A stretch of 64,000 nt of DNA from Buchnera aphidicola (Pemphigus immunis) (GTDB lineage Bacteria; Pseudomonadota; Gammaproteobacteria; Enterobacterales; Enterobacteriaceae): NCBI RefSeq assembly GCF_964059115.1, contig NZ_OZ060408.1, positions 124,001 to 188,000 on the forward strand. The letters run 5' to 3'. Below the pieces are notes generated by a model that saw only the letters and a list, made by a program, of their open reading frames with translations, did no database searches and had not been told where the DNA came from. Of this stretch, positions 1 to 64,000 are shown piece by piece (the stretch's first letter is position 1; each line of letters begins with the position of its first letter). Made by a program: the position numbers and the translations under genes.

Positions 1-1
1 A

Positions 2-478
2 TTTTATACTCATTCTATTAATTTATTGGATAATTATTCTAAATATTTTGAAGTTTTAATACAAACTACATATCCTAATGATGCTGATTTAAATCAGTTG
101 ATACAAGAAGGTTATTCTAACCTATCCATTAATTTGTTAAAAAAAAGACAGTTTTTAAAATTACCTCCATTTACTTATCATGTTATGATTTATGTTAAAA
201 TAAAAAAATCTTGTAAGATAGAAAATCTTTTTTTAATTCTGCAAGATATTATAAAAAATAATAAAAAAGAAAGTAATATAAATATTTGGATGATGGGTAC
301 TTGTCCTGATTTTTATCAATCTAAAAATGGAAAATACTATGTTCATAAGTTATTATTACAGAGTTCTTCTCGTAATGAATTACATAATGTGTTGCAATTT
401 AGTATTGATTTTATAAGTATAATTCCTATGTTTCGAAAAATAAAATGGAAATTAGATATAGATCCTATTGATATTTAA
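2..478 (+). CDS. priA: Primosomal protein N' (PriA helicase), C-terminal fragment cut by the window edge
   Basis: The frame is open from base 2 and continues leftward out of the window, so the start is not visible. About 158 residues remain, and they align with the last part of E. coli PriA: the stretch VLIQTTYPNDADLNQLIQEG matches the conserved VLIQTHHPEHPLLQ region of helicase domain 2, followed by a conserved LPPFTYHV segment and the C-terminal W-LDIDPIDI (E. coli VLDVDPIEG). PriA reloads the replicative helicase at stalled forks. A TTG at 26 is only an internal codon and not a start. No lesion is visible in this part, so the gene is probably intact. The 261-base gap to tyrS is A/T-rich and shows no other gene. 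Confidence 0.93.
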   Translation, partial: FYTHSINLLDNYSKYFEVLIQTTYPNDADLNQLIQEGYSNLSINLLKKRQFLKLPPFTYHVMIYVKIKKSCKIENLFLILQDIIKNNKKESNINIWMMGTCPDFYQSKNGKYYVHKLLLQSSSRNELHNVLQFSIDFISIIPMFRKIKWKLDIDPIDI

Positions 479-739
479 GAAACATAATAATTTTTATAGG
501 TTATATATATTGAGTTAAAAGATTCTTTTGTTAATCTTAATTTATTTATATATATAGTAGTAAAATTTATAAATAATTTATTTTAAATAAACATTAATTT
601 TTTAAATAAATAGTATTTATACAAGATTAACAATAAAGTGTTTTTAAAATTTTGAGTTAATTAACGGCAATATTTTTTTTTAATAAGAGTGATAAATAAA
701 ATTTTATATTTAATAGCGTTATGTTAATATGGGGATTTT

Positions 740-2011
740 ATGTTATATGAAAAATTAATTAATGAGTTAAAAGAAAGAAAATCTGTAGCACAGTTGACAG
801 ATGAAAAAGGATTATTAAAGTGTATGTTACGAGGTTCTATTGTGCTTTATTGCGGATTTGATATTACTGCCGATAGTTTACATATAGGTCATATTTTACC
901 TTTACTTTCTTTAAAAAGATTTCAATTATTAGGACATAAACCAATTGTTTTGTTGGGTGAGGCAACAAGTTTAATAGGAGATCCTAGTTTTAAAACTACA
1001 GAAAGAAAATTCAATAATGTGGAAGATATTATTTTATGGAGAAAATGTATTTCTAAACAAATTTCTTTTTTTCTTGATTTTAATCATGGTACGAATAGTG
1101 CTGAAATTGTCAATAATAAAGATTGGTTTGGTAAAATTAATTTATTAAAATTTTTACGTGATGTTGGAAAACATTTTTCAGTAAATAGGATGATAAATCG
1201 AGAATCGGTAAAAAGAAGAATTCTTTCTAATAATCAAGGAATATCTTTTACTGAATTTTCCTATAATTTATTACAAGCATATGATTTTTCGGTATTATAT
1301 AAAAAATATGCAGTAGTTTTACAAATTGGGGGGTCAGATCAATGGGGAAATATTGCTTCCGGTATTTTTTTAACTCATCGATTATTTAATAAAAAAGTTT
1401 TTGGATTAACTTTACCTTTATTAATACAAGATAATGGTATTAAATTTGGAAAAACGGAAACAGGAACTATTTGGTTAGATCCTAAAAAAACAAGTCCTTA
1501 TAAGTTTTATCAATTTTGGATTAATCGATCAGATGAAGAAGTTTTTAATTTATTAAAAATGTTTACTTTTTTAACTATTGAGGATATTAAAAATATAGAA
1601 AAAGAAAGTATAAGAAATCATGATTTTTACTTTCCAAAAAGGATTTTAGCAGATAATATAACTGGTTTAGTACATGGGGAAAAAGGAGTATCTGCTGCTA
1701 AAAGAATTTCATCTTTTTTATTTTCTCAATCTTTAGATAATTTAATTTTATCTGATTTTAAACAATTGAAACAAGATGGTATACCTTTTGTTAAATTGTT
1801 AGGAAATGAAGATTTACAACAAGCGTTAGTCAATTCTATTTTAGCTCCTTCTCGTGGTCAAGCTCGTAATATGATTTCTTCTAATGCAATATATATTAAT
1901 AATTATGTTCAAAGAGATATTAAATATTTTTTTAAGGATTCTGATAAAATTTTTGGAAAATTTACTTTATTACGTCGTGGTAAAAAAAATCATTGTTTAT
2001 TATGTTGGTGA
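740..2011 (+). CDS. tyrS: Tyrosyl-tRNA synthetase
   Basis: This class I synthetase charges tRNA-Tyr with tyrosine in the cytoplasm. At 423 residues it is nearly identical in length to E. coli TyrRS (424). The HIGH signature is at residues 48-51 and the KMSKS-equivalent KFGKT at 235-239. The tyrosine-binding [10 protein letters not shown] lies at 195-204, and the C-terminal S4-like RNA-binding domain ends in LLRRGKKN, as in E. coli. The start ATG follows a GGGGA ribosome-binding site at 731-735. The gene stands alone, convergent with sufA, with 71 bases between the stops and no strong terminator hairpin. All catalytic signatures look intact. Confidence 0.98.
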
Positions 2012-2082
2012 AAATTTTTATATAAGTAAAATTATATATGCATATAACAATCGTAATAATTTATTTTTAATAATTTTTATTT

Positions 2083-2448
2083 TTATAATTCAAAACTTTC
2101 TCCACAACCACAGTGATTTTTTTGATTACTGTGTTTAAATTGAAATATTTTATTAAAATCTTTTTCTATAAAGTCAATTTCCATACCTTTTAATATTTTT
2201 AATATTTTTTTAGACACAAATAAAATAGTACCATTTTGAAATAATTCGATTTCTTCTTCTTTTTTTTCTTGAGCCAATTCCATTATAATACGATATCCAG
2301 CACATCCTGATTTTTTTATATTTAATCTGATTCCTTTGTTTTGTGGATTTTTATTAATTAAATGTAACATTTGTGTAGATGCATTTTTTGTTAAAGTAAT
2401 TTCTTGAAATAATTTTTTGTTTTTTATTTTTTTAGTAATGTTTTTCAT
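2083..2448 (-). CDS. sufA: A-type iron-sulfur carrier protein, SufA-like
   Basis: The 121-residue HesB/IscA-family carrier accepts Fe-S clusters and passes them to target proteins. The three cluster-ligand cysteines are present: Cys49 in SGCAGY, and Cys113 and Cys115 in HCGCGESF. The sequence around them (GIRLNIKKSGCAGY, GMEIDFIEKDFNKIFQF) is closer to E. coli SufA (GVRLGVKQTGCAGF, GTEVDFVREGLNQIFKF) than to ErpA or IscA, and in E. coli the suf cluster lies near ydiK, the next gene here. The start ATG has only a weak GGATT upstream. No other suf genes are adjacent, so partner proteins must be encoded elsewhere. ErpA or IscA remains a possible alternative name. Confidence 0.85.
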   Translation of the reverse strand: MKNITKKIKNKKLFQEITLTKNASTQMLHLINKNPQNKGIRLNIKKSGCAGYRIIMELAQEKKEEEIELFQNGTILFVSKKILKILKGMEIDFIEKDFNKIFQFKHSNQKNHCGCGESFEL

Positions 2449-2981
2449 TTTTTGAATCCTTAATTATGAATAATTAATAATTAGTTATTTTAGATAAATA
2501 AATTGATATATTATATAATATTATTATAGTGCATATATTTTTTATATAAAGATTATTTTATTTTTAGAGATTTATTAATAATATTTTTATATTTAATGTT
2601 ATATATATAAAAATATATATTTTAAGAGAATAAATTGTGTTCATTTGAGTTAAATTTTTCACAATATATTTGTTAAAATTTTAGTAGATTAATCTTAAGA
2701 ATATTTTAAGATTTATTTTTCATTTTGTAAATTGGTGTTTAAACAAAAAAAGTTTTTATACAAAGATTAAAAATTTTAAGATAGTTGTTAAACTTAAATG
2801 TATATTTAGAGTTTTTTAAAAAATAATATAATGTGAAATGTTTAGTGTTTTTTATTTTTTTGCATACATATATAAAAATATAATTTTGATTTATATGTGG
2901 TACATATTATCTCTTTTTATAAGAGGTATTAATTTTTAATAGTTTTAAAATAATCCAAGAGCTATTGGGGTGTAATTTAGT
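2449..2981. other. Non-coding A/T-rich spacer between sufA and ydiK
   Basis: 533 bases between divergent genes; it must carry the promoters of sufA (minus) and ydiK (plus). I see no open frame with a ribosome-binding site, no tRNA signature and no G+C-rich hairpin. A short inverted repeat CTTAA/TTAAG lies near 2693. Confidence 0.6.
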
Positions 2982-4112
2982 ATGTATAATTACAAGAATA
3001 GTATAGATTTTCCGCAAGCTATATTTTCATTAATTTTTTTTATTATTATGATATTAATGAGTTTTTGGATTATTCGTCCATTTGTTTTGGGATTTTCTTG
3101 GGCAAGTATGATTGTAATTGCTACTTGGCCGTTTATGTTAAAAGTACAATTTTGGTTAGGAGGAAAACGTTATTTTGCTGTTATTATAATGACTATTGTT
3201 TTATTGCTTTTGTTTATTGTTCCTGTTGTTTTTTTAGTTAATAATTTGATAGAAAATAGTATTCCTTTGATGAATTGGTTAACTTCGGGTAATTTACAAC
3301 TTCCTAATTTAAATTGGTTGCAAGATGTACCTATTATTGGAATGAAGTTATTTATAAGTTATCATAAGTTATTAAATGAAGGAGGAGTAGCATTAATTAC
3401 TCAAATTCAACCTTATATGGGTATTACTACTGAATTTTTTATTATACAAGTAGGTAATTTTGGTCGTTTTGTTATTGATTTAATCTTTATGTTGATTTTT
3501 AGTTCGATATTGTACTGGAATGGAGAACAAGTTGGAAATATTATACGTCATTTTGCATTTAGATTAGCAGCTAAACCAGGAGATACAGTGGTATTACTTG
3601 CGGGACAGGCTATTCGAGCAGTTGCATTAGGTGTGGTTGTAACAGCTTTGGTACAAGGAATATTAGGAGGTATAGGATTAGCGATATCAGGCATACCGTA
3701 TGCTTCTTTATTAATGATATTAATTATTTTATTTTGTTTAATTCAATTAGGTCCTTTACCAGTTTTAGTCCCCGCTATTATTTGGCTTTATTGGCATAGT
3801 AATGTAACTTGTGGAACTGCGTTATTAATTTGGAGTAGTATATTGTGTATTTTAGACCATATTTTACGACCAATTCTGATACGTATAGGTGCTGATTTAC
3901 CTACTTTATTAATTTTATCTGGAGTGATTGGAGGATTACTTGCTTTCGGTATGATTGGTTTATTTATTGGTCCAGTAGTATTAGTAATATCATATCGTTT
4001 AATATTATCTTGGATGAATGAGATTCCTTCTCCTGATTCATTATCTAATGTACCGATAAAAAAAATATCTAAAAAAAAAAGTAATAAGATTTTTTATGTG
4101 AGATATATATAA
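2982..4112 (+). CDS. ydiK: Inner-membrane permease YdiK, AI-2E transporter (PerM) family
   Basis: The 376-residue polytopic membrane protein is collinear with E. coli YdiK (370). Hydrophobic segments lie near residues 12-35, 40-50, 62-85, 155-180, 215-260 and 300-345. Strongly conserved stretches include AIRAVALGVVVTALVQGILG, LGPLPVLVPAIIWLYW and GVIGGLLAFGMIGLFIGPV. The family exports small molecules or acts as an Na+/H+ antiporter in some members; the substrate of YdiK is unknown, so function here is uncertain. The start ATG follows a GGGGTG at about 2968-2973. Its retention in such a small genome, next to biosynthetic genes, suggests a transport role important to the symbiosis, which is inference. 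Confidence 0.92.
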   Translation: MYNYKNSIDFPQAIFSLIFFIIMILMSFWIIRPFVLGFSWASMIVIATWPFMLKVQFWLGGKRYFAVIIMTIVLLLLFIVPVVFLVNNLIENSIPLMNWLTSGNLQLPNLNWLQDVPIIGMKLFISYHKLLNEGGVALITQIQPYMGITTEFFIIQVGNFGRFVIDLIFMLIFSSILYWNGEQVGNIIRHFAFRLAAKPGDTVVLLAGQAIRAVALGVVVTALVQGILGGIGLAISGIPYASLLMILIILFCLIQLGPLPVLVPAIIWLYWHSNVTCGTALLIWSSILCILDHILRPILIRIGADLPTLLILSGVIGGLLAFGMIGLFIGPVVLVISYRLILSWMNEIPSPDSLSNVPIKKISKKKSNKIFYVRYI

Positions 4113-4515
4113 AAAATTATTTTTAAAATAAAAAATAATTGGAATAAAATATTAATATATTTTCAATAATTTGAATATAAATCTATAAGATAAATTATTT
4201 AATTATATTGCAATATATCATATAATTATTTTATTTTTATAAAAAATTTCTTATCAAAAATTTTTTAATATTTTTATTTTAAAGATAAATATATATTAAT
4301 TATTAGTATTATATAAAAATATAAATTTATTTAAAAATATTATTTATAAATATTAGATATATTGATATGTTACTTTTTTAAAAAATTTTTTAATAAAAAC
4401 TTTTAAAAAATATTTTTAAGTTTAAATTAAATAATTTACTATTTAATTAGTTTTATTTCAATTCTAATTATATCTTAGTATTCTCTTAGAATACTGATTA
4501 TTTATAGAGAAAAGA
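4113..4515. other. Spacer between ydiK and aroH
   Basis: 403 A/T-rich bases. Just after the ydiK stop there is an A/T-only hairpin (AATTATTTTT at 4115-4124 pairing with 4131-4140, loop of 6) with no U-tract, so a weak terminator at best. The aroH promoter must lie here. A G+C-containing hairpin close to aroH is listed separately. Nothing else recognised. Confidence 0.5.
4477..4495 (+). promoter_or_regulatory. 7-bp inverted repeat just upstream of the aroH ribosome-binding site
   Basis: AGTATTC (4477-4483) and GAATACT (4489-4495) are perfect reverse complements around a TCTTA loop and end 20 bases before the aroH ATG. In RNA this would form a hairpin next to the AGAGAAAAG ribosome-binding region; in DNA it is a dyad that could be an operator. 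It does not match the CTAG-cored E. coli TrpR operator of aroH. Confidence 0.35.
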
Positions 4516-5562
4516 ATGAAAAAAACAGACGAATTGCGAACGATACGAATTGATCCATTAGTTACACCTGCTGAATTAGCTCAGCGTCATATTATTACTC
4601 CGGAAATTACGGAAAATGTTATTACAACAAGGAACAATATTGCAAGAATAATAACAGGTCAAGATAAACGTCTATTGGTTATCATAGGACCTTGTTCAGT
4701 ACATGATCCAGAAGCAGCAGTAGAATATGCTTCTAAACTTAACGAATTAAGAAAAAAATATTATTCTCGTCTCGAAATTGTAATGAGGACTTATTTCGAA
4801 AAACCGAGAACTGTTGTTGGATGGAAAGGATTAATTTCTGATCCTGATCTCAATAGTAGTTTTCGAGTTAATCATGGATTATCTATTGCTAGAAAATTGT
4901 TATTAGATATAAATAGATTAGGTATGCCTTCTGCTACAGAATTTTTAGATATAGTAATTGGACAGTTTATAGCGGATCTTATTAGTTGGGGAGCTATAGG
5001 CGCAAGAACTACAGAAAGTCAGATTCATCGTGAAATGGCTTCTGCTTTATCTTGTCCTGTAGGTTTTAAAAATGGTACTGATGGAAATATTCGTATTGCT
5101 ATAGATGCAATTAGGGCTTCTAAAGTAAAACATTTGTTTTTAGCACCGGACAAACATGGGAAAATGACTATCAATCATACGAGTGGTAATCCATTTTGTC
5201 ATATTATTATGCGTGGTGGTATGTTACCAAATTATCATGTTGAAGATATTGCTTCAGCTGTGAAACATTTGCAAGATTTTAATTTACCAGAATATTTAAT
5301 GGTTGATTTTAGTCACGGAAATTGTTTAAAACAACATCGTAGACAATGTGATGTAGGAGAATCTATAGCTAAACAAATTTATAATGGTTCTACAGCTATT
5401 GTTGGTGTTATGATTGAAAGTTTTTTAGAAGAAGGTTGTCAAACGGTAGTTAATAGCGAATCTTTAGTTTATGGGAAATCTATTACAGATCCGTGTTTGG
5501 GTTGGGATGACAGTGTGTTATTGATTGATCGGTTAGCAAAATCTATTGATAGTCGTTTTTAA
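4516..5562 (+). CDS. aroH: 3-deoxy-D-arabino-heptulosonate 7-phosphate (DAHP) synthase, tryptophan-type
   Basis: The enzyme catalyses the first step of the shikimate pathway (phosphoenolpyruvate + erythrose 4-phosphate to DAHP), supplying chorismate for tryptophan and phenylalanine, which Buchnera provides to its host. At 348 residues it equals E. coli AroH, and the blocks match AroH closely: GPCSVHD with the metal-ligand Cys60, KPRTVVGWKG at 96-105, GARTTESQIHREMASALSCP, and the C-terminal SITDPCLGWDDS. The N-terminal MKKTDELRTIRIDPLVTPAE is nearer AroH than AroG or AroF, so feedback by tryptophan is the family expectation; I have not tested the allosteric residues. It is a single-gene transcription unit followed by a strong terminator. 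Confidence 0.96.
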   Translation: MKKTDELRTIRIDPLVTPAELAQRHIITPEITENVITTRNNIARIITGQDKRLLVIIGPCSVHDPEAAVEYASKLNELRKKYYSRLEIVMRTYFEKPRTVVGWKGLISDPDLNSSFRVNHGLSIARKLLLDINRLGMPSATEFLDIVIGQFIADLISWGAIGARTTESQIHREMASALSCPVGFKNGTDGNIRIAIDAIRASKVKHLFLAPDKHGKMTINHTSGNPFCHIIMRGGMLPNYHVEDIASAVKHLQDFNLPEYLMVDFSHGNCLKQHRRQCDVGESIAKQIYNGSTAIVGVMIESFLEEGCQTVVNSESLVYGKSITDPCLGWDDSVLLIDRLAKSIDSRF

Positions 5563-5567
5563 GGATT

Positions 5568-5605
5568 AGTAAGGGTATCAGTTAAATAAAACTGATACCC
5601 TTACT
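5568..5605 (+). terminator. Rho-independent terminator of aroH
   Basis: A perfect 16-bp stem, AGTAAGGGTATCAGTT at 5568-5583 pairing with 5590-5605 around a 6-base loop, begins six bases after the aroH stop and is followed by TTATAT. It is one of the most stable hairpins in the window and much richer in G+C than the surrounding spacer. Confidence 0.85.
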
Positions 5606-5683
5606 TTATATAAAACTTTGGTATTTTATATTATATTTAATATACTATATTAAATATGGATTAATTTTTTGATATTATAAAAT

Positions 5684-5692
5684 TGGTATAAT
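5684..5692 (+). promoter_or_regulatory. Candidate extended -10 promoter element for the thrS operon
   Basis: TGGTATAAT matches the extended -10 consensus (TGnTATAAT) downstream of the aroH terminator and upstream of the thrS remnant. There is no convincing -35, and TATAAT-like words are common in this A/T-rich DNA, so this is only a candidate. Confidence 0.3.
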
Positions 5693-5851
5693 CATACACT
5701 TGTTGTTAGTAAAAAATATAAACAATTTTATTAAAGATAAAAATTAGATAATATTAAATATATATTTATTTTTATATTTTTTATAAGATATATTATTATT
5801 TAATAAATCTATATTTTATATTATTTATTTGATGGTTAATAAAGATCTATA

Positions 5852-5988
5852 ATTCTTATTATCACTTTATTAGATGGAAGTAAATGGATATATGATCATT
5901 TTATTCGATAATATAAATTACTAAAGATATTAAAGTAAGTTTAGCACAATCTTTTGTAGTAGATTATATGAATAGTTAATTAGTAGGT
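5852..5988 (+). pseudogene. thrS: Degraded TGS-domain remnant of thrS (lost N-terminus)
   Basis: Translated in two frames, this stretch still resembles the first 45 or so residues of E. coli ThrRS. In the frame of 5852, ILIITLLDGSKWIYDHFI aligns with MPVITLPDGSQRHYDHPV. After a net single-base loss, the frame of 5917 reads ITKDIKVSLAQSFVVDYMNS, aligning with VALDIGPGLAKACIAGRVNG. A TAA at 5977-5979 stands where E. coli has a glutamate, then LVG continues directly into the open thrS frame. The position of the original start is ATT rather than ATG, and a second TAA lies near 5909-5916 in either frame. At least three lesions make a sequencing error an unlikely explanation. Confidence 0.8.
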
Positions 5989-7779
5989 GTGTATACTGTG
6001 ATAAAAAGTGATTCTAAAGTTATTATTATCAATAATAAAAAACGATCTTCTTTAGAAATAATTCGTTATTCTTGCGCGCAATTATTAGCTTATTCTATAA
6101 AAAAAATGTATCCAATATCTAAAATTGCTAATAATACAATTTCTAAAAATGGATTTTATTGTGATATAGATATTGAGGTTAAATTAACTAAAGATGATAT
6201 TTCTGTATTAGAAAAGAATATGTTGAATTTAGTTAAAAATAATTTTTTTTTAATGAAAAAAATAGTTACATGGAAAGATGCTTATAATTTATTTTTATCA
6301 CGTAATGAGATTTATAAAATATATGATTTAGAAAACATTTTTAAAAATCAATCTATGATTGAAATCTATTATAATGAAGATTATGTTGATTTTTGTATTG
6401 GGAAGCAGGTATCGGATGTAAAATTTTGTCGTTTTTTTCAGTTACAGAATATTTCTGGTGCATATTGGAAAGACAACAAAATGAACAAAATGTTACAAAG
6501 AATATCAGGAACTGCATGGTCTAGCGAAAATCAATTAAAAAAATATATTGAAAGTATAAATAAAGCAAAAGAAAGAGATCATAGAATTATTGCCAAAAAA
6601 TTAGATTTATATCATATGCAAGAAGAAGCTCCTGGCATGATTTTTTGGCATCATAATGGTTTTATAATTTTTCGAGAATTAGAAAATTTTGTTAGATGGC
6701 ATTTAAAGCGATATCATTATCAGGAAGTAAAAACTCCTTTTATGATGGATCAATCTATATGGAAAAAAAGTGGTCATTTAAAAAATTATCAAGAATCTAT
6801 ATTTGTTACATCATCGGAAAATAGAAATTATTGCATAAAACCAATGAATTGTCCTGGTCATGTTCAAATATTTAATCAGAGATTGAGATCTTATCGTGAT
6901 TTACCAGTTAGAATTTCAGAATTTGGTACTTGTCATCGTAATGAACCATCCGGTTCTTTACATGGTTTAATGAGAATTAGAGGTTTCACTCAAGATGATG
7001 CCCATATATTTTGTACAGAAGACCAAATTAAAAAAGAAATAAATAATTGTATTAAAATGATATATGATGTATATAATTTTTTTTATTTTAAAAAAATATC
7101 AGTAAAATTATCCACACGGCCTGAAAAACGTATAGGTGATGATAAAATTTGGGATTATGCGGAACGGAATTTAATAGAAGTATTGAAAGAAAATAATTTG
7201 TCATTTGATTATCAAGTAGGAGAAGGTGCTTTTTATGGACCTAAGATAGAATTTTCTTTGCATGATTCTTTAGATCGTGTCTGGCAATGTGGGACAATTC
7301 AGTTAGATTTTTATTTACCAACTAGTTTACATGCGTTTTATATAAATAAAAAAAATGAATATCAGGTACCGGTAATGATTCATAGGGCTATATTAGGTTC
7401 TATAGAAAGATTTATTGGTATTTTAGTAGAAGAGTATAGAGGTTATTTTCCAGTTTGGTTATCTCCCGTACAAGTAGTGGTTATAGGTATTAATAATACT
7501 CATATTAATTATGTAAATCAATTAGTTAAGAAATTGTCTGATGAAGGTATCAGAGTTATATCAGATTTGAGAAAAGATAGAGTTAATTTTAAAATTCGAG
7601 AACATATATTAAATAAAATACCTTATATTTTAATATGTGGTGATCGAGAAGAAAAAAGTAACACAGTAAGTATTAGAACTCGATCAGGTAAAACAATAAG
7701 TAATATAGAATTTAGTCATTGGATAAAAAAATTGAAAAAGAAAATTATAGATCGTATTGGTAATTTATTGGAGGAATAA
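5989..7779 (+). CDS. thrS: Threonyl-tRNA synthetase lacking the TGS domain and with an eroded editing site
   Basis: The class II synthetase charges tRNA-Thr. The open frame has 596 residues against 642 in E. coli: it begins near the end of the former TGS domain, then runs collinearly to LLEE at the C-terminus. The catalytic zinc ligands are kept (Cys288 in MNCPGH, His339 in QDDAHI, the VPVMIHRAILG histidine), as are motif 2 (EFGTCHRNEPSG) and the C-terminal anticodon-binding domain. In the editing domain, E. coli His73/His77 (HSCAH) are Tyr27/Gln31 (YSCAQ), and CRGPH is CIGKQ (Cys136 kept, His186 to Gln140). The start is GTG at 5989 or, better spaced from AGGTG at 5986-5990, GTG at 5998. Its end carries the infC ribosome-binding site. 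Confidence 0.93.
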   Translation: MYTVIKSDSKVIIINNKKRSSLEIIRYSCAQLLAYSIKKMYPISKIANNTISKNGFYCDIDIEVKLTKDDISVLEKNMLNLVKNNFFLMKKIVTWKDAYNLFLSRNEIYKIYDLENIFKNQSMIEIYYNEDYVDFCIGKQVSDVKFCRFFQLQNISGAYWKDNKMNKMLQRISGTAWSSENQLKKYIESINKAKERDHRIIAKKLDLYHMQEEAPGMIFWHHNGFIIFRELENFVRWHLKRYHYQEVKTPFMMDQSIWKKSGHLKNYQESIFVTSSENRNYCIKPMNCPGHVQIFNQRLRSYRDLPVRISEFGTCHRNEPSGSLHGLMRIRGFTQDDAHIFCTEDQIKKEINNCIKMIYDVYNFFYFKKISVKLSTRPEKRIGDDKIWDYAERNLIEVLKENNLSFDYQVGEGAFYGPKIEFSLHDSLDRVWQCGTIQLDFYLPTSLHAFYINKKNEYQVPVMIHRAILGSIERFIGILVEEYRGYFPVWLSPVQVVVIGINNTHINYVNQLVKKLSDEGIRVISDLRKDRVNFKIREHILNKIPYILICGDREEKSNTVSIRTRSGKTISNIEFSHWIKKLKKKIIDRIGNLLEE

Positions 7780-7782
7780 AGT

Positions 7783-8322
7783 ATTAAAGTCGGAAAAAAA
7801 ATACAATTAATACGTCCTAATCGTATTAATAATGAAATTCGAGCCAAAGAGGTTCGCCTTTCAGGTATGGAAGGTGATCAAATAGGTATTGTGAGTTTAC
7901 GAGAAGCATTAAAACAGGCAGTGGAAGCCGGAGTGGATTTAGTTGAAATTAGTCCAAATGCAGAACCACCAGTATGTCGTATTATGAATTATGGAAAATA
8001 TTTATATGAAAAAAGTAAATCTTATAAAGAACAAAAGAAAAAACAAAAAATAATACAGGTAAAGGAAATAAAATTTAGACCAGGAACAGATAAAGGAGAT
8101 TATCAAGTTAAATTAAGGAATTTAATTCGTTTTTTAGCGGAAGGAGATAAAGTAAAAATTACAATACGTTTTCGTGGTCGTGAAGTAGCACATCAACAGA
8201 TAGGAATAGATATGTTAAATCGAATAAGAAATGATTTACATGAATTGGCTATTGTGGAATTCTTTCCTAGTAGAGTAGAAGGTCGTCAAATGATAATGAT
8301 TTTATCACCTAAAAAGAAGTGA
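7783..8322 (+). CDS. infC: Translation initiation factor IF-3, with ATT start codon
   Basis: IF-3 binds the 30S subunit and enforces correct start-codon selection. The first ATG of the frame (7867) would remove 28 conserved residues; the frame upstream reads [20 protein letters not shown], matching E. coli KGGKRVQTARPNRINGEIR. An ATT at 7783, six bases after a GGAGGA overlapping the thrS end, matches the rare AUU start through which E. coli infC is autoregulated. From there the product is 179 residues (E. coli 180). The N-domain, lysine-rich linker (KEQKKKQK) and C-domain ([13 protein letters not shown]) are intact. It is the second gene of the thrS-infC-rpmI-rplT operon. Confidence 0.95.
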
Positions 8323-8405
8323 TTTTTTTTAATTTATATTTTTGAAAAAATACTCTTAGTGGTATATATATTAGTAATCTTAAAAAATTAGCATGGAATA
8401 TCATT

Positions 8406-8603
8406 ATGCCTAAGATAAAAACTTTACGTAGTGCAGCAAAAAGATTTAAAAAAACTGCATCAGGCATGTTTAAGCATAAACAGGCTAATTTACGTCATTT
8501 ATTAACTAAAAAAACAACTAATAGGAAAAGAAATTTACGTTCTAAAAAAATAGTTTCAAAAGGAGATAGAGGTAAAGTAGTATTTTTATTGCCGTATTCA
8601 TAA
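8406..8603 (+). CDS. rpmI: 50S ribosomal protein L35 (bL35)
   Basis: This 65-residue, highly basic protein begins [20 protein letters not shown] and carries the family's [20 protein letters not shown] segment; E. coli L35 is also about 65 residues. It lies 83 bases after infC and 42 bases before rplT, the conserved order of the IF3-L35-L20 operon. In E. coli, L20 represses this gene through a pseudoknot in the mRNA; I could not identify the equivalent fold here. Confidence 0.97.
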
Positions 8604-8645
8604 TTTTTTTATTTTTTTAATAATAATGTTAAAAAAGGAGATCAA

Positions 8646-8999
8646 GTGGCTCGTATAAAACGCGGTGTTGTAGCTCGAGCTCGTCATAAAAAAATTATAA
8701 AACAAGCCAAAGGATATTATGGAGCGCGTTCTCGTGTTTACAGAGTTGCTTGTCAAGCTGTTATTAAAGCTGCTCAATATTCTTATCGTGATCGTCGTCA
8801 GCGTAAGCGTTTATTCCGTAGATTATGGATTTCGCGCATTAACGCGGCTGTTCGAAAAAATAAAATGTCTTATAGTAAATTTATGTATGGTTTGAGAAAA
8901 TCTGATGTAAATATAGATCGGAAGATTCTTTCGGAAATTGCAGTATTTGATAATAATGCATTAAGTTTTTTAATTGAAAAAGCTAAATGCGCATTATAA
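8646..8999 (+). CDS. rplT: 50S ribosomal protein L20 (bL20)
   Basis: The 117-residue basic protein binds 23S rRNA early in large-subunit assembly. It begins at GTG (8646) nine bases after AAGGAG and reads [20 protein letters not shown], as in all L20 proteins; the ending [16 protein letters not shown] matches the conserved C-terminal fold. The length equals that of E. coli L20 (118 with initiator). It is the last gene of the thrS operon and is followed by a strong hairpin terminator. In E. coli the protein autoregulates rpmI-rplT. Confidence 0.97.
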
Positions 9000-9010
9000 T
9001 ATATTTTTAA

Positions 9011-9055
9011 AATTAGGAGGGGGGTAATTAGTTTCCCCTCATAATTTGTTTTTAT
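9011..9055 (+). terminator. Terminator between rplT and pheS
   Basis: AATTAGGAGGGG (9011-9022) pairs with CCCCTCATAATT (9035-9046), with one G-A mismatch and a 12-base loop, followed by TTGTTTTTATCTTT. This is a standard intrinsic terminator. In E. coli the equivalent position holds the pheST attenuator with a Phe-rich leader peptide; no such peptide is readable here. Confidence 0.8.
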
Positions 9056-9166
9056 CTTTATATAATAAATTAAATTTTTTACTTTTTATAAGATGTAATT
9101 ATTTTTGATATATGCAATATATATAGTTTATTTTTATAAATTAATTCAATAAAAGAGTTTATAATT

Positions 9167-10153
9167 ATGATTATAGATCCTCAAGCATTAATTAATTTGG
9201 TTGAAATTGATTTAAAAAAAACTAAAAACATGAAAGAATTAAATAAAGTAAAAGTAAAATATTTGGGAAAAAAAAGCTTTTTATCTAAAGAGTTTTTTAA
9301 TTTAAGGAATTTTATTTTAAAAGAGAAAATTAAATATAGTGCTGTATTGAATCAATTGAAATTAGATATTCAATCTAAGATATCGGTATGTAAAAAAAAA
9401 TTATTTTTTTCTTCTCTTGAAAAAAAAATAAAAAAAGAAAAAATTGATATTTCGTTATCTGGTCGTCGAGTTGAAAATGGTGCTATTCATCCAATTACAA
9501 CTGTTATTAGTAATATAGAACGTTTTTTTTTGCATTTAGGATTTAAATCAATAACAGGTCCTGAAATAGAAGATGAATATCATAATTTTAGTGCATTAAA
9601 TATATCTCATAACCATCCTTCTAGATCCAATAAAGACACTTTTTGGTTTGATATTAATAGGTTACTTAGGACTCAAACATCAAGTATGCAAATTCGGATA
9701 ATGGAACATGAAAAACCTCCAATTAAAATTATAGTACCAGGTAAAGTTTATCGTAATGATTATGATTTAACTCATACTCCTATGTTTCATCAAATTGAAG
9801 GATTAATTGTTGATAAAAATGTTAGTTTTTCTAATTTAAAATGGATAATACAAGAATTTTTATCTATTTTTTTTGGTAAACATGTGCGGATAAGATTTAG
9901 AACATCTTATTTTCCATTTACAACACCATCAGCAGAAATTGACATTATGGGTAAAGATAATCAATGGATTGAAGTATTGGGATGCGGTATGGTTCATCCC
10001 AAAGTATTGTCTAATGTTAATATTAATTGTAAGGAATACAAAGGTTGTGCATTTGGTTTAGGGGTAGAAAGAATAGCTATGTTATATTATGGAATTTCGG
10101 ATTTACGTTATTTTTTCGAGAATGATTTAAATTTTTTGAAACAATTTAAATAA
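9167..10153 (+). CDS. pheS: Phenylalanyl-tRNA synthetase alpha subunit
   Basis: The catalytic subunit of the (alpha-beta)2 class II enzyme has 328 residues (E. coli 327). An N-terminal coiled coil spans about 1-90 and binds tRNA. The core carries HPITTVISNIERFF, motif 2 (GKVYRNDYDLTHTPMFHQIEG), FPFTTPSAEIDIM, EVLGCGMVHPKVL, and motif 3 (AFGLGVERIAMLYYGISDLR). All aminoacylation motifs look intact. The beta-subunit gene follows after 20 bases, so the two are probably co-translated from one message. Confidence 0.97.
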   Translation: MIIDPQALINLVEIDLKKTKNMKELNKVKVKYLGKKSFLSKEFFNLRNFILKEKIKYSAVLNQLKLDIQSKISVCKKKLFFSSLEKKIKKEKIDISLSGRRVENGAIHPITTVISNIERFFLHLGFKSITGPEIEDEYHNFSALNISHNHPSRSNKDTFWFDINRLLRTQTSSMQIRIMEHEKPPIKIIVPGKVYRNDYDLTHTPMFHQIEGLIVDKNVSFSNLKWIIQEFLSIFFGKHVRIRFRTSYFPFTTPSAEIDIMGKDNQWIEVLGCGMVHPKVLSNVNINCKEYKGCAFGLGVERIAMLYYGISDLRYFFENDLNFLKQFK

Positions 10154-10173
10154 TACAAAACGGTAAATATTTT

Positions 10174-12570
10174 ATGGAATTTAGTGAAAGATGGTTACGA
10201 GAATGGGTTAATCCAGAAGTAAATACTACAGAGTTATGTGATCAAATAACGAGATCTGGATTAGAAGTAGAAAGTGTAAAAAAGGTATCTAATATATGTA
10301 ATGGAGTAGTGATAGGGAAAGTATTATCTTGTACGATTCATCCTAATTCTAATGAATGGAATATAATTTCGGTAGATGTTGGTGATGGTGTTGGAAATGA
10401 AATAAAAATTATATCTAAATTATTCAATATTGATCAAAATATGAAAATTGTTGTAGCACCTATTGGTGCTATTTTAAATGATAGAGTTATTATTAAAGAA
10501 ATTAATATAGAAGGTAAAATATCACAGGGAATATTATGTTCTTTTTTTGATTTAGGTATATTTGAATATGAAAATGACGTAATTATTTTACCTAATGATG
10601 TTTCAGTTGGTACTGATGTTAAAAAATATTTTTTATTGAATGATAATATTATTAAAATTTGTATAACTCCTAATCGTTTTGATTGTCAAGGAATTATTGG
10701 CATAGCTAGAGAATTAGCTGTTCAAAATAACATGAACTTACCAAGTACCATTGTTCGACCTGTTTTTTCGGTAGTCAAAGATTCTTTATCGGTCATTTTA
10801 AATGTTCCACATATATGTCCTCGTTATTTATGTAGAATTATTAAAAATATCTCTCAAAATGTACAGATTCCTGTAAAAATCAAAGAAAGATTAAGACGTT
10901 CTGGTATTAGTACGAATGATACAGTTGTGGATATTATTAATTACGTTTCATTAGAACTTGGTTTGCCTTTACATATTTTTGATGCAGATAATATTTCAGG
11001 TAATATTGTTTTACGAATTTCAAATAACAATAAAGAGACTGCTGTAATTAACGAGTTATCTGTAAATATTAGTGAAAATACATTTTTAATTTCTGATGAT
11101 TGTAAAATTTTATCGATAGGTGCTAATATTAATACTGATTTTGCTATGGTAACTAAGAAGACTAAAAATTTATTAATAGGATCTGTTTTTTTTAATAACC
11201 TTTTAAACAATAAAAAAATTATTCATCTTGGAGAAAAAAATTATATAACTAATTGTTATGAATATGGTATTGATTTTAATCTTCAAGAATATGCTATAGA
11301 ATATGCAACTAATTTGCTAATAGATATTGTTGGTGGTGATGTTGGACCATTGGTTAATGAAACAGATTATTCTAATGTTAATAGAAAAAATATTATAAAA
11401 TTACATAGGGATACTATAAATCGAGTTCTTGGTGTTTTTATAGAAGATGATCAAATATTAAATATTTTAAGTTTGCTTGGTTTTCAGGTAACTAAAATTT
11501 TTAAATATTGGGAAATTGTACCTCCATCTTGGCGTTTTGATATAATAATAGAAGAAGATGTAATAGCAGAAATAATTCGTATTTATGGATATGATAAAAT
11601 TCCTATTATGCCTTATCGTAGTAGTATGCAAGTAAACATTTTTAATTATGCAGAAAATAAATTAAAAGATATTAAGTATCTTCTTTTATGTAAAGGATTT
11701 TATGAAATTATAACTTATAGTTTTGTAGATCCCAATTTACAAGATTTATTATTTCCTGATAAAAAAAAGCTATTAATATCTAATCCTATTTCTCGGGAAA
11801 TGTCTTCTATGAGAGTATCTTTGTGGCCAGGATTAGTAACAGCATTATCTTATAATCAATGTCGTCAAATAGAACATATTTGTTTATTTGAAAGTGGTTT
11901 ATGTTTTATAGAAGATAAAAAAGCAGATATGGGAGTGAGGCAAAATGTTTATTTATCAGGTATAGCACAGGGTTATATTTATAATAATAAATGTTGGGAT
12001 GGTACAGATAAAATTATTGATTTTTATGATATAAAAGGTGTTGTAGAATCTATATTAGAAATTGATGGAAAATTAAAAAATATAGATTTTAAAAAATCGT
12101 CTTTGTCTTGTTTACATCCAGGGAAAAGTGCTTCTATTTATTATTTTGGTAAATTAATTGGTCATATAGGTGCATTACATCCTTATTTAGAACTTAATTT
12201 TAAATTAAGCTCTGGTGTTTTTTTGTTTGAAATATTATTAAATGATATTATTCGAGAAAATGTTTTAAAGATAAAAAATATATCTTATTTTCCGAATAGT
12301 AAACGAGATATTTCTATTTTGGTAGAAGAGCATGTTTCTGCTGGTGATATTATTAATTTATGTAAAAATGTTGATTTAGAAAAGATAAAAGAGGTATACA
12401 TATTTGATTTATATCACGGTGATAATATACCAATAGGGACAAAAAGTTTAGGAATACGTTTTATTTTTGGAGATATCATCAAAACGTTAGAAGATCATGA
12501 TATTAACTTAATAATTAATCGTTGTGTATTAGAATTAGAAAAAAAATTTAACGCTGTCATGAGGAATTAA
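10174..12570 (+). CDS. pheT: Phenylalanyl-tRNA synthetase beta subunit
   Basis: The 798-residue beta subunit (E. coli 795) is present in full: an N-terminal tRNA-binding (EMAP-like) domain at about 40-150, B3/B4 editing domain around 210-400, B5 ([22 protein letters not shown]) near 415, the catalytic-like core, and the C-terminal ferredoxin-fold anticodon-binding domain ([20 protein letters not shown]). The start ATG lies 20 bases after pheS. The stop is followed within four bases by the ihfA ATG, so ihfA is expressed from the same message, as in E. coli. I did not verify each editing residue. Confidence 0.96.
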
Positions 12571-12574
12571 ATAT

Positions 12575-12883
12575 ATGGTATTGACAAAAGCTAAAATATC
12601 AGATTATTTGTTTGAACATTTAAAAATAAAAAAATGCGATGCTAAAAACATTGTAGATTATTTTTTTAAAGAAGTTGGAAATGCTTTAGAATATGGTGAA
12701 AAAGTTAAATTATCGGGATTTGGTAATTTTAATTTAAAATATAAAAAAGAACGTCCAGGTAGAAATCCTAAAACAGGAGAAATTATTAAAATTACATCTA
12801 GACGTGTAGTGACATTCAAACCTGGAAAACAATTAAAACATAAAATTAAAATACTATCATTTAAAAATTATAGTTTAAAATAA
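12575..12883 (+). CDS. ihfA: Integration host factor alpha subunit
   Basis: This is one half of the sequence-specific DNA-bending IHF heterodimer (102 residues; E. coli 99). It begins [16 protein letters not shown] (E. coli MALTKAEMSEYLFDKL), and the beta-arm that intercalates in the minor groove is complete: [20 protein letters not shown] with the conserved proline. A GAGGAA ribosome-binding site overlaps the pheT end. IHF needs a beta subunit, which is not in this window. Retention of a nucleoid protein in so small a genome suggests a structural role. Confidence 0.95.
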
Positions 12884-14773
<1,890 letters not shown>

Positions 14774-15167
14774 AAATATTCATTTTATGGAAAATAAAGT
14801 TATATTTTTATATAAAAATATAATTAAATGTATTTGATTAAAGTAATTTTTATATTTTAATGGTAATTAATATTTAAAAATATTTTTTTTTAAATAAAAC
14901 ATGAATTTATTTTTTAATTTAAATATATGCTTACATATATTTAATTTTATATAAAAATGAATTAATTATGTTTTTAATGTGCATTTAAAAATATTTTTTT
15001 AACGAAAAAATATAAATTTTTTATATTTATAAATATTTTTTTTGTAATCTTTACATATATTGTTAACATTAATAAATCATATTAACAATATATGATTTAT
15101 TTTTTACTAAAATTTATTAAACATAAACATTTTCGATAAAAAAATATTTTATATATAATTTTATTAC
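14774..15167. other. Spacer between convergent tgt and glyS
   Basis: 394 A/T-rich bases with no gene. The only structured part is the overlapping pair of hairpins at 15054-15105. No remnant of yajC, which follows tgt in E. coli, was recognised. Confidence 0.55.
15054..15105. terminator. Two overlapping perfect hairpins between tgt and glyS, probable bidirectional terminator
   Basis: CATATATTGTTAA (15054-15066) pairs perfectly with 15082-15094 (13 bp). AATAAATCATAT (15071-15082) pairs perfectly with 15090-15101 (12 bp) and is followed by TTTT. They share bases 15082 and 15090-15094, so both cannot form fully at once. Their position between two convergent stops suggests termination; the mutually exclusive arrangement is unusual. 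Confidence 0.5.
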
Positions 15168-17240
15168 TTAATAAGTATTTAAATAGGAAAAATCAGCAAT
15201 ATTTAAAAATATTTTTTTTATTTTATATAAAATAGTTAATCTATTAAGTTTTATTTCAGGATCTTGGTGGTTGATAACAACTGAATTAAAAAATAATTCT
15301 ATAGGATCAATTAGATTGGATAAATTTAAAAGTATTTCTTTGTATCTTTTTTTTAGTAATAAATCAGGTAAAATAATATTTAAATTTTCAATTTTTTTTT
15401 GAAGTATAATTTCTGATTTTTCTTTTATTAAATTGTAATTGATATTTTCATTAATTTTTTGTTTGTTTTTTTCTAAAATTTTACAAATTCTTTTATTTAC
15501 TAAAACCAGTGATCTATAAATATTTAATTTTTTAAGATATGAAATTGCTTTTATTCGTGCATCTATATCTATTAATTCTGTTAATTTACATGATAGAACA
15601 GATTGAATAATATCTATATTATAACCTTTTAAATGATAAAAAGAACAGCATCTTTCTAATATGAATTCTATTAAGAGATCAATTGTTGATTTTTTATTAA
15701 TTATTTTTTTATATAAATTTGTAGATTTTATTATTAGTTTTTTTAAATCAATTAACATTTTTTTAGAAATAATAATACGTATTATTCCTGTAGCTGTACG
15801 TTTTAAAGCATAAGGATCTTTATCTCCTTTAGGATATTCACCTATTCCAAATATACCCGATAAAGTATCTATTTTATCGGCAATAGCTAAAGCGCAAGCA
15901 ATAAGGTTTGATGGTAATTGATCTCCAGAAAATTTAGGTTGGTAATGTTCCTTTATGGCTATTGCTACTTCTTTTTTTTCTTTATTATTTATTGCATAGT
16001 ACATTCCTATAATTCCTTGAATTTCTGGAAATTCAAAAACCATATTAGTATTTAAATCGCATTTGGATAATGTTGCAGCTCGTATTGCATCTGTTACATT
16101 AGCATTAATTAATGGTGCTATCCATGTAATTAATGATTTGATACGATTTGTTTTTTCATATAATGAACCTAATTTTTTTTGAAATAATATATTTTTTAAA
16201 GATGGTAAATATTCTTCTATTTTTTTTAGCTGATCATTTTTAAAAAAGAATTCTGCATCTGTAAATCGAGCTTGTAGTACGTTTTCGTTACCGGTAATAA
16301 CATATTTTAAATGACATGATTGAATATTTGTTACAAAAATGAAGTGAGGAATTAATTTTTTATCTATATCATAAACTGGAAAATATTTTTGATTATTAGT
16401 CATAATATGTATTAGTATTTCATGTGGTAATATCAGAAATTTTTTATCAAATTTACCAATCAATACCTTTGGAGATTCTACTAAAGAAGTAATTTCATTT
16501 AATAAAATGTCGGAGTAATATAAATTACCATTAATTTTTTTAACTAAAAGTTCAGCATCTTTTTTTATTTTTTCTTTTCTGCTGTTAAAATGAGCAATAA
16601 TTTGTGAATGTTTAAATAAAATATCTGGATATTCATTGGCGTTATTAATAATTATTTTAGAGTTTTTAAAAGAAATATGATTTCTTAATATTCGATCTGA
16701 ATGTATACCAAATATATTTGCAGGAATAATTTTATTATCAAGTAAAATACTGATATTTCTTACAGGACGAGAAAATTTAAATTCGTTATTTTCCCATTTC
16801 ATAAGAGTATAGGTATTTATTTTTTTTATTGATGTAAAAATTATTTTTGGAAAAATGATATCAATATTTTCTTTTTTTTCATTAGTTTCATAATATAACC
16901 ATTCTTCTTTATTATTTTTTATTCTTTTTGCTTGTTTAAGTTCAATTCCACATGATTTTGCCCAACATAAAGCACTTTTGGTTGGTAGGTTATTATGATC
17001 AAAAGCATGAAAAATAGAAGGTCCTTTTTTTTTTATTGCTTTTTTAGTATAAAGAGGATTTATATTTTCAATTTTTAAAGCTAAACGTCTTGGAGTAGCA
17101 TATGGAATTATATTTCCATATTTAATTTTATGTAAATTCAGTTCTTCAACAACATTTTTACAAAAAGATAAACTAATATTATTTAATTCTTTTGCTGGAA
17201 GTTCTTCGGTACCTATCTCTACTAACAATGTTTTTTTCAT
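15168..17240 (-). CDS. glyS: Glycyl-tRNA synthetase beta subunit
   Basis: This is the tRNA-binding subunit of the bacterial alpha2-beta2 glycyl-tRNA synthetase (690 residues; E. coli 689). The start is the ATG at 17240, seven bases after a GAGGTG site; an upstream in-frame TTG would add only MRCNK. It begins MKKTLLVEIGTEELPAKEL, and keeps ATPRRLAL, RFTDAEFFF, the HD-like Y-PKFSGD-LP block and the GEYPKGDKDPYALKRTATGI block. The C-terminal DALR-like anticodon-binding region is lysine-rich. It lies 32 bases downstream of glyQ and forms an operon with it. Confidence 0.96.
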   Translation of the reverse strand: MKKTLLVEIGTEELPAKELNNISLSFCKNVVEELNLHKIKYGNIIPYATPRRLALKIENINPLYTKKAIKKKGPSIFHAFDHNNLPTKSALCWAKSCGIELKQAKRIKNNKEEWLYYETNEKKENIDIIFPKIIFTSIKKINTYTLMKWENNEFKFSRPVRNISILLDNKIIPANIFGIHSDRILRNHISFKNSKIIINNANEYPDILFKHSQIIAHFNSRKEKIKKDAELLVKKINGNLYYSDILLNEITSLVESPKVLIGKFDKKFLILPHEILIHIMTNNQKYFPVYDIDKKLIPHFIFVTNIQSCHLKYVITGNENVLQARFTDAEFFFKNDQLKKIEEYLPSLKNILFQKKLGSLYEKTNRIKSLITWIAPLINANVTDAIRAATLSKCDLNTNMVFEFPEIQGIIGMYYAINNKEKKEVAIAIKEHYQPKFSGDQLPSNLIACALAIADKIDTLSGIFGIGEYPKGDKDPYALKRTATGIIRIIISKKMLIDLKKLIIKSTNLYKKIINKKSTIDLLIEFILERCCSFYHLKGYNIDIIQSVLSCKLTELIDIDARIKAISYLKKLNIYRSLVLVNKRICKILEKNKQKINENINYNLIKEKSEIILQKKIENLNIILPDLLLKKRYKEILLNLSNLIDPIELFFNSVVINHQDPEIKLNRLTILYKIKKIFLNIADFSYLNTY

Positions 17241-17272
17241 TTTATTACACCTCAATTTTAAATGAGATAGTT

Positions 17273-18151
17273 TTATTTTTTTAAATTACAATATGTTTTT
17301 GCAATAGCATTAGTTATTTTACGTATGTATAATATATATTTTTTTCTTTCAGTTATTGATAATGCTTTTCTGGCATCAAGTATATTAAAAATATGTATAG
17401 CTTGTAATATATTTTCATATGATGGAAATACTAGTACAGGATCTTTTTCTATTAATTTTATAGATTCTTTTGAGTATTGTTCAAATAATCGATATAATAA
17501 ATCAAGAGTAGCATATTTAAAATTATATAGAGATTGTTCTTGTTCGTTTTTTAAAAAAAGATCACCGTATGTTAATATTTTTGGTTTATCATTCCATAAA
17601 ATTTCATAAATATTTTTTTTATTTTGAATATGCATATTGATTCTTTCAAGACCATAAGTTATTTCTACTGTAATAGGATTGCATTCAATACCTCCTACTT
17701 TTTGAAAGTAAGTAAATTGTGATATTTCCATACCGTTCAACCAAATTTCCCAACCGATACCAGATGCTCCTAATGTAGGATTTTCCCAATTATCTTCAAC
17801 AAAACGTATATCATGAATTTTTGAATCTATTTGTAGTGCTTTTAATGAATCTAAATACATTTCTTGAATATTATTTGGGGCAGGTTTAATAGCTACTTGG
17901 AATTGATAATAATGTTGTAAACGATTTGGATTTTCTCCATAACGTCCGTCAGTGGGTCTTCTAGATGGTTGTACATATGCAAAACTAAAATATTCGATAC
18001 CAATACTACCGAAGAAGGTTTTATTATGAAAAGTTCCTGCACCAACTGGTAAATCCAATGGTTGTATAATGGTACAGCCTTGTTTTAACCAGTATGTTTG
18101 TAGAATACAAATAACATTGTGAAAAGTTTTGTTATTAATTATATTTTTCAT
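17273..18151 (-). CDS. glyQ: Glycyl-tRNA synthetase alpha subunit
   Basis: The catalytic alpha subunit is 292 residues (E. coli 303; the C-terminal tail is absent). Well kept are [75 protein letters not shown], and ITYGLERI. Between residues 44 and 58 the block that in most bacteria reads like T-L-R-LGPEPW-AAYVQ is changed to [17 protein letters not shown]. The rest of the active site is standard, so I expect it to be functional. It is the first gene of the minus-strand glyQ-glyS operon. Confidence 0.95.
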
Positions 18152-18746
18152 ATTAATCCAAATATTTAATATAAATATATTTTTATAAGTAATATATTTT
18201 AGAATAAGTTTATGATTATTATAAATTAGTTAGTTACATCGATTTTAAAATTATTTTTTATTTTTAAAATAATTTTATAAAAAAATTTTTGTGTAATATT
18301 GAATATTTTTATTTGTAAAATAAAAAATTTTTACTAATTTCATTAAATAGAAAACTGTTAAAATGTTTTTTATAAAGAATTAAGGAATGATAATTTGATT
18401 TAAAAAAAGAAAAATGAAATGATTATAAAGAGTTTTCTAGATTAAAGTATTTTATTTATATTTTTATTCATATATTTACCGATTTAATTAACTTTTAATT
18501 TTATTTTAAAAATTTGATCATCATTTAATTTTATTGAATAAAAAATATAATATCTACTTTTTTTTAATTTATTGATCTTGAAAATATATTTAAATTCTTT
18601 ATTAGTATTAAATTTTATTAAATATAATTATTTATAAATATTTTATATTATAATAAACATAAATTATTTTTTATAATAAATTAATATTATCTTCATAATA
18701 ACACATAATTTAATATATTAATATTTATTTAAAAAGTTGGTAATAT
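18152..18746. other. Spacer between divergent glyQ and nfo
   Basis: 595 A/T-rich bases that must hold promoters for both genes. An A/T-only inverted repeat (TAAAATTATTTT at 18246-18257 with 18266-18277) lies near the glyQ side. No coding remnant or RNA gene recognised. Confidence 0.5.
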
Positions 18747-19586
18747 ATGAAATATATTGGTGCTCATGTAAGTATTGCTGGTGGATTAAATATGTCGGTA
18801 TTGCGTGCTTATCAATTGAAAGCTACTGCTTTTTCATTTTTTACAAAAAATCAAAGACAATGGAAATCTATTCCTTTAAGTGATAGAATGATTTTTGATT
18901 TTAAAACAGCATGTAATAAATTTAATTACCAACCACATCAAATTTTACCACATGGCAGTTATTTAATTAATTTAGGTCATCCTGATGTTGATTTATTAAA
19001 AAAATCCAGATATGCATTTGTAGATGAAATTATTAGATGCTATGATTTAGGTTTAAAATTAATTAATTTTCATCCTGGGAGTCATTTATATAAAATTACT
19101 GAAGATGCTTGTTTAGAAAGGATAGCTAATTCTATTAATTGGTCTTTGAGCAAAACTCAAGATATTACTCTTGTAATAGAAAATACCGCTGGTCAAGGTT
19201 CTAATATTGGTTATTGTTTTGAACATTTAGCTAGTATTATCAATAGAATTGAAGATAAATCTAGAATAGGGGTATGTTTAGATACTTGTCATTTGTTTTC
19301 AGCTGGTTATGATTTGCGTACTAAAGATTTATATAATCGTACTTTTAAGATATTTGATAGAATAGTTGGTTTTAATTATTTAAAAGGTGTTCATATAAAT
19401 GATTCTAAAAGTCATTTTAATAGTCGTATTGATCGTCACCATAGTTTAGGTAAAGGATATATAGGTTGTGAAACTTTTATTTGGATGATGAAAGATAATC
19501 GGTTTGATAATATTCCTATTATTTTAGAAACAATTAATTCTGATATTTGGTTAGAAGAAATTTCTTGGTTAAAATCTAAACAGTAA
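18747..19586 (+). CDS. nfo: Endonuclease IV (AP endonuclease)
   Basis: This base-excision repair enzyme cleaves the backbone 5' to abasic sites. It has 279 residues (E. coli 285). All metal ligands of the trinuclear zinc site can be seen: [53 protein letters not shown] and ILETIN. It begins [12 protein letters not shown] like E. coli Nfo. It is a single gene, one of few repair functions expected in such a reduced genome, and its integrity suggests continued selection. Confidence 0.97.
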
Positions 19587-19766
19587 ATTTATTAACATGT
19601 AATAATAATATTTATATTTATTTTTATAAATAATTTCATTTATTTTAATATATAAAAATTTTTTAACTTTATTTAATTAAAAATTAAAATTTAATTATTA
19701 GAAATAATATAATTAAATATTTTTTATTGTTAAGTGTACTTTTTACTCATTTTATGGTAACTAATT

Positions 19767-20051
19767 ATGTTTATTATTTATGGAAAGAAAAGAAAAAAAA
19801 CAGGAAAAAGTGCTAGTCGCTATTTACGAGCAAATAATAAATTACCAGGTATTCTTTACGGTAATAAAAAAATTAATATTTCAATTGAATTAGATCATGA
19901 TAGTGTGTTTAACATGCTATTAAAATCTGACTTTTATAAAATTAATTTTCATTTGTCATTAGATAATATAAAATTTTTGGTAACAATAAAATCTGTGCAA
20001 AGACATGCGTTTAAACCTAAATTATTGCATATTGATTTTTTATATGTTTAA
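19767..20051 (+). CDS. rplY: 50S ribosomal protein L25 (bL25)
   Basis: The 94-residue 5S rRNA-binding protein is the same length as E. coli L25 (94). Aligned blocks are GKSASRYLRANNKLPGILYG, IELDHDSVFNML and the C-terminal VQRHAFKPKLLHIDFLYV. The long CTC-type C-terminal extension found in other bacteria is absent, as in enterobacteria. It has its own spacer upstream and is followed 29 bases later by a compact structured element. Confidence 0.96.
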   Translation: MFIIYGKKRKKTGKSASRYLRANNKLPGILYGNKKINISIELDHDSVFNMLLKSDFYKINFHLSLDNIKFLVTIKSVQRHAFKPKLLHIDFLYV

Positions 20052-20080
20052 TTTTTTTATATAATCTCATTATACCGATA

Positions 20081-20162
20081 ATACGTCGGCACATAGTGAA
20101 CTGACTAGTACGCTACAGTATTAATCTTTAGTAAGGGTTAATACTATTTTGTGCCGAGGTGT
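20081..20162 (+). ncRNA. Candidate structured RNA: three-way junction downstream of rplY
   Basis: The 82-base segment folds completely by eye. P1: TCGGCACA (20086-20093) with TGTGCCGA (20150-20157), extended outward by four more pairs across one G-G mismatch (20081-20084 with 20159-20162). P2: TAGTG (20094-20098) with 20111-20115, then ACT/AGT (20100-20102 with 20107-20109) capped by GACT. P3: 13 pairs, 20117-20129 with 20133-20145, 3-base loop. Junction linkers are 0, 1 and 4 bases. Four pairs are G-U when read on the plus strand and would be A-C on the minus strand. No U-tract follows on either strand, arguing against a plain terminator. Family unknown; it could be a 3' UTR element or a small RNA. 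Confidence 0.6.
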
Positions 20163-20212
20163 CAATTTAATAAAATGATATAAAAATTTTTTATTTTTGA
20201 TAATATATTATT

Positions 20213-20977
20213 TTATTCTTGTAGGAATGTTAATTTTATAATTCTTTTTAAAATTTTCATTTCAGGATGAAATTGTATAAAAATTAGACTAATAATACTA
20301 ATTAAAAAACTTATTATTGTTAAATATTTTATTTTTTTTTCAGATAAGGAAAACGTTAAATAACCGTATTTTTTACATTTCCACCATCTCCACATTAACC
20401 ATAATGTACTCCAAATGATAGATAAAACAGACAATATACACCATTTAAAATTGTTATTAATTTGATTGAAAGGAGTATTAATTGCCATACCTGCCAATAT
20501 TCCTGGGAAAAAATATATCGGTGGCCAAAGTAAGCATCCTAGGACACTAGGTAAAATAAATTTTTTTAATGGTAATTTTAACATGCCACAAACCATTGGG
20601 ACTAATGGTCTGGTGGGACCAATAAACCGTCCTATTAAGATGGTAATTATATTATGTTTATATAAAGCATTTTTAATTTTTTTTAAGACAGATTGATGTT
20701 TTTTTAACAAAGACAAATTATGTAACCAATTTTTGAATCGCCATCCAATGTAGTAAGATGTCCAGTCTCCAAATAAACAACCTATAATTCCAATTATCCA
20801 GGAAGAATAGAAGTTTAAAGATCCGTGTCCTATTAATGTTCCTAAACCAGCCATTAATACAATACCTGGAAGAAATAATCCAACTAATGTTAAAGATTCT
20901 AAAAAAGATACTGCAAATACTATAATATATAAATAAGAAAAAGATTGCGCAATTATATATGTTGACCAAGCTTCCAT
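20213..20977 (-). CDS. yabI: DedA-family inner membrane protein YabI
   Basis: At 254 residues it has exactly the length of E. coli YabI. The DedA signatures are present: FLESLTLVGLFLPGIVLMAGLG near residue 24, GDWTSYYIGWRF around 70, and GRFIGPTRPLVPMVCGM around 117. Four to five hydrophobic segments follow. DedA proteins are thought to help polyprenyl-phosphate or phospholipid flipping and proton-motive-force homeostasis; the precise role of YabI is unknown. It is convergent with rplY and divergent from ksgA. Confidence 0.94.
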   Translation of the reverse strand: MEAWSTYIIAQSFSYLYIIVFAVSFLESLTLVGLFLPGIVLMAGLGTLIGHGSLNFYSSWIIGIIGCLFGDWTSYYIGWRFKNWLHNLSLLKKHQSVLKKIKNALYKHNIITILIGRFIGPTRPLVPMVCGMLKLPLKKFILPSVLGCLLWPPIYFFPGILAGMAINTPFNQINNNFKWCILSVLSIIWSTLWLMWRWWKCKKYGYLTFSLSEKKIKYLTIISFLISIISLIFIQFHPEMKILKRIIKLTFLQE

Positions 20978-21402
20978 AGATTTTATTTCTTATAAATTAG
21001 TATTAATTGTTTTAACTTTATTTAAAAAATAATTTTTTAAATTAGGTAATATTCTTATTTTTAAAATTTTGTTTATTTAAGTATAAAAATATGAATTGTA
21101 TCGGTATGTATTATAAATTATCAAATAAAATATATCAAAACTATAATTATATTTAAGAAATAAAGCTTATTTTATTATATAAAAATAAATTTTTGTTCAT
21201 ATATATTGTATATGTTTTTATAATTTTTCTTGATAGAAATACATGATATTTGATATCATACGTTTTATTGATTATATTTATTATTATAAGGTAAAAATTT
21301 CATTATATTTAATATATAATAATTATTATTAAAATAATTGATATAGTAAGTATCATATTTTTTTATATATAAAATTTTTTTATAATCTTTTTTTTATTCA
21401 TT
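20978..21402. other. Spacer between divergent yabI and ksgA
   Basis: 425 A/T-rich bases containing promoters for both genes. A small dyad ATGATA/TATCAT lies near 21242-21260. In E. coli ksgA is preceded by pdxA, surA and lptD; none is recognisable here. Confidence 0.5.
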
Positions 21403-22212
21403 ATGTCTATAAATCAAAAAAAAAATTTTACAGATCACATACCTAATAAAAAATTAGGCCAACATTTTCTTATAGAAAATGAGATAATTAATAAAATAGT
21501 TAAGTATGTTGATCCAAAATCACATAACAATATTTTAGAAATAGGACCTGGTTTAGGTGCATTAACTAAACCAATGTGTATTTTTTTAGAAAAATTATAT
21601 GTAATTGAATTAGATTCTGAATTAGTTAATTTTTTATCTAATTGTTCTTTTTCTAAAAAATTAAAAATTTTAAAAAAAAATGTATTGTCTTATAATTTTT
21701 TAGATATTTTTAATAAAGAAAAAAAAAATATACGTATTGTTGGAAATTTACCATATAATATTTCTGTTCGTTTAATTTTATATCTTTTTAATTTTTGTAG
21801 TATTATTAAAGATATGCATTTTATGTTGCAAAAGGAAGTAGCTAATCGCTTATCAGCTTCTCCAGGAACTAAATGTTATGGTCGTTTAAGTGTTATAGCG
21901 CAATATTATTGTAATATAGTTCCGTTGTTAAAAGTATTTCCAAATTCTTTTACACCTGTTCCAAAAATAGATTCTGTATTTATTAGATTAATACCTAATC
22001 TTACATTTCCTATATTAATAGACGACATAAAAGTGTTAGAAATGATTACTAATGCAGCATTTGGACAACGAAGAAAAATATTACGTCATAGTTTATCTAA
22101 ATTTTTTGATGTTAAAACATTGATGCAGTTAGGAGTGAATCCTATGTTAAGAGCGGAAAATATAACGGTATCTCAATATTGCCAATTAGCTTATTATCTA
22201 ATTATGAAATGA
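21403..22212 (+). CDS. ksgA: 16S rRNA (adenine1518/1519-N6)-dimethyltransferase
   Basis: KsgA dimethylates two adjacent adenines in helix 45 of 16S rRNA and checks 30S assembly. The product has 269 residues (E. coli 273). SAM-binding motif I is ILEIGPGLGALT, motif IV is NLPYNIS, and the N-terminal KKLGQHFL is present. A run of nine A residues close to the start is a possible slippage site, but the frame is open. It lies 61 bases before apaH; the intervening apaG of E. coli is absent. Confidence 0.97.
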   Translation: MSINQKKNFTDHIPNKKLGQHFLIENEIINKIVKYVDPKSHNNILEIGPGLGALTKPMCIFLEKLYVIELDSELVNFLSNCSFSKKLKILKKNVLSYNFLDIFNKEKKNIRIVGNLPYNISVRLILYLFNFCSIIKDMHFMLQKEVANRLSASPGTKCYGRLSVIAQYYCNIVPLLKVFPNSFTPVPKIDSVFIRLIPNLTFPILIDDIKVLEMITNAAFGQRRKILRHSLSKFFDVKTLMQLGVNPMLRAENITVSQYCQLAYYLIMK

Positions 22213-22273
22213 TTTTAATCATAGTTTAAAATAAATTAAATTGTGATAATATTCAACAATATTGGATTTTAAA

Positions 22274-23092
22274 ATGAGTACATATATTGTAGGTGACTTA
22301 CATGGTTGTTATGATCAATTAAAATTATTATTACGTCAAGTATCTTTTAATCCAGTCAAAGATACTCTTTGGTGTACGGGTGATTTAGTATGTCGGGGTT
22401 CTAAATCTTTAGATGTATTATGTTTCTTATTTTCTCTTGGAGACAAAGTTAAGATAGTATTAGGTAATCATGATTTATATTTATTATCAGTTTATTATGG
22501 AATTAATGATAATAAGATAGATGATGGTATTACTGATATTTTAAAGTATAAAGATGCTAAAATTTTAATGTCCTGGTTGCGTAAGCAGCCATTATTACAA
22601 ATAAATGAAGAAAAGAAAATTATTATGTCTCATGCAGGAATTTATCCTAAATGGAACATGAAAAAATTAGTAAGTAATGCTAGAAAAGTTGAATTAATTT
22701 TATCTAGTAAAGATTATCTTAGTTTTTTAAGTTTATTATATGCAAATAATGTCCATAATATTATAGAAGATAGTATAGAATTTAATAGTTTACGTTTTAT
22801 TGTTAATACATTTACTCGTATGCGATATCTGTTTCCTAACGGAAATTTAAATATGGTTTGTAAACAATCTCCATCTTTTTCTACATTACCATTACAACCA
22901 TGGTTTTCTATTAAGAATAATATATTTAAAGAATATTCTGTTTTTTTTGGTCATTGGTCTTCTCTATTAAATAAAAATTTACCAAACAATATTTTTGGGT
23001 TAGATACCGGTTGTTGTTGGGGAAATAAATTAAGTATGATATGTGTAGAAAATAGAACGTTTTTTTATCAATCGTGTTCTATGAATAAATGA
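22274..23092 (+). CDS. apaH: Diadenosine tetraphosphatase (symmetrical Ap4A hydrolase)
   Basis: The calcineurin-like metallophosphatase splits Ap4A to two ADP. From ATG 22274 it has 272 residues (E. coli 280); the in-frame TTG at 22262 would add four unconserved residues. The metal-binding motifs are GDLHGCYDQL, GDLVCRGSKSLDVL, LGNHDL and SHAGIYP. The C-terminal FGLDTGCCWGNKL matches E. coli YALDTGCCWGGSL. It probably shares a message with ksgA and ends in a hairpin terminator. Confidence 0.96.
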   Translation: MSTYIVGDLHGCYDQLKLLLRQVSFNPVKDTLWCTGDLVCRGSKSLDVLCFLFSLGDKVKIVLGNHDLYLLSVYYGINDNKIDDGITDILKYKDAKILMSWLRKQPLLQINEEKKIIMSHAGIYPKWNMKKLVSNARKVELILSSKDYLSFLSLLYANNVHNIIEDSIEFNSLRFIVNTFTRMRYLFPNGNLNMVCKQSPSFSTLPLQPWFSIKNNIFKEYSVFFGHWSSLLNKNLPNNIFGLDTGCCWGNKLSMICVENRTFFYQSCSMNK

Positions 23093-23116
23093 TGTGTTTT
23101 TATTTTTTCGTATTGA

Positions 23117-23168
23117 GCTAATTTTATTGCTATATCAACAGAATTAGCCCAAATTTTTTCTTTTTTAT
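23117..23168 (+). terminator. Rho-independent terminator of ksgA-apaH
   Basis: GCTAATTTTATTG (23117-23129) pairs with CAACAGAATTAGC (23136-23148) with one T-G wobble and one A-C mismatch around a 6-base loop, then runs into TTTTTTCTTTTTTATT. It begins 25 bases after the apaH stop. folA, the apaH neighbour in E. coli, is not found beyond it. Confidence 0.8.
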
Positions 23169-23356
23169 TACTTTTAATATGGTGTTTTTATGATTTTAAT
23201 TTTGTATTATATCTTTATATGACATTTTTATGATTGCATTTTAATACAATATGTTTTTAAAATCATGAAATATTTTGAAATGTTTTTATATTAGTTGGTT
23301 TATATTAATAAATTATATATTAATTTACTATATAGGTAATTGTATTAATTGAAATA

Positions 23357-26300
23357 TTAAATTTTTTTATGCATTTCTTGTAAGGAAAAAATATTTTTTA
23401 TTGGATTTTTAGACATTGCCATTACAGTGGCAAAAGCGCCATTTAATGTAGTATCATAATGTACTTTATATTGGAGAGCACTTTTACAAATTAATTCATT
23501 TTGATCGATAGATTGATAGGAATCTATAGTGTTTATTATGTATACATATTCTTTATTTTTTAAACGATCTTGTATATGTGGACGCCCTTCGTGTACTTTA
23601 TTAACTAATCTAGAGTAAATTCCCGCTTTTTTTAAGGATATGTTTGTTTCTAAAGTAGAATCTAATTTAAAACCTATTTTCTTTAATTTTATTGCTAAAT
23701 TGATAATATTTTTTTGATCTTTTTCTTTAACAGATATTAATACTCTACCTGACTTTTTAATATCGATTTGAGCTCCAAGCATTGCTTTGGAAAATGCTTC
23801 TGCAAAATTTTTTCCTATACCCATAACTTCTCCTGTAGATCTCATTTCTGGACCAAGGATAGGATTAACTCCTGGAAATTTATTAAATGGCAATACTACT
23901 TCTTTGATTGAATAGTAAGGAGGTATAATTTCTTTTATGTATTCTTGTTTTTTTAAGTTTTTTCCGCACATAACTCTTGCTGCAATTTTTGCCAACGGTA
24001 AACCTGTTGCTTTGGATACAAAAGGTACACTTCTGGAAGCTCTTGGATTGACTTCAATAATGTATATTTCTTTATTTTGTATAGCAAATTGTACATTCAT
24101 TAGTCCTTTTACCGATAGTTCGATAGCAAGTTTTTTCACTTGTTTTCTAATTTTATCTTGTATATTTAATTTTAATGTATAAGTAGGTAAACAACAGGCT
24201 GAATCTCCTGAATGCACTCCTGCTTGTTCTATATGTTGCATAATTCCACCAATTAATACGTTTTCTCCATCACAAATAGCATCGACATCTACTTCTATGG
24301 CATTTTCTAAATAGTGGTCAAGGAAAATTGGTGATTTGTTTTTTAATTTATTTTTAAAGTATTTTTCAAGAGTTTTAATATTATAACAGATTTCCATTTT
24401 TCTTCCACCTAAAACATAGGAAGGTCTTACCATGATCGGAAATCCAATTTCTTTAGATTTTATTTTAGCTTCTTCTAAACTGGTTACTGTTGCGTTTAAA
24501 GGTTGTTTTAAATTTAATTTTGACACAATTTTTTGAAAATAGTATCTATTTTCTGCTTGATCTATAGAATATGGAGTAGTTCCTATGATTGGGACTCCTT
24601 CTATTGCAAATTCATTAGCTAATTTTAAAGGAGTTTGACCTCCATATTGTATAATTACGCCATAAGGTTTTTCTATTTTTACTATTTCTAAAATATTTTC
24701 AAGAGTAAGAGGTTCAAAATACAAACGATCAGAAATATCATAGTCAGTTGATACCGTTTCTGGATTGCAATTAATCATGATTGTTTCGAAACCATCTTCT
24801 CTTAGAGCCATAGCGGCGTGAACACAACAATAATCAAATTCAATACCTTGTCCTATTCTATTAGGTCCTCCTCCTAAAATTATCACTTTATCATTTTTTT
24901 TGGTGGGATTCGATTCGCATTCATCTTCCCAAGTAGAATATAAATAAGCTGTTTCGGTAGCAAATTCAGCAGCACAGCTGTCAATTCTTTTGTATACTGG
25001 ATGTAGATTAAGTTGATAACGAATTGTTCTTACTTCTTTTTCTTGTATTTTCAGTAATGTTGCGATTCGAGCATCAGAAAATCCTTTTTGTTTTAATAAT
25101 TTTAAAAAAGTAAAATTTAATCCTTGAATACCTTTATTTTTTATTTTTTTTTCTAAATTTATGATTTCTTGAATTTGTGTTAAAAACCATTTATCAATTA
25201 ATGTTAAATTGTACACATATTCTATAGACATACCTATTCTAAAGGCATCAGCAATATACCAAATTCTTTCAGCACCTGCTTCTTTGAGTTCATATGTAAT
25301 TTTGGTGTATGATTGTTCATTTTTTTGATTAATTTTAGATTCAAAACCATTAGAACCTATTTCTAATCCTCTGATTGCTTTTTGTATTGATTCTTGAAAA
25401 GTACGACCAATTGCCATTACTTCACCAACAGATTTCATTTGAGTTGTTAATCTGTCATTACATCCAGAAAATTTTTCAAAATTAAATCTAGGAATTTTAG
25501 TTACTATATAATCTATACTTGGTTCAAATGAAGCAGGGGTATTAATTCCAGTAATATCGTTTTTTAATTCATCAAGAGTATATCCTATTGATAACTTAGC
25601 AGCAATTTTTGCTATTGGAAATCCTGTAGCTTTAGAAGCTAAAGCTGATGATCGAGATACTCTTGGATTCATTTCAATAACAATCATTTTACCATTTTTA
25701 GGATTAACAGCAAATTGAACGTTAGATCCTCCTGTTTCTACGCCAATTTCTCGTAAAATTTTCATTGATGCATTTCTCATTACTTGATATTCTTTGTCCG
25801 TAAGTGTTTGTGCAGGAGCAACAGTAATTGAATCTCCGGTATGAATACCCATCGGATCCAAGTTTTCGATAGAACATACTATAATACAGTTATCATTTTT
25901 ATCCCTGACAACTTCCATTTCGTATTCTTTCCATCCGATTAATGATTCATCAATTAATAGTTCTTGAATAGGTGATAATTCGAAACCTTTTTCACATATT
26001 TCTTTGAATTCTTCATGATTATATGCGATTCCTCCACCGCTTCCTCCCATAGTAAAAGAAGGACGAATAATACATGGAAATTTTATTTTTTTTACAATTT
26101 TTAAAGCTTCTTTTACGTTATGTGCTATTCCTGATTTAGGAGTTTCTAAATTCAACTTTTTCATTGATTTTTCGAATAAATAACGATTTTCTGCTTTTTT
26201 AATTGCGTTGATAGTTGCTCCTATTATTTTTGTATTGAATTTTGATAAAATTCCTTTTTCTTCTAATTTTAAAACACAATTTAAAGCAACTTGTCCTCCC

Positions 26301-26569
26301 ATAGTGGGTAATAATGCATCTGGTTTTTCTTTTTCTATAATTTTTTCAATAGTTTTCCAATAAATAGGCTCGATATACGTGGAATCAGCTATTTCTGGAT
26401 CTGTCATAATCGTTGCCGGATTAGAGTTAACTAAAATAATTTTCAACCCTTCTTCCTTAAGCGCTTTACAAGCTTGAACTCCTGAGTAGTCAAATTCACA
26501 CGCTTGTCCGATAACAATTGGTCCAGCTCCTAGAATTAAAACAGATTTTATATCTTTTTGTTTTGGCAT
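23357..26569 (-). CDS. carB: Carbamoyl-phosphate synthase large subunit
   Basis: It makes carbamoyl phosphate from bicarbonate, ammonia and two ATP for pyrimidines and arginine. The product has 1070 residues (E. coli 1073). Two tandem ATP-grasp halves are visible: the first with [20 protein letters not shown] at about 12-31 and the second with [18 protein letters not shown] near 565. [16 protein letters not shown] and [16 protein letters not shown] repeat the same motif in each half. The C-terminal allosteric MGS-like domain (about 940-1070) is retained. Its ATG overlaps the carA stop (TAATG). Full length implies function. Confidence 0.97.
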
Positions 26570-27708
26570 TAGAATATTATTCCTGAAATATTATTATAAT
26601 TCATATTATTTTTAATTAATTTTATGAAGTGATCAAATAAAGAGATGGGATCTTGAGGGCCAGGATTTGCTTCGGGATGTCCTTGAAAACTAAATGCTAA
26701 TTTATCTTTTAAATGTATCCCTTGTAACGAATTGTCAAAGAGAGATATATGCGTGATTTTTATATTGTTAGGTATACTTTTTGTATCTACAGTAAAATTA
26801 TGGTTTTGAGAAGTGATCATTACTTTATTATTTGTGATATCTTTTACGGGGTGATTAACACCATGATGTCCAAATTTCATTTTTATGATTTTAGCACCAT
26901 TAGCTAATGCTAATAACTGATGTCCTAAACAGATTCCGAATATGGGTATATTTTTCTTTAAAAGTTTTTTAATAGCAGTAATAGCATAAAAACATGCTCT
27001 TGGGTCACCAGGTCCATTGGATAAAAAAATACCGTTTGGAGATAGTTTTAATATTTCTTCTGCAGAAGTTTCTGCTGGAACAATGGTTAATCGGCAACCC
27101 TTATTTGATAAGATAGACAATATATTTTTTTTTACACCATAATCATATACTACAACATGATAAATTGTTTTTTTTTGTTTTTTTAAGTGATGATTTTGCC
27201 ATGTATAAAAATATTTAGTAGATACTTGTTTAGCTAAATCAATTCCTTCAAGACCTGGAAATTTTTTATTTTTTTTAATTGCTGTAGCAATAGTAAGTAT
27301 ATTTTTTGTAAAAATACAACCGTGTTGAGAGCCCTTAGTTCTTAAAATGCGTGTTAATTTTCTTGTATCAATATTAGAAATAGCTATAATATTATTTTTT
27401 TTTAGGTAATCAGGTAAACTGTATGTAGATCGATAATTACTAGATATCGTTGACATTTCTTTAATTATTAATCCTTTTATATGAATTTTATGGGATTCTT
27501 CATCAAACATATTTGTGCCAACGTTACCGATATGAGGATATGTGAGAGTAACGATTTGATGGGAATAAGAAGGATCTGTTAAAATTTCTTGATAACCAGT
27601 CATAGAAGTATTAAATACAATTTCTCCAATAGTATATCCGGATGCTCCTACTGATTGACCGTGAAAAGTGGTTCCATCTTGTAAAATCAATGTTGCTGAT
27701 TGATTCAA
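26569..27708 (-). CDS. carA: Carbamoyl-phosphate synthase small (glutaminase) subunit, TTG start
   Basis: The class I glutamine amidotransferase subunit supplies ammonia to CarB. From the TTG at 27708 it has 379 residues (E. coli 382), with N-terminal [12 protein letters not shown] matching E. coli IKSALLVLEDGT. I chose this TTG because a perfect GGAGGA lies at 27713-27718, four bases upstream; another in-frame TTG at 27720 overlaps that site. The triad is present: Cys in [10 protein letters not shown], and His and Glu in HPEANPGP. The gene overlaps carB by one base, so translation is coupled. Confidence 0.95.
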
Positions 27709-27749
27709 ATTATCCTCCAATTTTTAAAATTTTTTAATGTAAAGATAAA

Positions 27750-28562
27750 TTAAATATTTAGTACATCTTGCATGGTAAATAAGCCTGTATTTTTTTTATG
27801 AAGCCAAATAGCTGATTTAATAGCTCCTTGAGCGAAAGGAACTCTATTACTTGCTTTATGACTAATTTCAATGCGTTCACCTGTATTAGCGAAAATAACA
27901 GTGTGTTCTCCAACAATATCACCTGCTCTTATTACAGAAAATCCAATTTTTTGTTTTTCTCTTTTCCCAATTAATCCTTTTTTTCTATATATAGAGTAAG
28001 ATTCTTGATTCCATTTCATATTTTTAACAATAGTTTCTCCTATAGTTAAAGCAGTTCCTGAAGGACAATCAATTTTATTTTTATGATGTGATTCAATAAT
28101 TTCAATATCGGTATCATTACTAATAGCGTGTGAACTTGTTTCTATCATTTTTAAAAGTATATTAATTCCTGTGCTAAAATTTGAACTTAATACGATACCG
28201 ATGTTGTTGCTGATAGATTTAATTTTATTTTTTTCAATTGTATTAAATCCAGTAGTGCCAATGACAATATTTTTTTTATATTTTTCACATATATTTAAGT
28301 TTTTTATTGTATTTTTAGAAGTACTAAAATCAATAAGAACATCTAAATTATTAATTTCTTTTTCTAAACAATCATTAATTTTTACACCAATGTTACCGAT
28401 ATTCAGTATTTCTCCTATGTCGCGTTTAATAAACATATTTTTTTTATTTACTATAACGGTATTTAAAATTATTTCTTCTTTTTTAATTATTTCTTTAATT
28501 AATATTTTGCCCATTCTACCTAGGGCTCCGGAAATACCTAATTTTATTTTATTGTTTTTCAT
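27750..28562 (-). CDS. dapB: 4-hydroxy-tetrahydrodipicolinate reductase
   Basis: This enzyme acts in the diaminopimelate/lysine pathway, using NAD(P)H. From the ATG at 28562 it has 270 residues (E. coli 273), beginning KNNKIKLGISGALGRMGK, the Rossmann glycine motif; a further 18 upstream in-frame residues are unconserved. GTTGF, SSNFSTGIN, the catalytic HHKNKIDCPSGTAL and the C-terminal GAIKSAIWLHKKNTGLFTMQDVL are intact. It supplies lysine for the host and meso-DAP for peptidoglycan. It precedes carA with 41 bases between, so read-through is likely. Confidence 0.96.
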   Translation of the reverse strand: MKNNKIKLGISGALGRMGKILIKEIIKKEEIILNTVIVNKKNMFIKRDIGEILNIGNIGVKINDCLEKEINNLDVLIDFSTSKNTIKNLNICEKYKKNIVIGTTGFNTIEKNKIKSISNNIGIVLSSNFSTGINILLKMIETSSHAISNDTDIEIIESHHKNKIDCPSGTALTIGETIVKNMKWNQESYSIYRKKGLIGKREKQKIGFSVIRAGDIVGEHTVIFANTGERIEISHKASNRVPFAQGAIKSAIWLHKKNTGLFTMQDVLNI

Positions 28563-29126
28563 TTTTATACCATTTTTAGTATTGTACATATACATATTAT
28601 TTAAAAACGTTATCAAATATAATGATTATATCTATAGTAATATAGTGTATTACCATTAGTATAGTAAATATATGTATTTTAAATATTTTTTATTTTTTAT
28701 TTTTATAAATTTTTTGATATTTTAATTTTTAAATTAAAATTAATATCTTTACGTTAATATAATATTTTTATTTTTTAATTTGATAAATATTTTAAGAATC
28801 ATTATTCTAATTTTATTGATAGAGTAAAATTCTATTTTTATTTTTAATAATATTAAAACTGTAAATTGACTTTTTATTGATTAATATTTTATTTATAATT
28901 TTTTTAATATATTATTAAAAAGTGATAAAATATTTTAAACAGTTTTATTTTTAATTAAAAAAAATTTTTATTAATTAGATTATTAACGTTTTATTAATTA
29001 TAAAAATATGATTTTTAATAAAATAGTTTACATTTATTTATCGGTATTAATTAATAGATTTATTTAATTTTAAATTTAATATTTATTGCATTAGTTAAAA
29101 TATTCTTATATAAAATATTTAGTTTT
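28563..29126. other. Non-coding spacer between dapB and lspA (site of ispH in relatives)
   Basis: 564 A/T-rich bases with no open frame longer than background on either strand outside gene shadows. In E. coli the interval lspA-dapB contains fkpB, ispH and rihC. No fragment of ispH (CGVDRAI, SHGVSK blocks) could be recognised, so if lost it is completely eroded. The dapB promoter must lie here. Confidence 0.5.
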
Positions 29127-29627
29127 TTATTTTTTAATAAACATTTTTAAAAAATTTGATTTTAATAACAATATACTACCAATAAAAATACTTATGTCCG
29201 CAATATTGAAGATAGCAAAATGCCATTTATAAACATGAAAATCAATAAAATCTACTATAAAACCATGAGAAATACGGTCTATAAAATTACTTATTGCTCC
29301 ACTCATAATAAATATGTAAGATATTTCTTTTTGTTTATTATTTATAGCTGAATATGTTATTTTAGAAATAATTATAATAGCTGTTATATTAGAGAAAATT
29401 AAAAACCAGTATTCCCACATTGTTCTATCGGAAAATATACCGAATATACTGCCATAATTGTTGATATAAAAAAAATTAAGTATCGGTAATATTTTTTTTA
29501 ATTCGTATAATGAGAAATGATTAATAATTAATTCTTTACTGACAAGATCACTAATGATAATTATTAAAAATAAAAAAATGTAATATTTTTTTTTAAGTTC
29601 AATTAATATTGAATTATATAAATTCAC
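29127..29627 (-). CDS. lspA: Lipoprotein signal peptidase (signal peptidase II)
   Basis: This inner-membrane aspartic protease cleaves prolipoprotein signal peptides. From the GTG at 29627 it has 166 residues (E. coli 164) and overlaps the ileS end by 14 bases; the frame is open further upstream inside ileS, but that part is not conserved. Four hydrophobic segments are visible. Conserved catalytic boxes are GAISNFIDRISHG and FIDFHVYKWHFAIFNIADI, holding both active-site aspartates. Another GTG at 29636 is an alternative start. Coupling to ileS matches E. coli order. Confidence 0.92.
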   Translation of the reverse strand: MNLYNSILIELKKKYYIFLFLIIIISDLVSKELIINHFSLYELKKILPILNFFYINNYGSIFGIFSDRTMWEYWFLIFSNITAIIIISKITYSAINNKQKEISYIFIMSGAISNFIDRISHGFIVDFIDFHVYKWHFAIFNIADISIFIGSILLLKSNFLKMFIKK

Positions 29628-32433
29628 GTTTTTCACCGGATTTTGATGTATTTTTAATACATCTATGACATAGGTTAGAATATAAATGATTGTATTCGAG
29701 ATAATCGACATAATGCCAACAACGAGGACATTTTTTCCCTTTATGTTTTTCGCAGTCAATTTTAACATTTTTAATTATTTTACTTTTTATAGAATTAGGT
29801 GAAGATAAGATGTAATCTTTTATCTGACAATCAGAAGTAATGAAAAAAAATTTTAATTCATTCCTAAGAAATTTTAATTTTTTTTTAGTATCGCTATCTA
29901 CGTATAGTGTTATTGATGCTTCTAAGGAAGTACCTATTTTTTTATTTAATCTAGCTAGTTCTAATATTTGATTAACTTCATTTCTTAGTTTTATTAAATC
30001 ATCCCAATATTTATTATTGAATAATTGATTATTGTCTAAACTAAATAAGTGGCTGAACCATTCTTCGGTAAATACGTATTTTTTATGTTGACCAGGTATA
30101 TATTTCCAAATTTCATCGGCAGTAAATGAAAGTATAGGAGCTATCCATCTTACCAATGCTTGTAATATTAAATACATAGCTGTTTGACAACTTTTTCTAG
30201 AGTGACTTTTGTATTTTGTTGTATATAAACGATCTTTAATAATATCTAAATAAAAAGAACTCATTTCTATAGAGCAAAAATGAATTAATGTTTTTATAAC
30301 TTCATGAAATTTATAGTTGTCGTAAGAATATATAATTTTTTTTTGAATTGTTAACGTTTTTGAAATAGCCCATTTGTCAATATGAATCATATTTTCAAAA
30401 TTTATAAAGTCTATTTTTGGATTAAATGCGTTTAAATTTGCGAGTAAAAATCTGATTGTATTTCTAATTCTTCTATAATAATCAGAAGATTGTTTTAATA
30501 TTACATCAGAAATAAACATATCTTTAGAATAATCGGTAGAAGCAACCCATAAACGTAAAATATCTGATCCCAATTTATTTACGACGTCAATAGGACTGAT
30601 GGTATTTCCTATAGATTTAGACATTTTTCTTTTATTTTTATCTACAGTAAAACCATGAGTAACAATTTCATGATAAGGAGATTTTCCTGTAATTGCCATG
30701 GATACGATTAAAGAAGACATAAACCAACCACGATATTGATCTGAACCTTCTAAATATAAATCCGCTTGGTTTTTCATAATATCGTTTTTTTTATACATTT
30801 TCGATATTTTGATAGATCCTGATTCAAACCATACATCCAATACATCAAGAATTTTTTTATATTCATGTGCATCATTTGTTTGAATTAAATCTGTTAGTTC
30901 TAAATCCCACCATATTTCAATTCCATTTAAAGCTACTTTTTGTGCAATTTTTTCAATCAAAAGAGTAGTTTTTGGATGAAGATGACCTGTTTTTTTATGT
31001 ATAAATAGTGCAATAGGGATCCCCCATGTTCTTTGTCGTGATATACACCAATCTGGACGGTTAGATAGCATTGACTCCATTTTTGCTTTTCCCCAATCAG
31101 GTATCCATTTGATACGTTTTATTTCTTGTATAGATTTTTCTCTTAAATTCATATGATCTATATTAAGAAACCATTGAGGAGTGGCTTTGGAAATAATAGG
31201 TGTTTTATGGCGCCAACAATGAGGATAACTATGTGTAATTTTAGACTTATGTAATAACATTTTCTTGTTTTCTAAAAAATTGAGAATTATACTACTAGAT
31301 TGAAATATATTTACATAATTTAATATTGGATGTATATCTTTTTTGTAGTATCCTTTAACGTCAATAATGTTAGTTAATTTTATTCCATATTTTTTAGATA
31401 TTTTATAATCATCTTGACCATAATCGGGAGCGGTATGTACAGCTCCTGTTCCTGTATCTTCAGTTACGTGTTTTGCTAATATAATAGGTATATTAAAATT
31501 TAAAAATGGATGAGAAAATTCTAAATATTCTAATTTTTTTCCTATTGTTGTACCGATAATTTTCCATTTTAAAATTCCTATTTTTTTTATAGTTATTTCA
31601 ACTAAATTTTTTGCTATAATAATAGTATTATTTTCTATTTGTATTAGCTGATATTCAAAATTTGGATGAAGTGTAATTGCACGACATGCAGGGAGACTCC
31701 AAGGTGTTGTAGTCCAAATTAGTATGTTTGATTTTTTTAATGTAATATTTGGATTAAATATTTTTTTAATAACATCAATATTTTTTGCTGGTAGCATAAC
31801 AATGATAGAATCTGATATTTTGTCATGATATTCTACTTCTGCTTCAGCAAGAGAAGAAGCACAGTCAAAACACCAGTGTACTGGACGAAAATCTTTGTAT
31901 ATATATCCATTTTTAATAATTTTAGATAAAGAACGAATAACATCAGCTTCATTTTCAAAATCCATAGTTAAATAAGGATTTTCCCAGTTTCCTAGTATTC
32001 CTAATCGTATAAAATCTTTTTTTTGTTTTTTTATTTGTTTTTCAGCATATTGTCTACAAAATAATCTAAAATTTTTAAAAGTGACGTTTTTCTCTGGTTT
32101 TCCAATAATATTTTCTACTTTATGTTCAATTGGTAGTCCATGACAATCCCATGCTGGTGTATAGGGAGCATCAAATCCTGATAAATTTTTTGATTTTATA
32201 ATTATATCTTTTAAAATCTTATTAAGAGCATGTCCAAGATGAATATCACCATTTGCATAGGGAGGACCATCTTGTAATAAAAATTTTTTTTTCCCTGTTT
32301 TACTTTTTCTTATTATTTTGTATAAATTGTCGGTATTCCATCGGTTTATTATATCAGGTTCTTTTTGAGATAAGTTACCTTTCATAGAAAATTTAGTTAT
32401 TGGTAGGTTTAAAGTAGATTTGTAATCATTCAT
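29614..32433 (-). CDS. ileS: Isoleucyl-tRNA synthetase
   Basis: A class I synthetase of 939 residues (E. coli 938). It has the HIGH motif as HLGH in PPYANGDIHLGHALNKI, KMSKS in NKRKMSKSIGN, and a CP1 editing domain whose threonine-rich peptide WTTTPWSLPA and GTGAVHTAP-DD motifs look intact, unlike the editing site of thrS in this window. WCISRQRTWGIPIA and the C-terminal zinc knuckle (CPRCWHY then CHRC) are present. It is the first gene of the ileS-lspA pair. Confidence 0.97.
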   Translation of the reverse strand: MNDYKSTLNLPITKFSMKGNLSQKEPDIINRWNTDNLYKIIRKSKTGKKKFLLQDGPPYANGDIHLGHALNKILKDIIIKSKNLSGFDAPYTPAWDCHGLPIEHKVENIIGKPEKNVTFKNFRLFCRQYAEKQIKKQKKDFIRLGILGNWENPYLTMDFENEADVIRSLSKIIKNGYIYKDFRPVHWCFDCASSLAEAEVEYHDKISDSIIVMLPAKNIDVIKKIFNPNITLKKSNILIWTTTPWSLPACRAITLHPNFEYQLIQIENNTIIIAKNLVEITIKKIGILKWKIIGTTIGKKLEYLEFSHPFLNFNIPIILAKHVTEDTGTGAVHTAPDYGQDDYKISKKYGIKLTNIIDVKGYYKKDIHPILNYVNIFQSSSIILNFLENKKMLLHKSKITHSYPHCWRHKTPIISKATPQWFLNIDHMNLREKSIQEIKRIKWIPDWGKAKMESMLSNRPDWCISRQRTWGIPIALFIHKKTGHLHPKTTLLIEKIAQKVALNGIEIWWDLELTDLIQTNDAHEYKKILDVLDVWFESGSIKISKMYKKNDIMKNQADLYLEGSDQYRGWFMSSLIVSMAITGKSPYHEIVTHGFTVDKNKRKMSKSIGNTISPIDVVNKLGSDILRLWVASTDYSKDMFISDVILKQSSDYYRRIRNTIRFLLANLNAFNPKIDFINFENMIHIDKWAISKTLTIQKKIIYSYDNYKFHEVIKTLIHFCSIEMSSFYLDIIKDRLYTTKYKSHSRKSCQTAMYLILQALVRWIAPILSFTADEIWKYIPGQHKKYVFTEEWFSHLFSLDNNQLFNNKYWDDLIKLRNEVNQILELARLNKKIGTSLEASITLYVDSDTKKKLKFLRNELKFFFITSDCQIKDYILSSPNSIKSKIIKNVKIDCEKHKGKKCPRCWHYVDYLEYNHLYSNLCHRCIKNTSKSGEKREFI

Positions 32434-33427
32434 TTTTTTCTCACATTTTGATGATAATTTTAATCACATATTGAAATTAATTAAAAGTTATTTTGGTTGT
32501 TTAAAAATTTAATTTTTTAATTTAAATCTTGAGGAAAAAGAATATTGATTTTTAATTGATATATAATAGTACTTTTATATATATTTTATATAAATTAATT
32601 GTAACATTAAATAAATGGACTTCAAGTTTCTGTGTTGAATTAAAACATTAGTTTTAATAATAATATTAAATATATATAATATATTTTTTGAAATAATTGT
32701 TGTTATTATAAATATTTTTAAAAATATTATTTTTTTATTAAAAAATTTCTTAAAATATTTTAGTTAATTTTAACATTGTTTTTATTAATAATATTGAAAT
32801 GAATTATACGGTAGTTATACTATTTTATTTTTATATTTAAATGCAGTTGATCTCTTTTTTTTTTAATATTAATGAGAGTTGATAAATAAATTTTTTATCT
32901 TGTGTTTTTAAAAAATATCAGAAATGTATTAGTTAAAATTTAATGTTAGATATTTATGATGGAGTGATTATTTATAATTTATGTAGAACATTTTTAATTT
33001 TTATATAATTTTTTTATTATAAGAAATAGTATTTATATTTTATAAAAATTTTAAAAAATGAGTTTTAAAAGTAATAATAATTACTTAATTGCATATTTTT
33101 TGTTTTTAATGATGGTTAATAAGGTTTTATAATTGAAAGATATATTTTTTAAAATAAACAATAGTTTAATACAACTGCGGAATTACATTTTATTTTTTTA
33201 ATAAAAAATGATTACCATTATAGAATAAAATTCTTACATTAAAAATATTATTTTATTAAATATAAAATAATATTATATTTATTTTTTTAAAAATGCTAAA
33301 TATTTTTATATATTAAAAATTTTTATTTAAAAACTTATCAACAATTTTTTTAATATTAATTAAAATGATTATATACAATTTCAGTTAATTTTAATGATTA
33401 TTAATATAGATATATAGGAGTAAATTC
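32434..33427. other. Long A/T-rich spacer between ileS and rpsT (site of ribF in relatives)
   Basis: 994 bases with no supported gene. Its length is close to that of a ribF gene plus flanks, and ribF separates ileS from rpsT in E. coli. I searched by eye for the GNFDGVHLGH motif on the minus strand and did not find it. It holds a perfect 13-bp A/T-only hairpin (33244-33274) and promoters of ileS and rpsT. Confidence 0.5.
33244..33274. repeat. 13-bp perfect A/T inverted repeat upstream of rpsT
   Basis: AATATTATTTTAT (33244-33256) pairs perfectly with 33262-33274, 5-base loop, followed on the plus strand by ATATTTATTTTTTT. It could be a terminator relic of a lost upstream gene, or chance in A/T-only DNA. 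Confidence 0.35.
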
Positions 33428-33691
33428 TTGGCTAATATTCAATCGGCGAAAAAAGATGCTAAAAAATCTTTTAAAAATCGTTTACATAATGTTAGTAGAC
33501 GTTCTATGATTCGTAATTTTATAAAAAAAGTGTATGCAGAAATTGAAAAAAAAAACAAAGCAGCAGCAAAAAATATTTTTGAAAGACTTTTGCCCATTTT
33601 AGACAGATATGCAACAAAGGGTTTAATACATAAAAATAAAGCTGCTAGACATAAATCTAATTTAGTATTAAAAATTAATAAATTAATTTAA
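33428..33691 (+). CDS. rpsT: 30S ribosomal protein S20 (bS20), TTG start
   Basis: The 87-residue basic protein (E. coli 87) begins at TTG, eight bases after an AGGAG site at 33417-33421. The UUG start is the one E. coli rpsT also uses, where it underlies autoregulation. The product reads [20 protein letters not shown], and ends [20 protein letters not shown]; both are typical of S20. It is a single-gene unit closed by a bidirectional terminator shared with dnaJ. Confidence 0.97.
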
Positions 33692-33724
33692 GAAAACTAA
33701 TTTGATATTCTTTATTTTTAAAAA

Positions 33725-33762
33725 AAAGAATTGCTTCCATTTTGGTATGGAAGCAATTCTTT
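33725..33762. terminator. Bidirectional terminator between rpsT and dnaJ
   Basis: AAAGAATTGCTTCCAT (33725-33740) pairs perfectly over 16 bp with 33747-33762, 6-base loop TTTGGT. The A-run at 33721-33727 gives a U-tract for the minus-strand dnaKJ transcript, and the plus-strand arm ends in CTTTATTATTT for rpsT. The stops lie 33 bases and 5 bases away. Confidence 0.88.
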
Positions 33763-33767
33763 ATTAT

Positions 33768-34907
33768 TTAATATCCCCTTAACTCATCAAAAAATCTTTT
33801 TACACCATCAAAAAATCTTTTTGATTTGGGACTATTACGTTCTCCTTTAAAACCTCCGAAACTTTCTCCTAATTCATATAATAAATTTCTTTGTTGAGCA
33901 TTTAAATTTACAGGAGTTTCTACAACAACGCGACACAGTAAATCTCCTTGAGTACTACTTCGTACAGATTTTACTCCTCTTCCTCTAATACGAAATAATT
34001 TTCCTGATTGTGTTTCATTCGGTATTTTTAGTTTAACTCTTCCATCTAAAGTAGGAACTTCTATTTCTCCTCCTAATGCTGCCATAGAAAAATTAATAGG
34101 AACTTCGCAATATAAATTGTTAGCTTCTCTTTCAAAAATAGGATGTTTTTTTACTGTAATTTGAACATATAAATCTCCTGAGCTTGCTCCATTAGATCCA
34201 GCTTCACCTTCATTATTCAGACGAATTTGATCGTTAGTATCTATTCCTGAAGGAATTTTTACTGATAATATTTTTTCTTTTTCAATTCGACCTGTACCAC
34301 GACAGCAGTGGCAAGGACTTTTTATAATAGAACCGCTACCTTGGCAAGTGGAACAACTTTGTTGAACAGTAAAAAAACCTTTTCTAATATGTATTTGTCC
34401 TTTACCACGACAAGAAGGACAATTTTGTGATGAAGATCCTAATTTAGAACCGCTACCATGACAAATATTACATCTTTGTAAACTAGGAATTTTTATTTTT
34501 TTTGTTATTCCACGAACTGCTTCTTCTAATGTTAATTCCATATCGTATCTTAAATCTGATCCTTGTCTTGCTCTTTGTTTTCTACCATTTCCAAATATAT
34601 CGCCAAATACATCACCAAAAATATCTCCAAAATCTGCTGTAGTACTAAAACTATGGTGAAATGAATTAGACGAGGTTCCTTGTTCAAAAGCAGCATGACC
34701 ATATTGGTCATAGGCAGCTCTTTTTTTTGAATCGGTTAATATTTCGTAAGCTTCTTTAATTTCTTTAAATTTTTTTTCGGCATTTTTATCTCCTTGATTT
34801 CGATCAGGATGATATTTCATTGCTAGTCTTTTGTATGCTTTTTTAATATCACGTTCTTCAGATGAATTATTGACTCCTAAAACTTGATAGTAATCTTTTT
34901 TTGCCAT
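33768..34907 (-). CDS. dnaJ: Chaperone protein DnaJ (Hsp40)
   Basis: The DnaK co-chaperone stimulates DnaK ATP hydrolysis and delivers substrates. From ATG 34907 it has 379 residues (E. coli 376); nine more in-frame residues upstream are not conserved. The order is J domain with YHPDRN, Gly/Phe-rich linker around 75-125, four CxxCxGxG repeats ([32 protein letters not shown]), then the C-terminal substrate-binding region. It follows dnaK with a 104-base gap containing a strong hairpin, so it probably comes from the dnaK transcript. Confidence 0.97.
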
Positions 34908-34936
34908 GCTTAATTTCCTGATTGTAACATACATGA

Positions 34937-34963
34937 ACGGGCGTAGGTTTTTCCTATGCCCGT
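34937..34963 (-). promoter_or_regulatory. G+C-rich hairpin in the dnaK-dnaJ intergenic region
   Basis: ACGGGCGTAGG (34937-34947) pairs with 34953-34963 around a loop of five identical bases (A in the mRNA). In the minus-strand mRNA one pair is A-C, so the stem is 6 + 4 bp. No U-tract follows, so full termination is unlikely; attenuation, RNA processing or mRNA stabilisation could set the DnaK:DnaJ ratio. It lies about 30 bases before the dnaJ start. Confidence 0.6.
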
Positions 34964-35011
34964 GGTAATTTATTATTTAATTGATATCCTATGGTTAGGT
35001 AATAGAGGATG

Positions 35012-36928
35012 CTATTTTTTAGGATCTTTTATTTCTTCGAATTCCGCATCTACAACATTTTCTGTTTTTTTATTCGAAGAATCATGATTAGTATTAGATT
35101 GATTTGTTTGTGGTTTTTTTTGATTTTTTTCCATAAATTTTGAAGAAATTTCTAAAACCTTTTGTATTTTATTTTCTATTTCTGATTTATCTTCTTTTTG
35201 TAATGCTTGATCCAATTGATCTAATGATTTTTGAATTTCTTTTTTATTTTTTTCATCAAGTTTGTCTTTGTTCTCAGATAGTTGTTTTTTTACACTATGT
35301 GAAATTTGATCTCCTTGATTTCTAGTTTGAATTAATTCTTCAAATTTGCGATCTATTTCGGTATTTGCTTCAGCATCGGAAATCATCTTTTTTATTTCTG
35401 ATTCATTTAAACCAGAAGAAGCTTTGATGGCAATTTTTTGTTCTTTTCCTGTATTTTTATCTTTTGCAGAAACGTGTAGAATACCGTCAGCATCTATATC
35501 AAAAGTAACTTCAATTTGGGGCATTCCTCGAGGAGCTGGTTGTATTCCATCTAAATTAAATTGTCCTAATGATTTATTATCTTTTGCCCTTTTTCTTTCT
35601 CCCTGTAGAACATGAATAGTAACCGCTGATTGATTATCTTCTGCTGTAGAGAACACTTGACTATGTTTTGTTGGTACCGTTGTGTTTTTACTTATTAATG
35701 ATGTCATTATACCACCCATAGTTTCAATTCCTAGTGACAATGGAGTGACATCTAATAATAATACGTCTTTTACATCTCCAGATAAAACACCACCTTGTAC
35801 AGCTGCACCAACAGCCACTGCTTCATCGGGATTAACATCTTTTCTAGGTTCTTTTCCGAAAAAATCAGCAACTTTTTTTTGTACCATAGGCATTCTAGTT
35901 TGACCACCAACCAAGATAACATCGTGTATATCTGATACGTTTAAGTTAGCGTCTTTTAGTGCTACTTTTAATGGTGAAATAGAACGTGTTACTAAATCTT
36001 CTACTAACGATTCTAGTTTGGAACGAGTAACTTTAATATTTAAATGTTTTGGTCCTAACGAATCGGCAGTAATGTAAGGTAAGTTAACATCAGTCTGTTG
36101 TGCTGAAGATAGTTCTATTTTTGCTTTTTCTGCAGCTTCTTTCAACCGTTGCATGGCTAGAGGATCATTTCTTAAATCAATAGTTTGTTCTTTTTTAAAT
36201 TCTCCAACTAAATAATTAATTAGTCGACTATCAAAATCTTCTCCTCCAAGGTGAGTATCACCATTGGTAGCCAGTACTTCAAATGTTTTTTCTTTATCTA
36301 CTTCGTCTATTTCAATTATAGAAATATCAAAAGTTCCTCCTCCCAAATCATAAACAGCAATAGTCTTATTCCCTTTACTTTTATCTAATCCATAAGCAAG
36401 AGCTGCTGCTGTTGGTTCATTAATAATTCTTTTTACTTCTAGACCTGCAATTCTTCCAGCATCTTTTGTTGCTTGTCTTTGTGCGTCATTAAAGTATGCA
36501 GGTACTGTAATTACAGCTTCTGTAACTTTTTCTCCTAGATAATCTTCTGCAGTTTTTTTCATTTTTTTTAAGACTTCTGCAGATATTTGAGGTGGTGCCA
36601 TTTTTTTATTTTTTACATTTAGCCATGCATCACCATTATCCGACTTAATAATTTTGAAAGGCATAATTTTAATATCACGTTGTACTTCTTCATCTTGAAA
36701 TCTTCTTCCTATTAAACGTTTTATAGCAAATAATGTATTTTTTGGATTAGTGATAGCTTGACGTTTAGCAGGTTGACCTACTAGAATTTCTTCGTCTTGG
36801 GTATATGCAATAATTGAAGGAGTAGTACGATCTCCTTCTGCATTTTCTAAAACTCGTGCTTTGTTGCCATCCATAATAGCAACACAAGAGTTAGTTGTGC
36901 CCAAGTCAATACCAATAATTTTACCCAT
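35012..36928 (-). CDS. dnaK: Chaperone protein DnaK (Hsp70)
   Basis: The 638-residue Hsp70 has the same length as E. coli DnaK. It begins [20 protein letters not shown], with the phosphate loops [16 protein letters not shown] and [13 protein letters not shown]. The linker [18 protein letters not shown] leads to the substrate-binding domain, and the lid ends in [12 protein letters not shown], like E. coli DAEFEEVKDKK. GGGAG precedes the ATG. A sigma-32-type promoter lies upstream. Hsp70 is usually abundant in endosymbionts and buffers destabilised proteins. Confidence 0.98.
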
Positions 36929-37493
36929 TAAAATCTCCCATTTAAATATTTTGATAAATTGGGTTATTCAACTGTTATATAACTCTTTTCTTTAACCCGT
37001 CAAACAGGTTTATAAATTTTAAAAATTATGTTTGCGAATATTAGTTAGTATGGGGGCGCTTTCTCTATCATCAAGGTGTGTGTTAAAAATAATTATCTTC
37101 TTTCAGTTTTGTTATTGTTTTCTTGAACAAAATATAAGTTTTAAAAAATCCAAATTAAGAGGGTTTTATGTTAGTATTTTATTGTGAAATGTGTTGCATA
37201 AAAAAATATCTATTAATTTAAATATTTTAAAATACAAACATATTTAGTAGTAATAAACATTTTGATTAATTTTATTTTTATCAGTACTTTGTACTTTACA
37301 GATAAAATTCTTTTTTATGTTAAAAATGTTACTTTTAGGTAATTATTAAAAGTATATGAAATATTTTAAATTTATTTAAATTTTTAAGAATATATTTTTA
37401 TATAAACATAATGATAATAAATGTATATTACTATAAACAATTTAATATTTATTAATTTGATTTCATTTTAAAAATTTTATTTGAGATAAAATA
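36929..37493. other. Spacer between divergent dnaK and nuoA
   Basis: 565 bases. The dnaK half holds the heat-shock promoter and a leader dyad (GGGTTA at 36961-36966 with TAACCC at 36993-36998, enclosing the palindrome GTTATATAAC at 36974-36983). The nuoA half is A/T-rich and must hold the nuo promoter; no clear -35/-10 pair was found. A 17-codon open frame with a good ribosome-binding site lies at 37168-37221. Confidence 0.55.
37048..37075 (-). promoter_or_regulatory. Sigma-32 (heat-shock) type promoter of dnaK
   Basis: On the minus strand, CTTGAT (37075-37070) is followed after 14 bases by CCCCATAC (37055-37048). This matches the sigma-32 consensus CTTGAA-N13/14-CCCCATnT and resembles E. 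coli dnaK P1, which also reads CTTGATGA then CCCCAT. It lies about 120 bases before the dnaK start. The G+C-rich -10 stands out in this spacer. Confidence 0.8.
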
Positions 37494-37880
37494 ATGTCAG
37501 AAAATATTAGTTTTTTTACTCAATATTGGGCTTTTTCTTTTTTTATTTTGGGTGGATTTGGTATTTGTTTTTTTATGTTATTTTTAGGTTGGTTATGCGG
37601 AGGAAAATCATTTTCTAGAAATAAACATATTCCTTTTGAGTCTGGTATAAATGCTGTAGGAGATTGTTCTTTTCCTTTTTCTATTAAATTTTATCTTGTT
37701 GCAATGTTGTTTGTTATTTTTGATGTAGAAGCATTGTACTTATATGTGTGGACTATTGGTATATATGAAATAGGATGGATTGGTTTTATGGAAATTATTA
37801 TGTTTGTATGTTCCTTATTGTTAGGATTATTTTATTTGATAAAAGAGAATGTATTAAATTGGGTGCCAAACAATAATTAA
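37494..37880 (+). CDS. nuoA: NADH-quinone oxidoreductase subunit A
   Basis: A small membrane subunit of complex I, 128 residues (E. coli 147; the C-terminal tail after the third helix is missing). Three hydrophobic segments are visible at about 14-36, 63-83 and 95-117. The conserved block [13 protein letters not shown] and the second [20 protein letters not shown] match E. coli. It is the first gene of the nuo operon; NuoB follows after 47 bases. Confidence 0.96.
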
Positions 37881-37927
37881 AAAATAATAGGGTTTTTAAT
37901 TTTAAAAATTATAAATATAGGATTAAA

Positions 37928-38602
37928 ATGGATTATACTTTGACTCGCGTAAATATTAATCGTAAAGGTAAAAAATATCCTGAACAGGATCAAAAAATAG
38001 TTTCTAATCCTTTCGAAAAATATATATATAAAAATGTATATATGGGAACTTTAAAAAAAGTATTACATGGTTTGGTAAATTGGGGTAGAAAAAATTCGTT
38101 GTGGCCTTATAACTTTGGTTTATCTTGTTGTTATGTAGAAATGGTTAGTGCTTTTACTTCTGTTCATGATATTGCTCGTTTTGGTTCAGAAGTATTGCGG
38201 GCATCTCCTAGACAAGCTGATTTTATGGTTATTGCTGGGACCCCTTTTATTAAAATGGCACCAGTTATTCAGAGATTATATGATCAAATGTTAGAACCGA
38301 AATGGGTAATTTCTATGGGTGCTTGTGCTAATTCAGGAGGTATGTATGATGTTTATTCTGTAATACAAGGGGTGGATAAATTTTTACCTGTGGACGTATA
38401 TATTCCTGGATGTCCTCCTAGACCTGAAGCGTACATACAGGGATTAATGTTATTACAAGAATCAATTGATAAAGAACGTCGTCCATTGTCATGGATAGTA
38501 AAAGATCAAGGTATATATCGGGCTAATATGAAATCAGAAAAAGAAAGGAAAAGAACAAAAAAAATAAATGTAAAAAATATTTCTGTATCTGAAGAGATTT
38601 AA
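37928..38602 (+). CDS. nuoB: NADH-quinone oxidoreductase subunit B
   Basis: The peripheral-arm subunit carrying cluster N2, the last Fe-S centre before quinone. It has 224 residues (E. coli 220). The four ligand cysteines are in [19 protein letters not shown] and [12 protein letters not shown]. The N-terminal [10 protein letters not shown] matches E. coli MDYTLTRIDP. The C-terminus is lysine-rich and poorly conserved. The spacing to nuoCD (157 bases) is longer than elsewhere in the operon. Confidence 0.97.
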
Positions 38603-38759
38603 TTTTTATAAAATATGTAATTATCTAAAAGTATTTTATTTGAGTTTATTTTATTAGATTTCTTGCATGATTAAAATCTTGTTTTATACCATTTAGAAGT
38701 ACAATTATATAAAAAAAATAATTTTAAAAAATTAGTAAATACATTATATAGAAGCAAGT

Positions 38760-40544
38760 ATGAGTAAAATTATATATAAAAAATGTAAAAATAAAAATAA
38801 TTTTAATGATCCGATTATTCAAGAATTAAAAAATAATTTTGGTGATAATTCTTTTTTTATTCAATATACAAAAATGGATTTTCCTGTCATATGGATAGAT
38901 AAAAATTTAATATTAGATATAGTAAAATTTTTGTATTGTGTATCTAAATCTTATAACTTTCTTTTTGATTTACATGGTGTAGATGAACGTCTTCGTTTAA
39001 ATCGAAAGAATTTGCCTGATGCTGAGTTTTCAGTTTTTTATCATTTTATTTCTATAGAAAGAAATAGTGATATTGTTTTAAAAATTCCATTATTCTGTAA
39101 TGATTTAAATGTATCGACAATTACTACTGTTTTTTTTAATGCTAATTGGTATGAAAGAGAGACATGGGAGATGTTTGGTATCACATTTAATAATCATCCA
39201 AATTTAACACGTATTATTATGCCAAAATCTTGGAAAGGTTATCCATTAAGGAAAGATTATCCAGCTAGAGCAACAGAATTTGATCCATTTTTTTTGACAA
39301 GACAAAAAGAAGATTCGGCGATGGAAGATTTAAATTTTAATCCAGAAGTATGGGGAATGAAAAAAAAAGATTCTAATGTTAATTATATGTTTTTAAATTT
39401 AGGACCAAATCACCCTTCTGCTCATGGTGCATTTAGAATTATTTTACAATTAGATGGTGAAGAAATTGTTGATTGTATGCCGGATATAGGATACCACCAT
39501 CGAGGTGCAGAAAAAATAGCAGAACGTCAGTCTTGGCATAGTTATATTCCATATACTGATCGTATAGAATATCTTGGTGGTTGCGTTAATGAAATGCCTT
39601 ATGTTTTAGCTGTAGAAAAATTAGCAGGTATTACGGTATCAAGCAGAGTAGAAGTAATTCGTGTAATGTTATCTGAGTTATTTCGCATCAATAGTCATTT
39701 ATTATGTATATCTACATTTATTCAAGATGTTGGTTCGATGACTCCTGTTTTTCTTGCTTTTACTGATCGTCAAAAAATTTATGATTTAGTAGAATCTATT
39801 ACAGGTGCAAGAATGCATCCTGCATGGTTTAGAATTGGGGGAATAGCGAGTGATTTACCTCTTGGATGGAATAAATTATTAAGAGATTTTTTAGATTGGA
39901 TGCCAAAACGACTCGATATTTATGTATATTCTGCGTTAAAAAATAAAATTTTAGTGAGTAGAACCAAAGGAATTGCTGCCTATGGTAAAAAAGAAGCTTT
40001 AGATTGGGGAGTTACAGGTGCTGGTTTAAGAGCTACTGGGATAAGTTTTGATATAAGGAAAAATAGACCTTATTCGGGTTATGAAAATTTCGATTTTGAT
40101 ATTCCAATTGGAGATGGTGTTAGTGATTGTTATTCTCGTATAATGTTAAAAGTAGAAGAAATCAAACAAAGTTTATGTATTTTAAAACAATGTTTAAATA
40201 ATATGCCATCCGGACCTTTTAAATCAGAACATCCTTTAACTACTCCTCCACCTAAAGATCGAGTACTGCAACATATTGAAACAATGATAACTCATTTTTT
40301 GCAGATGTCTTGGGGACCAGTTATACCTCCTAATGAAAGTTTTCAAATGATAGAAGCTACTAAGGGAATAAATAGTTACTATTTAATTAGTGATGGAGGA
40401 ACTATGAGTTATCGTACAAGAATTCGTACACCTAGTTTTCCTCATTTGCAACAAATACCTTCAGTTATTCGAGGTAGTTTAATATCAGATTTAATTGTTT
40501 ATTTAGGTAGTATTGATTTTGTAATGTCAGACGTGGATCGTTAA
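38760..40544 (+). CDS. nuoCD: NADH-quinone oxidoreductase fused subunits C and D
   Basis: A single 594-residue polypeptide (E. coli 596-600) combines the 30-kDa-like NuoC domain (about 1-185, with [22 protein letters not shown]) and the 49-kDa-like NuoD domain (about 205-594, with [33 protein letters not shown] and the C-terminal [12 protein letters not shown]). The fusion is characteristic of enterobacteria and relatives. NuoD helps form the quinone-binding site with NuoB. nuoE starts at the base after this stop. Confidence 0.97.
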
Positions 40545-41057
40545 ATGGTGATAAATAAAATAATAAAAACATGTTCGGTTAATATTGAATTTAAATTAAC
40601 TGATTTTGAAAAAAATGAGATAAAAAATAAAATTAGAAATTACGAAAATTCTCGTGCTGTATCTATAGAAGCTTTAAAAATTGTTCAAAAAAAAAGATCA
40701 TGGATTTCTGATGAAGCTATTATAGCTATATCTAACGTATTAGGTATTTCAGCTGTAGATGTTGAGGAAGTTGCTACTTTTTATAATCAAATATTTCGTC
40801 AACCAGTGGGTTGTAATATTATAAGGTATTGCGATAGCATCGTTTGCTTTATAAATGGATATAAAGGTATTCGAGATGTGTTAGAGGATTTTCTAAAAAT
40901 TAAATCAGGAGAAACCACTAAAGACGGATTATTTACTTTGTTACCTACTTGTTGCTTAGGTAATTGTGATCAGGGTCCTGTTATAATGATTAATGAAGAT
41001 GTATATTTTAATTTAAAAAAAACTAAAATTTTAACTTTATTAGATAAGTATAAATGA
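40545..41057 (+). CDS. nuoE: NADH-quinone oxidoreductase subunit E
   Basis: The 170-residue 24-kDa-type subunit (E. coli 166) binds the [2Fe-2S] cluster N1a. Conserved segments are [34 protein letters not shown], and the cysteine-bearing [14 protein letters not shown] and [15 protein letters not shown]. The ATG directly abuts the nuoCD stop, and the end overlaps nuoF by four bases (ATGA), so translation is coupled. Confidence 0.96.
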
Positions 41058-42367
41058 AAAAAAAATTACATACAGCTGAAACACATCCTTTAACTTGGTG
41101 GATTAACGGTAAAAGAGATACTGTTTGGTTTAAGGAATATAGGAATAAAAATGGATATAAATCTGTAGAAAAAGTATTTAATAATTTTCTTCCAATAGAA
41201 ATTATTAATTTAGTTAAAGATTCTGGACTTAAAGGTCGAGGAGGTGCTGGTTTTTTGACAGGAGTGAAATGGAGTTTAATGTCTGAAAATATAGGTTTGG
41301 AAAATCGTTATTTGATATGTAATGCTGATGAAATGGAGCCTGGAACTTATAAAGATAAATTTTTAATGGAATATATACCTCATCAGTTAATAGAAGGAAT
41401 ATTACTTGGAGCTTTTGCTCTACAAGTTAAACGTGCTTATATATTTTTACGTGGAGAGTATTTTTTAGCAGAAAAGATTTTGCATAAAGCTATTTATGAA
41501 GCTAATCAAGCGGGTTTTTTAGGGAAAAATATTTTAGATAGTGGAATTGATTTAGAAATTATTTTACATAGTGGAGCAGGTCGTTATATTTGTGGTGAAG
41601 AAACAGCATTAATTAATTCGTTAGAAGGTAAAAGAGCAAATCCAAGAGCTAAACCACCGTTTCCTGCTACAGTGGGTTTATGGGGTAAACCGACTTGTAT
41701 TAATAATGTAGAGACATTATCTAATATTCCATCTATTGTTTTGCATGGTACACAATGGTACAAAAATTTATCAAATAGTGATGATACTGGTACGAAAATA
41801 ATGGGTTTTTCTGGGAAAGTAAATAATTCAGGTTTATGGGAATTACCTTTCGGTATCACAGCTAGAGAACTATTATATAATTATGCAGGTGGAATGCAGA
41901 GCGGTTTAAAATTAAAAGCATGGCAGCCAGGTGGTGCAAGTACAGGTTTTTTAACTGAAGAACATTTGGATATTAAAATGGATTTTTCTAGTTTTAACAG
42001 TATAGGAAGTCGTTTGGGAACAGGATTAGCTATGGCTGTTGATAATACTATTAATATGGTTTCTGTAGTTTTAAATTTAGAAAATTTTTTTTCACGAGAA
42101 TCATGTGGATTATGTACTCCGTGTCGAGATGGTTTACCATGGGTAGTAAAAATTTTACAAGCATTAGAAAAAAAGAACGGTAGTATTGATGATATAGAAG
42201 TATTAGAAGATCTTTGTAAAAAAATGGGTCCTGGAAAAACATTTTGCGCTCATGCTCCAGGAGCAGTTTCTCCTTTGCAAAGTGCTATAAAATATTTTAG
42301 ATCGGATTTTGAAAATGGATTAAATAGAAATAAAAAAAATAATAATATATGGAAAGGTGATAATTAA
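41054..42367 (+). CDS. nuoF: NADH-quinone oxidoreductase subunit F
   Basis: The NADH- and FMN-binding subunit has 437 residues (E. coli 445). The glycine-rich [14 protein letters not shown] binds the nucleotide, [19 protein letters not shown] is the FMN region, and [12 protein letters not shown] with a later FCAHAPGAV carries the N3 [4Fe-4S] ligands. The C-terminal tail is shorter and lysine/asparagine-rich. It overlaps nuoE by four bases. Confidence 0.97.
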
Positions 42368-42449
42368 AATAATATTTTTGGATTTTTTTAATAAGAGGAA
42401 ATTGTAATTTATTTTTTTGCGCAATTTTAATTTTAAATTGGATTCTTTA

Positions 42450-45176
42450 ATGGCTAAAATTTATGTTGATGGTGAAAAGTATAATGTAGATGCATCTGAT
42501 AATTTATTACATGCATGTTTATCGTTGGGTATAAATATTCCTTATTTCTGTTGGCATCCAATTTTGGGTAGCGTTGGATCATGTCGTCAATGTGCAGTTA
42601 CAAAATATGATACTTTAAATTCAGAAAAAGGAAATTTAATCATATCTTGTATGACTCCTGCTTTAGATGGAACAATTATTTCTACTAAAGATATTGAATC
42701 GATAGCTTTTCGTAAGGGAATAATAGAATTATTAATGACTAATCATCCTCATGATTGTCCTGTATGTGAAGAAGGAGGAAACTGTCATTTACAAGATATG
42801 ACAGTGATGACGGGACATAGTTTACGTCGTTATCGTTTTACTAAAAGGACACATAAAAATCAATATTTAGGACCTTTTATATCTCATGAAATGAATCGTT
42901 GTATAGGTTGTTATCGTTGTATACGGTATTATAAAGATTATGCAGATGGAAAAGATTTGGGAGTATATGGTACAAGTAATAATATTTATTTTGGGAGGTT
43001 AAAAGATGGTTCATTAGAAAATGAACATTCTGGTAATCTAGTTGAAATATGTCCTACAGGTGTATTTACCGATAAAACTTATTCTGAACACTATCATAGA
43101 AAATGGGATATGCAGTACGCTCCCAGTGTTTGTAATTATTGTAGCATTGGTTGTAATATTAGTGTTGGAGAACGTTATGGTGAAATATGTAGGATTGAGA
43201 ATCGATATCATGGTGCGATTAATCGTTATTTGATTTGTGATTTAGGTCGTTTTGGTTATGGTTATTCTAATATCACTAATCGACCGATAAAATCTTATTA
43301 TCAAAAAAAAGATCAAATCTTATTTTTAAATGATTCTCAAGCTATTTTAAAAGCAACTGATTTATTAATGAAATCTAATAAAATATTAGGAATTGGTTCT
43401 TATAGAGCAAGTATAGAAAGTAATTTTGCTTTAAAAGAAATGGTTGGGAACGAAAATTTTTCTACAGGATTTTTGTCAGATGAGCAAGATTGTATAGAAT
43501 TAATTGTTGATATTTTAAAAAATAGTGGAATTTATATACCGACTTTATGTGAGATAGAAACTTACGACGTTATTTTAATATTAGGAGAAGATTTAACTCA
43601 GGTCGCTCCTAGAATGGCTTTATCAGTTAGACAGGCCGTAAAATCAAAAGTATTTAAAATTGCTAAACTTAAAAATATTCCAAAATGGCATAGTCAGGGA
43701 TTATTGAATATATCTCAAAATATGAAAAATAATTTGTTTATTACTAACGTGGATCAAACTGGATTAGATGATTTATCTACATGGAGTTATGTTGCATCGG
43801 TTGATGATCAGATATCTTTAGCAGGTGCTATTGCTAATGGAATAAACAAAGAAATTCCTATGCCTGTTAATTTTAATAAGACATTTTTACATCAGAAATC
43901 AATTATTGTTAAAGCATTATTAAATAGTAAAAAATCTTTAATTATTTCTGGATCACATTCTCGTAATGTTGATTTAATTAAAGCTTCTTTTAATATTGCT
44001 TTAGCTTTAAAAAAGTTAGATAAAAATGTCGGTCTTAGTTTAATCACGTCTGGTAGTAATAGTATAGGTGTTGGTTTAATGAAAGGAATCTCTTTAAATC
44101 AAGCATTGGATCATATTAATGACAAAAAATACGATGCTATTGTTATTTTAGAAAATGATTTACATAGATCATTATTAAAAGAACAGTTACATTTAATTTT
44201 TAACTGTGTGCGTAATATTATAGTTATAGATTATAAATCTAATAATATAATTCATAATAGAAAATTATTTCTTTCTGCGGCAAATTTTTTTGAAAGTTCA
44301 GGTACAGTTATTAATTATGAGGGTCGGGTTCAACGTTTTTTTAAAGTTTATGATCCAAAATTTTATGATAATGAAATAGGTAAATTAGAAAGTTGGAGAT
44401 GGTTGTATTCTATATCTATGCGAATTAAAAAAGATAATTCTGTTTGGAATAATATTGATGATATTATTGATGATATTATTCTGAATATTCCTGATTTTAA
44501 AGATATAAAAAGTTTTTTACCACAATCTTCTTTTCGTATTTTTGGTCAAAAAATAGCTCGTTCTCCGCATCGTTCTAGTGGTCGTACTGCATTGCGTGCT
44601 GATATTAGCGTTCATGAACCAAGACAACCTCAAGATTTTGATTCAATGTTTTCTTTTTCCATGGAAGGGAGTCAACAATCATATAAATATTCTTCCTATA
44701 TTCCTTTTGCTTGGAGTCCAGGTTGGAATTCTCCACAAGCGTGGAACAAATTTCAGAATAAAATTAACGGTAGTTTATTACATGGTGATTCTGGGTTTTG
44801 TTTATTTAGAAATAAAAAAAGAAGTAAGATTAATTTTTTTAAGGTTATTCCTAATGTTAATAGATATAAAAATAATTATCGTATCGTTCCGTATTATTTT
44901 TTATTTGGAACAGAAGAAATTACTCAAAATACACCGGTATTAGAAAAAAAAATACCTGTGCCTTTTGGTATCATTGGAATATTAGATGCTAAAGATAACT
45001 TTTTTAAGACAGATTCTTACATAGAATTTTTTTGTTTGGGAGAAAAATTTCATATAAAAATTCGTATTTCAAATAAATTATCACCTGGTCAAATTGGTTT
45101 GCCATTGGGTATGTCAGGTTTTCCTTTGATTCTTGCTGGAAAAAAAATTAAAAAAATTCGGGAGATATTAGAATGA
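42450..45176 (+). CDS. nuoG: NADH-quinone oxidoreductase subunit G
   Basis: The largest peripheral subunit; from ATG 42450 it has 908 residues, the same as E. coli. A longer frame from 42417 adds 11 unconserved residues. Fe-S motifs: [18 protein letters not shown] (N1b), [29 protein letters not shown], then [11 protein letters not shown] with [10 protein letters not shown], the extra N7 site of E. coli-type enzymes. A molybdopterin-oxidoreductase-like region follows. It overlaps nuoH by four bases. Confidence 0.96.
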
Positions 45177-46144
45177 TTTTCTCTTATTTTTTTTCAACAT
45201 ATTTAGTATTATCTATTTTAAAATCTTTTTTTATGTTATTTACATTGGTATTTTCTGCTGCCTATTTAACTTTGATAGAAAGAAAGTGGTTAGCTTGGTT
45301 TCAAAATAGATATGGTCCTAATCGAGTAGGTTATTTTGGTTCATTACAGATATTTGCAGATATGATCAAAATGATTTTTAAAGAAGATTGGATTCCTATC
45401 TTTAGTGATCGTTGGATTTTCATTTTAGCACCTGTAATATCTTTTATATCGTTTTTATTGGTCATGGCGATAGTTCCAATTTCTCCTAATTTTTTCATTA
45501 TTAATTTAGATATTGGTGTTTTATTTTTTTTAATGATGTCAGCTTTATCAATATATTCTATTTTATTTGCTGGTTGGGCTAGTCATAATAAATATGCTTT
45601 GTTAGGTGCTATACGGGCAGTTGCTCAAACATTAAGTTATGAAGTATTTTTAGGTTTATCATTAATGGGGGTAGTTGCTAAAGCGGGTTCTTTTAATTTG
45701 ATAGATATTGTTAATAATCAATCTCATTTATGGAATATAATACCGCAATTTTTTGGTTTTTTGACTTTTTTTATATCGGGATTAGCATTGTGTCATAGAC
45801 ATCCTTTTGATCAACCAGAATCTGAACAGGAATTGGCAGATGGTTATCATATAGAATATTCAGGTATGAAATTTGGTTTATTTTTTATTGGTCAGTATAT
45901 TTCTATCATTACTATATCTAGTTTAATGACTATCATGTTTTTCGGTGGTTGGTATGGTCCTTGGTTACCTTTTTATTTTTGGTTTATTATTAAAACTATT
46001 TTTTTTGTTTTTTTGTTCATACTAATAAGAGCAGCTTTACCTAGACCTAGGTATGATAAAGTAATGTTATTTGGATGGAAATTTTGTTTTCCTGTGACAT
46101 TAATAAATTTGCTATTTACTGGTTTTATTTTGTTGTTATTTTAA
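45173..46144 (+). CDS. nuoH: NADH-quinone oxidoreductase subunit H
   Basis: The membrane subunit joining peripheral and membrane arms near the quinone site has 323 residues (E. coli 325) and about eight transmembrane segments. Strongly conserved: [67 protein letters not shown] with the key glutamates, and [13 protein letters not shown]. The ATG overlaps the nuoG stop. Confidence 0.97.
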
Positions 46145-46168
46145 TTCTTAAGGATATTTCTTAAACAT

Positions 46169-46711
46169 ATGACTTTAAAAGACATTTTTTTTGGTTTTTT
46201 TAGCCAAATACGTAGTATTTGGTTAATAGGTATTCGAATTTTTTATAAAAAAGAGACAAGAATGTATCCTGACGAAAAAATACATATATCACCTAGATAT
46301 AGAGGAAGAATTATTTTAACCAGGAATACAGATGGTGAAGAACGTTGTGTTGCCTGCAATTTATGTTCTGTTGTTTGTCCTGTTGATTGTATTTCATTAA
46401 AAAAATCTAAAATGGATAATCAACGTTGGTATCCAAAATTTTTTCGGATTAATTTTTCTAGATGTATTTTTTGTGGATTATGTGAAGAAGCTTGTCCTAC
46501 TTCTGCTATTCAATTAAGTACCGATTTTGAATTAGGAGAATTTAAAAGACAAGATTTAGTTTATGAGAAAGAAGATTTACTAATTTCAGGTCAAGGTAAA
46601 TATCCTGATTATAATTTTTATAAATTTACTGGTGTTTCTGTTACAGGAAAAAATCCTGGTGATTTAAAATATGAAGATAAACCTATTGATGTAAAGACAT
46701 TATTACCTTAA
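46169..46711 (+). CDS. nuoI: NADH-quinone oxidoreductase subunit I
   Basis: The ferredoxin-like subunit of 180 residues (E. coli 180) holds clusters N6a and N6b. The two motifs [15 protein letters not shown] and [15 protein letters not shown] are complete. The C-terminal [22 protein letters not shown] is like that of E. coli. nuoJ follows after ten bases, with AAGGAG six bases before its start. Confidence 0.97.
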
Positions 46712-46721
46712 GGAGACAATT

Positions 46722-47222
46722 ATGGTGGAATTGGTGTTTTATATTTTGGGAATTATATCAATTGTTTCTACTATATTTGTAATATTACATTCAAATCCAG
46801 TATATGCTTTGATTTACTTTATTATTTCTCTTTTATCCATTTCAGGTATCTTTTTTATATTAGGAGGTATTTTTGCAGCTGTTTTAGAAATTATTATTTA
46901 TGCTGGAGCCATAATGGTATTGTTTATTTTTGTTTTGATGTTATTAAATCTTGGTACAGTTATGGAAAAACAGGAAAAAAAATGGTTAAAGGAAGTTAAT
47001 TGGATCAAAATTAGTATTTTATTTTTGTTTTTTTTTATAACTATAATTTACGGATTATCATTTATTGATGATCTTAATGTTTTTAATACATTAATTAATA
47101 CAAAAATGGTAGGCATAAGTTTATTTGGTCCTTATGTATTTATTGTTGAATTGTCATCGATATTATTATTGAGTGCATTAGTGGTAGTATTCCATTTTGG
47201 AAAAGAAAAAATAAAAGAATAA
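46722..47222 (+). CDS. nuoJ: NADH-quinone oxidoreductase subunit J
   Basis: A membrane subunit of 166 residues (E. coli 184) with five hydrophobic segments. The conserved pi-bulge helix stretch ILEIIIYAGAIMVLFIFVLMLLN is present (written here only in part: IYAGAIMVLFIFVLML). The C-terminal region is shorter than in E. coli. Ribosome-binding site AAGGAG at 46711-46716. Confidence 0.95.
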   Translation: MVELVFYILGIISIVSTIFVILHSNPVYALIYFIISLLSISGIFFILGGIFAAVLEIIIYAGAIMVLFIFVLMLLNLGTVMEKQEKKWLKEVNWIKISILFLFFFITIIYGLSFIDDLNVFNTLINTKMVGISLFGPYVFIVELSSILLLSALVVVFHFGKEKIKE

Positions 47223-47254
47223 ATTTTATTTAACACATTGTAAGGAATATTGTT

Positions 47255-47551
47255 ATGGTGTCTATTTTTCATGGATTGGTTTTATCTTCTATTTTATTCA
47301 TACTAGGTACTGTTGCTGTTGTTGTTCGTCGTAATATTTTATTTATGTTAATAGGTTTAGAAATTATGATGAATGCAGTAGCGTTGGCTTTTATAGTTAT
47401 TGGCAGTTATTGGGGACAAGCTGACGGACAAATAATGTATATTTTAATTATAACTGTTGCTGCATCAGAAGCTAGTATAGGTTTGGCATTATTATTGCAA
47501 TTGTACAGACGTCATAAAACATTAGATATTGATCTACTTAATAGGATATGA
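47255..47551 (+). CDS. nuoK: NADH-quinone oxidoreductase subunit K
   Basis: A 98-residue membrane subunit (E. coli 100) with three transmembrane helices. The motif [18 protein letters not shown] holds the conserved glutamate of the proton channel, and [20 protein letters not shown] (E. coli [20 protein letters not shown]) holds the second. It overlaps nuoL by four bases (ATGA). Confidence 0.96.
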
Positions 47552-49422
47552 AGATGAGTATTATTTATCTTGTTATTTTATTTCCATTACTTGGTTTTTT
47601 GTTAATATCTTTTTTTAATCAATTTTTAACTAAAAAGTACATAGCATGGATAGGAATTTCTTCAATTGCTTTTTCAACGTTGATAACGTTCTATGTTGTA
47701 AATATATTTTTAAAATGTAAAGATAGTAAAGTTATTCTATACAAATTATGGCATTGGATTCATATTGAAAAGTTTTTTGTAGATTTTAATTTGTTATTAG
47801 ATGGATTATCTATAACAATGTTGGTTATGATTACTTGTATTGGGTTCTTAATTAGTATTTATTCTAATGAATATATGAGAAATTCAGAAGGTTTTTCTCG
47901 TTTTTTTTCGTATATAAATTTTTTTATTGCCAGTATGTTATTGTTGATTTTATCTGATAATTTAATTCTTATGTTTTTTGGTTGGGAATTAGTAGGATTA
48001 TGTTCTTATTTATTAATTGGTTTTTATTTTACAGAAGTAAAAAATTGTTTTTCTGCAATAAAAGCATTTATTATTACTCGTATTGGGGATTTATTTTTAT
48101 TATTTGCTTTTTTTTTAGTTTATCAAAAATTTGGTTCTTTAAGTTTTTCTGATTTAGAATTGATATCAGAAAATAGTTTTTTGATATTACATAACGAGTC
48201 TTTAAAATGGATAACAGTTTGTATGATGATAGGGGCATTAGGAAAATCAGCACAAGTACCAATGCATACTTGGTTAACTGATGCTATGGTAGGACCAACT
48301 CCTGTTTCAGCTTTAATTCATGCTGCTACTATGGTGACAGCAGGAATATATTTAATATGTAGAATACATGGTTTATTTATTCTAACTCCTGAAATATTAA
48401 ATTTTTTATCTGTTATAGGTATAGTTACAATATTAATTGCAAGTATGTCTGCTTTAGTACAAAAAAATGTTAAATGTATATTAGCTTATTCTACTATGAG
48501 TCAAATTGGTTATATGTTTTTAGGATTAGGAGTGCAAGCTTGGTATGCTGTTATTTTTCATTTAGTAGTGCATGCTATATTTAAAGCGTTGTTATTTCTT
48601 TCTGCAGGATCGATTATTTTGTCTTGTAATAATGAAAAAAACATTTTTAAAATGGGTGGTTTACATAAAAAATTATTTTTTGAATATGCATGTTTTTTAC
48701 TTGGAGGAAGTTCGTTAATTGGTTTTCCTATTATTAGTGCAGGATTTTATAGTAAAGGTTCTATTTTATTAGAAATATATAGATATCAAAATTTTTATTT
48801 TTTATTAATGGCATTAATAGGAACGTTTTTAACTGCTATATATACATGTAAGATTATTTTTTTAGTTTTTCATGGTAGAAAGACTATTATTGTTGTTAAT
48901 AATAAATCTTTAAGTTTCAGAATTCCATTAATAATATTAGGAATATTTTCCACGTTTATAAGTTCTTTAATAGTATTGCCTTTATCCAATGTTTTTTTTA
49001 CACATAGTTTTTTAGAATCTGATAAATTAGCATTAGAGTGTTATTCTAGTATATCAACAATCATTGGTATTTGGATTGCATATAACATATGGATTACAAG
49101 GAATAAAATTATTTTATTTTTGATAAGTACTAAATTAATTAGTTTTTTTTATAATTTTTGTTTGAAAGGATTATATTTTGATTATTTATATTATTTATTT
49201 TTTACAAAGTTATATTTAATAATATCTAATTTATTATCATATGATCCATGTAAATATATAATAAATATTCCTGTAAATGTTTTAATTTTTTTTAATAAAA
49301 AATTATTAATTACTGTTAATGGTTATTTGCGTTGGTATGTGACATCAATAATTATGGGTACAACAGTTATTTTGGTTTCAATATTAATTTTTTTCCGATA
49401 TCATTTTATATTTTTTTACTAA
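47548..49422 (+). CDS. nuoL: NADH-quinone oxidoreductase subunit L
   Basis: A proton-pumping antiporter-like subunit, 624 residues (E. coli 613), with about 16 transmembrane segments and the C-terminal lateral helix. Signatures: [70 protein letters not shown] and the C-terminal NGYLRWYV. Translation starts at 47548 (coupled to nuoK) or at an ATG six bases later; both are plausible. Confidence 0.96.
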
Positions 49423-49493
49423 ATATGAATGATAATATTTATTAAACTTAATAAACAAATACTTAAGATAAAAAGCATAGGAAAATAATTAAC

Positions 49494-50978
49494 ATGTTTC
49501 TTTTATTATTAATTATAGTCCCTTTTTTTGGTGCTGTATTATGTTGGCAATCGGAACGTTTTAGTATTCAATTGCCACGTTGGATTGCATTAATTACAAT
49601 GGGAATAACACTAATATTTACATTGCAAATTTGGTTAAATAGTTTTTTTTTAGTTCCCAAAAAAATATTATTGTCAAAATCTTGGATTTCTGAATTTTTA
49701 GTTCCTTGGATTCCAAAATTTGGTATCGATTTTCATTTAGGAATTGATGGATTATCTATTTTAATGGTTTTTTTGACAAGTTTTTTAGGAATTATATCTG
49801 TTTTATGTTCCTGGAATGAAATTAAAAGACATCAAGGTTTATTTTATTTTCATTTAATATGGTTATTAGGATCAGTGTTGGGTGTTTTTTTAGCTATTGA
49901 TTTGTTTTTATTTTTCTTTTTTTGGGAAATAATGTCGGTTCCTATGTATTTTTTGGTAACATTATGGGGTCACAGAGAAAAATATAGTCATGATTGTGTG
50001 AAAGTAGCGAATAAATTTTTTCTTTATTCTCAATTTTCTGGATTGATAATGTTAATTGGTATTATATCTTTGGTTTTTGCGCATTATTATATTTCGAACA
50101 TTTGGACTTTTAATTATAATTTATTATTAAATACTCCAATGAATGCAGAATTAGAATTTTTTTTAATGTTATGTTTTTTTTTAGCTTTTGCAGTAAAAAT
50201 GCCCATAGTACCGTTTCATAATTGGTTACCAGATTTTCACGCTTATGCACCAACAGCTGGTTCTGTTGATTTATCTGGTATTTTATTGAAGACGGCAGCA
50301 TATGGTTTATTACGATTTTCTATTTCTCTTTTTCCACAAGCTTCTTTTACTTTTTCTACATTTGTAATGTATTTGGGAATTTTTACTATTTTTTATAGTG
50401 CATGGATGGCTTTTTCTCAAGATGATATAAAGAAATTAGTTGCTTACGGATCTATTTCTAATATGGGATTTATCTTAATTTCTATTTATGCTAATAATAG
50501 AATTGCTTATGAAGGGGCTGTAGTACAAATGTTAGCACATGGAGTATCTACGGCTGCATTATTTGTCTTGATAGGTCAATTATATGAACGTGTTTATACC
50601 AGGGATATGAATAAAATGGGAGGATTATGGTTAAAAATAAAATGGATACCTGCTTTTTCTTTATTTTTTTCTATAGCTAATATAGGTATGCCTGGTACAG
50701 GAAATTTTGTAGGTGAATTTTTGATTTTGATGGGTCTTTTTAATTTTTCTCCTTTATTTTCAAGTATATCTATTTTGATTTTTATTTTTTCTTCTATTTA
50801 CTCTTTAAAAATGATACAACGTACTTATTACGGAATATCAACAAAGACATTTAAAATTAATCATATGACATACAGAGAATTTTTTATAATTTTTTGTTTG
50901 ATGTTAATGTTAATTTTATTAGGTTTATTCCCTCAAATTGTTTTAGATACTGTGTACTTGTCACTATATAATTTTTAG
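49494..50978 (+). CDS. nuoM: NADH-quinone oxidoreductase subunit M
   Basis: The second antiporter-like subunit has 494 residues (E. coli 509) and about 14 membrane helices. Conserved: FHLGIDGLSILMVFLTSF, FFFWEIMSVPMYFLVTLWG with the functional glutamate, VKMPIVPFHNWLPDFHAYAP, VAYGSISNMGFILI, and GMPGTGNFVGEFLIL. The gap to nuoL is 71 bases, with no terminator. Confidence 0.96.
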   Translation: MFLLLLIIVPFFGAVLCWQSERFSIQLPRWIALITMGITLIFTLQIWLNSFFLVPKKILLSKSWISEFLVPWIPKFGIDFHLGIDGLSILMVFLTSFLGIISVLCSWNEIKRHQGLFYFHLIWLLGSVLGVFLAIDLFLFFFFWEIMSVPMYFLVTLWGHREKYSHDCVKVANKFFLYSQFSGLIMLIGIISLVFAHYYISNIWTFNYNLLLNTPMNAELEFFLMLCFFLAFAVKMPIVPFHNWLPDFHAYAPTAGSVDLSGILLKTAAYGLLRFSISLFPQASFTFSTFVMYLGIFTIFYSAWMAFSQDDIKKLVAYGSISNMGFILISIYANNRIAYEGAVVQMLAHGVSTAALFVLIGQLYERVYTRDMNKMGGLWLKIKWIPAFSLFFSIANIGMPGTGNFVGEFLILMGLFNFSPLFSSISILIFIFSSIYSLKMIQRTYYGISTKTFKINHMTYREFFIIFCLMLMLILLGLFPQIVLDTVYLSLYNF

Positions 50979-51011
50979 TATTTTTTCTATTTAATTAAAC
51001 GGTTTTTTATA

Positions 51012-52466
51012 ATGATGATAAATATTCAGCAATTAATAGGATTAATTCCTTTTTTAATTTTGCTATCAACAGTAATGATATTACTGTTTTTTATTTCATG
51101 TAAGCGGAATCATTTTATAATTTATATTATTAGTATAATTAGTTTATTAGCATCAATAATATCTTTATATTTTGTTTATCAAGTAGTTCCAATTGATATC
51201 AGTATATTATTTTATATTAATAAAGTATCTATTTTGTATATTGGAATGATTCTTTTTTCTACTTTATTATCTGTTTTTTTAGCTTATCCTTATTTATTAA
51301 GTAAATTTTTAAATAAAGAGGAATTTTATCTTTTTTTATTATTTTCTACTTTGGGTAGTATAAGTTTGGTTATTTCTAATCATATGGCCAGTTTATTTAT
51401 TAGTATCGAATTGATGACTTTGCCTATGTTAGGGTTAATTGGTTATGAATATTGTCAAAAAAAAATATTAGAATCTGTTGTAAAATATGCTATATTGTCT
51501 GCTTTTGTATCTTCTTTTTTATTATTTGGAATGGCTTTTATATATTCTATATCAGGTAATCTCAGTTTTTTTTCATTAGGAAATTATCTTAATTTACATG
51601 TTTTACGTGAGACTAATATAGTATTATTATTTGGTTTTAGTTTAATTTTAATTTCATTTATTTTTAAATTATCCATAATACCTTTTCATTTATGGACCTC
51701 AGATGTGTATGAAGGAATGTCTTATACATCTATATTTTTTCTTTCTACTGTTAGTAAAATTGCTACTTTTAGTATATTAAGTAGATTTTTTATGTATGTT
51801 CCTGTTAAAGAAATTACAGTATTATATTTTATTTTGGAAATATTATCATTTCTTTCTATTTTTTTTGGTAATCTAATGGCTTTATTCCAAAATAAATTAA
51901 AAAGATTATTAGCATATTCATCTATATCTCATTTGGGATATGTATTAATAGGATTAATATTAATTAATGATCAACATATTTCTGAAGAAGCAATAAGTAT
52001 TATTTTTATAGGTTATATATTGACTAATTTTACTGTATTAGGTTTGTTAAATCAATTTTCGATACATTATGCATGTCATGATACGGATGTTTTAAATTTT
52101 TATCGTGGTTTATTTTGGAAAAATCCTGTTATTACTATTTTTTTTACAATAATGATGCTTTCTTTTGCAGGATTTCCCATGAGCATTGGTTTTATTGGTA
52201 AGTTTTATTTAATTTTATTAATTGTACATGAAAAATCTTTACTATTAGGATTTGGTTTTTTATTAGGTAGTATTATAGGATTTTATTATTATTTACGAAT
52301 AATTATTAATTTTTATTTAACACCATTGAAAGATCATAAATACAATGTTGAGAATTTTTTGAAAAATAAATTTGATAATATATTAATATTAATGTCATCT
52401 TTAACAGTGATATTTTTTGGTTTATTTCCAGAATATTTAATAGATTTACTTCAATTAATAAGGTAA
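51012..52466 (+). CDS. nuoN: NADH-quinone oxidoreductase subunit N
   Basis: The third antiporter-like subunit and last gene of the operon; 484 residues (E. coli 485). Conserved blocks: SIELMTLPMLGLIGY, KLSIIPFHLWTSDVYEGM, LLAYSSISHLGYVLIGL and FAGFPMSIGFIGKFYLI. About 13-14 hydrophobic segments. No terminator hairpin is visible in the 207-base spacer before alx, so some transcription may continue. Confidence 0.95.
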   Translation: MMINIQQLIGLIPFLILLSTVMILLFFISCKRNHFIIYIISIISLLASIISLYFVYQVVPIDISILFYINKVSILYIGMILFSTLLSVFLAYPYLLSKFLNKEEFYLFLLFSTLGSISLVISNHMASLFISIELMTLPMLGLIGYEYCQKKILESVVKYAILSAFVSSFLLFGMAFIYSISGNLSFFSLGNYLNLHVLRETNIVLLFGFSLILISFIFKLSIIPFHLWTSDVYEGMSYTSIFFLSTVSKIATFSILSRFFMYVPVKEITVLYFILEILSFLSIFFGNLMALFQNKLKRLLAYSSISHLGYVLIGLILINDQHISEEAISIIFIGYILTNFTVLGLLNQFSIHYACHDTDVLNFYRGLFWKNPVITIFFTIMMLSFAGFPMSIGFIGKFYLILLIVHEKSLLLGFGFLLGSIIGFYYYLRIIINFYLTPLKDHKYNVENFLKNKFDNILILMSSLTVIFFGLFPEYLIDLLQLIR

Positions 52467-52673
52467 TTTTTATAAAATTGTGTAAATTGTTTTTTATTTC
52501 TAATAAAATTAAATATTATTGATTTTTTTATAAGAAAATTAATTTTTTCAATAAAAATATGTATTTTATGTTTATAAATAGCTATTATTATATTTGACAA
52601 ATATATCATAAATATTTTTTTAGTAATGTTATTGTTAATAATTTTAATTTTTAATTAAAGAGATTGGTATAGT

Positions 52674-53642
52674 ATGCATACTATAGGAACACCGTTTCTT
52701 TGGATAACTTTTAGTATGTTATCTATTGTGATGATATTAAGTGAGATAGTATTACAAAAGACAAAAATATTTATTAAAAAGCCTTTAAAATCATCAATTT
52801 TATTTTCCTTATTATGGTTGAGTGTTGTTTTTTTATTTTCTATAATATTGTGGTTTTCTGTAAAAAAAAATATTAATATTAATATTGCAAATGTAACAAC
52901 ATTATCTTTTTTTAGTAGTTATTTTTTAGAGCAATTGTTATCTGTAGATAATATTTTAATATGGTTTTTATTATTTCGTCATTTTTCAATACCAATAATT
53001 TATCATCGTAAGGTACTGGTGTATGGTTTATTAGGAGCAACAGTATTCCGTATAATGATTATTTTTTTTGGAAATTGGTTTTTGTATAAATATAATTGGA
53101 TACTTTATGTTTTTGGTATTATTGTTTTATATACTGGTGTTAAAATGATATTTCTTAAAAATAATAATACTGTAATTTTACCTAAAAATAGAAGGATAGT
53201 TTGGATTTATAGAATATTAAGAATTACCTCTGAGTTAAAAAAAGATAAATTTTTTTTATGGGAAAATGGTGTATTTTTTTTTACTCCTTTATTTCTAGTT
53301 TCTATTTTAATTGAACTAAGTGATATTATTTTTGCTATAGATAGTATTTCAGCTGTATTTTCTATAACTACAGATCCTTTTATTATTATTACTTCTAATT
53401 TATTATCTATATTTAATTTACGTTCTATGTATTTTTTATTATCTTTTTTAGAAACAGAAATTAATTTTATTAAATATGGTATTGGATTTGTATTAATATT
53501 TATTGGTTTTAAAATTTTATTTGGAAAATTTTTATGTATTTCAGAATATTTTTATATGATAATCATAGGTTTTTTTTTAATCATAAGTATTTTTTTAAAT
53601 ATTTTTTACATAGTAAAAAAAATGTTTTTTAAAAAAAAGTAA
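52674..53642 (+). CDS. alx: TerC-family integral membrane protein (Alx-like manganese exporter)
   Basis: The 322-residue protein aligns throughout with E. coli Alx (formerly YgjT, 321): MHTIGTPFLWITF for MNTVGTPLLWGGF, FLEQLLSVDN for LIEKSLAVDN, RKVLVYGLLGATVFR, YVFGIIVLYTGVKM, and ELSDIIFAIDSISAVFSITT with the conserved acidic residues. About seven to nine membrane segments. In E. coli, Alx exports manganese and is induced by alkali through a 5' UTR riboswitch; I see no equivalent leader here. Its closeness to nuoN differs from the E. coli order. Confidence 0.92.
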   Translation: MHTIGTPFLWITFSMLSIVMILSEIVLQKTKIFIKKPLKSSILFSLLWLSVVFLFSIILWFSVKKNININIANVTTLSFFSSYFLEQLLSVDNILIWFLLFRHFSIPIIYHRKVLVYGLLGATVFRIMIIFFGNWFLYKYNWILYVFGIIVLYTGVKMIFLKNNNTVILPKNRRIVWIYRILRITSELKKDKFFLWENGVFFFTPLFLVSILIELSDIIFAIDSISAVFSITTDPFIIITSNLLSIFNLRSMYFLLSFLETEINFIKYGIGFVLIFIGFKILFGKFLCISEYFYMIIIGFFLIISIFLNIFYIVKKMFFKKK

Positions 53643-53757
53643 TATTAAAATTTTGAGAATATAATATTTTATACTGATATGTTTGTATAATAAGATAATA
53701 AAATTAATGTATTTTAGATCAAAATAATATTGTTTATTTGATTTTATATTATACTAA

Positions 53758-55044
53758 ATGAGTATTATAGATACCAAAAATATGAAAAAAAAGAATGTTT
53801 TACATATTAATACATCTTTATCTATGTGGTTAAAATATGTTAAAAAATTAAATATAAAAAATAATCATTGTGGATTAGAAAATTGTTTTTTTATAGCAAA
53901 AAAAATGGATTTATTAAATTTCTGTTCTTTTGTTTTTATTATTGGTGGAACAAACGGGAAAGGGACTACTTGTTTTATATTAGAACGTATATTTTTGTCT
54001 TCTGGTTATCGTGTGGGATTATATACATCACCTCATTTATTTAAATATCATGAAAGAATTCGTATTAATGGTAAATATTTAAGTGATATTGAACATACGT
54101 GTGCATTTTTTGAAATAGAATGTTTTAGAAAAAAATTATCTTTGTCATATTTTGAGTTTATTACATTATCTGCATTAGTATTATTTAAAAAATGTAAATT
54201 AGATATAATAATACTTGAGGTAGGTTTAGGAGGAAGATTAGATGCTACAAATATCGTAAATTCTGATATATCTGTTATTACGAACATAGGAATTGATCAC
54301 ATTTCTCATTTAGGTTTTACTAGATCTAATATTGGATACGAAAAAGCACATATTGCTAAGAAAAATAAATATATAATTGTTGGAGAAAAAGAGATTCCTG
54401 ATAGTTTCTTACAAGTTATTAAAATAAAAGAAGCAATTTTAAAAAAAATTAATTTAGATTGGTGGATAACTTATGAAAAAAATAATTGGAATTATCTTTC
54501 TGATGAAATAAATTTACATTATCTTCCTTATCCGAAAGTTTCTTTAGAAAATGTTTCAACAGCTTTAACAGCTTTATTTCATTCACCATTTAATATAAAT
54601 AAGAATGTTATAATTGATACTATTAAAAATATTACATTACCTGGAAGATTTCAAATTTTATCTAATGATCCTAAGGTAATATTAGATGTTGCTCATAATC
54701 CTCATGCTGTCTTACATTTATCACAAAAAATAAAAAATATAAAAAGTATTGGTAAAATTTATGCAATTATGGGCGTTTTAAAAGATAAAGATATTTCTGG
54801 TATGATTTTAAATTTAGAATCATTGGTAGATTATTGGTATTTTATACCGATAAATAGAGATAGAGGCATAAATAGTATGTCACAATTAACTAATATTTTA
54901 CCTAAAAACTTTAATGTTTTAGAAAATTTTAAGTCAGCTTGGTATTCTATTAATGTAAAAGTAAAGAAAGAAGATATGATTTTGATATTTGGATCATTTT
55001 ATTTAGTTTCGGAGGCTATTCGAGTTATTAATTTAAATATATAA
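53758..55044 (+). CDS. folC: Bifunctional folylpolyglutamate / dihydrofolate synthase
   Basis: A Mur-ligase-like enzyme adding glutamates to folates, 428 residues (E. coli 422). The P-loop is IIGGTNGKGTTCFILE (about residues 61-76), followed by GLYTSPHLFKYHERIRINGK, ILEVGLGGRLDATN, ITNIGIDHISHLG and VILDVAHNPHAVLHL. The first eight residues are variable; an ATG at 53782 is an alternative start. No folA is present near apaH, so the source of reduced folate is a question. Confidence 0.95.
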   Translation: MSIIDTKNMKKKNVLHINTSLSMWLKYVKKLNIKNNHCGLENCFFIAKKMDLLNFCSFVFIIGGTNGKGTTCFILERIFLSSGYRVGLYTSPHLFKYHERIRINGKYLSDIEHTCAFFEIECFRKKLSLSYFEFITLSALVLFKKCKLDIIILEVGLGGRLDATNIVNSDISVITNIGIDHISHLGFTRSNIGYEKAHIAKKNKYIIVGEKEIPDSFLQVIKIKEAILKKINLDWWITYEKNNWNYLSDEINLHYLPYPKVSLENVSTALTALFHSPFNINKNVIIDTIKNITLPGRFQILSNDPKVILDVAHNPHAVLHLSQKIKNIKSIGKIYAIMGVLKDKDISGMILNLESLVDYWYFIPINRDRGINSMSQLTNILPKNFNVLENFKSAWYSINVKVKKEDMILIFGSFYLVSEAIRVINLNI

Positions 55045-55078
55045 ATGTATTTAATATATATAGTTTTTTCTTATTTTT

Positions 55079-55112
55079 AGTACACTAAAATAATAATTAA
55101 TTTTAATGTACT
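55079..55112. terminator. Hairpin between convergent folC and prs
   Basis: AGTACACTAAAA (55079-55090) pairs with TTTTAATGTACT (55101-55112), one mismatch, 10-base loop. Placed between two stops it may act for both strands, though no clean U-tract follows. A 12-base palindrome AACATTAATGTT overlaps the prs stop at 55132-55143. Confidence 0.45.
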
Positions 55113-55135
55113 GATAAAAAATATAAGGTGGAACA

Positions 55136-56083
55136 TTAATGTTCAAACATTTCAGATATTGATTCTTCATTACTAATTCTACGAATAGCTTCTGCCAACA
55201 TTCCAGATAAAGTTAATGTTCTTACATGCGGCAATAATTTAATTTTTTCAGATAAAGGTATAGTATCACACACAATAACTTCATCAATGACAGCATTTTT
55301 TAAATTTTTTTCTGCTATTCCAGAAAAAATAGGATGAGTAGCATAAGCAAATACTCTTTTAGCTCCTCTTTCTTTCAATGCTTCTGCTGCTTTATATAAA
55401 GTTCCTCCAGTATCTATCATGTCATCTACTAATACACAATCTCGATCAGATACATCTCCAATGACATGCATGACTTGAGATATATTTGTGTTAGGTCTTC
55501 TTTTATCTATAATAGCCATATCTGTATCGTACAATAACTTTGCTATCGCTCGAGCACGTATGACACCACCAATATCTGGAGAAACTACTATGGGATTTTT
55601 AAAATTAATTTTTAACATATCTTCTAAAAGAATCAAGCTTCCAAAAACATTATCGACAGGAACGTCAAAAAAACCTTGAATTTGTTCGGCATGTAAGTCG
55701 ACAGTAAGAATGCGATCAACTCCTGTACTAGATAAAAAATCAGCAACTACTTTTGCAGTTATAGGTACTCTAGCAGAACGAACACGACGATCTTGTCTGG
55801 CATATCCAAAATAAGGAATTACACTGGTAATTCGACCTGCAGAAGCGCGTCTTAATGCGTCTATCATAACTAGTAATTCCATTAAATTATCATTGGTAGG
55901 AGCACATGTTGATTGTATTATAAATACATCACTGCCTCTTACATTTTCATTTATTTGCACACTTATTTCTCCATCGCTAAATCTTGTTACTGATGCGTTA
56001 CTTAAATTGGTATATAAGCGTTTAGCAATGGATTTTGCCAGATTAGGTATTGCATTACCAGAAAACAATTTTATATCAGACAT
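55136..56083 (-). CDS. prs: Ribose-phosphate pyrophosphokinase (PRPP synthetase)
   Basis: It makes PRPP for nucleotide, histidine and tryptophan synthesis. The length, 315 residues, is the same as E. coli Prs. Signatures are MKLFSGN-like [68 protein letters not shown], and the PRPP-binding loop [12 protein letters not shown]. It has its own promoter region upstream in a very long spacer. In E. coli it is followed upstream by ispE, which is absent. Confidence 0.97.
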
Positions 56084-57048
56084 AATGTTAACCTTAATTA
56101 ATTTAGTAAATAAAATAAGAATTATTATGCGTATATTATATATTTTGTATTATATAATTAATTTTATTTTTAATAGTTATTTTTATTTTTTATGTATTAT
56201 AGATAATTGATTTTTTGAGAAGAATTGGTCTCTTCTATGTTAAAAATTTTTTATTAATTAATATTTTTATGTTGTGACATATATTTAATTTTTTGTTAGA
56301 TAAATGTAATGTAAATATTATTTTTAATTGTATAACAAGATTCAAATATTAAATAGTAAGTAATTAGTTTCTTTAATTTTGATCATTTTTTATTTTTTTT
56401 GATAATTTTTAAATAGTTTTATTTAAAAAAAATTAATGAAATAAATAAGTTGTATTTTATATATTAGAATTAATAAATTTTTGAACGCATAGAATGAATT
56501 TTATGAATTAATTTTAATTTTTATTAAAAAATGTATTTTTATATTTTTAAAATTAATTTTTTCTTATATAAAAGAATTAAGATATTAGTTAAAAATAAAT
56601 TAAACATAATTTTCGGATTATAAAAAATATTTAATAAAAATAAAGAATTTTTTTCTTATATGATTAGTTAAGATATTTTAAATTTATTAATGATGTAAGT
56701 AATATTATTGAATAATAATTTTTGATAAAAAATATTTTTTTGTGCAAAAAATTATTTTAGGTGATAATGCTAAAATGTATAAGGGATGAATAGATATTTA
56801 GATATTAATAGGAAAATGACAGTTTATGTAATTTTATTTTTAATTAGAATAGTGTTATGTATATAATTATGTTTACAATAATTTTGATAAGTAATAACTA
56901 AAAGTTTTTTTATGAAAAAATTTATTTAATATATTTTATTAATAAAATATTGTTTTTTATAAAGTTAAAATGATTATGTTGGCATTTTAATTAATTAAGA
57001 AGCATTTAATATACGTAACAGTAGTATATGATACGGTAGATTATAAAA
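56084..57048. other. Long A/T-rich spacer between divergent prs and prfA (site of ispE in relatives)
   Basis: 965 bases with no supported gene. Its size is comparable to an ispE gene (about 850 bases) plus promoters; E. coli has ispE, lolB and hemA here. I found no trace of the PAKLNLFL or GGGLGGGSS motifs on the minus strand. A small dyad AGAAGA/TCTTCT lies at 56218-56236. Confidence 0.5.
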
Positions 57049-58143
57049 ATGAATAAATCTATGCTTGATAAATTACAACATTTACAAGATCGTTTTGAAG
57101 AGTTGGAGATGATGCTATCTGAAACTAATTCAAAACTAGACAAAGATAAATTATGTGCTTTATCTAAAGAATATTTAAAACTATCTAATATTAGTCGTTG
57201 TTTTTTAGATTGGAAAAAAAATCAGCGAGAAATAGAAAAATTAAGTTTGTTGTTGGAAGATAATGAAATTCGCGTATTAGCTGAAGAAGAATTATTGTTA
57301 GCTAAGAAAAAATCGGAAATTTTAAATAAAAAAATAAGAACGTTATTAATACCGAAAGATCCTTATGATTCACGTAGCTGTTTTATTGAAATTCGTGCTG
57401 CTACAGGTGGAGATGAAGCAGCTATCTTTGCTGGTGATTTATTGCGTATGTATATTAGATATGCTGAGCTTAATTCATGGAAAACAGAAATAGTTAGTAT
57501 TAGTGAAAATGAAAAAGGTGGTTTTAAAGAAATTATAGCTAAAATTAAAGGAAAAGGTGTGAATGGAAAATTAAAATTTGAATCTGGAGGACATCGAGTA
57601 CAAAGAATTCCTAAAACTGAGTCACAAGGTCGAGTTCATACTTCAACATGTACAGTAGCTATTATGCCTGAAGTATCATCATTAGAGAAAATTGTAATTC
57701 GTCCAAGTGATTTAAAAATAGATACATTTCGTTCTTCAGGAGCAGGTGGTCAACATGTAAATACTACTGATTCTGCAATTAGAATTACTCATATTCCAAC
57801 AGGTTATGTAGTAGAATGTCAAGATGAACGTTCACAACATAAAAATAAGGCTAAAGCTTTATCTGTTTTATCTGCTCGTATTCATGCTGCTGAATCTGCA
57901 AAATTTCATGAAAAGAATGCATTTATCCGTCGTAATTTATTAGGAACTGGAGAGAGATCTGATCGAAGTAGAACTTATAATTTTCCACAAAATAGAGTTA
58001 CAGATCATAGGATTAATCTAACTTTGTATAGTTTAGATGAAATTTTGCAAGGTAATTTGGATCTTGTTATCAATCCAATTATTCAAGAAAATCAAGCAGA
58101 AATACTTTCCTCTTTGTCTGATAAATATGATGACTGTTTATGA
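57049..58143 (+). CDS. prfA: Peptide chain release factor 1
   Basis: It recognises UAA and UAG and triggers peptide release. The product has 364 residues (E. coli 360). The tripeptide anticodon region is [15 protein letters not shown] (PxT), and the catalytic GGQ is in [19 protein letters not shown]. The N-terminal domain is lysine-rich but complete. The stop lies inside the start of prmC, so the factor and the enzyme that methylates its GGQ glutamine are translationally linked. Confidence 0.97.
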
Positions 58144-58960
58144 GTGGTTGCGGTATGCGACGGAACAATTATCTAGTTGTGGATATTATAAGCTAGATGC
58201 TGAAGTTTTGTTAAGTTTTGTTATAAAAAAATCTAAATCATGGTTAATAATTAATGAAAACTATCGATTAAATATGGAAGAATTAAAAAAAATAAATTAT
58301 TTGTTGAAACGTCGCATGTTAGGTGAACCGATAGCATATTTATTAGGGGAAAAAGAATTTTGGTCACTGACTTTTATCGTTTCGAAGTTTGTATTAATTC
58401 CTAGATCAGATACAGAGATCTTAGTAGAACATAGTTTAAAGAAGTTAACTGATACACCATCTAAAATATTAGATTTAGGTACTGGATGTGGATCAATAGC
58501 TTTGTCTTTGGCCGCAATGAGATCTGATTGTGATATTACTGGAATTGATTGTATGATGGAATCTATTTATTTGGCTAAATACAATGCCAATAGATTAAGG
58601 ATAAATAATGTGAGATTTTTATATAGTAATTGGTTTTCTGTATTAGGGACAGAAAAGTTTGATATTATTGTTAGCAATCCTCCTTACGTTAAATTAGAAG
58701 ATATTAATTTTTTGGAAAAAGATATTTTTTTTGAACCGTTTATTTCTTTAATATCATCTAATAATGGATTGGCTGATATTGAACATATCATTAAGTATGC
58801 AAAAAAACATTTAAATTATTTAGGTTGGTTATTATTAGAACATAGCTATGATCAAAAAGAAGAAGTTCAAAATATATTTAAACATTATAATTTTTTTGAA
58901 GTATCATCTTATAAAGATTATTCAGGTAATGATCGCATTACTATTGGAAGAAATATATGA
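58130..58960 (+). CDS. prmC: Release factor glutamine N5-methyltransferase
   Basis: PrmC (HemK) methylates the GGQ glutamine of RF1 and RF2. From ATG 58130 it has 276 residues (E. coli 277), starting [18 protein letters not shown], and overlapping prfA by 14 bases; a tandem ATG at 58127 is equally possible. The SAM-binding [17 protein letters not shown] and the catalytic NPPY ([13 protein letters not shown]) are intact. The C-terminus [11 protein letters not shown] matches E. coli YGDNERVTLGR. Confidence 0.96.
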
Positions 58961-59220
58961 ACATATTTGATGATATTAATCATTTTTTCATATATAAATT
59001 TTTAATAAGAAATGTTCTGTATTGTATTCTTTAACATCTTTCATTTTTATTAATTAAAATATTTGTGTTATGATAATGTATCATATGTATTCATGTAAAA
59101 TATTGAATTGAAAAAATAAAACTAGTGTTTAGTGCGAAGAAAGTACACGTATTTTAGTCAATTTATTTTTAAAATCATATATTTACAGTAAGTTATAAAA
59201 ATATTATTATTGGGAATAAT

Positions 59221-60030
59221 ATGACATCATTTGTTAATATTGATTTTTCTAAATCACCACTTTGTGAGACTATTATAACTGCTTTTCGGACTATTCGTAA
59301 AGATTTTCCTTCAGAAGATGTTTTCTCTGAATTGCAAGATAGAATAGATGAAGCCAGGTCGTATATCTCTAACGAAACTAATAAAACTAATCAGTTAAAA
59401 AAATTAATTGAATTATTTTATCATCATTGGAAATTTGGAGGAGCTGATGGAAAATATTTACTTTCAGATGTACTATGGTTAGATCATGTGTTAAAAACAC
59501 GTCAAGGAACAGCTGTATCATTAGGAATAATATTATTGCATATTGCTCATAAATTAGAATTACCATTAATGCCTGTTATTTTCCCAACTCAATTAATTTT
59601 ACGTTCTGATAAAAATGATAATGAAGTATGGTTAATAAATCCTTTTAATGGTGAAACTTTAAATGAACATATTTTAGGAGTGTGGTTAAAAGGGAATATT
59701 AGTCCTACCACAGAATTGTATGAAAATGATTTATATGAAGCTAATTCTTCTGCCGTTATGAGAAAGATATTAGATACTTTAAAATCAGCACTTATGGAAG
59801 AAAAAAAAATGGAATTAGCATTAAATGTTAGTAATGTATTATTAAAAATTAATCCCGACGATCCTTATGAAATTCGTGATCGAGGATTAATTTATGCTCA
59901 TTTAGAATGTAATCATATTGCTTTAACTGATTTAGTTTATTTTGTAGAACATTGTCCTGAAGATCCAATCAGTGAAATTATAAAAGTACAAATTCATTCT
60001 ATAGAACAAAGGAGAATAATATTGCATTAA
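59221..60030 (+). CDS. sirB1: SirB1 family protein (transglutaminase-like / TPR)
   Basis: At 269 residues it matches E. coli SirB1 (YchA) in length and order behind prfA-prmC. It has a transglutaminase-like fold region (RQGTAVSLGIILLHIAHKLELPLMPV in part) and a C-terminal tetratricopeptide-like helical part (LLKINPDDPYEIRDRGLIYAHL). Biochemical function is unknown. sirB2 of E. coli is missing in the 260-base gap upstream. Its preservation implies use, but no role can be deduced. Confidence 0.9.
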   Translation: MTSFVNIDFSKSPLCETIITAFRTIRKDFPSEDVFSELQDRIDEARSYISNETNKTNQLKKLIELFYHHWKFGGADGKYLLSDVLWLDHVLKTRQGTAVSLGIILLHIAHKLELPLMPVIFPTQLILRSDKNDNEVWLINPFNGETLNEHILGVWLKGNISPTTELYENDLYEANSSAVMRKILDTLKSALMEEKKMELALNVSNVLLKINPDDPYEIRDRGLIYAHLECNHIALTDLVYFVEHCPEDPISEIIKVQIHSIEQRRIILH

Positions 60031-60415
60031 TTTTTTAATAATGCTTATTTATATATATTAGCATAATTGATAAAAATATTTTTTATAACAGTAATTTGAG
60101 TATATTTTTTATATTCATATTTTTATAAATATGTATTCTATTAATATATATTAAAATCTTAGTTTCTCTTTTAAACAAACATTTATATTAGAATATTAAA
60201 TTTTTAACATATGTATCTGTAAAATATTATTTTTAAGATTGATAATACAATGTTAGAGACACAGATTAAGTAAGGTTTATTAAGAAATTTTGGTGTTTTT
60301 TTCTCCTTGACGTTTTTTCAGGTTAGCGATAGGACATATTGATATCGCTTCCTCTATTTTTATCTTTAGTACAACCTCGTTATATTTTCTGTAATATATT
60401 TATATTCTGTTATAC

Positions 60416-60443
60416 AATACTATTTTTAATAAAAAATAGTATT
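60416..60443 (+). terminator. 12-bp hairpin in the sirB1-ackA spacer
   Basis: AATACTATTTTT (60416-60427) pairs perfectly with 60432-60443, 4-base loop, followed by TATTTATATTTTATATTTTT. Terminator-like for a plus-strand transcript crossing the upstream island. Confidence 0.5.
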
Positions 60444-60473
60444 TATTTATATTTTATATTTTTATTATTTTAA

Positions 60474-60522
60474 ATATGATTAAAAATCATATCTCATGAT
60501 TTTTAATCATATCTCATTTTTT
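60474..60522 (+). terminator. 17-bp perfect hairpin with U-tract in the sirB1-ackA spacer
   Basis: ATATGATTAAAAATCAT (60474-60490) pairs perfectly with 60496-60512, loop ATCTC, followed by CTCATTTTTT. Each arm is itself a near-palindrome, and AATCATATCTCAT occurs twice 20 bases apart (60485 and 60505). It is the longest perfect stem in the window and could end an unidentified plus-strand transcript. Confidence 0.6.
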
Positions 60523-60943
60523 AATAGATGATGATTTATTTTAATGGTGATTGTTTTATATAAGTTAATAAAATTAATGGTATTAAATTATATTTAATCT
60601 GAATTTTGGTTAATTTTAAAATCATATTAATGGGTAATGATTAATAATATTTTAAAATTAAGTATATTCCAATTTTTTCAAGCATGTAAGGTGTATTTTA
60701 AAATTTAAATGATTTTTAATTTTTACTTATAATATTTTAATAATAATGTTTTTAATTTTATATTTTATTTTAAATTTAAATATTTATTAATGAAATATTA
60801 TTAAATGTCGGTATTATTTAATTTGCACCTTATTAAAAAAAATAAGAATTAATAGTTTCTATTTTTAATAATATAAAAATTAATTTTTACATTATATTTT
60901 TTATATTCAATATTATCTTTATTTTTTTGAAATAGGTTAATAA

Positions 60944-62158
60944 ATGTTAAATCAATTGGTATTAGTATTAAATTGCGGTAGTTCTTCTTTGAAATTTTCC
61001 ATTATTAATCCTAATAATGGTAAAAAAATTTTATTTGGTATAGTAGATTCTTTATTATTACCACAATCATGTGTTATTTGGACTAATAATTCTATTCAAC
61101 ATAAATATGTTTTGAAAGAAAAAACATCACATATAATGGCCCTTAACTTTGTTTTTAAAAAAATTTTAAAGAAAGAAGAAAAATTATTTCGGTCTATTGT
61201 TGCAATAGGACATCGAGTAGTTCACGGAGGAGAAAAACTAAAAAAATCTATTCTTATAGATAAGAAAGTGATTAATTATATTGAAGAGGCTTCTTGTTTT
61301 GCTCCTTTACATAATCCTGTGAATATTTGTGGAATTAAAACCACTTTAAATCTTTTACCTAATTTATCTAAAAAGAATGTTGCTGTATTTGATACAGCTT
61401 TTCATCAAACTATGCCAGAATCATCTTATTTGTATGCAATACCTTATTTTTATTATACTGATTATAATATAAGAAGATATGGAGCGCATGGTATTAGTCA
61501 TCAATATATTACTTATAAGACTGGAAAAATATTAAATAAATCATTAGTATCTTTAAATATTATTTCTTGTCATTTAGGTAATGGTGCTTCTGTAGCTGCT
61601 ATTTGTCGAGGTTTATGTGTAGATACTTCAATGGGATTAACTCCTTTAGAAGGTTTAGTAATGGGTACTCGAAGTGGAGATATTGATCCTGCTATTATTT
61701 TTTTTATGAACAATAAGTTAGGAATTTCAATACAAGAAATTTATAAAATTTTAACTGTAGATTCTGGTTTGTTGGGATTAAATGGTAAAAGTAGTGATTT
61801 TCGTTATGCAGAAAATAAATATTATTATGATAAAAATTCAAAAAGATCGATTGATATTTTTTGTCATCGATTAGCGAAATATATTTCAGGTTATACTTCT
61901 TTGATGGAAGGTCGATTAGATGCTGTTGTATTTACAGGCGGAATTGGAGAAAATTCTGTATTAGTCAGAGAATTGACTTTATCTAAATTATCTTTATTAG
62001 GAATTAAGATAGATATAAAACGTAATTTGCAAGTAAGAGCTGGTTTTTGTGGATTCATAAATTTAAAAGGAACCATGCCAATTTTAGTTATTCCTAGTAA
62101 TGAAGATTTGATAATAGCGCAAGAAACGATTTCTTTAATTAATAAGATTAATGAATAA
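60944..62158 (+). CDS. ackA: Acetate kinase
   Basis: It converts acetyl phosphate and ADP to acetate and ATP. The product has 404 residues (E. coli 400). Active-site parts are VLNCGSSSLKFSII at the N-terminus, GHRVVHGGEKL, VFDTAFHQTMPE, GAHGISHQY, MGTRSGDIDPAI, VVFTGGIGENS and IPSNEDLIIAQE, all as in E. coli. It is followed after 60 bases by pta, forming the Pta-AckA pathway that yields ATP from acetyl-CoA. Confidence 0.97.
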   Translation: MLNQLVLVLNCGSSSLKFSIINPNNGKKILFGIVDSLLLPQSCVIWTNNSIQHKYVLKEKTSHIMALNFVFKKILKKEEKLFRSIVAIGHRVVHGGEKLKKSILIDKKVINYIEEASCFAPLHNPVNICGIKTTLNLLPNLSKKNVAVFDTAFHQTMPESSYLYAIPYFYYTDYNIRRYGAHGISHQYITYKTGKILNKSLVSLNIISCHLGNGASVAAICRGLCVDTSMGLTPLEGLVMGTRSGDIDPAIIFFMNNKLGISIQEIYKILTVDSGLLGLNGKSSDFRYAENKYYYDKNSKRSIDIFCHRLAKYISGYTSLMEGRLDAVVFTGGIGENSVLVRELTLSKLSLLGIKIDIKRNLQVRAGFCGFINLKGTMPILVIPSNEDLIIAQETISLINKINE

Positions 62159-62218
62159 CTAAATAGAATAAATATGTTTTACATTTTAAATATAATTTAA
62201 AATTATGAGAGGTATTTA

Positions 62219-64000
62219 ATGTTACGAAATATTATGTTAATTCCAGTGGGAAATCATGTTGAATGTACAGCTGTTACTATTGGATTAATAAAATCGATAA
62301 CAGATCAAAATTTAAATGTTTGTTTTTTTAAACCTGTTGTCGAATATCATAATAATAAAGTTAAGCGTAATACCACAAGTGTAGTTCTTAATAATGATTC
62401 TATTTTTTGCATTAAACCTATTAAGTTAGTGTATACAGAATCTTTTTTTAATATCGATTATATTAATATATTACTAGATAGAATTTTTACTCAGTTTAAT
62501 AAATACAAAAAAGAATATGATATTATAGTGATAGAAGGATTTTTACCTAATGAAATAGGTATATTATCTAATATATTAAATTATGAGATTGCAAAAATGT
62601 TAAATTCTGAAATGATTTTTATCATTAAAGAAGATAATAAAATTTATAATTCGTTGGTAGAATGTACATATTTTTTAGAAAAAGTTTTTGAAGAGGAAAA
62701 GGACCTAAAAAATGCAGGTATCATTATTAATAAAACTCATAAAAAAATTATTGATAACAAAATATGTTTTTTAAACGAAGATAAAAATAATATAGAAATA
62801 GAAAATATAAGTACTTATGATTCTCTTTATAATAATAAATATTTTTTTTTAAAAAACAATAAATTACAATTGTTAGCTATTATTCCATTTAGTGAAAAAT
62901 TAATTAAAATACCAATAATTTACTTTTTTAAGTTTTTAGATGTATATATAATTAGTACAGGTGAAATAAATTGTTGTTTTATAGAAAAGATTTTTTTATT
63001 TGATCGATATTATTCTATTATACAAGATGATAGAATTTTAAATTCTGTTTTAATAATTCCTTTTGATCAATTGCAATGTGTAACAAAAAAGTTTTTAGAT
63101 GAAATAAAAAAAAGTAAGGTTGTTTTAATTTTATTAACTGGAATGAAAGATTCCAAGCATAAGAATACTGTTTTTTTTGAGATTTTTAAAGAAATTCGTA
63201 TACCTATTTTGTCAGTAAATATGAATACATTAAAAACATTATCAAAATTATATTCTTTTAATTTAAAAGTTAATTTTAAAGATTCTATAGGATTAGAGAA
63301 AATAAAAAAACATATTTCTGATTGTATTAGTCGTGATTGGTTATCATCTTTAAAAAAACCGATAGTATTAAATAAGAACATAAGTCCTACTTTGTTTTTT
63401 CATCGTTTAATAAAATTATCAAGTAGAGAAAAAAAAAGAATTATATTACCTGAAGGTTATGATGGTCGTATAATTAAATCTGCATTTATTTGTCAAAAAA
63501 AAGGTATTGCTGATTGTATATTATTAGGAAATCCTAAAAAAATATATGATATAGCGTTAAAAGAAGGAATTTTGTTGAACAAATATAACAATATTATTGA
63601 TCCTGAGCAAATAAGAAATAAGTATGTAAAAAGGTTAGTTAGCTTAAGAAGCCATAAAGGAATGACTGTTTTACATGCCAAAGAAATGATTAAAGATAAT
63701 ATAGTTTTAGCAACTTTGATGTTAGATAATAATGATGTTGATGGTATAGTCGCTGGAGCAATGAATACCACAGCAAACACTGTTCGACCTGCTTTACAGT
63801 TTATTAAAATGAAAGCAGGTTTTTCTTTAGTATCTTCTTTATTTTTCATGTTGTTATCAAATAAAATATTAATATATGCAGATTGTGCAATTAATGTTGA
63901 ACCTAATTCTAATGAATTAGCTGATATTGCTATTCAATCAGCAGATACCGCTAAATTATTTGGAATAGATCCCAAAATAGCTATGATTTCATATGCAACA
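62219..64000 (+). CDS. pta: Phosphate acetyltransferase, 3' end outside the window
   Basis: It makes acetyl phosphate from acetyl-CoA and phosphate. The frame is open from ATG 62219 (GAGAGG at 62207-62212) to the window edge, 594 codons of an expected 710 or so. The N-terminal MLRNIMLIPVGN matches E. coli MSRIIMLIPTG, followed by a divergent P-loop-like/DRTGG regulatory region. The catalytic domain begins near SPTLFFHRLIKLSSRE, with RIILPEGYDGRIIKSA, GMTVLHAKEMIKDNIV, AGAMNTTANTVRPALQ and ADCAINVEPNSNELADIA. The frame passes several A-runs without breaks. Confidence 0.95.
   Translation, partial: MLRNIMLIPVGNHVECTAVTIGLIKSITDQNLNVCFFKPVVEYHNNKVKRNTTSVVLNNDSIFCIKPIKLVYTESFFNIDYINILLDRIFTQFNKYKKEYDIIVIEGFLPNEIGILSNILNYEIAKMLNSEMIFIIKEDNKIYNSLVECTYFLEKVFEEEKDLKNAGIIINKTHKKIIDNKICFLNEDKNNIEIENISTYDSLYNNKYFFLKNNKLQLLAIIPFSEKLIKIPIIYFFKFLDVYIISTGEINCCFIEKIFLFDRYYSIIQDDRILNSVLIIPFDQLQCVTKKFLDEIKKSKVVLILLTGMKDSKHKNTVFFEIFKEIRIPILSVNMNTLKTLSKLYSFNLKVNFKDSIGLEKIKKHISDCISRDWLSSLKKPIVLNKNISPTLFFHRLIKLSSREKKRIILPEGYDGRIIKSAFICQKKGIADCILLGNPKKIYDIALKEGILLNKYNNIIDPEQIRNKYVKRLVSLRSHKGMTVLHAKEMIKDNIVLATLMLDNNDVDGIVAGAMNTTANTVRPALQFIKMKAGFSLVSSLFFMLLSNKILIYADCAINVEPNSNELADIAIQSADTAKLFGIDPKIAMISYAT

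Follow-up and report, generated by a model that had tools for sequence, protein, structure and literature searches.

In mitochondria, tRNAs mark the ends of transcripts, and the Tick-Box, a motif that follows rrnL in some ticks, has been proposed to be what is finally left of a duplicated tRNA-Leu sequence, retained for the formation of the rrnL 3' end (PMC3471875, in excerpt). Stem-loops that resemble part of a tRNA are likewise supposed to stand in for a missing tRNA mark (same excerpt), and tRNA-like sequences have been described as acting in the maturation of some mRNA ends (PMC9181182, in excerpt). The arthropod mitochondrial Tick-Box is the closest parallel to the element that we describe here, as both would be tRNA remnants serving as transcript-end marks. 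Unlike the Tick-Box, which is a linear motif, the Buchnera element lies on a bacterial chromosome and keeps a base-paired acceptor helix. Its direct ancestor is almost certainly the bacterial tRNA-Pro(GGG) gene (RF00005), with which it shares its strand, its neighbourhood, and its acceptor stem, and of which intact copies survive in sister genomes, but the copy studied here has no anticodon and no T arm and is recognised by neither ARAGORN nor RF00005. It also resembles an intrinsic (Rho-independent) terminator in placing a G+C-rich hairpin after a stop codon, and one relative (L115, g151) has a T-run after the stem; it differs in that the loop side of the hairpin in our copy holds two sub-arms and no T-run comes after it.

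Structured spacers have been reported from Buchnera before. Of 93 further conserved spacers, 61 have significant structure according to an excerpt of PMC3164680, and some of these may be terminators or sRNAs. The main text of that paper, as available in part, names neither rplY nor yabI, and none of its three mentions of tRNA refers to a remnant; the supplements may list the spacer. The portions of PMC6867890, PMC3164680, and PMC3091783 that we consulted hold no description of a tRNA remnant at rplY, the portion of PMC8557413 mentions none of tRNA, rplY, yabI, proL, or terminator, and in the open-licence literature that we searched we found no bacterial tRNA pseudogene described as having kept its acceptor stem. 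Our results carry a warning for such surveys, namely that in reduced genomes a candidate sRNA proposed from a conserved, structured spacer may in some cases be what is left of a tRNA.

The folded element and its tRNA ancestor

The window, by which we mean the whole analysed stretch of 64,000 nucleotides from Buchnera aphidicola (Pemphigus immunis), contains the element at 20081-20162 on the plus strand. Upstream on the same strand is rplY (19767-20051), encoding ribosomal protein L25, and convergent with it is an open reading frame at 20213-20977 on the minus strand, which we take to be YabI, a DedA-type membrane protein. Both gene names come from the initial annotation; relatives of rplY were found by protein search, and the E. 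coli rplY is known by annotation. The 82 nucleotides have a minimum free energy of -33 kcal/mol (z -6.1 against shuffles at -16.55 +/- 2.7), and none of 200 shuffles folds as well. Our prediction reproduced the three-helix fold that had been described for this spacer: a closing stem of 8 bp (20086-20093/20150-20157), extended by four outer pairs (20081-20084/20159-20162) across a G.G mismatch (20085/20158), a small 5+3-bp arm with a 4-base loop (20094-20115), and a 13-bp arm with a 3-base loop (20117-20145), joined by linkers of 0, 1, and 4 bases. The preference for a plus-strand RNA was also confirmed, as four pairs, read directly, are G-U on that strand, and the minus strand folds more weakly (-21.1 kcal/mol, z -3.8, 1 of 200 shuffles as good). 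Among the 31 inter-ORF gaps of at least 40 nt in the window, delimited by a crude ORF rule (ATG, at least 70 amino acids), the element's gap has the lowest 82-nt fold (-31.9), followed by -30.0 (minus strand, gap 5563-6105) and -28.8 (gap 34935-35011), and it holds the sole perfect 8-bp inverted repeat with at least 5 G+C.

Rfam returned no match over the whole window at gathering scores; with the limit relaxed to E 10, the region 20001-20260 gave four weak matches, none of them on the element. ARAGORN called no tRNA in the window, and a cloverleaf with an anticodon arm, which we required of a functional tRNA, was recognised at 20081-20162 by neither ARAGORN nor RF00005, also with the E limit relaxed to 10. 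Elsewhere in the window, a weak RF00005 match at 59926-59974 on the plus strand (16.5 bits, below the cut-off) is perhaps due to chance and perhaps another tRNA remnant.

To place the element among its relatives, we compared rplY loci. A search for DNA similarity in 60 genomes, including its own, gave matches below E 0.001 besides its own in G002 and G003 alone, with just a 20-base match in G001 (E 0.0098); the remaining relatives were reached via rplY. A YabI search of genome contigs returned one locus, from the Buchnera of Pemphigus obesinymphae. The final sample of 64 loci comprises 13 of 30 from a first rplY set (L022-L030, L032, L035, L040, and L046, with L022 being the window's own locus), 18 of 30 from a second set, later additions of 8, 8, and 13 loci, and 4 of 5 regions; all 64 have a downstream YabI or KsgA match. 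Twelve loci of the second set were dropped as not Buchnera-like by eye (L052, L062-L067, L072, L075, L078, L080, and L081). Of the 17 second-set genomes that returned no locus, four were examined (G079, G208, G286, and G254), one was fetched and left unused (G024, L116), and 12 were left out; small genomes of the first set beyond those carried into the second (for example, G182, G228, G236, G237, G301, G308, and G309) may hold further Buchnera.

In 8 of these 64 Buchnera-type loci (L057, L058, L061, L077, L088, L091, L092, and L096), ARAGORN calls an intact tRNA-Pro(GGG) after rplY, and the closing stem of the element is the acceptor stem of these intact copies, with its U-1 and A73. The 5' strand, comprising U-1 and positions 1-7 (TCGGCACA, 20086-20093), is identical to that of the intact copies except for a change of G7 to A, which pairs with the T that replaces C66 in the 3' strand of positions 66-72 and discriminator A73 (TGTGCCGA, 20150-20157). 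The four outer pairs lie outside the tRNA. Alignment with the intact tRNA of L058 identifies the small arm, with moderate support for homology, as the remnant of positions 8-9 and the D arm, while the 13-bp arm and the 4-base linker together (20116-20149) are the eroded anticodon, variable, and T-arm stretch. A further 41 loci, the window's included, have an acceptor stem around a worn interior and are here called decayed copies, so that the stem is present in 49 of 64 loci; stem-bearing loci score at least 21 and the other 15, which are counted in every total of 64, at most 18. Three decayed copies (L055, L056, and L059) represent intermediate stages in which tRNA arms are still visible. L055 (called tRNA-Met) and L059 (called tRNA-Leu) were counted as decayed and L088 as intact on the ARAGORN call, although its D stem looks imperfect. 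In the L059 sequence (G118, 1867-1942), a tRNA-Pro in decay, the anticodon loop has come to read TAA, so that the proline acceptor stem carries what ARAGORN takes for a tRNA-Leu. In L092 (G329), the intact tRNA is followed, within the rplY-yabI spacer, by a tandem array of a 9-base unit (1909-2033, 13.9 copies, 97% matches).

The genome of the window has 33 tRNAs above the RF00005 cut-off, among them a single tRNA-Pro, with anticodon UGG (L118). An intact orthologue in the same place, a kept acceptor stem with decay intermediates, and another proline tRNA in the cell together make the element almost certainly a tRNA-Pro(GGG) pseudogene. The initial annotation had proposed a three-way-junction RNA of unknown family, and this part of it did not survive: the junction is the worn-down cloverleaf of the eroded tRNA gene. 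It is the minimum-energy fold in all four genomes of the window's genus, weakly so in G001 (frequency 0.01, with a centroid without arms), and outside that genus the arms are not conserved and the closing stem alone is kept. We therefore reject a new RNA family, which would have all three helices conserved, and the supposed family gives way to a more testable pattern in which the same tRNA gene died several times, usually losing its decoding parts and keeping one helix.

How the tRNA came to lie next to rplY can be pictured from E. coli, where the tRNA query matched 5375 of 5426 genomes. In the one genome that we opened, strain EC31, tRNA-Pro(GGG), presumably the gene proL, is on the same strand as rplY and 3.4 kb downstream of it, with yejK, yejL, and yejM in between. 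In most Buchnera loci, rplY is followed by the tRNA or its remnant and only then by another gene. We infer that loss of yejK, yejL, and yejM would place tRNA-Pro(GGG) beside rplY. Once it had come to lie there, its function may have lapsed because tRNA-Pro(UGG) would be able to read all proline codons. ARAGORN also calls tRNA-Pro(GGG) soon after rplY in three small-genome relatives that are not Buchnera-like by eye (L067 in G281, L075 in G198, and L078 in G060), so the adjacency of rplY and this tRNA may be older or repeated in origin.

Retention of the acceptor stem and erosion of the interior

Across the 41 decayed copies, identity to the intact tRNA is 308/328 at positions -1 to 7 and 304/328 at positions 66 to 73 (93-94%), a figure that comes from copies chosen for having the stem; the fair figure for retention therefore counts all loci that lack an intact tRNA and is 41 of 56. 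Identity in the interior of the same copies is 233/656 in the D region, 319/697 in the anticodon region, 95/205 in the variable region, and 329/697 in the T region, at or little above the shuffled-interior baselines of 0.34, 0.45, 0.41, and 0.44, respectively. The same contrast is seen within genera, where mean pairwise identity is 0.88-1.00 in the stem, 0.52-0.71 in the interior, and 0.63-0.65 in the 3' flank. Pairing is retained as well: of 328 stem cells, 313 are Watson-Crick and 7 G-U (320/328 together), with 3 A-C and 5 other combinations.

Conservation with compensatory changes had been put forward as the check on a real RNA at related Buchnera rplY loci, and the stem bears this out both by its presence in 49 of 64 loci and by changes within the decayed copies. 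Pair 7 has gone from G-C to A-U after decay in L022, L023, and L026, all of the window's genus, and in L084 and L104; it is also G-U in L024 and L100 and A-C in L102 and L103. The change of pair 4 from C-G to U-A in g84 is already carried by the intact g84 tRNAs, predates decay, and therefore says nothing on constraint after it; the one post-decay change at this pair in g84 is the U-G of L106.

To estimate how often the gene has decayed, we placed the 64 loci on a tree of Nfo, RplY, and YabI, built with a quick method and midpoint-rooted, in which Nfo is present in 53 rows and YabI in 49, and in which 33 of 61 inner branches are starred and 16 drawn open. Rows with an intact tRNA are scattered over it (g134, g116, g69, and g84), and the minimum number of changes among the three states of intact, decayed, and stemless is 15. 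Given this scatter and the assumption that a dead tRNA cannot revive, we read by eye about seven separate stem-keeping decays, namely L055, L059, L053, the other g69 clade, the g84 clade, g1, and the g11 side.

The contrast between stem and interior over repeated decays suggests, at the level of sequence, that the acceptor helix stayed under selection after tRNA function was lost, and the kept helix very probably has some function. The alternative that the stem is a functionless leftover not yet reached by mutation fits with the pseudogenes at varying stages of decay known from Buchnera spacers (PMC3164680, in excerpt) and with the loss of the stem in 15 of the 56 non-intact loci. We regard it as highly improbable, as the very copies with a randomised interior have a stem at 93-94% identity, over several decays, along long branches, and in A+T-rich spacers. 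A still working tRNA of extremely reduced size, for which one could point to the mostly kept acceptor stem, A73, and C1-G72 and to the very short functional tRNAs of mite mitochondria (PMC2797822, in excerpt), is hardly credible: the window's copy has no recognisable anticodon or T arm, decayed elements are just 40-80 nt long with a mean interior G+C of 0.14, and ARAGORN and RF00005 find nothing at the element's place in the window's genome.

Possible roles of the retained helix

The strand of the helix and its gene neighbourhood bear on what it does. A YabI match convergent with rplY is present in 49 of 64 loci, the window included, and the remaining 15 have none (tblastn, E 0.001) and have ksgA next on the same strand instead. 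The convergent arrangement would agree with a bidirectional terminator or collision barrier between rplY and yabI, and an excerpt of PMC3091783 reports a trend of terminators in convergent Buchnera gaps. Yet the stem is kept in 13 of the 15 loci without a YabI match, compared with 28 of 41 non-intact loci with yabI, and the window has no U-tract, so we consider a barrier of this kind improbable. Of the 41 decayed copies, 31 fold better on the plus strand and 10 on the minus strand, which, together with the 13 of 15 yabI-less loci that keep the stem, ties the helix to the rplY transcript and not to the convergent gene.

The element had been said to be neither an ordinary terminator nor a leader, and we uphold both statements; no T-run lies 3' of it in the window (flank GGTGTCAA). 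A terminator scan lists none at the element, the limit of the scan to loops of 3-8 bases making it blind to such a stem. The mean T content of the 8 nt past the stem is 0.51, compared with 0.47 in the next 32, and at least 5 of these 8 are T in 14 of 41 decayed copies, so there is no consistent U-tract. In L115 (G254, g151), the stem, which begins 21 nt past the rplY match, is flanked by an A-run and a T-run on the rplY strand, which gives the remnant the look of an ordinary intrinsic terminator in the making.

Between the end of the rplY match and the stem lie 18 to 156 nt, depending on the locus (49 loci). This variation, the stable fold, and the favoured plus strand would suit a small RNA, or an RNA sponge, that derives from the tRNA remnant and acts independently of rplY, but the interior is near its shuffled level across the 41 decayed copies, leaving no conserved seed region evident, and a promoter scan of 19000-21500 gave no signal above chance (34 sites against 28.3 in shuffles, sd 5.8). 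We hold such an RNA to be very improbable.

On the comparative evidence, the acceptor helix of this tRNA pseudogene has probably been kept as a 3'-end hairpin of the rplY mRNA. In separate lineages, the D, anticodon, and T arms wore away and the 7-bp acceptor stem persisted, with its U-1 and mostly A73; this G+C-rich helix would have stayed under selection because the plus-strand transcript needs it. In the rplY mRNA, this helix may act as an exonuclease barrier, as a weak terminator or processing stop, or as both, separating rplY from what follows. Two points against a plain 3'-end hairpin of rplY are the varying distance between rplY and the stem and a stem whose primary sequence, and not its pairing alone, is held more tightly than hairpin formation would call for. 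U-1 is kept in 40 of 41 decayed copies, C1-G72 in 39 of 41, and the UA of positions 8-9 in 72 of 82 positions, as might be expected if the stem were still a tRNA-processing site, cut by RNase P on its 5' side (U-1/C1) or by 3' maturation enzymes, so that the dead tRNA punctuates the rplY transcript as tRNAs do in mitochondria. We think this rather unlikely. RNase P normally uses the T arm together with the acceptor stem, and most copies have an eroded T arm; 6 of 41 have a base other than A at position 73, L115 no longer has C1-G72, and a kept UA says little where the DNA is A+T-rich and ancestry is shared.

The chances seem to us evenly balanced that, in several Buchnera lineages in parallel, a lost tRNA gene came to mark the transcript end of a ribosomal-protein mRNA by retaining nothing but its acceptor helix. 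Such an element would be the bacterial equivalent of tRNA punctuation in mitochondria and might still be cut by RNase P. If the helix does set or protect the 3' end of rplY, then a regulator-poor genome would be reusing dead RNA genes as transcript punctuation, as mitochondria do.

Loci without the stem

Five of the 15 loci that have lost the stem carry a different strong hairpin within the gap, namely L029 (z -7.4), L111 (z -7.5), and L040, L054, and L068 (z -3.1 to -4.1); these values are inflated, since the best window was chosen, and the scan was confined to stemless gaps. The other ten have no clear substitute, which suggests that the function is dispensable in some lineages. Two of these have middling values (L074, z -2.7; L114, z -2.6), and three g98 gaps are just 17, 46, and 66 nt long. 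A hairpin after rplY is thus common but not required. In all three g144 genomes examined (L040, L054, and L068), a conserved ATTGTTACTG...CAGTAACAAT hairpin occupies the place of the tRNA remnant.
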